From NCBI GenBank assembly GCA_002067755.1, contig MVQH01000058.1, forward strand, positions 1-37,452: a DNA stretch of 37,452 bases. Reading direction: 5' to 3'. Position numbers and translations under genes: made by a program. The notes under the pieces were generated by a model. That model had not been told where the DNA came from. It saw only the letters and a program-made list of their open reading frames with translations, and searched no databases. This DNA comes from Methanosaeta sp. PtaB.Bin018. Lineage in GTDB: Archaea > Halobacteriota > Methanosarcinia > Methanotrichales > Methanotrichaceae. Below, piece by piece: positions 1 through 37,452 of the stretch (its first letter is position 1; every line of letters begins with the position of its first letter).

Positions 1-2
1 GG

Positions 3-80
3 GATTGGAACGCAGCGATAAACATTCTGAGATTGGGAATGCAATCTCTTCGCATGATCGATAGAAGCCCTGGCCCTTAG
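3..80 (+). CDS. C-terminal end of a TnpB/OrfB-type IS200/IS605 protein (partial)
   Basis: The reading frame is open from the window edge to a TAG at 78-80 and encodes 25 residues beginning DWNAAINILRLG. The D-x-N-A-A-x-N-I/L signature is the hallmark C-terminus of TnpB/OrfB proteins of IS200/IS605 and IS607-type elements, an RNA-guided nuclease family. Only the tail lies in the window, so whether the gene is intact upstream cannot be seen. An 8-bp perfect hairpin spans its stop codon, as expected near the right end of such an element. Confidence 0.75.
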   Translation, partial: DWNAAINILRLGMQSLRMIDRSPGP

Positions 81-87
81 GCCAGGG
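68..87. repeat. Perfect hairpin at the right end of the TnpB element
   Basis: CCCTGGCC (68-75) pairs perfectly with GGCCAGGG (80-87) around a 4-nt loop. IS200/IS605 elements carry subterminal hairpins near each end recognised by TnpA, and the TnpB guide RNA is transcribed across the right end. The hairpin overlapping the tnpB stop codon fits this; a simple transcription terminator is the alternative. Confidence 0.5.
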
Positions 88-125
88 AGCATTCACCTGG
101 GAATGATACGAGATCGAGATCAGCC

Positions 126-131
126 TTATAT
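126..131 (+). promoter_or_regulatory. Putative TATA box of the acylphosphatase gene
   Basis: TTATAT lies 24-30 nt before the ATG at 156, the usual archaeal TATA-to-start-site distance, so the transcript would be leaderless or nearly so. No clear Shine-Dalgarno sequence precedes the ATG, which agrees with this. Confidence 0.4.
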
Positions 132-155
132 CCAAAGAGCGTTAAGAAGAGTGCG

Positions 156-710
156 ATGCTCCGACTAACAGCTCTTGTCACAGGAAGGGTTCAGCATGTT
201 GGCTACAGGTCCAGAGTGGTGACAATGGCCAGGACGCTGGACTTAAAGGGATTCGTGAGGAATCTGCCGGACGGCAGGGTTCTCGTGGTGGCTGAGGGAG
301 ACGAATCCGATCTGAAGAGGTTTTGCAAGGCAATCAATATGCAAGACCCACTGATCAAGGTCGAAGACATTCTGGCTCAGTTCACTGAGCCGAAAGGAGC
401 CTGGGATGGATTTTACAAGATCGCAGGAGAACGAGAGACCGACTCCCGACTTGACACTGCAGCTGTGTTCCTCAAAGAGCTGATAGTAGTCGTAAAGGAC
501 GGCTTCAAGGAGACCAATTCAAGGCTCTCCAGCGTAGACGCGAAGCTTGGAAGCATCGATTCGAAGCTGGGCACTGTAGTCACAAAGCTGGACAGGATCG
601 CTGTGGCGCAGGAGATGATCGCATATAAGATCGACGAGGCACGCAAAGAGATAGTCTCCGAGGTGAAGGGACTGCGCTGCGATCTGTTTGGCAGGATGAG
701 ATCGACATGA
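156..710 (+). CDS. Acylphosphatase with a C-terminal coiled-coil extension
   Basis: Residues 1-85 form an acylphosphatase domain, which hydrolyses carboxyl-phosphate bonds. The phosphate-binding loop GRVQHVGYR (10-18) keeps the essential Arg18, and GFVRNLPDG carries the catalytic Asn36. Typical acylphosphatases stop at about 90-100 residues. This one continues to 184 residues with a hydrophilic, heptad-like region at about 105-175 in which LSSVDAKLGSIDSKLGTVVT repeats an xSxDxKLGxx pattern, suggesting a coiled-coil oligomerisation segment. The gene stands alone on the plus strand after the IS remnant and converges on the next minus-strand gene with 8 nt between stop codons. The domain assignment is firm; the role of the tail is unknown. 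Confidence 0.85.
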   Translation: MLRLTALVTGRVQHVGYRSRVVTMARTLDLKGFVRNLPDGRVLVVAEGDESDLKRFCKAINMQDPLIKVEDILAQFTEPKGAWDGFYKIAGERETDSRLDTAAVFLKELIVVVKDGFKETNSRLSSVDAKLGSIDSKLGTVVTKLDRIAVAQEMIAYKIDEARKEIVSEVKGLRCDLFGRMRST

Positions 711-718
711 AAAAAGGC

Positions 719-1621
719 TCAGGCCTTTGCTGGGGCCTGAGTAACATTAATTGCGATCGGATTCTGTAAAAACGGCTTGGACGACCCGGCCTCCGCCGGG
801 AGGACTATATTCACACTCTCGTTTACGTCCTCGAAGAGCATTGAGATCGTAGTATTAACCCTCATCTCGATATTTTCAGTATCATTGGTTGGCAGTCCCA
901 GGTACGCCGGATTGAAAGTAAAGCTCTCTGTGATATTCGCCTTCTTAAGCTGGTGAGCATCTTTGACGATCCAGTAATAGGCATTCAGAGTCGTGTTGCG
1001 GAAGAGTTCAGACAGGTTCATGAATTGCACAGGAAGGGATGGACCGGTCTGCTTCGAGATCTGCTCGGCGATTGCTGAGGCATTCACCTTCGCAAAGAGT
1101 ATGTAGCAGTCCTGATCATCCACGACCTCCGACCCAAGCATAGTTAGATTGGATCGATTTAGCATATCGATTTGCTGCTTCATGGTGTTCTGCTGCGACC
1201 ATGCCTCAGCAACTTCAGGGAGCTTCATGTAAGTCCAGTTCCCATCTATCTTCAAATAGAGGGAGTCATTGATGAGATACTCATCCAGTGCATAAGCCGT
1301 GGCATTCACCTCGTCGCCCTTTGGCAGGTTAAGGGAGGCCATGACGATCTTGAGGGATCTTGAGCTCATGTTCATGGAACCGGCGCTGATCGTGCGTGCG
1401 TAGAGTGTCTGGACATCTCCAGTGGTGAGGTTGACCAGGTCCGTGTTCTGCTCCATCTCCATCAGAAAGCGATAGGTCTGGGACTGAGACGAGGCATCCT
1501 CCACTAAAGCCCTTAAGGCAGATGCGTTCAGCTCCTCAGATGAGGTGCCATTCATCTGGCAAAAAGCGCTTGAGCTGCAGAGCAATATGCTCAGCAGCGC
1601 CAAAACCATTAGATATCTCAT
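719..1621 (-). CDS. Secreted protein, lipoprotein-sorting/LolA-like fold suspected
   Basis: The 300-residue product begins with a clear signal peptide (MRYLMVLALLSILLCSSSAF, cleavage near residues 20-22) and contains about a dozen N-x-S/T sequons, so it is probably an N-glycosylated surface or pseudoperiplasmic protein. The pattern of short strands with YALDEYLINDSLYLKIDGNW and the phrase DAHQLKKANI resembles the LppX/LolA-like beta-sheet proteins that bind lipids or hydrophobic ligands, but I recognise this only by style and would not assign a ligand. It lies 41 nt downstream of the rubrerythrin gene on the same strand and may be read through from it. Confidence 0.7.
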   Translation of the reverse strand: MRYLMVLALLSILLCSSSAFCQMNGTSSEELNASALRALVEDASSQSQTYRFLMEMEQNTDLVNLTTGDVQTLYARTISAGSMNMSSRSLKIVMASLNLPKGDEVNATAYALDEYLINDSLYLKIDGNWTYMKLPEVAEAWSQQNTMKQQIDMLNRSNLTMLGSEVVDDQDCYILFAKVNASAIAEQISKQTGPSLPVQFMNLSELFRNTTLNAYYWIVKDAHQLKKANITESFTFNPAYLGLPTNDTENIEMRVNTTISMLFEDVNESVNIVLPAEAGSSKPFLQNPIAINVTQAPAKA

Positions 1622-1662
1622 AGTGGACGATTATGCTGGCAGGGTAAATCCTTTGCGATTGT

Positions 1663-2163
1663 TCATTCGATCTTCTTGAACATGCTGCCCTTCACTTTGC
1701 ATACGGGGCACTTCTCAGGAGGCTCGCGCTCCACAGTCATGCCACAAACAGGGCAGACGAAGTAGGGGAATGGGTCCTTCTTGGAGTCCAGGCTCTCCAG
1801 CATCTCGTGGTAGAGTTTAGCATGATACTCCTCTACAGCATTGGCGTAGCTCAAAGTACGCTCTGCATCCTTCACACCCTCATCCACTGCAGTCTTGATC
1901 ATCTCCGGGTACATCTCCTTGAACTCATGCGTCTCTCCTGCGATGGCCTCGCGCAGATTCTCCTTGGTCGTCTTGACAGCCTTCAGAGCCTTCAGGTGAT
2001 TGGCCGCATGAATGGCCTCTGCCTCTGCAGCTGCACGAAAGAGCCGCGCAGCCTGCAAATATCCTTCCTTCTCAGCCTGGGCTGCAAAGACAGTGTATTT
2101 CATGTTTGCCTGTGACTCGCCCGCAAAAGCATCCTTTAAACAGGACTCAGTCCTGGACATCAT
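1663..2163 (-). CDS. rbr: Rubrerythrin
   Basis: This is a di-iron peroxidase with a rubredoxin-like C-terminus that reduces hydrogen peroxide in anaerobes. Helical ligand motifs are visible: AFAGESQANMKY, EAEAIHAANH and EEYHAKLYHEM; the C-terminus has FVCPVCG and EKCPVC, four Cys for one iron. Rubrerythrins normally begin a few residues before the first Glu motif, so I place the start at the internal Met (2163, or 2160). A longer form starting at 2184, whose ATG overlaps the stop of the flavin reductase gene as ATGA, is equally open and would add seven residues. Pairing with a flavin reductase makes an oxidative-stress operon likely: the reductase may feed electrons to rubrerythrin. Confidence 0.9.
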   Translation of the reverse strand: MMSRTESCLKDAFAGESQANMKYTVFAAQAEKEGYLQAARLFRAAAEAEAIHAANHLKALKAVKTTKENLREAIAGETHEFKEMYPEMIKTAVDEGVKDAERTLSYANAVEEYHAKLYHEMLESLDSKKDPFPYFVCPVCGMTVEREPPEKCPVCKVKGSMFKKIE

Positions 2164-2180
2164 TCTAAAAACCCCACAGT

Positions 2181-2879
2181 TCATCTCTTCATCGATTTCT
2201 GGGCCTGCTCTGCCATCTGCTGGGCTGCCCTGTAGTAGGCATCCCTGGGCATAAGCTCCCTGCTCACCTGTCTTTGCAGATCCTCGGATATCTTGCCCTC
2301 TCTCACCAACTGGCGGCCTGCCTCTTTTGCAGCCAGGAAGATGCCTTCAACTTTTTCCATCTCACCGGCTTTTATCATCTCCTTCAGGCCTTCGGCCATG
2401 GGCCGCAGCAGGGCTCCAGCGAAATTTGTGTTTGCGCCAGGCCTGTTGTAAATCGCATTCATCTGAGCCAGAAGTGGGTCGAATGTGGACAGCTCCCAGG
2501 CACCGCAGGTGGAGACGAGGACAATCGTCTGCCTTCTGGAATCCTGCTTCCATGGCATATGGATCGGTAACTGCCTGTCCATCAGGTTCTTAAGAGGACC
2601 AGTGACGCCTGAATAATAAACAGGGCTGGCCCACACGATCACATCCGCTTGCGCGAGCTTTGGCAGAAGCATCTGCATGTCATCCCTCTGACCGCATGCT
2701 CCCGGATTTTTGAACCAGCAGCTCATGTCGCCATTGCATGGGCCTACATTTAGCTTCCTCGTGTAAAATAGCTCCACATCGGCACCCTCCTCCCTCATTC
2801 CATCGAGGAAAGGATTCAAAATCAGGGCCGTGTTTCCATCATTCATCTTCGGGCTGCCGTTTATGGCCAGAATCTTCAT
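2181..2879 (-). CDS. NADPH-dependent FMN reductase / flavodoxin-like flavoprotein
   Basis: The 232-residue product starts MKILAINGSPKMNDGNTA, the FMN phosphate-binding loop of the flavodoxin-like reductase family, followed by VIVWASPVYYSGVTGPLKNL, the second flavin loop. Cys residues in VGPCNGDMSCWFKNPGACG recall the cluster region of archaeal iron-sulfur flavoproteins, but the spacing (CX5CX6C) lacks the fourth Cys of the compact 4Fe-4S motif, so a cluster is doubtful. The start at 2879 is fixed by AGGAGG nine nt upstream; a longer frame to 2987 lacks such a site. Its stop overlaps the possible upstream start of rubrerythrin, pointing to co-transcription and a redox-defence role. Confidence 0.88.
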   Translation of the reverse strand: MKILAINGSPKMNDGNTALILNPFLDGMREEGADVELFYTRKLNVGPCNGDMSCWFKNPGACGQRDDMQMLLPKLAQADVIVWASPVYYSGVTGPLKNLMDRQLPIHMPWKQDSRRQTIVLVSTCGAWELSTFDPLLAQMNAIYNRPGANTNFAGALLRPMAEGLKEMIKAGEMEKVEGIFLAAKEAGRQLVREGKISEDLQRQVSRELMPRDAYYRAAQQMAEQAQKSMKR

Positions 2880-2921
2880 TATGTCATCCCTCCTGGATAT
2901 AATGATAGACTGCCCTTTCTG

Positions 2922-2930
2922 AGGATATAG
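2922..2930 (-). promoter_or_regulatory. Putative TATA box of the flavin reductase-rubrerythrin operon
   Basis: On the minus strand GCTATATCC lies about 45 nt before the ATG at 2879. Initiation about 25 nt downstream leaves a short leader containing the AGGAGG ribosome-binding site. Confidence 0.35.
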
Positions 2931-3018
2931 CTTGCGCAAGGGACTGGGAGAGACTCGCGATAAGTCACAAGACAAGGTTGGTTGCATAGATGCCTGGCGA
3001 CATCAGTTGCAAAAGCCG

Positions 3019-3903
3019 TCACTTAAGTGCCTGTTGCTCTCGAATCTCCCCTTTCAGGGGCTCGATCTTCTTTGGCAGCTTCTTGAAGATAGCACCGTTG
3101 AGCAAGAACATAATTGCAGGAACGCCGATCAAATAAACCAGGATCTCTGGATGCAGAGGTGCGACCAGAAATAGCGAGATATTCGTAACCCCGTGCGCTA
3201 TGGCGATGACGGGCAGGCTCCTGGTCATCCAGAATAGCAGACCGAAGACCACTCCGGCAAATGATACGAATAGGATCTCCAAGGGAATATGATAGCCACT
3301 GTGCATGACCCCGAATGTGATGCTGGTCGCCAGAAGCCCTGGTATTGCTCCCAGCCGCTCTTCCATTACCGTCTGCAAAACAGATCTGAATACAAACTCC
3401 TCTACAATGCCCACGAAGAGTATCATCGTCAAGGAGAGGATCAGAATGTTCTTTGGGCTCATGTCAGGTATGAGCGCCTCTGTATGCAGAACATTGTACT
3501 CACCAAAACCCAGGGCAAAGCCCACTGCTACGGCGAGTGGGAGGTAAAACCAAAATCCCTTAGCGGTCAACCCCGTCTCTGATCGGCTGAATATCGCGTC
3601 CTTTAAGATGAAGATGATGGGAATGAACATCGGCGCATATACCAGCGAATAAGAGTAAATTGTCAGTTGAAAAAACACTGGCATGGCAACGTTTAGCAGC
3701 CTGAAAAGAGGCAGGAGCATCAGCGCCGGATAAATTCTGTTCTCGATATAGATAGAGGATAAGACCAAAAGCATCAGGGTCAGAGCGTGGACCATCATTG
3801 CCCCCTTCATATTTCCCAGAAATATGAGCATCTCTCCTAAAAATATCAGGGACAAGGGCAGTACAAGATCCAGGCCGCTCTTGCTCAAATCCTCAAGCTT
3901 CAT
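3019..3903 (-). CDS. CPBP-family (CAAX-like) intramembrane metalloprotease
   Basis: The 294-residue protein is strongly hydrophobic with about eight membrane segments. The three catalytic motifs of the CPBP/Abi family are present in order: E168-E169-x3-R173 (EEFVFR), FGVMH with His201, and HGVTN with His237 and Asn241. The Glu and His residues would bind a catalytic metal in the membrane. Bacterial relatives process prenylated proteins or bacteriocins; the archaeal substrate is unknown. It is a single gene, upstream of but well separated from the reductase gene. A basic tail (KKLPKKIEPLKG) suggests a cytoplasmic C-terminus. Confidence 0.88.
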   Translation of the reverse strand: MKLEDLSKSGLDLVLPLSLIFLGEMLIFLGNMKGAMMVHALTLMLLVLSSIYIENRIYPALMLLPLFRLLNVAMPVFFQLTIYSYSLVYAPMFIPIIFILKDAIFSRSETGLTAKGFWFYLPLAVAVGFALGFGEYNVLHTEALIPDMSPKNILILSLTMILFVGIVEEFVFRSVLQTVMEERLGAIPGLLATSITFGVMHSGYHIPLEILFVSFAGVVFGLLFWMTRSLPVIAIAHGVTNISLFLVAPLHPEILVYLIGVPAIMFLLNGAIFKKLPKKIEPLKGEIREQQALK

Positions 3904-4320
3904 ATCGGACCCATCTTCGCCAGATTCGATCAGGTAATGGTAGTGGAGATAAATGCCCTCCCCTTAATACTTTCCGCCTGGCGACGATCCCTTGCGAAAA
4001 CCATAAATGTCTGAAAAATACAACTCCTGCCATGACACCAGAGGCTCACGTCGGCGATGCCCAAGAGGGCGGATGGATCTCTCTTGAAGGAACGAATGCG
4101 GTCAAGATTCTGCACTTGAGCGCCAGTCAGTGAGCGGACTGAAGCCATATATTTTATAATATTATGTTTATGCCGAGAAAAGGATATCTCAACGAAAGCT
4201 GACAGGCCTCCATTCAAAGCCCACCAAGGAGAGAAGTCTTATCAAAGTGATGATCGAGGGGATTTGGCAATCGTTTGGCATGCGCACAAGGAGCTGAGAG
4301 CGATAAAAGAGAGACTTGTG
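3904..4320. other. Divergent intergenic region, about 400 nt, no convincing gene
   Basis: The region separates the minus-strand protease gene from the plus-strand DUF1616 operon. It holds an AT-rich block at about 4147-4171 (ATATTTTATAATATTA) that could serve as a promoter core in either direction, and GCATTTATC on the minus strand near 3945-3955 that could be the protease TATA box. A 95-codon minus-strand frame at 3930-4217 is open but has no recognisable composition, motif or ribosome-binding site. Confidence 0.4.
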
Positions 4321-5184
4321 ATGATGGCAGCAGATCTGCAGGTGGCAGTCGTGCTGGCGCTGGCGACGTTGATCTTCACACTAACGCCCCTCGCAGATCT
4401 CCCAGTGCGCGTGCCCCTGGGGCTTTTCATGGTGTTGTTTGTGCCAGGCTATGTCCTCATAGCCGCCCTCTTTCCAAAAAAAGACGATCTGGATGGCATA
4501 GAGAGGGTTGCCCTGAGCTTCGGCCTGAGCATCGCTGTGGTGCCACTCATCGGCCTCGGCCTGAACTACACACCTTGGGGAATTCGGCTGACTCCCGTGG
4601 TCGTAACACTTGCAATATTCACAATTGCCATGGCGGCTGCGGCTAACTGGCGGCGCGCGAGCCTCTCTCCGGAGGAGAGGTTTCAAGTTCGATTTCGGGA
4701 GGGCTTCAACGATGTTAAGAAAGAGGTCCTGGGAGCCGATAAGGGCAGGTTGGACAAAGCCCTGACGATAATATTGATAATAACTATAATTATGTCAATA
4801 GCAGCCCTTGTTTACGTAATAGTAACCCCCAAACAGGGAGAGAAGTTCACCGAGTTTTACATCCTCGGGCCAGGCGGGAGAGCCTATGACTATCCCACGC
4901 AGGTGGTGGCTGGTAACAAAAGCACTGTAATTGTGGGAGTGGTCAACCATGAATATTCGCTGGTGAACTATACCATGCGACTTAGCATGGATAACGTCTC
5001 AATCTATGACAGGAATTTGTCGCTGCAGCATAACCAGACATGGGAGCAGCCCGTGAGCTATATCCTCAATAAAACTGGAGATGAGCAGAAGCTGGAGTTC
5101 CTGCTTTATAAAGAAGAGAATTTCACAGGGCCTTACAGGGACCTCCACCTCTGGGTGAATGTTACCCGTAAGGGACACAGATGA
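4321..5184 (+). CDS. DUF1616 family membrane protein
   Basis: The N-terminal half has four membrane segments, including LALATLIFTLTP and the loop LPVRVPLGLFMVLFVPGYVL that typifies DUF1616 proteins of methanogens. A fifth segment (about residues 145-168) is followed by an exported domain of about 110 residues with several N-x-S/T sequons and a beta-sandwich look (GNKSTVIVGVVNHEYS), as in proteins linked to archaeal cell-envelope or glycosylation clusters. I start at the ATG at 4321, after AGAGAG; a TTG at 4264 would add 19 charged residues ahead of the first membrane helix. It leads a tightly packed operon with three genes downstream. Function is not known. Confidence 0.8.
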   Translation: MMAADLQVAVVLALATLIFTLTPLADLPVRVPLGLFMVLFVPGYVLIAALFPKKDDLDGIERVALSFGLSIAVVPLIGLGLNYTPWGIRLTPVVVTLAIFTIAMAAAANWRRASLSPEERFQVRFREGFNDVKKEVLGADKGRLDKALTIILIITIIMSIAALVYVIVTPKQGEKFTEFYILGPGGRAYDYPTQVVAGNKSTVIVGVVNHEYSLVNYTMRLSMDNVSIYDRNLSLQHNQTWEQPVSYILNKTGDEQKLEFLLYKEENFTGPYRDLHLWVNVTRKGHR

Positions 5185-5199
5185 TGGGAATGAAACTGT

Positions 5200-5613
5200 A
5201 TGAAAGACCTGAGACGCAAGGCTGCACAGTTGGTATCTCAAGAGGAGATCTTTCGGGCCCTGAACTATGCCACATTGAAGGCCAGGGCAGGAAGGCTGAC
5301 GCCAGGTGAGATAATCCGAATCGGCAAATTCGAGCTTGTGGTGGCCGAAGACGATGTTGGTGAGAGCGTGGCGGTGCAAATCATCGAAAAGAGATCGCTT
5401 GTTGAAGATCTTGCCATGGCCAAAGCCCGCGAGCTAGGCCTGGCTCCCGAGACGTGGCAAGAGAGCGAGCGCATTGAATGGATGGCCTCCTTTTTTATTG
5501 AACTGCGCGATAACTTGAGGAGGTGGCAGAGCATCGAAACGCACCAAGGGCCAGGCGAGAATCTAACATTCGAGAAAGCTGTATACAAGCAGACCAGATA
5601 TGACTCCAGATAG
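5200..5613 (+). CDS. Conserved-looking hypothetical protein, soluble
   Basis: I do not recognise this 137-residue protein. It is soluble, with a basic helical N-terminus (MKDLRRKAAQLVSQEEIFRA), a central short beta-like stretch (GEIIRIGKFELVVAEDDVGE) and a helical, acidic-then-basic C-terminus. It begins 15 nt after the DUF1616 stop and overlaps the start of the Tfx gene by 14 nt, so it belongs to the operon and is probably translated together with it. No catalytic or metal-binding motif is apparent. Confidence 0.65.
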   Translation: MKDLRRKAAQLVSQEEIFRALNYATLKARAGRLTPGEIIRIGKFELVVAEDDVGESVAVQIIEKRSLVEDLAMAKARELGLAPETWQESERIEWMASFFIELRDNLRRWQSIETHQGPGENLTFEKAVYKQTRYDSR

Positions 5614-6073
5614 CTCTGAAGAATCTCCGGAGCGTGATGAAAGCCATGATTCGCTCCTCACCGAGAGGCAGATCAAAGTGCTGAAGCTGCGAATGCAAGG
5701 CCTCTCTCAGGCGGACGTAGCAGAGATGCTAGGAACGACTCGATCCAACATCAGCATCCTTGAGAAGAGAGCTCACCAGAATATAGCCCGCGCGGAGCGC
5801 ACCCTGCAGCAGTGGATGATGATTCGAGCTCCTATCTGTCTGCAGGCAAAGGCCGGCATGGATGTATTCGATCTGCCAGGGAAGATCTTCGAGGCAGCTG
5901 ATAAGAGATCGCTGAGACTGCCAGTCACCTCCATGGATATCATAGTACAACTGAGACGCAAAGCTCCTCGGATCTTCAAGAAGAGAGTTCTCGAGAGGGA
6001 TGCTGAGATATTCGTCACGGAGGATGGAGAAATCCTGGTAGAAGTCACTTTAGGTGATGATACAATTGAGTGA
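5600..6073 (+). CDS. Tfx-family DNA-binding transcriptional regulator
   Basis: Residues 18-68 form a sigma-70-region-4-like helix-turn-helix (LTERQIKVLKLRMQGLSQADVAEML then TTRSNISILEKRAHQNIARA), and the C-terminal half (FDLPGKIFEAADKRSLRLP) matches the conserved domain of Tfx. The prototype from Methanothermobacter binds DNA next to the molybdenum formylmethanofuran dehydrogenase promoter. Here it sits inside an envelope-like operon, overlapping the genes on both sides, so it may regulate that operon; its target here is inference. Length (157) is normal for the family. Confidence 0.88.
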   Translation: MTPDSSEESPERDESHDSLLTERQIKVLKLRMQGLSQADVAEMLGTTRSNISILEKRAHQNIARAERTLQQWMMIRAPICLQAKAGMDVFDLPGKIFEAADKRSLRLPVTSMDIIVQLRRKAPRIFKKRVLERDAEIFVTEDGEILVEVTLGDDTIE

Positions 6074-6689
6074 GATCTCATGTGCAGGTAGTCGCAGCTT
6101 GAATTTGTCTATTATTGTTTTAGCTATTTTGCTTTTGACGTTGCTTGTCATGCAAAACGCCACGCCAGCCTCAGGCTTTGGCAGGAGCACTGAGGACCTG
6201 ATGGGAGCCTTCTCCCTGCAAAAGACCATACGGCTCGCGAGCAGCAGCGAATGCTTCTTTGGGGAGGCGACGGCCGACCCGTTGAGCCCACCTCAGAGCT
6301 TTGAGGCTAATGCCATGAAGGACGACCAGCCACCAAGCCTGGCAGGCTTTGGGTTCGAGCCCAGAACCGTCCCTGCCATGTCAGATAGTGCGATCAACTT
6401 CACAGCACACCTCATCGACGACCAAAGCGGCCTTTGGGCATCTGCAGCTTATTTTCACAGCCCATCAGGAGACCAAACCGCAGTGGTGCTATTCAAGATG
6501 CAAGACCTCACATCAGGCACCACGAAGGACGGGATCTACACCTCCAGGATGTCAATCTCGAATGGAAGTGAACGCGGCGACTGGCAGATGGATAATATAA
6601 CTCTCGTCGACGGGGAAGGCAATCGCATGGTTTTGCAAAGAGAGGATTTAATGCGCGACGGACTGCCAACAGCATTTCAGGTGACGTGA
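6057..6689 (+). CDS. Secreted or membrane-anchored protein with an Ig-like domain
   Basis: The ATG at 6057 lies within the end of the Tfx gene (17-nt overlap). The N-terminus has one hydrophobic segment, LSIIVLAILLLTLLVMQ (about residues 16-34), then a polar linker and, from about residue 105, a beta-sandwich-like domain with the sequence style of extracellular Ig folds: DGIYTSRMSISN, GDWQMDNITLVDGEGN. This last pattern (G-x-W-x-V-x-x-I-x-L-x-D-x-x-G-N) recurs in bacterial and archaeal surface proteins. It is likely displayed outside the cell. No enzyme motif is seen. It closes the operon begun by DUF1616. Confidence 0.7.
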   Translation: MIQLSEISCAGSRSLNLSIIVLAILLLTLLVMQNATPASGFGRSTEDLMGAFSLQKTIRLASSSECFFGEATADPLSPPQSFEANAMKDDQPPSLAGFGFEPRTVPAMSDSAINFTAHLIDDQSGLWASAAYFHSPSGDQTAVVLFKMQDLTSGTTKDGIYTSRMSISNGSERGDWQMDNITLVDGEGNRMVLQREDLMRDGLPTAFQVT

Positions 6690-6760
6690 GCTTCGACTCT
6701 ACAGGTCTCGAACGCCAAAATTGGTTTTTTTTGTTAGGGCAGGCAACTGTGCTGAAAAAC

Positions 6761-6768
6761 TTATTTAT
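6761..6768 (+). promoter_or_regulatory. Putative TATA box of the CDF-CHAT operon
   Basis: TTATTTAT, preceded by an A-rich BRE-like stretch (GAAAAAC), is centred about 29 nt before the ATG at 6794. This predicts initiation at about 6790 and a leaderless message, and it supports the ATG at 6794 over the GTG at 6686. Confidence 0.45.
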
Positions 6769-6793
6769 TGCTTGCCAGGCAAATCCATTTTCG

Positions 6794-7690
6794 ATGGCAT
6801 ATTACGCAACAGTCAAGCGTATTCTGATAATAATATTTATACTAAACATGCTCGTAGCCATTGTGAAGGGCGGCTACGGAATCTTTACCAACTCCTTGAG
6901 CATGACCAGTGACGGGTTGCACTCTTTATTTGACAGCACATCCAATATCATCGGTCTGGTAGGCATCTCACTGGCCTCTCGTCCGCCTGACAAGGAGCAT
7001 CCGTATGGCCATTCAAAGTTCGAGATCTTCGCATCTTTGGGCATAGCAGTGCTTTTGTTCGCCAGTTGCTTTCAGATAGTATTATCCGCAATAAATCGGT
7101 TTTTAAACCCGACAGTCCCAGAGATAACAGAGCTAAGCTTTGGCATTATGCTCGCGACCTTGTTGCTAAATGTGGGCATCTCTTCTTATGAGTATGTCCT
7201 TGGCAGAAGGCTGAAGAGCAGCATCCTGGTGGCCGACTCCATGCATACACGCAGCGACATTTACGCCTCCTTCGGGGTGATTTTGGGGTTTGTGGCAGTC
7301 AAGATGGGCTATCCTCTTGCAGATCCAATCATAGCACTGTTTATAACAGGGCTGATCATCCTGACAGGGCTGGAAATTATGAAAGATAGCTCCAGGATAC
7401 TGCTGGACAAGGCTTTGATCGAAGAGAGCGTGATCAGGAGGCTGGCCGAGTCTGTTGATGGTGTGTGCAACTGCCACCGCGTCAGGACTCGCGGAATGCC
7501 AGGCGAGATGTTCGTGGACCTGCACATCGGCGTTGACTCGTCTCTCTCGGTCGAGGCGGCCCACAAAGTTGCAAGGGAGGTTGAAGAGACCATCAAAAAA
7601 GCCATCGAGGGGGTCGAGGACGTGGTTGTGCATATCGAGCCAGAAGACCACTGTGAACATACAGGGCAGACGAGGGGGATTGGCGAGTGA
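6794..7690 (+). CDS. Cation diffusion facilitator (CDF) family metal efflux transporter
   Basis: The 298-residue product has six membrane segments and a cytoplasmic C-terminal domain. Metal-site residues of the family are present in TM2 (SDGLHSLFDSTSN) and TM5 (ADSMHTRSDIYAS), and the TM2-TM3 loop HPYGHSKFE is the family signature. CDF proteins exchange Zn2+, Mn2+, Fe2+ or Co2+ for protons. The C-terminal region (MFVDLHIGVDSSLSVEAAHK and VVVHIEPED) is the usual ferredoxin-like dimerisation domain. The start at 6794 fits the TATA box; upstream codons back to a GTG at 6686 encode non-conserved sequence. The stop overlaps the CHAT gene start by four nt (GTGA). Metal specificity cannot be read from sequence. 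Confidence 0.92.
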   Translation: MAYYATVKRILIIIFILNMLVAIVKGGYGIFTNSLSMTSDGLHSLFDSTSNIIGLVGISLASRPPDKEHPYGHSKFEIFASLGIAVLLFASCFQIVLSAINRFLNPTVPEITELSFGIMLATLLLNVGISSYEYVLGRRLKSSILVADSMHTRSDIYASFGVILGFVAVKMGYPLADPIIALFITGLIILTGLEIMKDSSRILLDKALIEESVIRRLAESVDGVCNCHRVRTRGMPGEMFVDLHIGVDSSLSVEAAHKVAREVEETIKKAIEGVEDVVVHIEPEDHCEHTGQTRGIGE

Positions 7691-10600
7691 GTCAAAATAT
7701 CACGATCTCAGTTTCTGAGGCAGGAAGTCCAGCATCGAGGACTCTTGAGTTCAAGATTGTGGCTGGAGGGGAGGTCCTGGTGGAGCAGAAGCTCACCCCA
7801 GTCGAGTCCAGCCAGGTTCGCGAGATGGCAGGCCAGTATATCTCCATGTTCAGTGAAAGCTGCAATGCGTCTCAGGATTACCTTTCCATCCTGGGGGACG
7901 GCCTCTTTCACATTTTCTTTGAAGCTGGCTGGCGGAACATCAGCAGCAAGATTTTGGAGGGCGGGACTCTGATCATCGCCTCAGAGATACCTGAGGTGCT
8001 CCAGTTGCCGTGGGAGTACCTCAGGCTCGAGGGCCTGGTGGTGGGATTCGACGAGAGGTTTTGCATAATTCGCATGCCAAAAGTGGCAGATGGTCTTTCC
8101 GCATCCCGGGCAGAGATAGCGCCGGGACCATTGCGTGTGCTCTTTGTTGCCTGCGATCCCCTGGACTATGAACAGGAGGAGCAATGGATGCTTCAGGCGG
8201 CAGAAGGCCAGGATATGGTGCTTCAGATATGCGATGAAGGAACGCTTGAGGAGCTGAAGGAAACTGCCAGGGCCTTCCGACCTCATCTGATACATCTCGT
8301 GGTCCAGGGAAGAGTGAAAGAAGGTCAGGCGTTCTTTTCAATGCTGGATGGCAAAGCAAGGCAGAGACTTCACCTTCCTTTGGAGCTTGCAGATGCCCTG
8401 AAGGGATGCGGGACGCAATGCGTCATCTTTGGAGGCTGCCAGAGAGAGGCGCCTTCGTCTCTGTATCTGCTCTCCCAGAATCTGGTGAGGTATCTTCCCA
8501 TGGCAGTGAGCTGGAATGGCAAGACGAGCCTCGCCCCTGCCTTGTATCGCTCCCTTGCTAAAGGCCGATCGATCAGTGACGCGCTGAGCGCTGCTCGCCT
8601 TGAGATGCAAACAGCTTGCCTCAATGAAGGCGAGATTTGCGCCATTCCAGTCTTTTTTGCTGCCAGCGACCAGCAGACGATATTCGACGCACAGAAGCGG
8701 GCTGATGTTGCCGTCGCTCCATGGACGATGAAAAAGAGTCTTCGCCCCTTGCCGGGTTTGTCAGAGGGGCATGCACATGGATTTGTGGACCGCAGATTAG
8801 ATCTGCAGCGCCTCACCTTTGCCTTGCTGGAGGGCACAGCTCGCACTCTGATCATCACAGGTCCAAGGGGCGTGGGCAAGAGCTCTCTTGCAACCATGCT
8901 CGCCGAGCGGCTGGCATCCTCCGGCTATTTTATCTTGCCAGTCTACAGCTCACAAAATAATCCCGTCAGTGCGACACGCCTGCTGGAGTCGTTCGTCAGC
9001 CTCTTGGCCAAGAGCGGACAGGTTGAGGCAGCACAGAGGCTCAGGGACTCCAGCAGATCTGCGGCAGATAGGCAAAAGAGCATGCTGGAAGAGCTCAATC
9101 GTGGCAAGTTTTTGATCTTATTGGACGGGCTCGATCCCGATGAGAAGACTGGCAAGATCGAGGACCCAGACCTGGCCGAGTTTTACCTTCAAGCGCAAAG
9201 GGAGCTGGATAAAAGCAGGATGATCATCACATCTCGATCTCTTGCCCTGCCTCTGTCAAAGCGAGCATGGGAGTGGCCACTGACCGGCCTTTCCAATGCC
9301 GCATTTATAAAATGCCTGCTGCAGGACGAGATCGTGGCAGAGCGGTACCGCAGAGGCGAGGTGCGCTACGAGGACCTCCAGAGGCTTTGCTGCTCTGTGG
9401 CTGGAAGCCCAGCATGTCTTGCACAGATGGCAGTGGCCTTGAGGATGGATGGCATGACAGGAGATTGCGAGGAAGTCCTGGAAAAGACATCTGCCCTCTT
9501 GAGTTCAAAATCGCGTTCTGCTCTCAGCATGGCAGCGGTATATAGCATCGCCGTGAACATTGCAGCTCTGGCTGCCGTTTCCGGAAGACAGGTAAAAGAG
9601 GCCGCCGAATTTGTCTGCGACTGGAAGCGGCTTAAATTGGTATATCAGGCAGGTGAACTCTGGGCTGTGCCCTCATACATTCGCGACAAGCTTCTGGCAG
9701 TCTTGACGCCAGAGGAGCGTCGTGCAGCTCAAAAAGCTGCAGCCGAATTCTTGAGGGTTCTTGCAGAAGAGGGGAAAGCAGCAGAGCTTGGACTGTCTCG
9801 GCTGGATTTGATGCTGGAAGCGCGAGGCCACTATATCGCTGCAGACGATCTTAAGGCAGCCAGGATTGTGAGCAGTCGCATCAGCAGCTATCTGGAGAGG
9901 CGTGGCTACCATTCGCAGTTGATTTGGCTAAACCAGGAGCTTTTGAATCTTGAGAGGCATGCTGAGACGATGAACTGGATCGCACGAGGATACCTTGGCC
10001 TGGGCGATCTGATAAATGCTCAGGAATGGTACGGACGCGCCCTGGAGATGGGACCTGATGCCGCTGCCAGCCTGGGCCTTGGCATGATCCATCTCTCCCA
10101 GGGCAGGGATGAGCAAGCTCTGGAAGCGCTGCAGAAGGCCCAAAAGCTCCAGGAAACGCTTGGGGATTTAAGAGGTCAAGCAGAGACTTTGCAAACTATG
10201 GCACTGCTCGATCTACGCCGCAGCGATTATGAGGCCGCGCGCTCAAAGGTCGTGAAAGCTCTGGAGATGGTTCAGCATGCAGGCGACATAGCTGGCTTTG
10301 CTGAGGCGCAATACAAACTGGCAGCCATCGATATGGAGAGAGGCGATCTTCAGCTTGCGCGCGAGGAGTTTCAAAAAGCTCTTCAGCTCAAGCGCGAGAT
10401 TGGCGAGCGCAGGGGTGAGGCAGCAGTACTGCATAACCTGGGCCAGATAGAGTCCCAAGTCAACGACAAAGAGGCGGCTGTGAAGAATTTTAGTGGAGCT
10501 TTGCGTATCTATCAAGAGCTAGCCGACAAGCCCGGCGAGGCTGGGGCCTTTTTCCAACTTGGAGCCCTTTCGGTGCAGAGAGATAAAATTCCTGAAGGCC

Positions 10601-10803
10601 TGAGGCTGATGGCGCTTGCTGCCATTGTCCTGAGAAGCATCAAGAGCGATGAAGTCAAGAACGTGGAGCCATTGGTGGAGCGTCTGGCTGCACAGCTCAA
10701 CTACAGCCAAGAGCAGTTCATGGTTATGGTTCAGGAGGTCTTGCAAAGCTATGTCACTGACAAGGGTTGGGGGCTGGTAAAGAGGGCTTTTGTGGAAAAA
10801 TAA
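7687..10803 (+). CDS. CHAT domain - STAND ATPase - TPR protein (NLR-like architecture)
   Basis: This 1038-residue protein has three parts. Residues about 1-335 are a CHAT (caspase-like) domain: LPWEYL, PHLIHLVVQG (199-208) and CVIFGGCQRE with Cys251 at the nucleophile position. The second histidine of the usual HxxxHG box is Gln207. Residues about 355-640 are a STAND/NB-ARC-like ATPase with Walker A GPRGVGKSS (392-400), Walker B FLILLDGLD (475-483), a sensor-like IITSRS and a GSPACL box. Residues about 740-1010 hold TPR units. CHAT-STAND-TPR proteins act in bacterial and archaeal signalling and are suspected in immunity or cell death. GAGGGGG eight nt before the GTG supports the start, which overlaps the CDF stop. 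Confidence 0.88.
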   Translation: MSQNITISVSEAGSPASRTLEFKIVAGGEVLVEQKLTPVESSQVREMAGQYISMFSESCNASQDYLSILGDGLFHIFFEAGWRNISSKILEGGTLIIASEIPEVLQLPWEYLRLEGLVVGFDERFCIIRMPKVADGLSASRAEIAPGPLRVLFVACDPLDYEQEEQWMLQAAEGQDMVLQICDEGTLEELKETARAFRPHLIHLVVQGRVKEGQAFFSMLDGKARQRLHLPLELADALKGCGTQCVIFGGCQREAPSSLYLLSQNLVRYLPMAVSWNGKTSLAPALYRSLAKGRSISDALSAARLEMQTACLNEGEICAIPVFFAASDQQTIFDAQKRADVAVAPWTMKKSLRPLPGLSEGHAHGFVDRRLDLQRLTFALLEGTARTLIITGPRGVGKSSLATMLAERLASSGYFILPVYSSQNNPVSATRLLESFVSLLAKSGQVEAAQRLRDSSRSAADRQKSMLEELNRGKFLILLDGLDPDEKTGKIEDPDLAEFYLQAQRELDKSRMIITSRSLALPLSKRAWEWPLTGLSNAAFIKCLLQDEIVAERYRRGEVRYEDLQRLCCSVAGSPACLAQMAVALRMDGMTGDCEEVLEKTSALLSSKSRSALSMAAVYSIAVNIAALAAVSGRQVKEAAEFVCDWKRLKLVYQAGELWAVPSYIRDKLLAVLTPEERRAAQKAAAEFLRVLAEEGKAAELGLSRLDLMLEARGHYIAADDLKAARIVSSRISSYLERRGYHSQLIWLNQELLNLERHAETMNWIARGYLGLGDLINAQEWYGRALEMGPDAAASLGLGMIHLSQGRDEQALEALQKAQKLQETLGDLRGQAETLQTMALLDLRRSDYEAARSKVVKALEMVQHAGDIAGFAEAQYKLAAIDMERGDLQLAREEFQKALQLKREIGERRGEAAVLHNLGQIESQVNDKEAAVKNFSGALRIYQELADKPGEAGAFFQLGALSVQRDKIPEGLRLMALAAIVLRSIKSDEVKNVEPLVERLAAQLNYSQEQFMVMVQEVLQSYVTDKGWGLVKRAFVEK

Positions 10804-10849
10804 GGAAGCTCTGGAAGGCTACTGTCACTGGATATCAAAAATAACATGA

Positions 10850-11143
10850 TCAGTGGTTTAGTACATCAACCACTTTGTAACCCACGATCAGGAAGAATGT
10901 CAAGACTAGCGGAAGGATTGCTAAATTCAGCATAGTAGATAGGCGCTTGTTCCAAAGCGAGGATGCTGATAGGATCTCCGATGCACTGAGCAGGGCAATT
11001 AAACAAACAACAGAGACGACACTGATCTCAGATACACCCACCACAGAGAACATGCTAACCACTGAGGATGTAGTACTAGTAGTACTCAAAGTGCTTGTTG
11101 TGCTCAATGTGCTGCTCACTGTGCTTAACATAGATGATAGCAC
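10850..11143 (-). CDS. Small membrane protein with a Ser/Thr-rich N-terminus
   Basis: The 97-residue frame starts at GTG preceded by GGAGGG five nt upstream, a good archaeal ribosome-binding site. Residues 1-28 are an almost pure S/T repeat (STLSTTSTLSTTSTTSS). They are followed by two hydrophobic segments, about 37-55 and 72-92. Small Ser/Thr-leader proteins of this kind occur in methanogens, but I know of no function. An AATAAATGG element about 40 nt before the start could be a TATA box. Low-complexity composition leaves some doubt, yet the ribosome-binding site and paired membrane helices argue that it is real. Confidence 0.55.
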   Translation of the reverse strand: MLSSMLSTVSSTLSTTSTLSTTSTTSSVVSMFSVVGVSEISVVSVVCLIALLSASEILSASSLWNKRLSTMLNLAILPLVLTFFLIVGYKVVDVLNH

Positions 11144-11281
11144 TGTTTCCCTCCAACCTTACTTATCTTACGTACCATTTATTGTCCAGGGCAAGTATTA
11201 ATAAGTTTCCCTTCATCTTTCAATTGTGTAGTCTCGAATGTCTTGACTTTAGATACACTGGGCTGAATTTTATATTCGGTC

Positions 11282-11907
11282 TCAACCATTTAATTCAGTC
11301 TCCATGTATTTCAAGAACATTCCCAACTTGCATCCTTCAGGCAGCTTAGCCCAAAACGCCATGTCCGGCGTCTGAAGATACCACTTTGGGCTCCTCGCTA
11401 TTTAGTATGGGTGAACTTGAATCGCAAAATCTCTGTGTCTTCGTGACTCTGTACTGAAACGTGATTCGCTAACTGAACCACAGAGACACAGAGGCACAGA
11501 GGAGATATTTTATGCCCGATCTCACCCACACAATTTAGCGAAGAGCCCCACTTTGTATCGAGTGATTCATGAGACCTGACCGTGTTATACCAATTCATGA
11601 ATTCGTCAAAATTTTTGAACCTAAACCTATTTTTCTCGTAAACATCGTTCCATTGGTATGAAAGTGGTTCTCGCAAAGATCCATTTTCATCCACATAGGT
11701 GACCTTGGGTCGTGGGCGTTTCTTCCGAATTTTCTAATGTTTAGGTGCATCTTGGTTCTAAGCCAGTGCATCCAGACTCGCTTCACAGTTGACTCGCTGA
11801 GCTTCATGTCCGCAGCGATTCTTTTGGTGCTCTCGCCTCTTTTTTTTGGCCCGGATGTATTGGATCTTCCTCTCTGTAAGCTTTACGACTTTATTCCTCT
11901 TCACCAT
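11282..11907 (-). pseudogene. Decayed IS481-like transposase gene, interrupted by a MITE
   Basis: Read from the ATG at 11907 it gives MVKRNKVVKLTERKIQYI, then after a shift at an 8-base A run (T run 11840-11847) RIAADMKLSESTVKRVW, an IS481-type helix-turn-helix. After a second shift near 11723 it continues through RFRFKNFDEFMNWYNTVRSH, the typical C-terminus of the integrase core. The frame is broken at SLDTKW by a 159-bp insertion. Removing 11389-11547 and one 8-bp direct repeat restores the frame to a natural ending, TPDMAFWAKLPEGCKLG, with a stop at 11282. Most of the catalytic DDE domain is missing, so the copy was already dead: about 150 codons against about 300 for intact members. Confidence 0.8.
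11389..11547. mobile_element. 159-bp MITE-like palindromic element with 8-bp target-site duplication
   Basis: The ends are GGCTCCTCGCTA (11389-11400) and TAGCGAAGAGCC (11536-11547), inverted repeats matching at 11 of 12 positions. The element is flanked by an exact direct repeat CCACTTTG at 11381-11388 and 11548-11555. Imperfect complementarity extends inward for about 70 nt, including the inner pair CTCTGTGTCTTCGTGACTCTGT (11431-11452) and the CACAGAGACACAGAGG block near 11479-11494. It has no coding capacity, so it must have been mobilised in trans. Excision in silico restores the transposase frame, which independently proves the boundaries. Confidence 0.85.
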
Positions 11908-11921
11908 GCCACATTGAATGG

Positions 11922-11929
11922 TATATAAA
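11922..11929 (-). promoter_or_regulatory. TATA-like sequence before the dead transposase gene
   Basis: TTTATATA on the minus strand matches the archaeal consensus, but it ends only 14 nt before the ATG at 11907, which is short for a functional start. It may be a remnant of the IS promoter or the left end of the element. Confidence 0.3.
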
Positions 11930-11954
11930 GTCAAAGGTTTCGGGACTACACATC

Positions 11955-12758
11955 TCACACCAATTGGGAGATCTCCTTATAATAATTGAACAGCTCTTCT
12001 CCCCACAATGTGGCATCTTCGCCTATACATATCAGTTCCCCACCTGCCAGATCTATAGTCCCGTCCAATCTCCACAGCCCCAAAGCTAATAGATGCTCAG
12101 TTATTGTAAAGCCGATGTTGATATTTTTATCTAGGCGATATAGGTGGAAGTTATTCGCCGCCCTCAGGCCGTTGATCAGATCAAAGTACTCTTTAGAGAC
12201 GACATTCAGAATCGAATCAGTCAATATCAGCTCGACATTTGCACCACGTTCGACGCAACCCTTGATGATCTCTGGAAAACCAGGAGCTATAAAAGAAGAA
12301 ACTCCGCGGATATTTTTTGCTCTTGACAACTCTTGCATGAAGTTGTCCAAGCTTTTGAGGGGCGACGCTGGATCTGAGGTTACTCGCTGGGATCGGGCCA
12401 GCATCCCCATCTTGGCCAGAAGGTGTTCAGGAATTCCGCTCAAGTCATGACTTTGCCAGTAGTCTGCGTGCTGATCCAAAAGCACAATAGCTGCCACGAG
12501 CTCATCCAGCAAGATGGTCTGAATTTTGCCAATGTTCGTCAAAGAATAGCGCGCATCTTTTTTGTTTACAAGGCCTGTATCGATCAGATCCTTCATCGAA
12601 TGAAGGATTGTAGATGCCCGAATGTTCATCTCCCTCTCCAGTTCCCCAGCAGTCATCCTTCTGCCCTTCAGGCACAGCATTATTTTCGTACGCACTGCAG
12701 ATCGTGTGAACGCCTTTAATTGGTCCTCCGCCAGATCATAGTAATTCCACGCAGACAT
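11955..12758 (-). CDS. FilR1-type winged-helix transcriptional regulator (DUF1724)
   Basis: Residues about 15-75 form a winged helix (RTKIMLCLKGRRMTAGELER, then IRASTILHSMKDLIDTGLV), and residues about 110-260 match the FilR1/DUF1724 ligand or sensor domain: FIAPGFPEIIKGCVERGANVE, NINIGFTITEHLLALGLW, GEDATLWGEELFNYYKE. This family is expanded in Methanosarcinales; relatives control methyltransferase genes, and FilR1 of Methanothrix is part of a quorum-type system. The ATG at 12758 (after AGGGAT) is preferred over the TTG at 12764. It follows the small exported protein by 11 nt on the same strand, suggesting one operon and possible autoregulation. Confidence 0.88.
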   Translation of the reverse strand: MSAWNYYDLAEDQLKAFTRSAVRTKIMLCLKGRRMTAGELEREMNIRASTILHSMKDLIDTGLVNKKDARYSLTNIGKIQTILLDELVAAIVLLDQHADYWQSHDLSGIPEHLLAKMGMLARSQRVTSDPASPLKSLDNFMQELSRAKNIRGVSSFIAPGFPEIIKGCVERGANVELILTDSILNVVSKEYFDLINGLRAANNFHLYRLDKNINIGFTITEHLLALGLWRLDGTIDLAGGELICIGEDATLWGEELFNYYKEISQLV

Positions 12759-12769
12759 GATCAAATCCC

Positions 12770-13186
12770 TTACTGCTTTCTGTGAGCTTCATAGGGTCCC
12801 GATATGGCATTCATATCGCTATCTTGTACGTAGTATGTGCCCCTCAGAGTGTTTGAGTTTATAATGCGGCCATCCGTGAAGGTTATGACTATCTGTGGAT
12901 CTGTATTGCCCATGTTCCTCACAGATAAATAATTAGCCGATACTTTATCGCCTTCAACTCTTCCGAATATTATGCCCGAGTATTCACTTCCTGTATTGGG
13001 CTTAACCGAAAAGGAACCCAATAGATTGACCCCGACCTGCTGGACCTTAGCGGTCATCACCTCTTCTATTGGGCCGAATTGGTATTTAGATTCCCAAGTT
13101 CCTGTCAGGTCTACGTCCTGGGCTAAAGCCAAATAACTTGTCTGAATCAAGAGACATAAGATAGTTGCCGCTAATTTGACCTGCAT
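12770..13186 (-). CDS. Small exported protein, unknown
   Basis: The 138-residue product has a signal peptide (MQVKLAATILCLLIQTSYLALA) and a mature region of about 115 residues that reads as a small beta barrel: DLTGTWESKYQFGPIEEVMT, NLLGSFSV, GIIFGRVEGDKVSA, LRGTYYV. The opening G-T-W and repeated G-x-(I/V) strands recall lipocalin-like extracytoplasmic domains, but the family is not certain. The ATG at 13186 is chosen because GGTGA lies five nt upstream and the TATA box at 13210-13220 would place initiation at about 13189; a GTG at 13198 would lie outside the transcript. The FilR1 regulator gene follows 11 nt downstream. Confidence 0.72.
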   Translation of the reverse strand: MQVKLAATILCLLIQTSYLALAQDVDLTGTWESKYQFGPIEEVMTAKVQQVGVNLLGSFSVKPNTGSEYSGIIFGRVEGDKVSANYLSVRNMGNTDPQIVITFTDGRIINSNTLRGTYYVQDSDMNAISGPYEAHRKQ

Positions 13187-13209
13187 TCCGATCACCACGC
13201 AGATATATT

Positions 13210-13220
13210 GATTTATATTA
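13210..13220 (-). promoter_or_regulatory. Putative TATA box of the exported protein-FilR1 operon
   Basis: TAATATAAATC on the minus strand lies about 25-33 nt before the ATG at 13186, giving a nearly leaderless transcript. Two sets of direct repeats stand immediately upstream of it. Confidence 0.4.
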
Positions 13221-13233
13221 CATAATCGTTCTG

Positions 13234-13305
13234 CGGAGATTAACTATCTGTGGAGATTGACTATTTAAGTGTGATGTCTGTTCACAATAATGTCTGTTCA
13301 CAATA
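13234..13305. repeat. Paired direct repeats upstream of the FilR1 operon promoter
   Basis: An exact 16-bp tandem repeat, ATGTCTGTTCACAATA, occupies 13274-13289 and 13290-13305. Next to it GGAGATTAACTAT (13235-13247) is repeated as GGAGATTGACTAT (13252-13264) at a spacing of 17 nt. Both sets lie just upstream of the TATA box, where archaeal activators bind, so they are candidate operators, possibly for FilR1 itself. Confidence 0.5.
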
Positions 13306-13342
13306 GAAAATCCGCGTTATGATGATTTTCATTTAAATTAAG

Positions 13343-14359
13343 CTAACCAGAGATCTCTGCTCCATTTCGGCAGACAAATATATGCCTTGTCAAGCTTCTG
13401 TGAACTCGATCAGTGTGCCTTTCGACTATCTCGTAGCCTGCATCCATAAGGAGGCCATCGATGGGTCTGTCCGCGAGGATGATCATGCGCCTTCCGCTCT
13501 TGACAGCACTGTGCAGCTCGGCCAAGCTCTCCTCCAAAAGATGCTCTTTTGAGCGGGCCTCGATCTTTGCAGACCGTCCATAAGGCGTGTCCAAAACAGC
13601 TGCATCGATGGTAGCATTCTTGAGCGGCAAGCGCTTTGCGTCTCCCAGGATGAGGCAACAATTCAAGCCCGTGAGATTGCACGAGGCCCCTTCCACAAGC
13701 CTCTTCTGCACCTCAATTCCGATGCATTGGATGCCGATTAGGCAGGCTTCAACCAGGATGCCACAGGTTCCTGCAAATGGATCGAGCAGCCTCTCGCCTG
13801 CTCGAGCCTGGGAGAGATTGATCAGGGCCCGGGCCATGCGAGGCATAAGCACGCCTGGATGAAAAAATGGCTTTAAGTGTGGCCTGCGCTCCTCAAAGGA
13901 GCTGCGGTCCGTCTTGGCAACCTCCAGTCCGATCACTATCTTTTTGCAGGTGATGATCGCTCTCAGCACCATCTCTGGATTCTTGAGATCTGCTTTGTAG
14001 CCCCTGCTAAAGAGCATTTTGCCAACTTCGCGTTCTACCTCATCTGCCCTTAAAGAGGCCCCCTTGATACGCCTGGCGCGAATCAGGTACTTCTTCCTTG
14101 GCAGCTCGACAAGCCTCATAGACTCGGCGAGGGCGTCGGACGATGCATCGCATACTGCCAAAACCTCCATGATCCTGTGGGTCAACGCCAGTCGCGAGCC
14201 AAGGGTTCGAACATCGAGATCCTGGGCCTCGATTATGAGACACTGATCCATGAATGTGATCTCTTGGAAGCCGGCTGAGAAGATCTCAGCCAGCGCCAGG
14301 GCCTCGGACCTTGGCAGAGTATCATGCTCGCCTGAGAGCTCAAAGGCGTATGTCTTCAT
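13343..14359 (-). CDS. trmG10: tRNA (guanine(10)-N2)-dimethyltransferase
   Basis: The N-terminal 150 residues form a THUMP-type RNA-binding region (GSRLALTHRIMEVLAVCD), followed by a Rossmann methyltransferase domain with SAM motif I LDPFAGTCGILVEA (about 194-207) and the N6/N2-type catalytic motif DTPYGRS, where the family normally has D-P-P-Y. The Thr replaces the first Pro, which some members tolerate. The enzyme methylates G10 of archaeal tRNAs. It begins three nt after the kinase-like gene and is the last gene of an operon headed by S-adenosylhomocysteine hydrolase, which removes the by-product of its reaction. Confidence 0.88.
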   Translation of the reverse strand: MKTYAFELSGEHDTLPRSEALALAEIFSAGFQEITFMDQCLIIEAQDLDVRTLGSRLALTHRIMEVLAVCDASSDALAESMRLVELPRKKYLIRARRIKGASLRADEVEREVGKMLFSRGYKADLKNPEMVLRAIITCKKIVIGLEVAKTDRSSFEERRPHLKPFFHPGVLMPRMARALINLSQARAGERLLDPFAGTCGILVEACLIGIQCIGIEVQKRLVEGASCNLTGLNCCLILGDAKRLPLKNATIDAAVLDTPYGRSAKIEARSKEHLLEESLAELHSAVKSGRRMIILADRPIDGLLMDAGYEIVERHTDRVHRSLTRHIFVCRNGAEISG

Positions 14360-14362
14360 CTT

Positions 14363-15454
14363 TTAGGCCAGGTAGCTGTTCACATCCCTGTAATTGAACT
14401 TCCTGGAACCCAATACATTCTCCAAGAAGTTGAAGAGGGCCCTTCGCACATCATCGGAGAGCAGCGGATACCAGGTTGGGCTGGCCACCACTACCGCACG
14501 GAATGCGAAGAACGGCGCTATGACCTCGAGCAGCTCTTCGTCTCCACTCTTTTCCAGGTAGTTCTCAAAGAACAGCTCGAAGATGTCCTTCAGGTCTCCT
14601 GTGAGGCGCAGGCTCTTTTGAACTGAGTAGAAGATGTAGTTCATCGTCATGGCAGCGATGTCGTCTGCAGCCTCCCCCCACTCACCCCGGCTCCTGTCGA
14701 GAACTGTGAAGTCCGTGCCCTCTCTGAACATCACATTCCAGGGATGGAAGTCGCCGTGCACCTGGCAAAGGCGGGCAGTCTTGCCCTTCAGCAGCCATCG
14801 CCAGTCCACGCAGATCTTTTCGATCTCGCATAGCTCGTCTGGATCCAGGAAGCTGGGACTATCAGGATAATCATCCAGGATGCCGAATATGCACTCTCCA
14901 TCGCCAACAGTCTCACGGATCTTTCGCTGATACAAGGGCGGGCGGTCGATCTTCTTGGAATGGATCTGTGCAAGGTAGTCGGAGAGAGCTACAGCCCTTT
15001 CGTAATCCAGGTCCGTGGCCCCCTTCTCCTTGACCCTCTCCAGGTCAAAGAAGTACTCACGCCCCTCTATCTTCGGCATCAGCAGGAAGTATTCGCAGGC
15101 GTCTCCGGCCGAGACCAGCCTTCCATCTTCGGAGAAGTAGCCCACATCCAGGGATGGGACGTGCTTTGGGAGCTTGGAGAATGTGGAATTCTGCCAGATT
15201 AAAATCCTCGCCCGGTCTGAGAAGTGGTCATGGCCGAAGCCATGCTGCACCCGCATGGTGGAGATGACTGCCGAGCCCTTGGAGTCGCGGAGTTTGTACT
15301 CGACCAGCAAAGGCGATCCATACCCGAATCCTTTGACGTCCTCCGTAGTCGGTATGGTCTCGCCCATCTTGCGCATGCTCAGCAACTTTAGCTCTTCACC
15401 GTAGAGGCTCCTCAGGTATGCCTCCAGATTCTCCCTCTTCAGATCCAAGGCCAT
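14363..15454 (-). CDS. APH-family small-molecule kinase (aminoglycoside phosphotransferase fold)
   Basis: The 363-residue product has the APH catalytic loop VHGDFHPWNVMF (Brenner motif) and the following metal-binding FTVLDRSRGEWGEAADDIA. An N-lobe Lys is not obvious, and the glycine-rich region is GFGYGSPLLVEYKLRD. Archaeal members often phosphorylate sugars, choline-like compounds or homoserine rather than antibiotics; the substrate here is unknown. The ATG at 15454 follows GAGAGG and lies seven nt beyond the stop of the hydrolase gene; a longer frame to 15520 would overlap it. Its place between SAH hydrolase and TrmG10 hints at a substrate in SAM, nucleoside or methylthioribose salvage. 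Confidence 0.78.
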   Translation of the reverse strand: MALDLKRENLEAYLRSLYGEELKLLSMRKMGETIPTTEDVKGFGYGSPLLVEYKLRDSKGSAVISTMRVQHGFGHDHFSDRARILIWQNSTFSKLPKHVPSLDVGYFSEDGRLVSAGDACEYFLLMPKIEGREYFFDLERVKEKGATDLDYERAVALSDYLAQIHSKKIDRPPLYQRKIRETVGDGECIFGILDDYPDSPSFLDPDELCEIEKICVDWRWLLKGKTARLCQVHGDFHPWNVMFREGTDFTVLDRSRGEWGEAADDIAAMTMNYIFYSVQKSLRLTGDLKDIFELFFENYLEKSGDEELLEVIAPFFAFRAVVVASPTWYPLLSDDVRRALFNFLENVLGSRKFNYRDVNSYLA

Positions 15455-15461
15455 ACACCTC

Positions 15462-16718
15462 TCAAGTTCCCATCTGCCAGCTATGCAGGTACTTATCCTG
15501 CTCCGCTGTGAGCTTCTCAATTCGCAAACCCATTGCAGCCAGCTTCAGCTCAGCTACGCGGCGGTCGATCTCCACTGGCACTGAATAGACTGCCTTATCC
15601 AGGCTCCGCCCGTGCTCCACGATGTAGCGCACCGCCAGAGCCTGATTGGCAAATGACATATCCATGACCTCCGGAGGATGGCCGTATGCTGCGGCCAGAT
15701 TGATCAGCCGGCCCTCGGCCAGCAGATAGATCCTGCGGCCGTCTTTGAGTTTGTACTCTGTGACGTTGTCTTGCACTTCAGTCTTCAATGCGGCCATGCT
15801 CTCAAGCGCGGGAATGTCGATCTCCACGTTGAAGTGGCCGCTGTTGGCGAGGATGGCCTGGTCTTTCATCAGCTCGAAGTGCTCACCCCGAATAACATTT
15901 ATGTCGCCAGTGAGGGTCACAAATAGATCTCCAAGGGGTGCTGCCTCCAGCATGGGCATGACTCTGTAGCCATCCATGGCAGCTTCCAGGGCCTTGCGAG
16001 GCTCAATCTCAACCACAATCACATTTGCGCCCAGCCCTTTTGCGCGCATGGCAAAGCCACGGCCACACCAGCCATAGCCTCCCACGACAACTGTCTTGCC
16101 GGCGAAGAGGAAGTTGGTGGCCTGCATGATTCCATGCAAAGTGGACTGGCCTGTGCCGTAGCGATTGTCGAACATCATCTTGGTCTCTGCATCGTTCACG
16201 GCTATGACGGGGTAGCGCAGAGCGCCATCCTCTGCCATTGCCCGCAGCCGCACGACCCCTGTGGTGGTCTCCTCACAGCCGCCGAACATCTGACTGGCAA
16301 GCTCTGGGTACTCCTTGTGAATTATGGCAATGGTGTCGGCTCCGTCGTCCAAACTAACATTGGGCTTCAGCTCCAGCGCCTTCTTGATGCAATCGTAGTA
16401 CTCCTGCTCGTTCTCGCCCCTGAATGCGTAGACGTGCAGGCCGCGCGCGGCCAGGGCAGCAGCTACTTCATCCTGTGTGGATAGTGGATTGGAGCCCGTG
16501 ACTGCTACCTTCGCCCCGCCCGCGACAAGGGTGGTGATCAGGTTGGCCGTCTCCACTGTTACGTGCAGGCAGGCCACGATCCTCGCGCCCTTGAGAGGCT
16601 GGGCCATCTCAAACTCCTGCTTGATGCTCTCCAGGACGGGCATGTGCCTCCGCGCCCATTCGATGCGCTTCTCGCCATCTTTGGCAAGAGACATATCCTT
16701 GACCACGCTTGGCTGCAA
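15462..16718 (-). CDS. ahcY: S-adenosylhomocysteine (or S-inosylhomocysteine) hydrolase
   Basis: The 418-residue protein matches the family over its length: [32 protein letters not shown], the substrate and catalytic region [22 protein letters not shown]-binding [11 protein letters not shown] preceded by GKT, and HFNVEIDI. It splits SAH to homocysteine and adenosine, relieving methyltransferase inhibition. In some methanogens the true substrate is S-inosylhomocysteine after deamination of SAH, and the sequence cannot separate the two here. The start is uncertain: TTG at 16718 with GGTGAT upstream, or ATG at 16694 near a different TATA placement. It heads an operon with the APH-like kinase and TrmG10. 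Confidence 0.92.
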
Positions 16719-17058
16719 GACCTATCACCTTAAATTTTATTAGTCAAATCACGAGAGGAGACCATTTACAGGTACTTAAACCCAACCCTGTCATCCTCGA
16801 CGGCAACTTTTAAAGGCCCTCAAAATATTCGTAACTGATGGAAAGAAGATAGAGGAGGTGAAGCCAGGTCATCCACAAAAATCCAGTAGGCTATCCGCCC
16901 AGAATATCATGTCCTTGTCATGTCCACAATCCTTGACGATATCTTCGACTTCAGCAGCGGCCAGGATCAATCGGATGACATCACCATGATCGTATTGAAG
17001 GCGGAGTAGACCACAAAGCCAAAATACATCCTGGTCGTTTGCGCATATCGAAAGGCGA
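16719..17058. other. Divergent intergenic region with a possible gene remnant
   Basis: About 340 nt lie between the divergent SAH hydrolase and hydantoinase genes. TTAAATTTTAT (16730-16740) and GGTACTTAAACC (16771-16782) are candidate promoter cores for the hydrolase; CTTTTAAAGG (16807-16816) could serve the plus strand, but it is about 240 nt from the hydantoinase ATG. On the minus strand 16869-17000 encodes a protein-like stretch (LILAAAEVEDIVKDCGHDKD, then MIFWADSLLDFCG) without a clear start, perhaps the end of a decayed small gene. Confidence 0.35.
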
Positions 17059-18735
17059 ATGAAAATGCTTGTAGGAATTGATGTTGGCGGAACCACCACT
17101 GATGCCGTCTTGGTGGAAGGCAATAGCGTGGTCAAGGCCGCTTACGTGCCAACAGATCACGATGATCTGCTGAAGTGTCTGCTGGGGGCTCTGGACGAGC
17201 TGGTCAAGGACGTAGATACCCGAAAGATCGAGCGGGTGGTTTTGAGCACGACCCTGATTACTAATATGATCGCAGAAGGCAAGACAGATCCCGTGGCCCT
17301 GGTGCTCATCCCAGGCCCCGGAACGAACCCCAAGGACTATAACCTGGGCGAGGCCTGCATCCTGGATGGCGCCATCGACTACCGTGGCCGTGAGATCGAC
17401 CGCCTCAAGGAATCCCAGATCAAAGAGGCAGCCTCCAAGATCTCAGCCCAGGGGCTGGCCCGCATAGCCGTGGTTGGCAAGTTCTGTCAGCGAAACCATG
17501 CTCACGAGCAGAAGGTCGGAGAGATCATGAGAGCCGCCCTGCCTGGAGCAAAGATCGAGCTGGGACACAGGGTCTCAGGCCATCTCAACTTCCCGAGGCG
17601 TGCAGCCACAACCCTTCTCACAGTGGCCACAAAGGACAAGTACAGGGAGTTTGCTCAGGCGATGGCTGACGCGCTGCGACAGCGCAAGATCTCAGCTCCT
17701 GTTTACATCCTGAAGGCGGACGGCGGAACGCTTCCGCTGGACTCTTCAGTGCAAATGCCTGTGGAGACTATCTTCTCAGGACCTGCCGCCAGCATCATGG
17801 GCGTCCTGGCGCTGACTCCTGCTGGCCAGACCTCGGTGATAGTGGACATCGGCGGCACGACCACAGATCTGGCATTGATACTTTCAGGCAAGCCTCTGCT
17901 CTCTTCAAAAGGGGCAAAGGTGGAATCACTTCTGACACATGTGAGAGCCTTCGCCGTCAAGTCGGTGGCCATCGGAGGCGACAGCGCAGTGGATGTTTCA
18001 GATGAGCGCATGACCGTCGGGCCCCAGAGAAAAGGGCCTGCATTTTGCATGGGCGGTCCCTGTGCCACGCCCACGGATGCGATGCGCGTCTTGGGGCTGA
18101 CAAGCGTCGGCGATGCTGCCAGGGCCGAGAAGGCCATGCAGGAGGTTGCAAATAAACTCAATTGCTCGCCCAAAGAAGCAGCCCAAAAGATCGTCGATGC
18201 GGTGGTGGACAAGATCGTTGCAGAGGTGGGCGAGATGTTCCGAGCATGGGAGCAGGAGCCTGCTTATCGCATTTGGGAGATCATGAAGAAGGAGAGGCTT
18301 GAAGCCCAGAACGTTGTGGGCGTTGGAGGAGGCGCACCCCCGTTGGTGCCACTTGTGGCTTCGCGCCTGGGCGCTAGCGCGATTGTGCCTGATTTTGCAC
18401 GCGTGGCCAATGCCATCGGAGCTGCAGTCGCTCGGCCCACAATTACTCTGAACCTGCACATCGACACCGAGAGGGGTGAGTACATTGTGGCAGAGGATGG
18501 GCTCACCGGCAAAGTCGGGGACAGAAAGATGACGCCGGAGCAGGCAGAGAAGCTGGCAAGAAAGCTTCTGGATGAGCGGGCCGAGCGTCTTGGGATCGGC
18601 GAGTATTCAGGAGAGGCAGAGGTGACTTACAGCGAGGTGTTCAATATGATACGCGGCTGGTCAACTGTGGGGAGGCTTCTTGACATAAGAATGGAGATTC
18701 CAGCTGGCTTGCTGGCATCTTGGAGGGGGTGCTAA
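17059..18735 (+). CDS. Hydantoinase/oxoprolinase (HyuA-like) family ATPase
   Basis: The 558-residue protein opens with MLVGIDVGGTTTDAVLVEG, the actin-like ATPase phosphate-1 loop of HyuA/5-oxoprolinase proteins, followed by VVLSTTLITNMIAEG. A second phosphate loop, VIVDIGGTTTDLALI, lies near residue 260. NVVGVGGGAPPLVPLVASRL is the adenosine motif. The family couples ATP hydrolysis to opening hydantoin or oxoproline-type rings; archaeal versions such as this one stand without a separate HyuB and their substrate is unknown. AAGGCG precedes the ATG. It is the first gene of a run of four with gaps of 5, 6 and 27 nt. Confidence 0.88.
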   Translation: MKMLVGIDVGGTTTDAVLVEGNSVVKAAYVPTDHDDLLKCLLGALDELVKDVDTRKIERVVLSTTLITNMIAEGKTDPVALVLIPGPGTNPKDYNLGEACILDGAIDYRGREIDRLKESQIKEAASKISAQGLARIAVVGKFCQRNHAHEQKVGEIMRAALPGAKIELGHRVSGHLNFPRRAATTLLTVATKDKYREFAQAMADALRQRKISAPVYILKADGGTLPLDSSVQMPVETIFSGPAASIMGVLALTPAGQTSVIVDIGGTTTDLALILSGKPLLSSKGAKVESLLTHVRAFAVKSVAIGGDSAVDVSDERMTVGPQRKGPAFCMGGPCATPTDAMRVLGLTSVGDAARAEKAMQEVANKLNCSPKEAAQKIVDAVVDKIVAEVGEMFRAWEQEPAYRIWEIMKKERLEAQNVVGVGGGAPPLVPLVASRLGASAIVPDFARVANAIGAAVARPTITLNLHIDTERGEYIVAEDGLTGKVGDRKMTPEQAEKLARKLLDERAERLGIGEYSGEAEVTYSEVFNMIRGWSTVGRLLDIRMEIPAGLLASWRGC

Positions 18736-18740
18736 GAAGA

Positions 18741-20105
18741 ATGTCATCCAAAGGCAAGAGCGGAAAGACTGGGCTGATATTCTTCCCGGCATTCGACTGG
18801 GCCATCTCACCCACACACCCTGAACGAGAGGAGCGGCTGCTCTACACCAGGGACCAAATATTCGAGGAGGGCCTGATGGACCTTCCCCAGATAGATGAAT
18901 ACAAACCCCGTCTGGCAGAGATGTTGGACATTGCCCGCGTTCACTTCTGCGTTCCGGATGTCGAGTCGCAGATCACAGAAGCGCACCTGATTGCAGCTGG
19001 CAGCACTCTTACGCTGGCGGATGCCCTGGAGAGTGGAGAGATCAGAAATGGTTTTGCGCTGGTACGGCCGCCCGGCCACCACAGCATGCGGGTGGTGCAC
19101 GGAAATCGTGGCTTTTGCAACATCAACAACATGGCCATACTGGTAGAGTACATGAGATCGAAATACGGGCACAAGAGGATAGCCGTCATCGATACAGATG
19201 TCCACCACGGCGACGGAACCCAGGAGATCTTCTGGCACGACCCGGATGTGCTCTGCATATCTTTCCACCAGGACGGACACACCCTGTACCCCGGAACCGG
19301 CTTTGTCAACGAGATGGGCGGGCCGCAGGCATTGGCCAGAACGTTGAACATCCCCCTGCCCCCGGGAACCACTGACGAAGGCATCCATTACGTCCTGGAC
19401 AGGCTCATCTTGCCGGTTCTTGATGAGTTCAAGCCAGATCTGATCTTGAACTCCGCGGGTCAGGACAATCACTACACAGACCCACTTGCCAATATGCGTT
19501 TCTCTGCGAACGGCTACGCCAGGCTGAATGAGAAGCTCGCACCTGATATCTGCGTCCTGGAGGGGGGCTATGCAGTCGAGACTGCCCTGCCCTATGTGAA
19601 CACAGGCATAATCCAGGCCATGGCGGGACTTGACTACTCCCACCTCAAGGAGCCTGACTTTGTGCCTGGCAGATTCGTCCAGTCTGAGCAGATGAGCAGG
19701 GAGATCGAGGCCACTGTGGCCCAGGTTCAAAGGCTCTGGGACGATAGAGATGAACTTGTCAAGGATGCCCTGGAAGGCCTTGGCGACTTTTACCGCAGGA
19801 AGAAACGCATCTTCTATGATACCGACATGATCAATGAGAGCCAGGAGGAGACAGTTCGTCTCTGCCCGAACTGCTCTGGCTACATGACCATCTCCACTCA
19901 GGCGCAGCGAGGCTACGGCATCCTGAACAGTGCTTTTTGCGTATCCATTCCCCGCAAAGCGTGCGCCTCGTGTCGTGAGGACGCCAAGGAGGAGTATGAG
20001 GAGCACATCGACGACTGCAGGATCGGATATGTCTGCATGCAGGACAAGGACAGGGACACATTCAAGTTCCACAACAACATGACGCACACGCAGAAGAGTT
20101 ATTGA
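18741..20105 (+). CDS. Histone deacetylase family hydrolase with a C-terminal CxxC/CxxC tail
   Basis: Residues 1-320 are an arginase-fold deacetylase: the His pair RPPGHHS (H113, H114), zinc ligands D153 and H155 in DTDVHHGDG, D242 in SAGQDNHYTDP, and EGGYAV near the catalytic Tyr region. Such enzymes remove acetyl groups from lysines, polyamines or small molecules. About 130 residues follow the catalytic domain, with LCPNCSG and ACASC, likely a zinc-ribbon. Standard AcuC/HDAC proteins lack this tail. The ATG at 18741 follows GGAGGGGGTG and lies five nt past the hydantoinase stop; an in-frame TTG at 18720 would overlap that gene. Substrate unknown; tight linkage to hydantoinase suggests amide chemistry on a shared small molecule. 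Confidence 0.88.
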   Translation: MSSKGKSGKTGLIFFPAFDWAISPTHPEREERLLYTRDQIFEEGLMDLPQIDEYKPRLAEMLDIARVHFCVPDVESQITEAHLIAAGSTLTLADALESGEIRNGFALVRPPGHHSMRVVHGNRGFCNINNMAILVEYMRSKYGHKRIAVIDTDVHHGDGTQEIFWHDPDVLCISFHQDGHTLYPGTGFVNEMGGPQALARTLNIPLPPGTTDEGIHYVLDRLILPVLDEFKPDLILNSAGQDNHYTDPLANMRFSANGYARLNEKLAPDICVLEGGYAVETALPYVNTGIIQAMAGLDYSHLKEPDFVPGRFVQSEQMSREIEATVAQVQRLWDDRDELVKDALEGLGDFYRRKKRIFYDTDMINESQEETVRLCPNCSGYMTISTQAQRGYGILNSAFCVSIPRKACASCREDAKEEYEEHIDDCRIGYVCMQDKDRDTFKFHNNMTHTQKSY

Positions 20106-20111
20106 GCCAAA

Positions 20112-21308
20112 ATGACGGAGATCCGGGACCCTGTACACGGCTATGTGAAGCTGGAAGGTTTGATGCAAGAGCTGGCAAACACGCCACAGATGCAGCGATT
20201 GCGCTGGATCAGGCAGCTAGGCCTCGCCTGCCTTGTCTATCCGGGTGCCAACCACACCAGGTTTGAACACAGCCTCGGTGCGTACCACCTGGCCATGCTG
20301 CTTTCTGAGCATCTCGGCCTGGATGATGAGGAGAGGCTAAAAGTTTGCGCTGCGGCCCTGCTGCATGATGTCGGCCACGGGCCGCTCTCTCATGCCACAG
20401 AGTCTGCACTTGCGCCTTACCTGCGAAAGGAGCACGAGAGCATCATAGATATCCTGAAGAGCGGAGAGCTTTTGGATGTCCTGGAGAGCCACGGCCTGTG
20501 CCCTTCTGATATTCAGTCGTACATCCGCGGATCCGGCCTGGGGCAGATTGTGAGCGGCGAAATCGATGTAGATCGGATGGATTACCTTATTCGAGACGCA
20601 CATTACACGGGCGTGGCCTACGGTGTGATCGATCGTTTGCGGCTCTTGCAGAAGATGAGGCTTTACAAGGGCCAACTAATGGTGGAGGCGGGCGGCGTTC
20701 AGGCCGCAACATCCCTCCTAATCTCCAGGCTGCTGATGCATCCATCGGTTTATTATCATCATGTCTGCCGCATCTCTGAGTGCATGCTCTCAGCAGGCAT
20801 TCGTCAGATGATCGAAGATGGAGCGAGCGCAGCCTCGATCAAAGCCATGGACGACATTCAGCTCTTCACTGCTATGGATCACGCGGGCGGCTATGCAGCC
20901 GAGATGGCAGATCGCATCAGGCGGAGGAGGCTATTTAAGAGGACCATTTACGTCGGCCTGGAGTGTTTGGACCCATCGCTCATAAGGACAAGCGAGCGGA
21001 TAGTGGCCCAGGAGTTGGCAGCAGATGCAGGAGTCGATCCGAGCTATATTTTGGTTGACAATCCGCCCCTGCCAGATAACGCAATGGGCAACTTTCCTGC
21101 GCTCGTAGGAACGCAAGTGCAGCATCTGAGGGATGTCTCGCCCCTCGTCAGCATTCTGGAAAGGGCGCACAAGGCTACCTGGCGCTTTGGGATCTATGCC
21201 CCGTCAGAGCTGAGAGAGAGGGTAGCGCAAGCTGCAAAGCGATTTCTGAACCTCAAGAAGAGCACAGTGCAGCACACATTTTCCGACATCGATAACAGTT
21301 ACCTTTAA
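20112..21308 (+). CDS. HD-domain phosphohydrolase (SAMHD1/dGTPase-like)
   Basis: The 398-residue protein begins with IRDPVHGYVKL, the signature opening of SAMHD1-like HD proteins, then QMQRLRWIRQLG, HTRFEHSLGAYHLA (first His ligand), LLHDVGHGPLSHATE (HD pair) and IDVDRMDYLIRDAHYTG (last Asp). These residues bind the catalytic metal of a phosphohydrolase acting on dNTPs or other phosphorylated compounds. Spacing is six nt from the deacetylase gene, indicating co-transcription. Substrate cannot be decided from sequence. Confidence 0.9.
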   Translation: MTEIRDPVHGYVKLEGLMQELANTPQMQRLRWIRQLGLACLVYPGANHTRFEHSLGAYHLAMLLSEHLGLDDEERLKVCAAALLHDVGHGPLSHATESALAPYLRKEHESIIDILKSGELLDVLESHGLCPSDIQSYIRGSGLGQIVSGEIDVDRMDYLIRDAHYTGVAYGVIDRLRLLQKMRLYKGQLMVEAGGVQAATSLLISRLLMHPSVYYHHVCRISECMLSAGIRQMIEDGASAASIKAMDDIQLFTAMDHAGGYAAEMADRIRRRRLFKRTIYVGLECLDPSLIRTSERIVAQELAADAGVDPSYILVDNPPLPDNAMGNFPALVGTQVQHLRDVSPLVSILERAHKATWRFGIYAPSELRERVAQAAKRFLNLKKSTVQHTFSDIDNSYL

Positions 21309-21335
21309 GATTCAAAAGAGCGCAATTGGACCAGA

Positions 21336-21782
21336 ATGGCATTCCCCAGAGACAGAAAGGCGATGGACAAGAACCTGCTGGTAAAAACCATCCAGACGAT
21401 GAACCAGCATCTTCCTAGCAAGCGCTTGAGGCTGACAGACCTTTTGGAGATGGATAAGCCCGGCATCAGAGGCAAGGACAACACCTTTTTCGTAATGGAC
21501 AGAGCCGAGCTTGAGCTCATCTCCCAGTCTGCCCCAAGGTTCATGTGGAACCGACTGAGATTGCCCATGCTCATCGAGATGTCGCCGGACCTCGGCAGTG
21601 GTGCGGCCCGAGTGCAGGGCGAGGTGGAAGGTGAAGTGGTATGCAAGATCCTGGGCAAGGAGCGGCCATGGGGAAAGCAGACGATCATCTACCTGCCTGA
21701 AGTGAGAGAGCTGCGTCGAAGGCTTCCCACCACTACGCAGTATGCCTTTGTGGCTAACCTCAGGAACGATCTCGAAGACTGA
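21336..21782 (+). CDS. UPF0216 (DUF61) family protein
   Basis: This 148-residue protein has the conserved features of the archaeal UPF0216 family: NQHLPSKRLRLTDLLE, TFFVMDRAELELIS and a C-terminal IIYLPEVRELRRRLPTTTQY. The family is widespread in archaea without an assigned function. The ATG at 21336 gives the full frame; a Met nine codons later (21363), preceded by AAAGGCG, gives a length closer to other members and may be the true start. It ends the hydantoinase-deacetylase-HD gene run. Confidence 0.85.
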   Translation: MAFPRDRKAMDKNLLVKTIQTMNQHLPSKRLRLTDLLEMDKPGIRGKDNTFFVMDRAELELISQSAPRFMWNRLRLPMLIEMSPDLGSGAARVQGEVEGEVVCKILGKERPWGKQTIIYLPEVRELRRRLPTTTQYAFVANLRNDLED

Positions 21783-21793
21783 TATATTTTAAA
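21782..21793 (+). promoter_or_regulatory. Putative TATA box of the 34-residue repeat protein gene
   Basis: ATATATTTTAAA lies about 40 nt before the ATG at 21830; initiation about 25 nt downstream would leave a short leader holding the GGAGG ribosome-binding site. Confidence 0.45.
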
Positions 21794-21829
21794 TTCTTTG
21801 AGGCGCTAATAGGGATATTGGAGGAGATA

Positions 21830-22381
21830 ATGCCTGAAGACAGACTGGATGAGGGCGCGCGCCTGTTTGCCGTAAAGATAAATTTGGGGTCTTACAAAGA
21901 AGCTGCAAAGATCAAATCAGATTATGGCCTTCCCAATGATATTGTCAGGAATGCTGTCATGCAAGCTTACGCGGCTGTCATGAAGAGGGGGGACTACTCC
22001 CTTGCAGCAGATCTGGCCAAGCAGTACGACCTTCCAGAGGATCTCAGGATCGAGGCCGCCTTGAGATCATTCCACAGAAAAATAGATAGCGAATTCTTCC
22101 GTGCGGCTGCAGAATACGCCAAGGAATTCGGTCTGCCAGAGGATCTGGTGAGAGACGCAGCCATCCAGGCATTCAACAAGAGCATGAGCTTTGGCCTTGT
22201 TAAAAACGCAGCTGAGATAGCAGAAGATTTTGAGCTGCCAGAAGAGATGAAGAGAGACGCTGCAATCAAGTCCTTTGAGCAGCATATGGAGGCAGGACTC
22301 TACCGGAAGGCTTTGAAGATCGCCCAGAAGTACAAGCTTCCAGATGAGATGGTCCAGGCAGCTGAGAACAAAATAACTTGA
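21830..22381 (+). CDS. Five-unit 34-residue helical repeat protein (LPED repeats)
   Basis: After a 13-residue head, the remaining 170 residues divide exactly into five 34-residue units. Each reads roughly x-x-x-x-x-x-G/E-x-Y/F-x-x-A-A-x-x-A-x-x-Y/F-x-L-P-E-D-L/M-x-x-x-A-A-x-x-S/A-F, for example [19 protein letters not shown] in unit 3. The length equals a TPR unit, and two helices separated by an LPED-type turn suggest a TPR- or PPR-like solenoid that binds protein or RNA, but the consensus is not the standard TPR. GGAGG five nt before the ATG at 21830 sets the start. It lies nine nt before thiD. Function unknown. Confidence 0.82.
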
Positions 22382-22390
22382 ATGGAGATC

Positions 22391-23236
22391 ATGCCTGAAG
22401 TGGTGCTTACCATCGGAGGCTCAGACTCTGGCGGAGGAGCAGGGATACAGGCGGACATCAAGACCTTTTCTGTCCTGGGATTGCATGGAACCTCGGCCAT
22501 CACTGCCATAACTGCGCAAAATACCCTTGGAGTGCAAGATGTCTTCGGCCTTGCTCCAGAGGTCGTCGAAGCTCAGCTCAAGTCGATCACCGATGATTTT
22601 TGCGTCGCATTTGCCAAGACAGGGATGCTTTATTCTGCAAAGACGGTAATAGTAGTTGCAAAGCATCTCCTCGAGAACGACATACCATTCGTCCTGGATC
22701 CCGTGATCGAGGCTGAAGCAGGCGGCAGGCTGCTTCGGCCTGAGGCTGTCTTGGCGCTCAAAGAACACCTCATTCCCCTGGCGAGTGTGGTGACACCAAA
22801 TATATTCGAGGCCGGGGCATTGACGGGCATTCATGTTAGCGATATTGATAGCGCAGATGCGGCTGCAAGAGAGATCCTGGAGCTGGGGGCCGAGGCGGTC
22901 ATAGTCAAGGGCGGACACATGGACTGCACCGATCTGCTGCGCATGGCCGGGGAGGTGTTTCGCCTTCCTGGAAAAAGGATGGCTGGTGGCAACCACGGCG
23001 TAGGATGCACCTATTCAGCTGCTTTGACATCTTTTCTCGCAAAAGGCTGTTCATTGCCTGAGGCTGCCATAAAAGCCAAGAAAGCTGCAGCATTGGCCGT
23101 TTCACACAGCATGAACGTGGGGAAGGGCGTGGGGCCTGTGAACCAGGCAGCGCTCCTGCGAGATGACACATACGCGATCTTGGAGGCTTGTGCCCGGCGC
23201 AAAGTCGTCCAGTGCCTTGGGGACGGGAAGATATAA
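22391..23236 (+). CDS. thiD: Hydroxymethylpyrimidine / phosphomethylpyrimidine kinase
   Basis: The 281-residue protein is a ribokinase-fold kinase of thiamin synthesis that phosphorylates HMP and then HMP-P. It shows [20 protein letters not shown] at the N-terminus, [33 protein letters not shown] and the anion-hole end [20 protein letters not shown] with the catalytic Asp replaced by Gly-Cys context (GVGCTYS, where most have GTGCTLS). Archaeal ThiD is often fused to ThiN; here the chain ends after the kinase domain. The ATG at 22391 follows GGAGATC; an ATG at 22382 is also possible. It is probably co-transcribed with the repeat protein. Confidence 0.92.
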
Positions 23237-23238
23237 AT
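23231..23238 (+). promoter_or_regulatory. TATA box of the S17e-dapA-dapB operon
   Basis: ATATAAAT at the end of thiD, 52-59 nt before the S17e ATG at 23290, matches the archaeal consensus and would give a leader of about 30 nt. Confidence 0.5.
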
Positions 23239-23289
23239 TGGTTGCAAGAATGACTCACGAAGGATAGCTCTAGCTGGAGTGTTGATTTA

Positions 23290-23508
23290 ATGGGAAGCGT
23301 AAAACCCAGTTACATCAAAAATTTTGCCATGGACCTGTTGAAGAACTATGAAAGCTCCTTTAGCCATGACTTTGAGCAGAACAAGCTGAAGGTATCAGAG
23401 TACACTGACATCAAGAACAAAACAATTCGCAACCGCGTGGCTGGCTACATAACTCGCGTGTTGAGACAAAGAAGTACCCGCAGAGGAGAGGTCGAGGTAG
23501 ATGTTTAA
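23290..23508 (+). CDS. rps17e: 30S ribosomal protein S17e
   Basis: The 72-residue product is full length for the archaeal protein: MGSVKPSYIKNFAMDLLKNY, then DFEQNKLKVSEYTDIKNKTI and RNRVAGYITRVL. It belongs to the small subunit and is shared by archaea and eukaryotes. Its last eight nt overlap the start of dapA, so a ribosomal protein gene leads a lysine-biosynthesis operon. Confidence 0.95.
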   Translation: MGSVKPSYIKNFAMDLLKNYESSFSHDFEQNKLKVSEYTDIKNKTIRNRVAGYITRVLRQRSTRRGEVEVDV

Positions 23509-24376
23509 GGGCGTGTTTCCTGCCATAATCACGCCATTTAAAGAAGACTTTAGCCTTGACGAGGAGGGTTTGAGGAGCAATATAGAACACCTGCAGAGGT
23601 CGGGCATCGCAGGCATAGTTCCCTGCGGCACAACTGGCGAGTCAGCTACCCTTACATTTGAGGAGCATAAAAGGGTAGTTGAGATCGCTGTGGACTGCTC
23701 CAAGGTGCCTGTCATTGCAGGTACAGGCTCGAATAATACCAGTGAGGCATTGGAGCTGACGCGTCACGCGGCCGATGCAGGCGCACACGCGGCCCTTCTG
23801 ATCACGCCTTATTACAATAAACCCAATGACCGCGGCATGTTCGAGCACTTCAAGACGATAGCCGAGAAGTGCAACATACCCATAATACTGTATAACGTTC
23901 CCAAGAGAACTGGGATTGACCTCAAGCCGGAACTCGTCGCGAAGCTGTCAAGGATACCGAATATAGTGGCCATAAAAGAGGCCAGCGGAAGCCTCACTCA
24001 GGTCTCTCAAATCATTGAGCAGACGAGGGGATGCGATTTTACAGTCCTATCTGGAGACGATGACCTGACGCTGCCCATCATGTCTCTGGGCGCATCTGGC
24101 GTGGTCTCTGTGGTAGCCAACGTCGCTCCCAGAAAGACTGCGGCCATGGTTGATGCGGTCTCAAGCGGCGACCTGCAGACGGCAAGAGCGCTGCATTACG
24201 AGCTCTTGCCGCTGGTGAGGGCCATGTTCCTTGAGACGAACCCCATACCCGTAAAGACCGCCTACAAACTCATGGGGCTCGCAGCCGGGCCTTTGCGGTT
24301 GCCTCTTGCATCCATGGCGCCTGAGAAAGAGACGATTCTGAAGGATATTTTGGGAAGGCTCGGCGAGAGGGCATGA
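23501..24376 (+). CDS. dapA: 4-hydroxy-tetrahydrodipicolinate synthase
   Basis: This TIM-barrel lyase condenses pyruvate and aspartate semialdehyde in lysine synthesis. Seen are GVFPAIITPFKEDFSLDEEG, GIVPCGTTGESATL, the Tyr in LYNVPKRTGIDL and the Schiff-base Lys in IVAIKEASGSL. Length (291) is standard. The ATG lies inside the end of the S17e gene with GAGGT upstream, and the stop overlaps the dapB start (ATGA), so the three are translationally linked. Confidence 0.96.
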   Translation: MFKGVFPAIITPFKEDFSLDEEGLRSNIEHLQRSGIAGIVPCGTTGESATLTFEEHKRVVEIAVDCSKVPVIAGTGSNNTSEALELTRHAADAGAHAALLITPYYNKPNDRGMFEHFKTIAEKCNIPIILYNVPKRTGIDLKPELVAKLSRIPNIVAIKEASGSLTQVSQIIEQTRGCDFTVLSGDDDLTLPIMSLGASGVVSVVANVAPRKTAAMVDAVSSGDLQTARALHYELLPLVRAMFLETNPIPVKTAYKLMGLAAGPLRLPLASMAPEKETILKDILGRLGERA

Positions 24377-25143
24377 TCAAGTTTGCGGTTGCTGGTGCTC
24401 TGGGGCGCATGGGCACACTCGTCATCCAGGAGGCTGCTAAGGTCGGTGATCTGCAGCTTGTGGCAGGCTTCGACGTCGCGGGAGCTGGGATGATCCTTCC
24501 AGGAGGCGTTCCTGTATCGGACGCCTCGCAACTGAAGAGCACCTTGGCTTCGTCCAAAGCAGTGGTACTTATCGATTTCACTGTAGCCTCGGCTGCTGTT
24601 GAGACCGTATGCAGCGCGGCAGATATGGGAATTGACCTGGTCGTGGGAACCACGGGCTTTTCTCCTGATCAGCTCTCCAGAATGAAGGCTGCAATAGATG
24701 GCAGAGTATCAGCAGTGATAACCCCCAACTTCAGCGTTGGAGTGAATCTGTTCTGGAAGCTGGTGGCCGAAGCCGCTACCGCTTTGAAGGATTACGACAT
24801 TGAGGTCATCGAAGCTCATCACAATCAGAAGAAGGATGCGCCCAGCGGCACTGCGTTGGCCACTGTCGAAGCGATAAAGAGCGTTCTTGGCGACAGAGAG
24901 GTTGTGCACGGTAGAGAGGGGTTGAGGCAACGCGGCAATGAGATAGGAGTGCACGCTGTGAGGGCTGGGGACATCGTCGGAGATCACACTGTGCTCTTCG
25001 CAGGGCCTGGCGAGAGGCTGGAGATCAAGCATCAGGCTCATAGTCGGGCTGCCTTTGCCTCAGGCGCAGTTCGTGCTGCGCGATGGGTGGTCGACAAAGA
25101 GCCCGGGATCTACAGCATGGCAGATGTCTTGGGATCGAGATGA
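24373..25143 (+). CDS. dapB: 4-hydroxy-tetrahydrodipicolinate reductase
   Basis: DapB reduces the product of DapA with NAD(P)H. The Rossmann start FAVAGALGRMGTLVIQEA, the hinge VVGTTGFSPDQ, ITPNFSVGVNLFWKL and the catalytic signature EAHHNQKKDAPSGTAL are all present. The length of 256 is normal. Both ends overlap neighbours by four nt (ATGA), with dapA before and the unknown Cys protein after it. Confidence 0.96.
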   Translation: MIKFAVAGALGRMGTLVIQEAAKVGDLQLVAGFDVAGAGMILPGGVPVSDASQLKSTLASSKAVVLIDFTVASAAVETVCSAADMGIDLVVGTTGFSPDQLSRMKAAIDGRVSAVITPNFSVGVNLFWKLVAEAATALKDYDIEVIEAHHNQKKDAPSGTALATVEAIKSVLGDREVVHGREGLRQRGNEIGVHAVRAGDIVGDHTVLFAGPGERLEIKHQAHSRAAFASGAVRAARWVVDKEPGIYSMADVLGSR

Positions 25144-25565
25144 ATAGTCTGGAGGAGGGAAGCTACGCTCTTTACATGGGGGAGAGAAGGCTCGAGCCGT
25201 TCTCCCTGGAGAGAAACGTTGTTGGTTTCTGCGACAGGTGCGAGTCTGATTTGGAGAGCCTTGCGTATTTTCGCACAGAGTCAGGCTGGATGGTATCTGC
25301 GCGCTGCAAAAAAGATCATCTCATCTTGATGCGCTATGATCTGGAATGGAACTGGCAGGGCGATCAAGAGCTACAGATCTCTGCAAAGAAGGAAGGCATT
25401 TCAACGCTTTCCAGGGAGATGCTTGAGGCGGTCTTCACGCGCGCAGAGATAAGAGACATGCAGGCCTGTGAGCAGGGCCTGCCCTTTGTGCGGCAGAACC
25501 TCTACAGGGCCAGGAGCAAGTACGATAGGTTCGAGAAACTGTTTGGCATACGATTGAATATTTGA
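25140..25565 (+). CDS. Hypothetical protein with a CxxC and CxxxH pair, in the dap operon
   Basis: I do not recognise this 141-residue protein. Cys-x-x-Cys in FCDRCESDLE and a second group in ARCKKDHLIL could bind a zinc ion within an N-terminal domain; the C-terminal half is helical and basic (NLYRARSKYDRFEKLFGIRL). The ATG overlaps the dapB stop as ATGA, which sets the start and excludes a longer frame from 25083. The position implies co-expression with lysine synthesis and S17e but does not identify a role. Confidence 0.75.
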   Translation: MNSLEEGSYALYMGERRLEPFSLERNVVGFCDRCESDLESLAYFRTESGWMVSARCKKDHLILMRYDLEWNWQGDQELQISAKKEGISTLSREMLEAVFTRAEIRDMQACEQGLPFVRQNLYRARSKYDRFEKLFGIRLNI

Positions 25566-25768
25566 GCGATGAGAGAATCGGTGGTCTGTCTTCATTGGGT
25601 TGACAGGCCTTTTGTGTGCCTCAAAGCTTGATAAAAAGAGGCCGAACGTGCCTGACGAAAGAGCTCCAAGACAATTGACAGTGGAATGAAGAACCACGAG
25701 ATGGACTCAATTGAATGCCATTTATCGGCTGAAGGCAAAAAAGAGTTGCAAAGCCTGCGATTACCATT

Positions 25769-27565
25769 ATGAGGCCCGAATTCAAGAATTTCTATGACCT
25801 CGCGCAAGCTGGTTATATCAAGAAATGGGTTATTTTAAGCGTACTCATAGGAATTGCAGCTGGCTTTGGCTCAATAATCTTCTACTGGTCGCTTACAACT
25901 GCCACACACCTCCTGCTGGGACAGGTGGCAGGATATGTACCTCCTGCAGCAGGTGGAGAAGGTGCGACTGTGTTTACTGGCGTGGCCAGGCCCTGGATTC
26001 TCCCCGTGCTTGCGGCCGCAGGAGGGCTGCTCAGCGGAATTATCGTATTTCACTTTGCTCCTGAGGCAGAAGGGCATGGGACGGATGCTGCCATAGATGC
26101 CTTCCACAACAAAGGCGGCTACATTCGCCGCCGTGTGCCATTGGTCAAGGCCATGGCCTCAGCCATCACCATTGGCTCAGGTGGGAGCGCGGGCAGAGAA
26201 GGCCCCACAGCTCAAATAGCTGCGGGGATCGCCTCTGCACTCGCAGATCTGTTTCATCTTTCAGAGGCAGACAGGCGCATTGCCGTGGCAACCGGTATCG
26301 GAGCTGGGATCGGCTCCATCTTCAAGGCCCCATTGGGCGGAGCTATCCTCAGCATGGAGGTCCTTTATCGCCGCGATTTTGAGTACGAAGCTCTTCTGCC
26401 ATCATTCATTGCGTCCGTTGTAGGCTATAGCATATTCGCTTCCTGGAGTGGATGGAGTCCTGTATTCGGCGGAGGCATCGTTTCCTCTTTCAGCCGGCCC
26501 ATGGAGCTCGTCTCCTATGTTATCTTGGGCGTTGTCTGCGGGCTGGTGGGCATAGTCTACGGACGCAGCTTCTACTACCTACGAGATCTTTTCAGCCGCG
26601 CAGAAATTCCCAGATGGATCAAGCCGGGCATTGGTGGATTTGCTGTGGGATTGATTGGCGTCTTTCTGCCGCAGGCTCTGGGCACAAGCTACGGATGGCT
26701 GCAGTTTGCCATCAGCGGAGACTTCATCGCATTGCCTGTTACCGTCATGTTGGCTTTGGTCGTAATGAAGATCCTGGCCACTGGGCTGACAATAGGATCA
26801 GGCGGAAGCGGCGGGGTTTTTGCGCCCGGCCTGGTGATCGGCGGATTGACCGGCGGAGTTGTATGGCACCTTCTGCAAGGCTGCTCAGCCATAGCCATCA
26901 CCCCCAGCACATCATCTGCATTTGTCGTCGTGGGAATGATGGCCCTCTTTGGAGGCATCGCCAAAGTGCCTCTAGCAGTAATCCTAATGGTGAGCGAAAT
27001 GACCATGGACTATACACTCCTGATCCCCAGCATGCTGGCCTGTTCCATCGCTTATTTTGTATCTGGAGATAATTATATTTATGAGAAGCAGGTGAACGTG
27101 AGGGCCGAGTCGCCTGCCCACAGGAATGAATACTCGGTCATGCTCCTCAAAGGATTCAAAGTGAGAGATGCCCTGACAGAAAAAGTGCCCGTCATCAGTT
27201 CACAGATGACCGTGGATGATGCGGCCAATATCTTAAAAATGCACGAAGTCCACGCCATCCCAGTGGTAGATGTCGGCAGGCTTGTGGGGATCGTGGCCAA
27301 ACAGGATGCAATGAAATTTATCTTTCATGGTCAGCCTGATACACCCGTCCGAGACATGATGAGCACCGATCTGATAGTAACCTATCTGGACGAATCATTA
27401 TTTGATGCCATGAATAGGATGATCGTTCATCAAATTAGCCAGCTTCCAGTGGTGGAAAGAGAGGACCAAAGCAAGCTTCTGGGCTTATTATCGCTAAATG
27501 ATATAACCAAAATCCAATGCACTGCAAACGCAAGCCTCCACAGCCTTCAAGAGCATTTTGGATAG
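25769..27565 (+). CDS. ClC-family chloride channel/antiporter with CBS domains
   Basis: Residues about 1-440 are the ClC membrane domain. Signature selectivity loops are GSGGSAGREGPTAQIAAG (which contains GREGP) and GSGGSGGVFAPGLVIGG, with a further GAGIGSIFKAPLGGA. The Glu in GREGP is the gating glutamate. The C-terminus, residues about 460-590, holds two CBS domains (VHAIPVVDVGRLVGIVAK and QLPVVEREDQSKLLGLLS), which probably sense an adenine nucleotide. Whether it is a channel or a Cl-/H+ exchanger is not settled. It is a single gene; CATTTATCGG about 45 nt upstream may be its TATA box, and the 200 nt before that hold no gene. Confidence 0.93.
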   Translation: MRPEFKNFYDLAQAGYIKKWVILSVLIGIAAGFGSIIFYWSLTTATHLLLGQVAGYVPPAAGGEGATVFTGVARPWILPVLAAAGGLLSGIIVFHFAPEAEGHGTDAAIDAFHNKGGYIRRRVPLVKAMASAITIGSGGSAGREGPTAQIAAGIASALADLFHLSEADRRIAVATGIGAGIGSIFKAPLGGAILSMEVLYRRDFEYEALLPSFIASVVGYSIFASWSGWSPVFGGGIVSSFSRPMELVSYVILGVVCGLVGIVYGRSFYYLRDLFSRAEIPRWIKPGIGGFAVGLIGVFLPQALGTSYGWLQFAISGDFIALPVTVMLALVVMKILATGLTIGSGGSGGVFAPGLVIGGLTGGVVWHLLQGCSAIAITPSTSSAFVVVGMMALFGGIAKVPLAVILMVSEMTMDYTLLIPSMLACSIAYFVSGDNYIYEKQVNVRAESPAHRNEYSVMLLKGFKVRDALTEKVPVISSQMTVDDAANILKMHEVHAIPVVDVGRLVGIVAKQDAMKFIFHGQPDTPVRDMMSTDLIVTYLDESLFDAMNRMIVHQISQLPVVEREDQSKLLGLLSLNDITKIQCTANASLHSLQEHFG

Positions 27566-27584
27566 GAGCTGTACGTTAGATAAC

Positions 27585-27650
27585 AAAATTTCACGAGAGA
27601 CAGAGATCCATCCGACGTTCAGCACTTTTGTCTCGTGATCCCTGAATTTT
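27585..27650. repeat. Hairpin after the ClC gene
   Basis: AAAATT-TCACGAGA (27585-27598) pairs with TCTCGTGA-x6-AATTTT (27631-27650), giving an 8-bp core plus an outer 6-bp AT arm around a 32-nt loop. It may end the ClC transcript. Confidence 0.4.
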
Positions 27651-27689
27651 CCAATTTAAATATCAGAGACGTTTTTAAATAAATATCTT

Positions 27690-27713
27690 CTACGTCCTTT
27701 CGAAGGGATGTAG
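27690..27713. repeat. Short hairpin downstream of a TATA-like tract
   Basis: CTACGTCCTT and AAGGGATGTAG form a stem of about 9-10 bp with two G-T pairs around a very short loop. A TATA-like tract, TTTTTAAATAAATAT (27672-27686), lies directly before it on the plus strand. It could be a terminator of the S3Ae transcript or part of an unannotated RNA; nothing else in 27566-27781 looks like a gene. Confidence 0.3.
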
Positions 27714-27781
27714 CATTGACGTTGATATCCAATCATACAATATAGGCCATCTTGGAATTGTAGCCGGAATTTTTGACGACT

Positions 27782-27952
27782 TTATCCTCCCTGGCAGCGA
27801 GCGCAGGACGTGCATCTCCTGGGGTCGTTGACGTCCCGCCTACCCCAGCCCTCAGCTCGCATGCGAATGAGCTTCTCGGCAACCTTTGGCGAGGCCTGTT
27901 CGAACTTCACGCGGGCCTGGCGTGGACAAGCCACCCAACGGCAGAGGAGCAC
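27782..27952 (-). CDS. Candidate Cys-rich microprotein downstream of S3Ae
   Basis: From a GTG at 27952 a 56-residue frame runs to 27782. It has five Cys: C4 and C9 in VLLCRWVACPRQ, and C47, C50 and C53 in the terminal CTSCARCQGG, a plausible zinc- or metal-binding set. Codon third positions are rich in G/C, as in its coding neighbours, unlike the AT-rich DNA around it. AAGAGGAG lies about 12 nt upstream of the GTG, which is rather far. I recognise no family. It may be a real small protein co-transcribed with S3Ae or a gene fragment. Confidence 0.4.
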   Translation of the reverse strand: MLLCRWVACPRQARVKFEQASPKVAEKLIRMRAEGWGRRDVNDPRRCTSCARCQGG

Positions 27953-27992
27953 CGATTGTGATGGCTCCTCTTGTTGACTGGATTTATTGACT

Positions 27993-28622
27993 TTACGATG
28001 AGACTTGTTGTGCCGCAGGCGCAGGACTGGCTGGCGCAATGCCTGGCTCAGTTACGATCTCCGTCTTGCGCACCTCAACGCGCCTGAGGGGATAGATCAT
28101 CTTTGCTTCCTTGTAGATATCCAAAGACATCTTGCCCTGAACGACATCCTGGATCAACTGGTTCAGGTCGAGGCTCTTGGACTTCTCAATGATGACCCTC
28201 TTGGAGAGCTCCCTGATGCTTTTGACCTGGTTTGCCCGCGCTCTCTTCACAGTGAAGCAACTGGGCTTGATTCGCACCTGGTATCCATCAGTCGTAGTTA
28301 CATCGACAATGGCGTCGATGCGGGAGGTTCTCCTCTTGACCAGGGAACGAACGTAGTCCGTAGTCATCTCATGGCCTACGAACTTTGTGTACGCAGAATC
28401 GCCCGCCACGCTGTCCACTCTGAACTTGAGCTTGGTATTCTGCTTGGAGAAGTTGTTTGTGAGATCTCCTAGAGTTGTCTCAACTATCCTTCCTACAACC
28501 CTCTCTGGATCATTGGCGATGGTCTCGCCAAAAGGAGACCTGCCGAACATATCAGGACTTACGACTTTATACCATTGCTTGGCCTTTCTGCTATCAGCCT
28601 TTCTTTGTGATCTTCTTGCCAA
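27993..28622 (-). CDS. rps3ae: 30S ribosomal protein S3Ae (eS1)
   Basis: The 209-residue product matches archaeal S3Ae: KQWYKVVSPDMFGRSPFGET at the N-terminus, GRIVETTLGDLTNNFSKQNT, VGHEMTTDYVRSLVKRRTSR and YPLRRVEVRKTEI at the end. The C-terminus adds a short Ala/Pro-rich tail (GIAPASPAPAAQQVSS). The start is a TTG at 28622; GGAGG lies seven nt before it, and no in-frame ATG gives a proper N-terminus. TTTAAATA at 28673-28680 is the likely TATA box. Confidence 0.95.
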   Translation of the reverse strand: MARRSQRKADSRKAKQWYKVVSPDMFGRSPFGETIANDPERVVGRIVETTLGDLTNNFSKQNTKLKFRVDSVAGDSAYTKFVGHEMTTDYVRSLVKRRTSRIDAIVDVTTTDGYQVRIKPSCFTVKRARANQVKSIRELSKRVIIEKSKSLDLNQLIQDVVQGKMSLDIYKEAKMIYPLRRVEVRKTEIVTEPGIAPASPAPAAQQVSS

Positions 28623-28672
28623 TAAACATCCTCCGAGATGATATTAATCCGAACATCGTTCCAAACTCACTG

Positions 28673-28680
28673 TATTTAAA
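28673..28680 (-). promoter_or_regulatory. TATA box of the S3Ae gene
   Basis: TTTAAATA on the minus strand, about 55 nt before the TTG start, predicts a leader of about 28 nt with the GGAGG site inside. Confidence 0.5.
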
Positions 28681-28711
28681 CCGATCGCCCAAAAAGAATT
28701 GATGCCTTCCT

Positions 28712-30172
28712 TCAGTATGCAGGCCAGACGTAAATGTAAACATAGTTGGACCAATCGCTGCAATGGTAGCTCAGGATATGCCACCCAGTGTCATTGCCCT
28801 CAAACCAGGTCTGATACCAGCCAGTGCTCTTGTAGCCGAAGTTCTTCACCTCAGGAGAGCAGTAGTAGCCCTTAGAATCCTTGCATATCTTCCACTCGTA
28901 AGACCAGTAGACTCCCGGCCTGCTGACCTTGGACCATAGTGGAAGCCACTCACCGCAGTACATTCCTGCTACGGTGCAGATTTTGTTGGTGTAGTACTGG
29001 ACATAATATTCATTGCACCGGCAGGTCGAAGGCGTTGGGTAGACTGCCTGATAGCTCTGAGGAGAATACCCGTAAGGAGCTGTCAGGCTGCCTGATGCCG
29101 TGCAGGTGGGACAGCTCCCTTGATATGGATAGCTGCTAGAGACGCCTCCTGTAACCTGCGTTGCCACAACGACCTGAGCAGGATAGCCTGACTGGACAGG
29201 ATAGCCTGACTGGACAGGATAGCTGGAATGGACCGCCTGCGTCGTCTGGCCGGCGTATGGTTTATACATGCTGTAATCAGGGAGCACAAGGCTCTCGGAA
29301 TTGGGATTGGGAGGTGTCGGGGCTTCTGTCTGCAAGTATGTCTGAGCCTTGCCCAGGTTGGCGTGGCCTGATGCATCGTTGGAGTACACGTTGGTGGGAT
29401 AGACGTAAATATAGACGTAATTCGACCAATCACGACAATTGTAGCAGAGGATATGCCATCCAGCCACATCTCCGTAGAACCAGCCTTTTTTGAGGCCTGC
29501 CCAGGTCCAGTCCCACAATCTCACGTATGGCGTGCTCTGGCCAGGATACCACTCATAAACAAAAAGGTTGCCACCTGAAGATATGTCAGCCCAGAGGGGC
29601 AGATAGCCGCCATAGCTGCAGCCTCCGACAGTTGCAAGGCCGTATGAGGTCTGAACATAGAACTTGTTGGGTGAGACCACCGAGCCCGGATAGTACCAGG
29701 GGCTTGAGGCCGTCATGCTGCCTGTAGTGCTTCCATAAGTCGCGCTGACTGCTCCTGCAGTCAAACTGCTTGGCAGAGTTGCTGACACAAAACCAAGGCT
29801 CTCATCAGGGCGGAAGCTATCTGCCACAGGCTGGGAGAGATCCAAATCTTCTGCAGCCATGCTCTCCTGATAAGGTCCTGAGATCTGGGGCACAGAGGTT
29901 GTAATGGCTTTTGCGCTCTGAGAAGAGGACTGGACCGGTTGATTACTTTGATGCTGAGCATAGCTGCCATAAGAAGTAGAAGATGCTCCCGCGGATGCTG
30001 CCTGATAGCCAGTGAATTGCGAACCTGCACTTTGCACAGCCGCACCGGTCGAATAGCTTTGACCCGGCTGGATAGACGATGCCCCATCAGAGACGCTTCC
30101 ATCGCCCACTGCGCCAAAGGCGACGTTGGTCATGACGAAAAACATGACCAGCATTGGTAGCCAGACCTTCAT
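28712..30172 (-). CDS. Large secreted surface protein with a duplicated aromatic Cys domain
   Basis: The 486-residue product has a signal peptide (MKVWLPMLVMFFVMTNVAFG), a low-complexity Ser/Gln/Ala/Tyr region (about 25-150), and two copies of a domain of about 95-105 residues, at about 165-265 and 385-486. Each runs from a YVQ start and a LPLW motif to an ending GWHIL-x-Y-x-C-x-DWSNYVYIYV. Between them lies a linker with SGYPVQ hexapeptide repeats. Abundant Tyr, Trp and paired Cys suggest a stable, disulfide-bonded extracellular matrix or sheath component. Methanothrix makes a proteinaceous sheath, but identity with known sheath protein is not shown. GGAGTGGGG precedes the ATG. Confidence 0.78.
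   Translation of the reverse strand: MKVWLPMLVMFFVMTNVAFGAVGDGSVSDGASSIQPGQSYSTGAAVQSAGSQFTGYQAASAGASSTSYGSYAQHQSNQPVQSSSQSAKAITTSVPQISGPYQESMAAEDLDLSQPVADSFRPDESLGFVSATLPSSLTAGAVSATYGSTTGSMTASSPWYYPGSVVSPNKFYVQTSYGLATVGGCSYGGYLPLWADISSGGNLFVYEWYPGQSTPYVRLWDWTWAGLKKGWFYGDVAGWHILCYNCRDWSNYVYIYVYPTNVYSNDASGHANLGKAQTYLQTEAPTPPNPNSESLVLPDYSMYKPYAGQTTQAVHSSYPVQSGYPVQSGYPAQVVVATQVTGGVSSSYPYQGSCPTCTASGSLTAPYGYSPQSYQAVYPTPSTCRCNEYYVQYYTNKICTVAGMYCGEWLPLWSKVSRPGVYWSYEWKICKDSKGYYCSPEVKNFGYKSTGWYQTWFEGNDTGWHILSYHCSDWSNYVYIYVWPAY
29179..29224. repeat. 18-bp tandem repeat encoding SGYPVQ units
   Basis: CAGGATAGCCTGACTGGA occurs at 29179-29196 and 29197-29214 followed by a partial third copy, giving the hexapeptide repeat in the linker of the surface protein. 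Perfect identity suggests recent slippage and possible length variation between strains. Confidence 0.7.
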
Positions 30173-30182
30173 TTACCCCACT

Positions 30183-30226
30183 CCATTTTTTTGATTTGCT
30201 ACTGCCATTTTTTTGACTTGCTACTG
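30183..30226. repeat. Tandem 22-bp repeat in the leader of the surface protein gene
   Basis: Two 22-bp units, 30183-30204 and 30205-30226, differ at one base. Each holds a 7-T run followed by GAYTTGCTACTG. They lie 11-54 nt before the ATG, between a candidate TATA (TTAAATAG, near 30245) and the coding region, so they are probably in the 5' untranslated region. Confidence 0.7.
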
Positions 30227-30364
30227 CTTTTTAATGATCTTTCTATCTATTTAATGTTTGCTTTTGGTTTGAGGACACGAAGGTTTGTATTTTATTAATA
30301 ATATCGTCATCGTATAGAATACTCGCAGATGGATAAGAAATGAGAGCTGTAATCATCAATGTTC

Positions 30365-31135
30365 TCATGTTCTTGGCTTCTTCGTCCAATTGTTCCTCAC
30401 CATCTCAGCCAGGCGCGGATTATTGAACTGTTCGTAGATGTCCATGTCCGTTGTGTAGCCGATGAATGGATCGATGGTCCCCTTCTCCATGTTTGCGAGC
30501 CAGATCGAAATGCCTTTATCTTCTGCCATCCGGCTGCTTTCCCGGAAAAACTGCATGAATGGCTCCAGGCTCTCGCCGCTTGGCACCAGGATGACGCAGT
30601 CCACTTCTGGCTGCATCTTTTGCTCGCACGAGTTTAGATCGATGGATTCGACGCTCGTGACGACATAGGCCTGCAAAGTGCGACCTGCCGCTGTGAATAT
30701 GAGCATTCCATCTCTCTCACTGGAAAGTATGTATCCAGCATCCTCCATGAAGGACTTCAGCATACAAACCAAGCTCTTTTTCAAGATGCCCTCCAGCTCC
30801 GGGATGGATTGAAGGAATCTGCGATGGGCATCATCGAAGTCCTGCTTGCTGTATCTCTGGGTGTGAAGAAAATGGAAGATACGGCCGTTCATCTGAGTGT
30901 AAGCATCAAGCTTCGGCAGATCGAAGAAGATAGCCTCACCGTTCATGATGCTGGCAAAGATGCCTGGGGCAATATGCTCTCCTACCATCTTCTTCAACTC
31001 TTCTGATTCCTGGTCGCTCAGGTTTGCGGCTGAGACGATGTCGTAAATTCGCAAAAGAAGTTCGCATCTGGCTATGATCTCCTTCTCGCAAAGAAGCTCC
31101 CTGAGCGGGCCCGAAATTTTTGCAATCTCCGTCAT
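30365..31135 (-). CDS. Hypothetical protein co-translated with MptA
   Basis: I do not recognise this 256-residue protein. The N-terminal half is helical ([20 protein letters not shown]); the C-terminal half alternates strands and helices: [57 protein letters not shown]. That pattern is compatible with a nuclease-like or Rossmann-like alpha/beta fold, but no catalytic motif is certain. The ATG overlaps the mptA stop by four nt, so both are made from one message. Its role in pterin synthesis is not established. Confidence 0.7.
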
Positions 31136-32082
31136 TGTCCATCCCTGATGCTTGAAAGCTCAGATCGAAGCTCACCCATCTTGGCGGTTCTCTCAGCAAA
31201 GGCATTATGCTGATGGATGCTCTCCTCGTTTATCTGCTTGAGGGTCACGACAGCGTCGTCAGGGAGGTCTGAAAAGGCCTCAACCACCTTCTGGGCCATG
31301 GTTCTGACGCAGTCCTCCACAAACTTGGGATTGCTGTGAGCTTTTGCCACAACAACTGCCTCGTCCGGACGCTTCAGAAGGCCGTAAACCTTGGAGCTCA
31401 TGGACTCCTCGATGATCTTGATGATCCTGTCGATGGAAACGCAACGCTGGTCATGAACCTCGACGGATATGCTGCCTCGACCTCTCTGATTATGCGTGGC
31501 AATTGGTATCCTCTCAGAGAACTCAATGGCAGATTCCTTCGACACGCCCAGCTTTGCAAGCTCCCTTTGGACCTGTTCTTTCAGGATCTCCTGGGCACAT
31601 GGACAGGCCGTGGTTCCCAAAACCTCAGCTCCGACGGTCTTCTTCAGATACCCAGAAGGCCCTGCTTTTGCAACTGCTTCGGCGAATATGTCCACAACTT
31701 CCTGACATGTGACTTTGGTTACAGGCGTCTGTCTGCGGACGATGTACTCGCTCTTCATCTTCACTTCGGCTTGAGAGGCGTACTCGTGCCTGTGTAGAAG
31801 TCTTTTGGCAATCTCGCCGCAAAGCTCCTCGATCTCGTAAACAGGACAGCTTATGGCTTCCTCCAAAACTTCGTCGATCACCTCAAAGTTGCGTGAGAGG
31901 TTGGCTCCCTTGCGGTCCGAGGGGAGGTCCACGAAAACCTCAAAATTGGAGATCAAGATCACAGGACGCTCGTCATTTCCGCGCTCAACTTTCACAAGCT
32001 TCTTGACGCCTGTCACACCAACCCTGGTCAGGTTGATGGGATAATCGGGCTCGCAGGCTTGAATATCCGGTAGTATATCCAA
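31132..32082 (-). CDS. mptA: GTP cyclohydrolase MptA (tetrahydromethanopterin synthesis)
   Basis: The 316-residue protein is the Fe(II)-dependent archaeal GTP cyclohydrolase (COG1469/FolE2-like) that makes 7,8-dihydroneopterin 2',3'-cyclic phosphate. Family features are the opening [39 protein letters not shown], the Cys region [11 protein letters not shown] and the metal-site [15 protein letters not shown]. In a methanogen this is the entry step to methanopterin, the C1 carrier. A small acidic protein gene lies 16 nt upstream and an unknown gene overlaps its stop. Confidence 0.94.
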
Positions 32083-32098
32083 GAGGCCTCACCTGATG

Positions 32099-32323
32099 CT
32101 ATAGCTCGTCTTCTTCGTCGCCCAGTGGCTCGGCCTCAAGCTCGTCCAATTTGAGCAGGAGCCGGTCAACCTCTTCGATCATCTCTTCCAGAGTATCGCT
32201 GATCCTGCGGTCACGCTCATCAAAACCTCTGAGAACTCCACCCAGCTCGGCCAAGAGTTGATCGTCGCCCATATCGAGCAGTATCTCGCGTATCTTTCTC
32301 TCGACCTCATTTGAATCAGGCAT
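32099..32323 (-). CDS. Small acidic, probably coiled-coil protein
   Basis: The 74-residue product is highly charged and acidic, with heptad-like leucines in DTLEEMIEEVDRLLLKLDEL and an Asp/Glu end. It has no other motif. It stands 16 nt before mptA and reads in the same direction, so it probably opens that operon. Whether it binds a partner protein is unknown. Confidence 0.6.
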   Translation of the reverse strand: MPDSNEVERKIREILLDMGDDQLLAELGGVLRGFDERDRRISDTLEEMIEEVDRLLLKLDELEAEPLGDEEDEL

Positions 32324-32422
32324 ATTGTTTTATTCAAAACAAACGTATTTGAGACTTTGCTTGGCATGATGGTCAGTTATATCTATCCGTAGGGCCATTC
32401 CTTGCAATTAGGAGTTCTGTGG

Positions 32423-33082
32423 ATGATTAAACGTTGCCCTCAGCACGGATTTTTCAGGGGAGAGCATTGCGAGTGCGGCTCGACGGGTCAGCTTCTATTG
32501 GATGAGACCAAAACTGAACAGCTTGGCCGACTGGTGGCGGGTGGGCTGCGGCATTTCCCAGGAGACCTGGGGTTGGAGATGGACTCCAGGGGATGGGTTG
32601 ATCTCGCAAAGCTTGGTGAGGTGGTGAGAAGCCGACACCGCTGGGCCAGCAAGGAGCTGGTGATTGCACTCGTTGAGTCGGACCCCAAGCAAAGGTATGA
32701 GATACACAACGACAAGGTCAGGGCCAGGTATGGGCACTCGGTGGATGTGGAGCTGGACCACGTCGACAACAAGCTTCCCAAACTTTACTATGGTGCAAGC
32801 GAGGAAGAAGCGGACAGGATCCTGGAGATTGGACTCAAATCAGCATCTCAAAGGTACGTCCATCTCTCAACCACCCCCCAGAAAGCCTGGCATGTGGCCT
32901 CATTTCGCACTGGAAACCCAAAAATAATCCAGGTCGATGCTACAAATGCCCAAAAGGAAGGAGTGAAGATGATGACAGTGAACGCGGATATTGTCATCTC
33001 AGAGATGATTCCATCACGGTTCCTGGAGATTCTCGCGACCAAGGATATTTTAAAGGCAGCGCAGGCCCCAAGGTCCGATTAG
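32423..33082 (+). CDS. kptA: tRNA 2'-phosphotransferase (KptA/Tpt1)
   Basis: KptA moves the 2'-phosphate of a spliced or repaired RNA to NAD+. The 219-residue protein has an N-terminal CPQHG/CECG metal-binding segment common in archaea, then LVAGGLRHFPGDLGLEMDSR, HRWASKE, RYEIHNDKVRARYGHS and LYYGASEEEADRIL, then VHLSTTPQKA near the NAD site. The Arg-His-Arg-Arg catalytic set appears to be intact. The ATG at 32423 follows GGAG; an in-frame TTG at 32402 would precede that site. GTTATATC at about 32376 may be its TATA box. Confidence 0.9.
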   Translation: MIKRCPQHGFFRGEHCECGSTGQLLLDETKTEQLGRLVAGGLRHFPGDLGLEMDSRGWVDLAKLGEVVRSRHRWASKELVIALVESDPKQRYEIHNDKVRARYGHSVDVELDHVDNKLPKLYYGASEEEADRILEIGLKSASQRYVHLSTTPQKAWHVASFRTGNPKIIQVDATNAQKEGVKMMTVNADIVISEMIPSRFLEILATKDILKAAQAPRSD

Positions 33083-33126
33083 GATGAAAGCAGGGCCAAT
33101 CCCATCCAATTCATTGGCGGGAGTGG

Positions 33127-33738
33127 TCACCGTCCGAAGCGCCTATCTCTTCGTTGCCAGTCCCTGATGGCGCGAAGGAAATCGATCTTTCTCAGGGCGC
33201 GCCAGTCGACGTCAGTAAAATAAAGCTCTGAATAAGCGGCCTGCCAGATCATGAAATCGCTGAGCTGCTTGCCTCCGGCTCTTATCACCAGGTCAGGTCT
33301 CTGTCTGAACCTGAGATGGGCCTCTATCGACTCTTCGTTGATATCCTCAGGATCAAGACATCCATTTTGTACATCTTGCAGGAGGCTCCTGAATGCCTCT
33401 GCAACCTCGTGCTTTCCTCCGTAGCCTATCGATATGATCATTTTTACTCCAACGCCGTCGCCCATGTGTTCGATGCCATCGACCGTGTGCAAGCTGACCT
33501 GAGCCGGGGCATCTGCAAGCTCTGCGGCAACACGTGCTCGAATCTCTGGCGCATCATCATTTACATAGAGCATTATGGAACCAAGGCCTGTAGATCTGCA
33601 CCAGTCCAGCACGGACCTCAATTGCTTCAAGCCCCGGCCTCTCAGATCCCCGGAGCTGAGGACAACTGCTACACATGTGGGTATCCTGTTTTTGGAGATC
33701 TTAGCTTCCAGGATCCGTTCGTAAAGGCGATGAATCAT
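33127..33738 (-). CDS. cis-Prenyltransferase (UppS-like) homologue lacking the catalytic DGN motif
   Basis: The C-terminal half is clearly of the undecaprenyl diphosphate synthase family: MIISIGYGGKHEVAEAF, RPDLVIRAGGKQLSDFMIWQ and AYSELYFTDVDW. The N-terminal active-site loop, normally H-V-A-x-I-M-D-G-N-x-x-W, reads CVAVVLSSGDLRGRGLKQLR, so the catalytic Asp is lost, and the E-Q-R-L-S signature is changed to KQLS. The N-terminus MIHRLYERILEAKI matches the usual family opening and sets the start at 33738, after GAGG. Such motif-less homologues can be partner subunits, as Nus1/NgBR is in eukaryotes. It is divergent from the DUF92 gene with 42 nt between starts. Confidence 0.82.
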   Translation of the reverse strand: MIHRLYERILEAKISKNRIPTCVAVVLSSGDLRGRGLKQLRSVLDWCRSTGLGSIMLYVNDDAPEIRARVAAELADAPAQVSLHTVDGIEHMGDGVGVKMIISIGYGGKHEVAEAFRSLLQDVQNGCLDPEDINEESIEAHLRFRQRPDLVIRAGGKQLSDFMIWQAAYSELYFTDVDWRALRKIDFLRAIRDWQRRDRRFGR

Positions 33739-33780
33739 GTTTGAGATCCTCGTGCTCTCCATAGGCAAAGTATTTTTGCG

Positions 33781-35007
33781 ATGAATCAGTTCTTGAGGTT
33801 CATGCAAAGGGATGATATTGCCAGGATGGCCATCGGGCTGATGGCGCTATTGCTGCCTTACGCCGGGGCTCTTACAGTTCTTCCCCTTGGGGCCCTCATC
33901 CTTTTTGACCCGGGCTCTCGCATGCTTTCAGCCTCCTTGGCGATGCTCATCCTCCTGAGGCCTGCCCTGAGCATCATGCACTGCGACCTCCCGCTATACG
34001 TGATTGCCATCTCATTCGTGGCGTCCACTTTTGCCCCTCTGGCTTTTAAGAGGCTCGAGTCCCTGGCAGGAAGCATGATCTACCTCATGATCACAGTTGC
34101 TCTGGGCTATCCCCTGGCGAGCATGATCTCCTCAGGAAGCCTGTCGTCTGAGAGGATCCTTTTCCTCGCGATCTTGGCTGGTCTCTCCGGTGCTTTTCTG
34201 CACCATGCTTCGAAGGAGCGTGACTTCGCAGTCCCATTCGGCACTGCAATGGTGATGTGGCTCTTCTCCTTTGACTATCCTCTGCCAGAGCTGCCGCGCA
34301 TCCTGCTCATATTTATTTTTGCTCTCATGCTCGGAATTGGAGCCTACTGGGCCAAGGCCGCAGACTCGGATGCAGTGCTGAGCGAGGCCATAGTAGGCCT
34401 TCTCGTCATCTTGTTTGGAGGACTGAACTGGTTCTTGCTTCTGCTTGCCTTTTATCTGATGGGAGGCGGTTTCACTCATTATGGATACGCCTACAAGGAT
34501 AAGCTGGGAATTGCTCAGTCGCATGGGGGCGTGCGCGGCTACAAAAATGTTTACAGCAACAGCCTTGTACCCCTGGCTCTGGCCATCTGTTACGGAATTT
34601 ATGGAAGCGACGTCTTCATTTACGCCTTCATCGGTTCAGTGGCTACAGCCAACGGCGACACTCTGGCCAGCGAGATCGGCGAGACGAGCCGCTCCAAGCC
34701 GAGGATGATCACCACCCTCAAAGAGACGCAGCCAGGCGTTGATGGTGGTGTGACGCCTCTTGGCGAAGCGGCTTCGATTGTGGGCGCCCTCATCATAGGC
34801 CTCCTTGCCACTGTCACTGGCATGGTCGGCATCTTTGGCATCATCGTGGGAACGATCGGCGGATTCCTTGGCACCAACTTCGACAGCTTTCTTGGAGCCA
34901 CGCTTCAGAGCCGTGGCATTTTGAGCAACAATGGGGTGAACCTTGTGGCGACCGCCTTCGGAGCTGGGGTCGGCGGATGCCTCTGGTACCTGCTGCAAAT
35001 TATTTAG
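33781..35007 (+). CDS. DUF92 (TIGR00297, VTE6-like) family membrane protein
   Basis: The 408-residue protein has about ten membrane segments. The C-terminal two thirds match DUF92: GGGFTHYGYAYKDKLGIAQS, RGYKNVYSNSL, SVATANGDTLASEIGETS (conserved D and E), GVDGGVTPLGEAAS and GGFLGTNFDSFLGATLQ. The plant relative VTE6 phosphorylates phytyl phosphate to the diphosphate. By extension this may be a kinase of prenyl phosphates; its position opposite a cis-prenyltransferase gene supports work in polyprenol lipid metabolism. That function is inference for archaea. Confidence 0.85.
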   Translation: MNQFLRFMQRDDIARMAIGLMALLLPYAGALTVLPLGALILFDPGSRMLSASLAMLILLRPALSIMHCDLPLYVIAISFVASTFAPLAFKRLESLAGSMIYLMITVALGYPLASMISSGSLSSERILFLAILAGLSGAFLHHASKERDFAVPFGTAMVMWLFSFDYPLPELPRILLIFIFALMLGIGAYWAKAADSDAVLSEAIVGLLVILFGGLNWFLLLLAFYLMGGGFTHYGYAYKDKLGIAQSHGGVRGYKNVYSNSLVPLALAICYGIYGSDVFIYAFIGSVATANGDTLASEIGETSRSKPRMITTLKETQPGVDGGVTPLGEAASIVGALIIGLLATVTGMVGIFGIIVGTIGGFLGTNFDSFLGATLQSRGILSNNGVNLVATAFGAGVGGCLWYLLQII

Positions 35008-35030
35008 GCAAAAAACCACCACTTGCATTC

Positions 35031-35849
35031 ATGAAGATATTCGGGATTTTCGGCGATCCCATCGAGCACAGTCTCTCTCCAGCCATGCATAATGCAGCCT
35101 TCCGAGCGTTGGGAATAGACGCATGCTATCATGCCTTTCGCGTCTCTTTAAAATGCCTGGAAGATGCCCTCATTGGTGCAGCAGCCATGGGCTTTGGCGG
35201 TTTGAATCTGACCATACCCCTGAAGGAGAAGGCGCTGGAGCTGGACGTCCTGCAGCCCGATGAGCTCGCAGAGGCTATCGGAGCGGTGAACACAGTATCC
35301 TTCGGTCGGGACCGACGGATCGCGGGCCACAACACCGATGGAGAGGGCGCACTCCAGGCCCTGAGGGATGCAGAGATAGGGCTTCGGGGCAGCAAAGTGC
35401 TTTTGATTGGGGCTGGCGGGGCGGCTCGCGCCATTGCCTACTCTCTGAAGCACGAGGGCGCAGAGATCCTGGTCGCAAATCGGAGCGCACAAAAGGCAGA
35501 TGAGCTGGCTGCATCGGTAGGTGGAATCGGCTTTGGCCTGTGCGATCTGGGCCAACTCGTCCTTCAGTCGGATATAATAATAAACGCCACCTCTGTCGGC
35601 ATGAAGAACGGCGATCCAAGCCTATTCGATGGCAGATTGCTTCGAAGAGGTCAGGTCGTCTTCGATATCGTTTACAATCGCGAGACAGAGCTCCTCAAAG
35701 CAGCTCGCCAGGCAGGTGCTGTGGCCATCGACGGCGTGATGATGCTGGTCTACCAGGGAGCAAGATCGCTGGAGATCTGGACAGGCCTGAAGGCTCCAGT
35801 GCATGTTATGGAGAGAGCTGTTCGAGATGGACTGAAGGAGAGAAGATGA
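35031..35849 (+). CDS. aroE: Shikimate dehydrogenase
   Basis: AroE reduces 3-dehydroshikimate with NADPH. The 272-residue chain starts MKIFGIFGDPIEHSLSPAMH, including the substrate SLSP, followed by NLTIPLKEKAL with the catalytic Lys, NTDGEG with the catalytic Asp, and the dinucleotide loop GAGGAARAIAYSL. The ATG at 35031 is 23 nt after the DUF92 stop; the longer frame to 34977 overlaps that gene. Its stop overlaps tyrA by four nt (ATGA), so the two form an aromatic amino-acid pair. Confidence 0.95.
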   Translation: MKIFGIFGDPIEHSLSPAMHNAAFRALGIDACYHAFRVSLKCLEDALIGAAAMGFGGLNLTIPLKEKALELDVLQPDELAEAIGAVNTVSFGRDRRIAGHNTDGEGALQALRDAEIGLRGSKVLLIGAGGAARAIAYSLKHEGAEILVANRSAQKADELAASVGGIGFGLCDLGQLVLQSDIIINATSVGMKNGDPSLFDGRLLRRGQVVFDIVYNRETELLKAARQAGAVAIDGVMMLVYQGARSLEIWTGLKAPVHVMERAVRDGLKERR

Positions 35850-36715
35850 CGCGCATACTGATATTGGGAGGCACGGGCGAGACTGGATCGTGGTTCGCAC
35901 GCTATTTTAAAGAGAAGGGCTTCGAGGTATCCATCTGGGGGCCGAGGGGCAGGGTGGAGGTGGCAGAACGCCTTGGTGTGCGGTATGCTACCGATTGGCT
36001 AAAAGAGGTGGAGACGAGCGACATCGTCCTAGTCAGCGTCCTGATCGAAAAGACCGTGGAGGTGATACGCGAGGTTGCGCCTCGCATGCATGCAGGAAGC
36101 CTGCTCATGGATGTGACCTCGATAAAATCGGGCCCTGTGAAGGCCATGAAGACCTATGCGCCAAAGGGCGTTGAGGTTTTGGGCACTCATCCCATGTTCG
36201 GGCCCACAATGCCAAACATGCGCGGCCAGACCATCATCCTCACTCCTGTGAAAGGAAAGAGCGAAAAATGGCTACCTGTCATTCGGTCGATCTTCGAATC
36301 AGATGGTGCGAAGATAGAGACATTGGACGCAGACGAGCACGATGAGATCATGGCCGTCGTGCAGGCTCTGGCGCACTTTGCCTACATCGGCATTGGAGCG
36401 ACGCTGAAGTCTCTTGACTTCGACGTGGAGAGGTCAAGGAGGTTCATGTCTCCTGTCTATGAGATCATGATAGACTTTGTTGGTCGCATCCTGGACCAGA
36501 ACCCTGAGCTGTATGCCTCCATCCAGAAAAATCCAAAGGCGATGCGTGTGCGACAGACCTTCGTGGCCGAGTGCATGCGGCTGTGCGAGAGCGCTGATGC
36601 AGGCGATCTGGAGGGCTTCAAGAACATTATGCGCGAGGCTGCTGAACACTACGGAAGGACGCATGAGGCGATGGAGAGGTCCGACAGGATCATCAGAGGG
36701 AGAATTGAAGAATAA
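35846..36715 (+). CDS. tyrA: Prephenate dehydrogenase
   Basis: The 289-residue protein converts prephenate to 4-hydroxyphenylpyruvate on the tyrosine route. The NAD-binding start is ILILGGTGETGSWFARYF. TSIKSGPVKAM and GTHPMFGPTMPN (with the conserved His) are family signatures, and the C-terminal helical domain follows (MAVVQALAHFAYIGIGATL). Length is typical for the single-domain enzyme; no chorismate mutase or ACT domain is attached. The start overlaps the aroE stop. It converges on the aminotransferase gene with 11 nt between stops. Confidence 0.93.
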   Translation: MTRILILGGTGETGSWFARYFKEKGFEVSIWGPRGRVEVAERLGVRYATDWLKEVETSDIVLVSVLIEKTVEVIREVAPRMHAGSLLMDVTSIKSGPVKAMKTYAPKGVEVLGTHPMFGPTMPNMRGQTIILTPVKGKSEKWLPVIRSIFESDGAKIETLDADEHDEIMAVVQALAHFAYIGIGATLKSLDFDVERSRRFMSPVYEIMIDFVGRILDQNPELYASIQKNPKAMRVRQTFVAECMRLCESADAGDLEGFKNIMREAAEHYGRTHEAMERSDRIIRGRIEE

Positions 36716-36726
36716 GTGCCAGCGAC

Positions 36727-37452
36727 TTAAATTGACTTGCGGCTTCGGCGGTCAAGGTATCTCTCGATCCTCTGCAGCCCCTCGGCAATATTCTCCATGG
36801 AGTTGGCATAAGAGAACCTGAGGTACCCTTCACCATTGCGCCCAAAGTCAATGCCCGGGGTGCAGCCCACGTGCGCCCTCTCCAGGATATCGAAGGCCAG
36901 ACTGTAGGAATCCCCTGAGAATGCCCGCGCATTTGCGAATACATAAAATGCGCCCGTTGGCTCGACGGTGATGCCGAAGCCCAAAGCTTTCAGCCGCTTG
37001 ATCATGAACTGCCTTCGATGATTGTAAATGCGTTTCATCTCGGCCACGGCGACTGAGGTCTCCTGCAAGGCGGCGATGCCTGCCTTTTGCGCAAGCGAGC
37101 TGGCACAGATAAAGAAGTTCTGCTGCATCTTCTGAATGGGGCGGATGAAATTTTCTGGGGCTATCAGATAGCCGAGCCGAAGCCCTGTCATGGCGTAGAG
37201 CTTTGAAAAGCCGTTCAGGACAAAGGCGTGCTCTGTGAACTCAAGGATGGAATGCTCCCTGCCTTCGTAGACCAGGCCGTGATAGATCTCGTCTGAAACG
37301 ATGTACGGCTGGAACTTGGCGATGGAGCGCATTGTGCTCTCAGAGAGAAGGTTGCCTGTCGGATTGGAGGGCGAGTTGATGAGAATCGCCTTGGTCCTCT
37401 CTGTGATCGTCTCGGCTATCGCCTCGGGCCTGTACTGGAATCCGTCAGCTTC
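36727..37452 (-). CDS. Class I/II PLP-dependent aminotransferase (5' end outside window)
   Basis: The frame is open to the window edge and contains the last 241 residues of an aspartate-aminotransferase fold enzyme. Visible are LINSPSNPTGNLLSE, IVSDEIYHGLVY, the Schiff-base Lys in FVLNGFSKLYAMTGLRLGYL, and the C-terminal substrate-binding Arg region GEGYLRFSYANSMENIAEG. Methanogen relatives act on aspartate or aromatic amino acids; being convergent to tyrA may hint at the latter, but this is not a common transcript. The missing part is roughly 130-150 residues. Confidence 0.9.
   Translation of the reverse strand, partial: EADGFQYRPEAIAETITERTKAILINSPSNPTGNLLSESTMRSIAKFQPYIVSDEIYHGLVYEGREHSILEFTEHAFVLNGFSKLYAMTGLRLGYLIAPENFIRPIQKMQQNFFICASSLAQKAGIAALQETSVAVAEMKRIYNHRRQFMIKRLKALGFGITVEPTGAFYVFANARAFSGDSYSLAFDILERAHVGCTPGIDFGRNGEGYLRFSYANSMENIAEGLQRIERYLDRRSRKSI

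Follow-up and report, generated by a model that had tools for sequence, protein, structure and literature searches.

Locus and domain organization

The window, i.e. the complete stretch of DNA that was analyzed (37,452 nt), belongs to contig MVQH01000058.1 of the methanogenic archaeon Methanosaeta sp. PtaB.Bin018 (GCA_002067755.1). It encodes a CHAT-STAND-TPR protein whose gene lies 3′ of a CDF-family cation exporter, overlaps the stop codon of the latter by 4 nt, and has genes of the DUF7743 and UPF0047 families as further neighbors (Table 1).

Table 1. Features of the CHAT-STAND-TPR locus (positions refer to the window).
Feature	Position	Strand	Remark
Small protein	6054..6689	+	Contains DUF7743, with a hydrophobic N-terminus; conserved member of this neighborhood
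CDF-family cation exporter, adjacent 5′ gene	6686..7690	+	Pfam Cation_efflux and ZT_dimer
CHAT-STAND-TPR gene (putative pseudo-protease, 1038 aa)	7687..10803	+	GTG start; GTGA overlap with upstream stop codon
N-terminal half of CHAT-like fold (residues 1-145)	7687..8121	+	AF2 model, its fold matching TPR-CHAT proteases and separase
CHAT domain (residues 146-330)	8122..8676	+	PF12770; 8TL0 profile match E 2.2e-9
His203 codon (CAT)	8293..8295	+	Strand His, also in dyad-intact homologues; non-catalytic
Gln207 codon (CAG)	8305..8307	+	Catalytic-His column
Cys251 codon (TGC)	8437..8439	+	Catalytic-Cys column
STAND NTPase core (about residues 364-640)	8776..9606	+	AAA_16/ATPase_2; best match of full-length model 6mfv
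Walker A GPRGVGKS (residues 392-399)	8860..8883	+	
Walker B FLILLDGLD	9109..9135	+	Asp480 invariant
Sensor-1-type strand SRMIITSR	9214..9237	+	Arg511 invariant (RMIIT)
GxP-type motif GSP	9403..9411	+	Pro575 invariant
TPR array (residues 746-950)	9922..10536	+	Diverged repeats; Pfam TPR families and model
C-terminal helical cap (residues 951-1038)	10537..10800	+	Helices in model; most conserved segment of the protein

Pfam matches above the cut-offs were obtained for CHAT (PF12770; residues 157-310, 29.8 bits compared to a cut-off of 24), for AAA_16/ATPase_2 at about residues 366-483 and for TPR families at about residues 766-945. Structure models were built on 30-32 sequences. The AF2 model of residues 1-355 (pLDDT 90) has the TPR-CHAT of Craspase as its top PDB match (E 5.8e-10) and also matches SAVED-CHAT and separase, so that a profile score above the curated cut-off is joined by a predicted CHAT/separase-like fold. 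The full-length model is matched best by the STAND-TPR protein PH0952 (6mfv; E 4e-18, TM 0.71 by target), with a predicted NOD, arm and TPR sensor of the PH0952/MalT type. The combination of effector, STAND core and repeats is that of NLR-type immune receptors, as the first-pass annotation of this DNA had claimed, and both Pfam and the models support it.

P-loop, Walker B, sensor strand and GxP-type motif are all present and conserved across the orthologues with few exceptions, which bears out the earlier statement that the Walker motifs are intact. The P-loop segment of one orthologue (G009) is absent from the alignment, a gap that may be an assembly artefact. In the winged-helix region an MHD-type His is missing, which was considered as an additional mutation of the switch and discarded. 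The equivalent segment reads WAVPS in the window protein and WVIYG or WTVYG in paralogues with an intact catalytic dyad; because these also lack the His, its absence is uninformative on loss of function.

Catalytic positions of the CHAT domain

The catalytic columns were assigned with a profile-based alignment on SAVED-CHAT (8TL0), an active CHAT protein of solved structure. The histidine of its GHG motif (His355) aligns on the Gln207 column and the cysteine of its NACC motif on the Cys251 column. The 44 residues between Gln207 and Cys251 agree with the spacing in the TPR-CHAT of Craspase, whose dyad residues His585 and Cys627 are 42 apart (PMC9729208). Gln207 replaces the His of the dyad that an active CHAT protease possesses, and its earlier placement at this position is confirmed by codon and alignment.

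Residues at both columns were counted in 28 syntenic orthologues. Gln occupies the His column in 20 of them, Pro in 5 and Leu, Glu and Thr in one each; His never occurs there. Since most of the clade has the Gln, a lone species-specific mutation or a sequencing error is ruled out. The Cys column contains Cys in 9 sequences, Arg in 12, Gly in 4 and Trp, Gln and Glu in one each. The annotated retention of Cys251 is therefore true for the window species but not for the clade, where the Cys is gone in 19 of the 28 orthologues; the sister sequence G023, whose CHAT domain is 86% identical, already has Arg instead of the Cys. His-Cys is found, with one H/Y exception, in the dyad-intact paralogues and in homologues from a further genus of the Methanotrichaceae (g9) and from a family of the same class (f3, Methanosarcina-type). 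As Cys251 is intact in the window species, thiol chemistry of some other kind is formally conceivable there. Alongside His203 the window protein also has a His200, which is invariant in the syntenic clade.

Distribution, dyad loss and selection

A syntenic orthologue occurs in 25 of the 26 Methanothrix genomes searched and in 3 other genera of the family. The window gene is one of these vertically inherited, syntenic genes and is single-copy in its genome. On a rooted tree 2 changes are needed at the His column and 5 at the Cys column. The sequences indicate that the ancestor of the syntenic clade had already lost the dyad, with Gln appearing first and the Cys being lost repeatedly thereafter. 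The window gene is one member of a putative pseudo-protease clade and not an isolated oddity, and the inactivity that had been considered for its CHAT domain appears to be a fixed feature of this clade.

Intact, full-length proteins (1015-1104 aa) are encoded by 22 orthologues. The ratio dN/dS is below 1 in all domains, and the gene is therefore not decaying. For CHAT it ranges from 0.13 to 0.64 in 12 close pairs. Purifying selection on the TPR and C-terminal regions is often stronger than that on CHAT, and part of the CHAT domain may therefore be merely structural. The sequences show that purifying selection continued to act on the fold, on the ATPase motifs and on the TPR/C-terminal cap after the dyad was lost.

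The loss of the dyad is accompanied by the loss of the homogenized, NLR-like hypervariable TPR arrays that most dyad-intact homologues possess. Internal TPR identity amounts to 0.26-0.44 in all 26 of 26 syntenic orthologues compared to 0.54-0.97 in most dyad-intact homologues. The latter carry 120-bp tandem arrays; a search for a tandem DNA repeat in the window gene found none. Hypervariable or homogenized sensor repeats mark a subset of NLRs (PMC12222747), a feature of most dyad-intact homologues that the window gene lacks. The C-terminal cap reaches 75% mean pairwise identity compared to 46-58% for the main folded segments.

Neighborhood and comparison with known systems

The CDF exporter adjoins the gene 5′ in 23 of 23 testable loci. 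This linkage does not hold in two lineages (G004 and G027), and the exporter is therefore not obligatory. Defence genes or mobile islands are not associated with the gene, nor is its distribution patchy: it occupies one syntenic locus and is near-universal in the genus. PADLOC assigned no specific defence model (a generic TPR match and a marginal P-loop match only), and NCBIfam likewise gave generic TPR or marginal P-loop matches without a specific identity. No gRAMP/Cas7-11 gene, as would accompany Csx29 in type III-E CRISPR, is among the annotated neighbors. The earlier proposal of an immune protein thus stands with regard to the architecture and is weakened by vertical inheritance, single copy, synteny, diverged TPRs and the lack of a specific PADLOC model.

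With PH0952 of Pyrococcus horikoshii (PDB 6MFV) and MalT the window protein shares the STAND core and the TPR sensor; it differs from both by the CHAT-type domain at its N-terminus and by its C-terminal cap, which is extended and highly conserved. The closed, autoinhibited, ADP-bound form of PH0952 and MalT opens and multimerizes (PMC6468293). The CHAT fold is shared with Craspase TPR-CHAT/Csx29 and SAVED-CHAT, which have a working His-Cys dyad, whereas the window protein lacks the His. Those proteases respond to gRAMP-bound RNA or cyclic oligoadenylate as the gating signal; activation of the window protein would presumably proceed via its STAND ATPase. Direct homology and the same domain order connect it to the dyad-intact CHAT-STAND-TPR proteins of Methanothrix, of genus g9 and of the Methanosarcina type. 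These differ by their intact dyad, mostly homogenized TPR arrays and often broken genes, and in Methanothrix by a different locus, 5′ of the L3/L4/L2 ribosomal operon. They look far more immune-like than the window gene. A further parallel is provided by pseudo-orthocaspases, bacterial p20 domains without His-Cys which are kept by selection and are sometimes the sole copy of a genome (PMC6426788). They too are pseudo-proteases of caspase fold maintained by selection but belong to the p20/C14 family and not to CHAT.

Potential function of the probable pseudo-protease

The authors consider it probable that the gene encodes a proteolytically dead CHAT-STAND-TPR switch whose specificity has become fixed on an endogenous signal that is itself conserved, and which works by protein contacts. 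The TPR array and the C-terminal cap would bind one conserved cellular partner or ligand, and binding would release autoinhibition. As in the case of MalT and PH0952, exchange of ADP for ATP could then allow the protein to multimerize. The dead CHAT domain might provide a docking site or scaffold to which a target is recruited or at which it is held, without being cut. An NLR-like CHAT-STAND-TPR receptor would have given rise to a fixed regulator of the housekeeping type, whose gene is probably expressed together with that of the neighboring CDF metal exporter.

Considerably less probable, although the best of the alternatives, is that the protein still acts in NLR-like anti-phage defence, with the dead CHAT domain as a decoy, guard or dominant-negative module. 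It has the architecture of NLR-like conflict proteins, and the Avs3 and Avs5 structures appear among the weak matches to the full-length model. Furthermore, about 70% of the caspase domains in effector position of vWA-MoxR systems are inactive (PMC7159879), and such roles have been suggested for caspase effectors of bacterial conflict systems that lack activity. One syntenic orthologue per genome in nearly all of the genus argues against this, as do the generic PADLOC matches and the diverged repeats with the sensor end most conserved, the reverse of a diversifying receptor.

Regulation of an active protease in trans, e.g. of a dyad-intact CHAT paralogue or of an orthocaspase in the same genome, has a precedent in cFLIP and a trypanosome metacaspase, pseudo-caspases that regulate an active partner (PMC6426788), but appears improbable. 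A paralogue as partner is ruled out for the window species, whose genome has no second CHAT protein, and elsewhere paralogues with an intact dyad occur sporadically, most of them with frameshifts or truncations. The genome does contain one orthocaspase, in which the SGHG and DACN motifs are intact; this protein has a hydrophobic, signal-like N-terminal stretch and may be exported.

We regard it as very improbable that CHAT is still enzymatic, with Cys251 served by Gln207 or His203 as base; the use of another base had been raised as a possibility earlier on. Cys251, His203 and the invariant His200 are present. However, His203 is ruled out as a substitute because dyad-intact homologues have its equivalent beside the catalytic His; moreover, the Cys is mostly lost and position 207 is Pro in 5 of 28 orthologues, with CHAT still under purifying selection. 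A decaying gene heading for loss, to which the faster change of CHAT and linker compared to the C-terminus and the missing gene in a small-genome genus (g5) could point, is ruled out by the intact reading frames, dN/dS and conserved synteny.

Returning to the non-cutting switch, a more detailed history can be put forward tentatively, and we hold it to be rather less than an even bet. An archaeal NLR-like protease receptor might have been domesticated, the Methanothrix ancestor having lost the dyad and repeat homogenization, joined the operon of the CDF exporter and turned the protein into a core regulator that does not cut proteins and that possibly serves metal or envelope homeostasis, its pseudo-CHAT domain signaling by binding.

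A survey of p20 domains reported no pseudo-caspase in Archaea (PMC6426788); the clade would add an archaeal, clade-wide pseudo-protease of the related CHAT family, and no published description of it was found in the literature searched, the coverage of which is incomplete. The observations suggest that an immune-type switch was converted to a fixed, non-cutting regulator, its protease being dead across nearly the whole genus and yet selected. His-Cys, Gln-Cys and Gln-Arg form a natural before-and-after series for a caspase-fold effector on a STAND switch. As the loss of catalysis coincides in this series with the loss of repeat homogenization, the role of a dead immune effector becomes testable within one archaeal family.

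Loss of the catalytic dyad

The analysis confirms the CHAT-STAND-TPR gene and the anatomy first described; a CHAT domain (Pfam 29.8 bits, cut-off 24) and domain matches bear out the architecture of CHAT, P-loop STAND-type ATPase and TPRs. The first-pass annotation had also placed Gln207 in the catalytic-histidine position with Cys251 present. Both assignments hold: the codons are CAG and TGC, and in an alignment to the solved SAVED-CHAT 8TL0, guided by a 32-member family profile, the GHG histidine lies opposite Gln207 and the NACC cysteine opposite Cys251. The Gln-Cys spacing (44) is near that of the His585/Cys627 dyad in Craspase TPR-CHAT, a protease that loses its activity when C627 is mutated (PMC9729208). 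His203, considered as a catalytic stand-in, was rejected: dyad-intact homologues carry it beside the catalytic histidine, and it is therefore a family strand residue and not a replacement base.

At the level of sequence, dyad loss is a property of the clade. Among 28 syntenic orthologues the histidine column, for which the annotation had asked whether Gln is conserved, holds mostly Gln (20) and never His, with Pro in 5 and a single Leu, Glu and Thr; the cysteine column holds Arg 12, Cys 9, Gly 4, and Trp, Gln and Glu once each. The nearest relatives are Gln/Cys (G014) and Gln/Arg (G023). His and Cys occur together in the outgroups, namely three proteins of genus g9, G033b, the dyad-intact Methanothrix paralogues and, in the same-class family f3, all ten proteins but one, which is His/Tyr. 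From kinship we take the f3 genomes as Methanosarcina-type; CHAT is present in the control genome, Methanosarcina acetivorans. The outgroup-rooted tree needs two changes in the histidine and five in the cysteine column and suggests the direction His-Cys to Gln; the tree tool flagged the deep position of two long branches, G031 (His/Arg) and G034 (Pro/Lys), as uncertain.

Retained fold and selection

In the PDB, the model of the CHAT half (pLDDT 90) is matched best by Craspase TPR-CHAT, Csx29 and SAVED-CHAT; separases are among the structures that follow. The full-length model (pLDDT 88.8, pTM 0.77) matches PH0952, an archaeal STAND-TPR protein whose ADP-bound structure is closed and doubly autoinhibited (PMC6468293). 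Walker A, Walker B, a sensor-type strand and the GxP-type proline are conserved, so the predicted switch part is probably functional. By analogy with MalT and PH0952 the protein may multimerise. In one orthologue (G009) the Walker A segment is missing in the alignment and the C-terminus shortened, a possible assembly error or ATPase-deficient variant.

Judged by substitution rates, the gene is kept by purifying selection. In twelve close pairs dN/dS was 0.13-0.64 for CHAT; close-pair values were 0.14-0.39 for STAND, 0.12-0.30 for the TPRs and 0.05-0.26 for the C-terminal cap (one pair excepted, 0.54). Complete orthologues span 1015-1104 aa. Mean pairwise identity is 46-58% in the N-terminal, CHAT, STAND, middle and TPR segments, 37% in the CHAT-STAND linker and 75% in the C-terminal 88 residues.

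Sensor repeats

TPR units are near-identical in most dyad-intact homologues: internal identity was 0.54-0.97 in 10 of 12 tested, the His/Tyr protein included, and the two low values come from short, possibly truncated proteins (G068, G097a). Tandem 120-bp arrays occur in G017b (7.7 copies, 68% matches) and G024 (13.4 copies, 78% matches). All 26 syntenic orthologues tested gave 0.26-0.44, and a search of the window gene found no tandem DNA repeat; the correlation of dyad loss with loss of repeat homogenisation comprises few independent events, the clade having one main origin. In fungal NLRs, sensor repeats that are highly conserved internally go with rapidly changing recognition (PMC12222747). 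Because the dead-dyad clade is uniformly without homogenised repeats and most conserved at the sensor end, its sequences point to one fixed ligand.

Genus g4 carries tandem copies of the conserved C-terminal cap, six on one contig in G028 and three on one contig in G036 (five in total), which suggests that CHAT-STAND-TPR genes have expanded locally or are decaying there.

Distribution and neighbourhood

Matches were found in 25 of 25 other Methanothrix genomes searched. As that of G024 is a dyad-intact paralogue, the syntenic orthologue counts 25 of 26 with the window's genome included. Three other genera of the family have it (G026, G032, G035); the CHAT gene is absent from six g5 and several g9 genomes. 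The window's genome encodes a single CHAT protein. It also has one orthocaspase (Peptidase_C14), whose SGHG and DACN motifs are intact and which has a hydrophobic, signal-like stretch close to its N-terminus.

Wherever a CDF cation exporter gene and the CHAT gene share one locus (23 of 23 loci), the exporter is the neighbouring gene on the 5' side and on the same strand. In the window, G014, G023 and G015 the CDF stop and the CHAT start share 4 nt, and all remaining loci but one have a gap of 120 nt or less; co-transcription is likely. All 25 genomes of the family with a CDF orthologue have the non-dyad gene, counts that are phylogenetically non-independent and do no more than suggest a functional linkage. 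Non-dyad genes without CDF are those of G004, of the divergent G027, G031 and G034, and of the fragmentary genomes G005 and G008. A FilR1-type regulator (FilR1_middle domain, HTH) lies near the CHAT gene, as does a same-cluster member near the G011 orthologue. Further downstream, a histone deacetylase-superfamily gene directly follows a hydantoinase/oxoprolinase-type gene.

The dyad-intact paralogue lies 5' of an RNA methyltransferase gene and the L3/L4/L2 ribosomal genes, in several Methanothrix genomes directly 5' of the L3/L4/L2 operon, where most copies are frameshifted or truncated. The G017 copy is intact. Frameshifts break the gene in G012, G021 and G027, the G019 and G024 copies are interrupted or truncated, and in G006 the contig ends within it. 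The homogenised 120-bp arrays of G017 and G024 belong to this paralogue. Part of this breakage may stem from misassembly of repeat-rich MAG contigs.

Coordinates of the features discussed (window positions unless a locus or contig is named)
Feature	Location	Strand
CHAT-STAND-TPR gene	7687-10803	+
FilR1-type regulator	11955-12764	-
Hydantoinase/oxoprolinase-type gene	17059-18735	
Histone deacetylase-superfamily protein	18720-20105	+
Orthocaspase	G000:C63:28749-29276 (L101)	
G009 orthologue	L036:6873-9785	
Dyad-intact paralogue	L059:5274-9290 (strand given for this locus); also L068, L069, L071, L065, L066	-
Tandem caps, G028	L097 (G028:C33)	
Tandem caps, G036	L098 (G036:C104)	

Proposed mechanism

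We propose that the TPRs and the C-terminal cap would bind a conserved partner, that ADP-ATP exchange would open the switch, and that the pseudo-CHAT domain could then dock a target without cutting it. The principle of an inactive caspase-like effector is already known, since such effectors of bacterial conflict systems have been interpreted as peptide-binding or dominant-negative modules (PMC7159879) and pseudo-orthocaspases are known in bacteria and reported absent from Archaea (PMC6426788); to this the archaeal CHAT-STAND-TPR clade adds a new variant.
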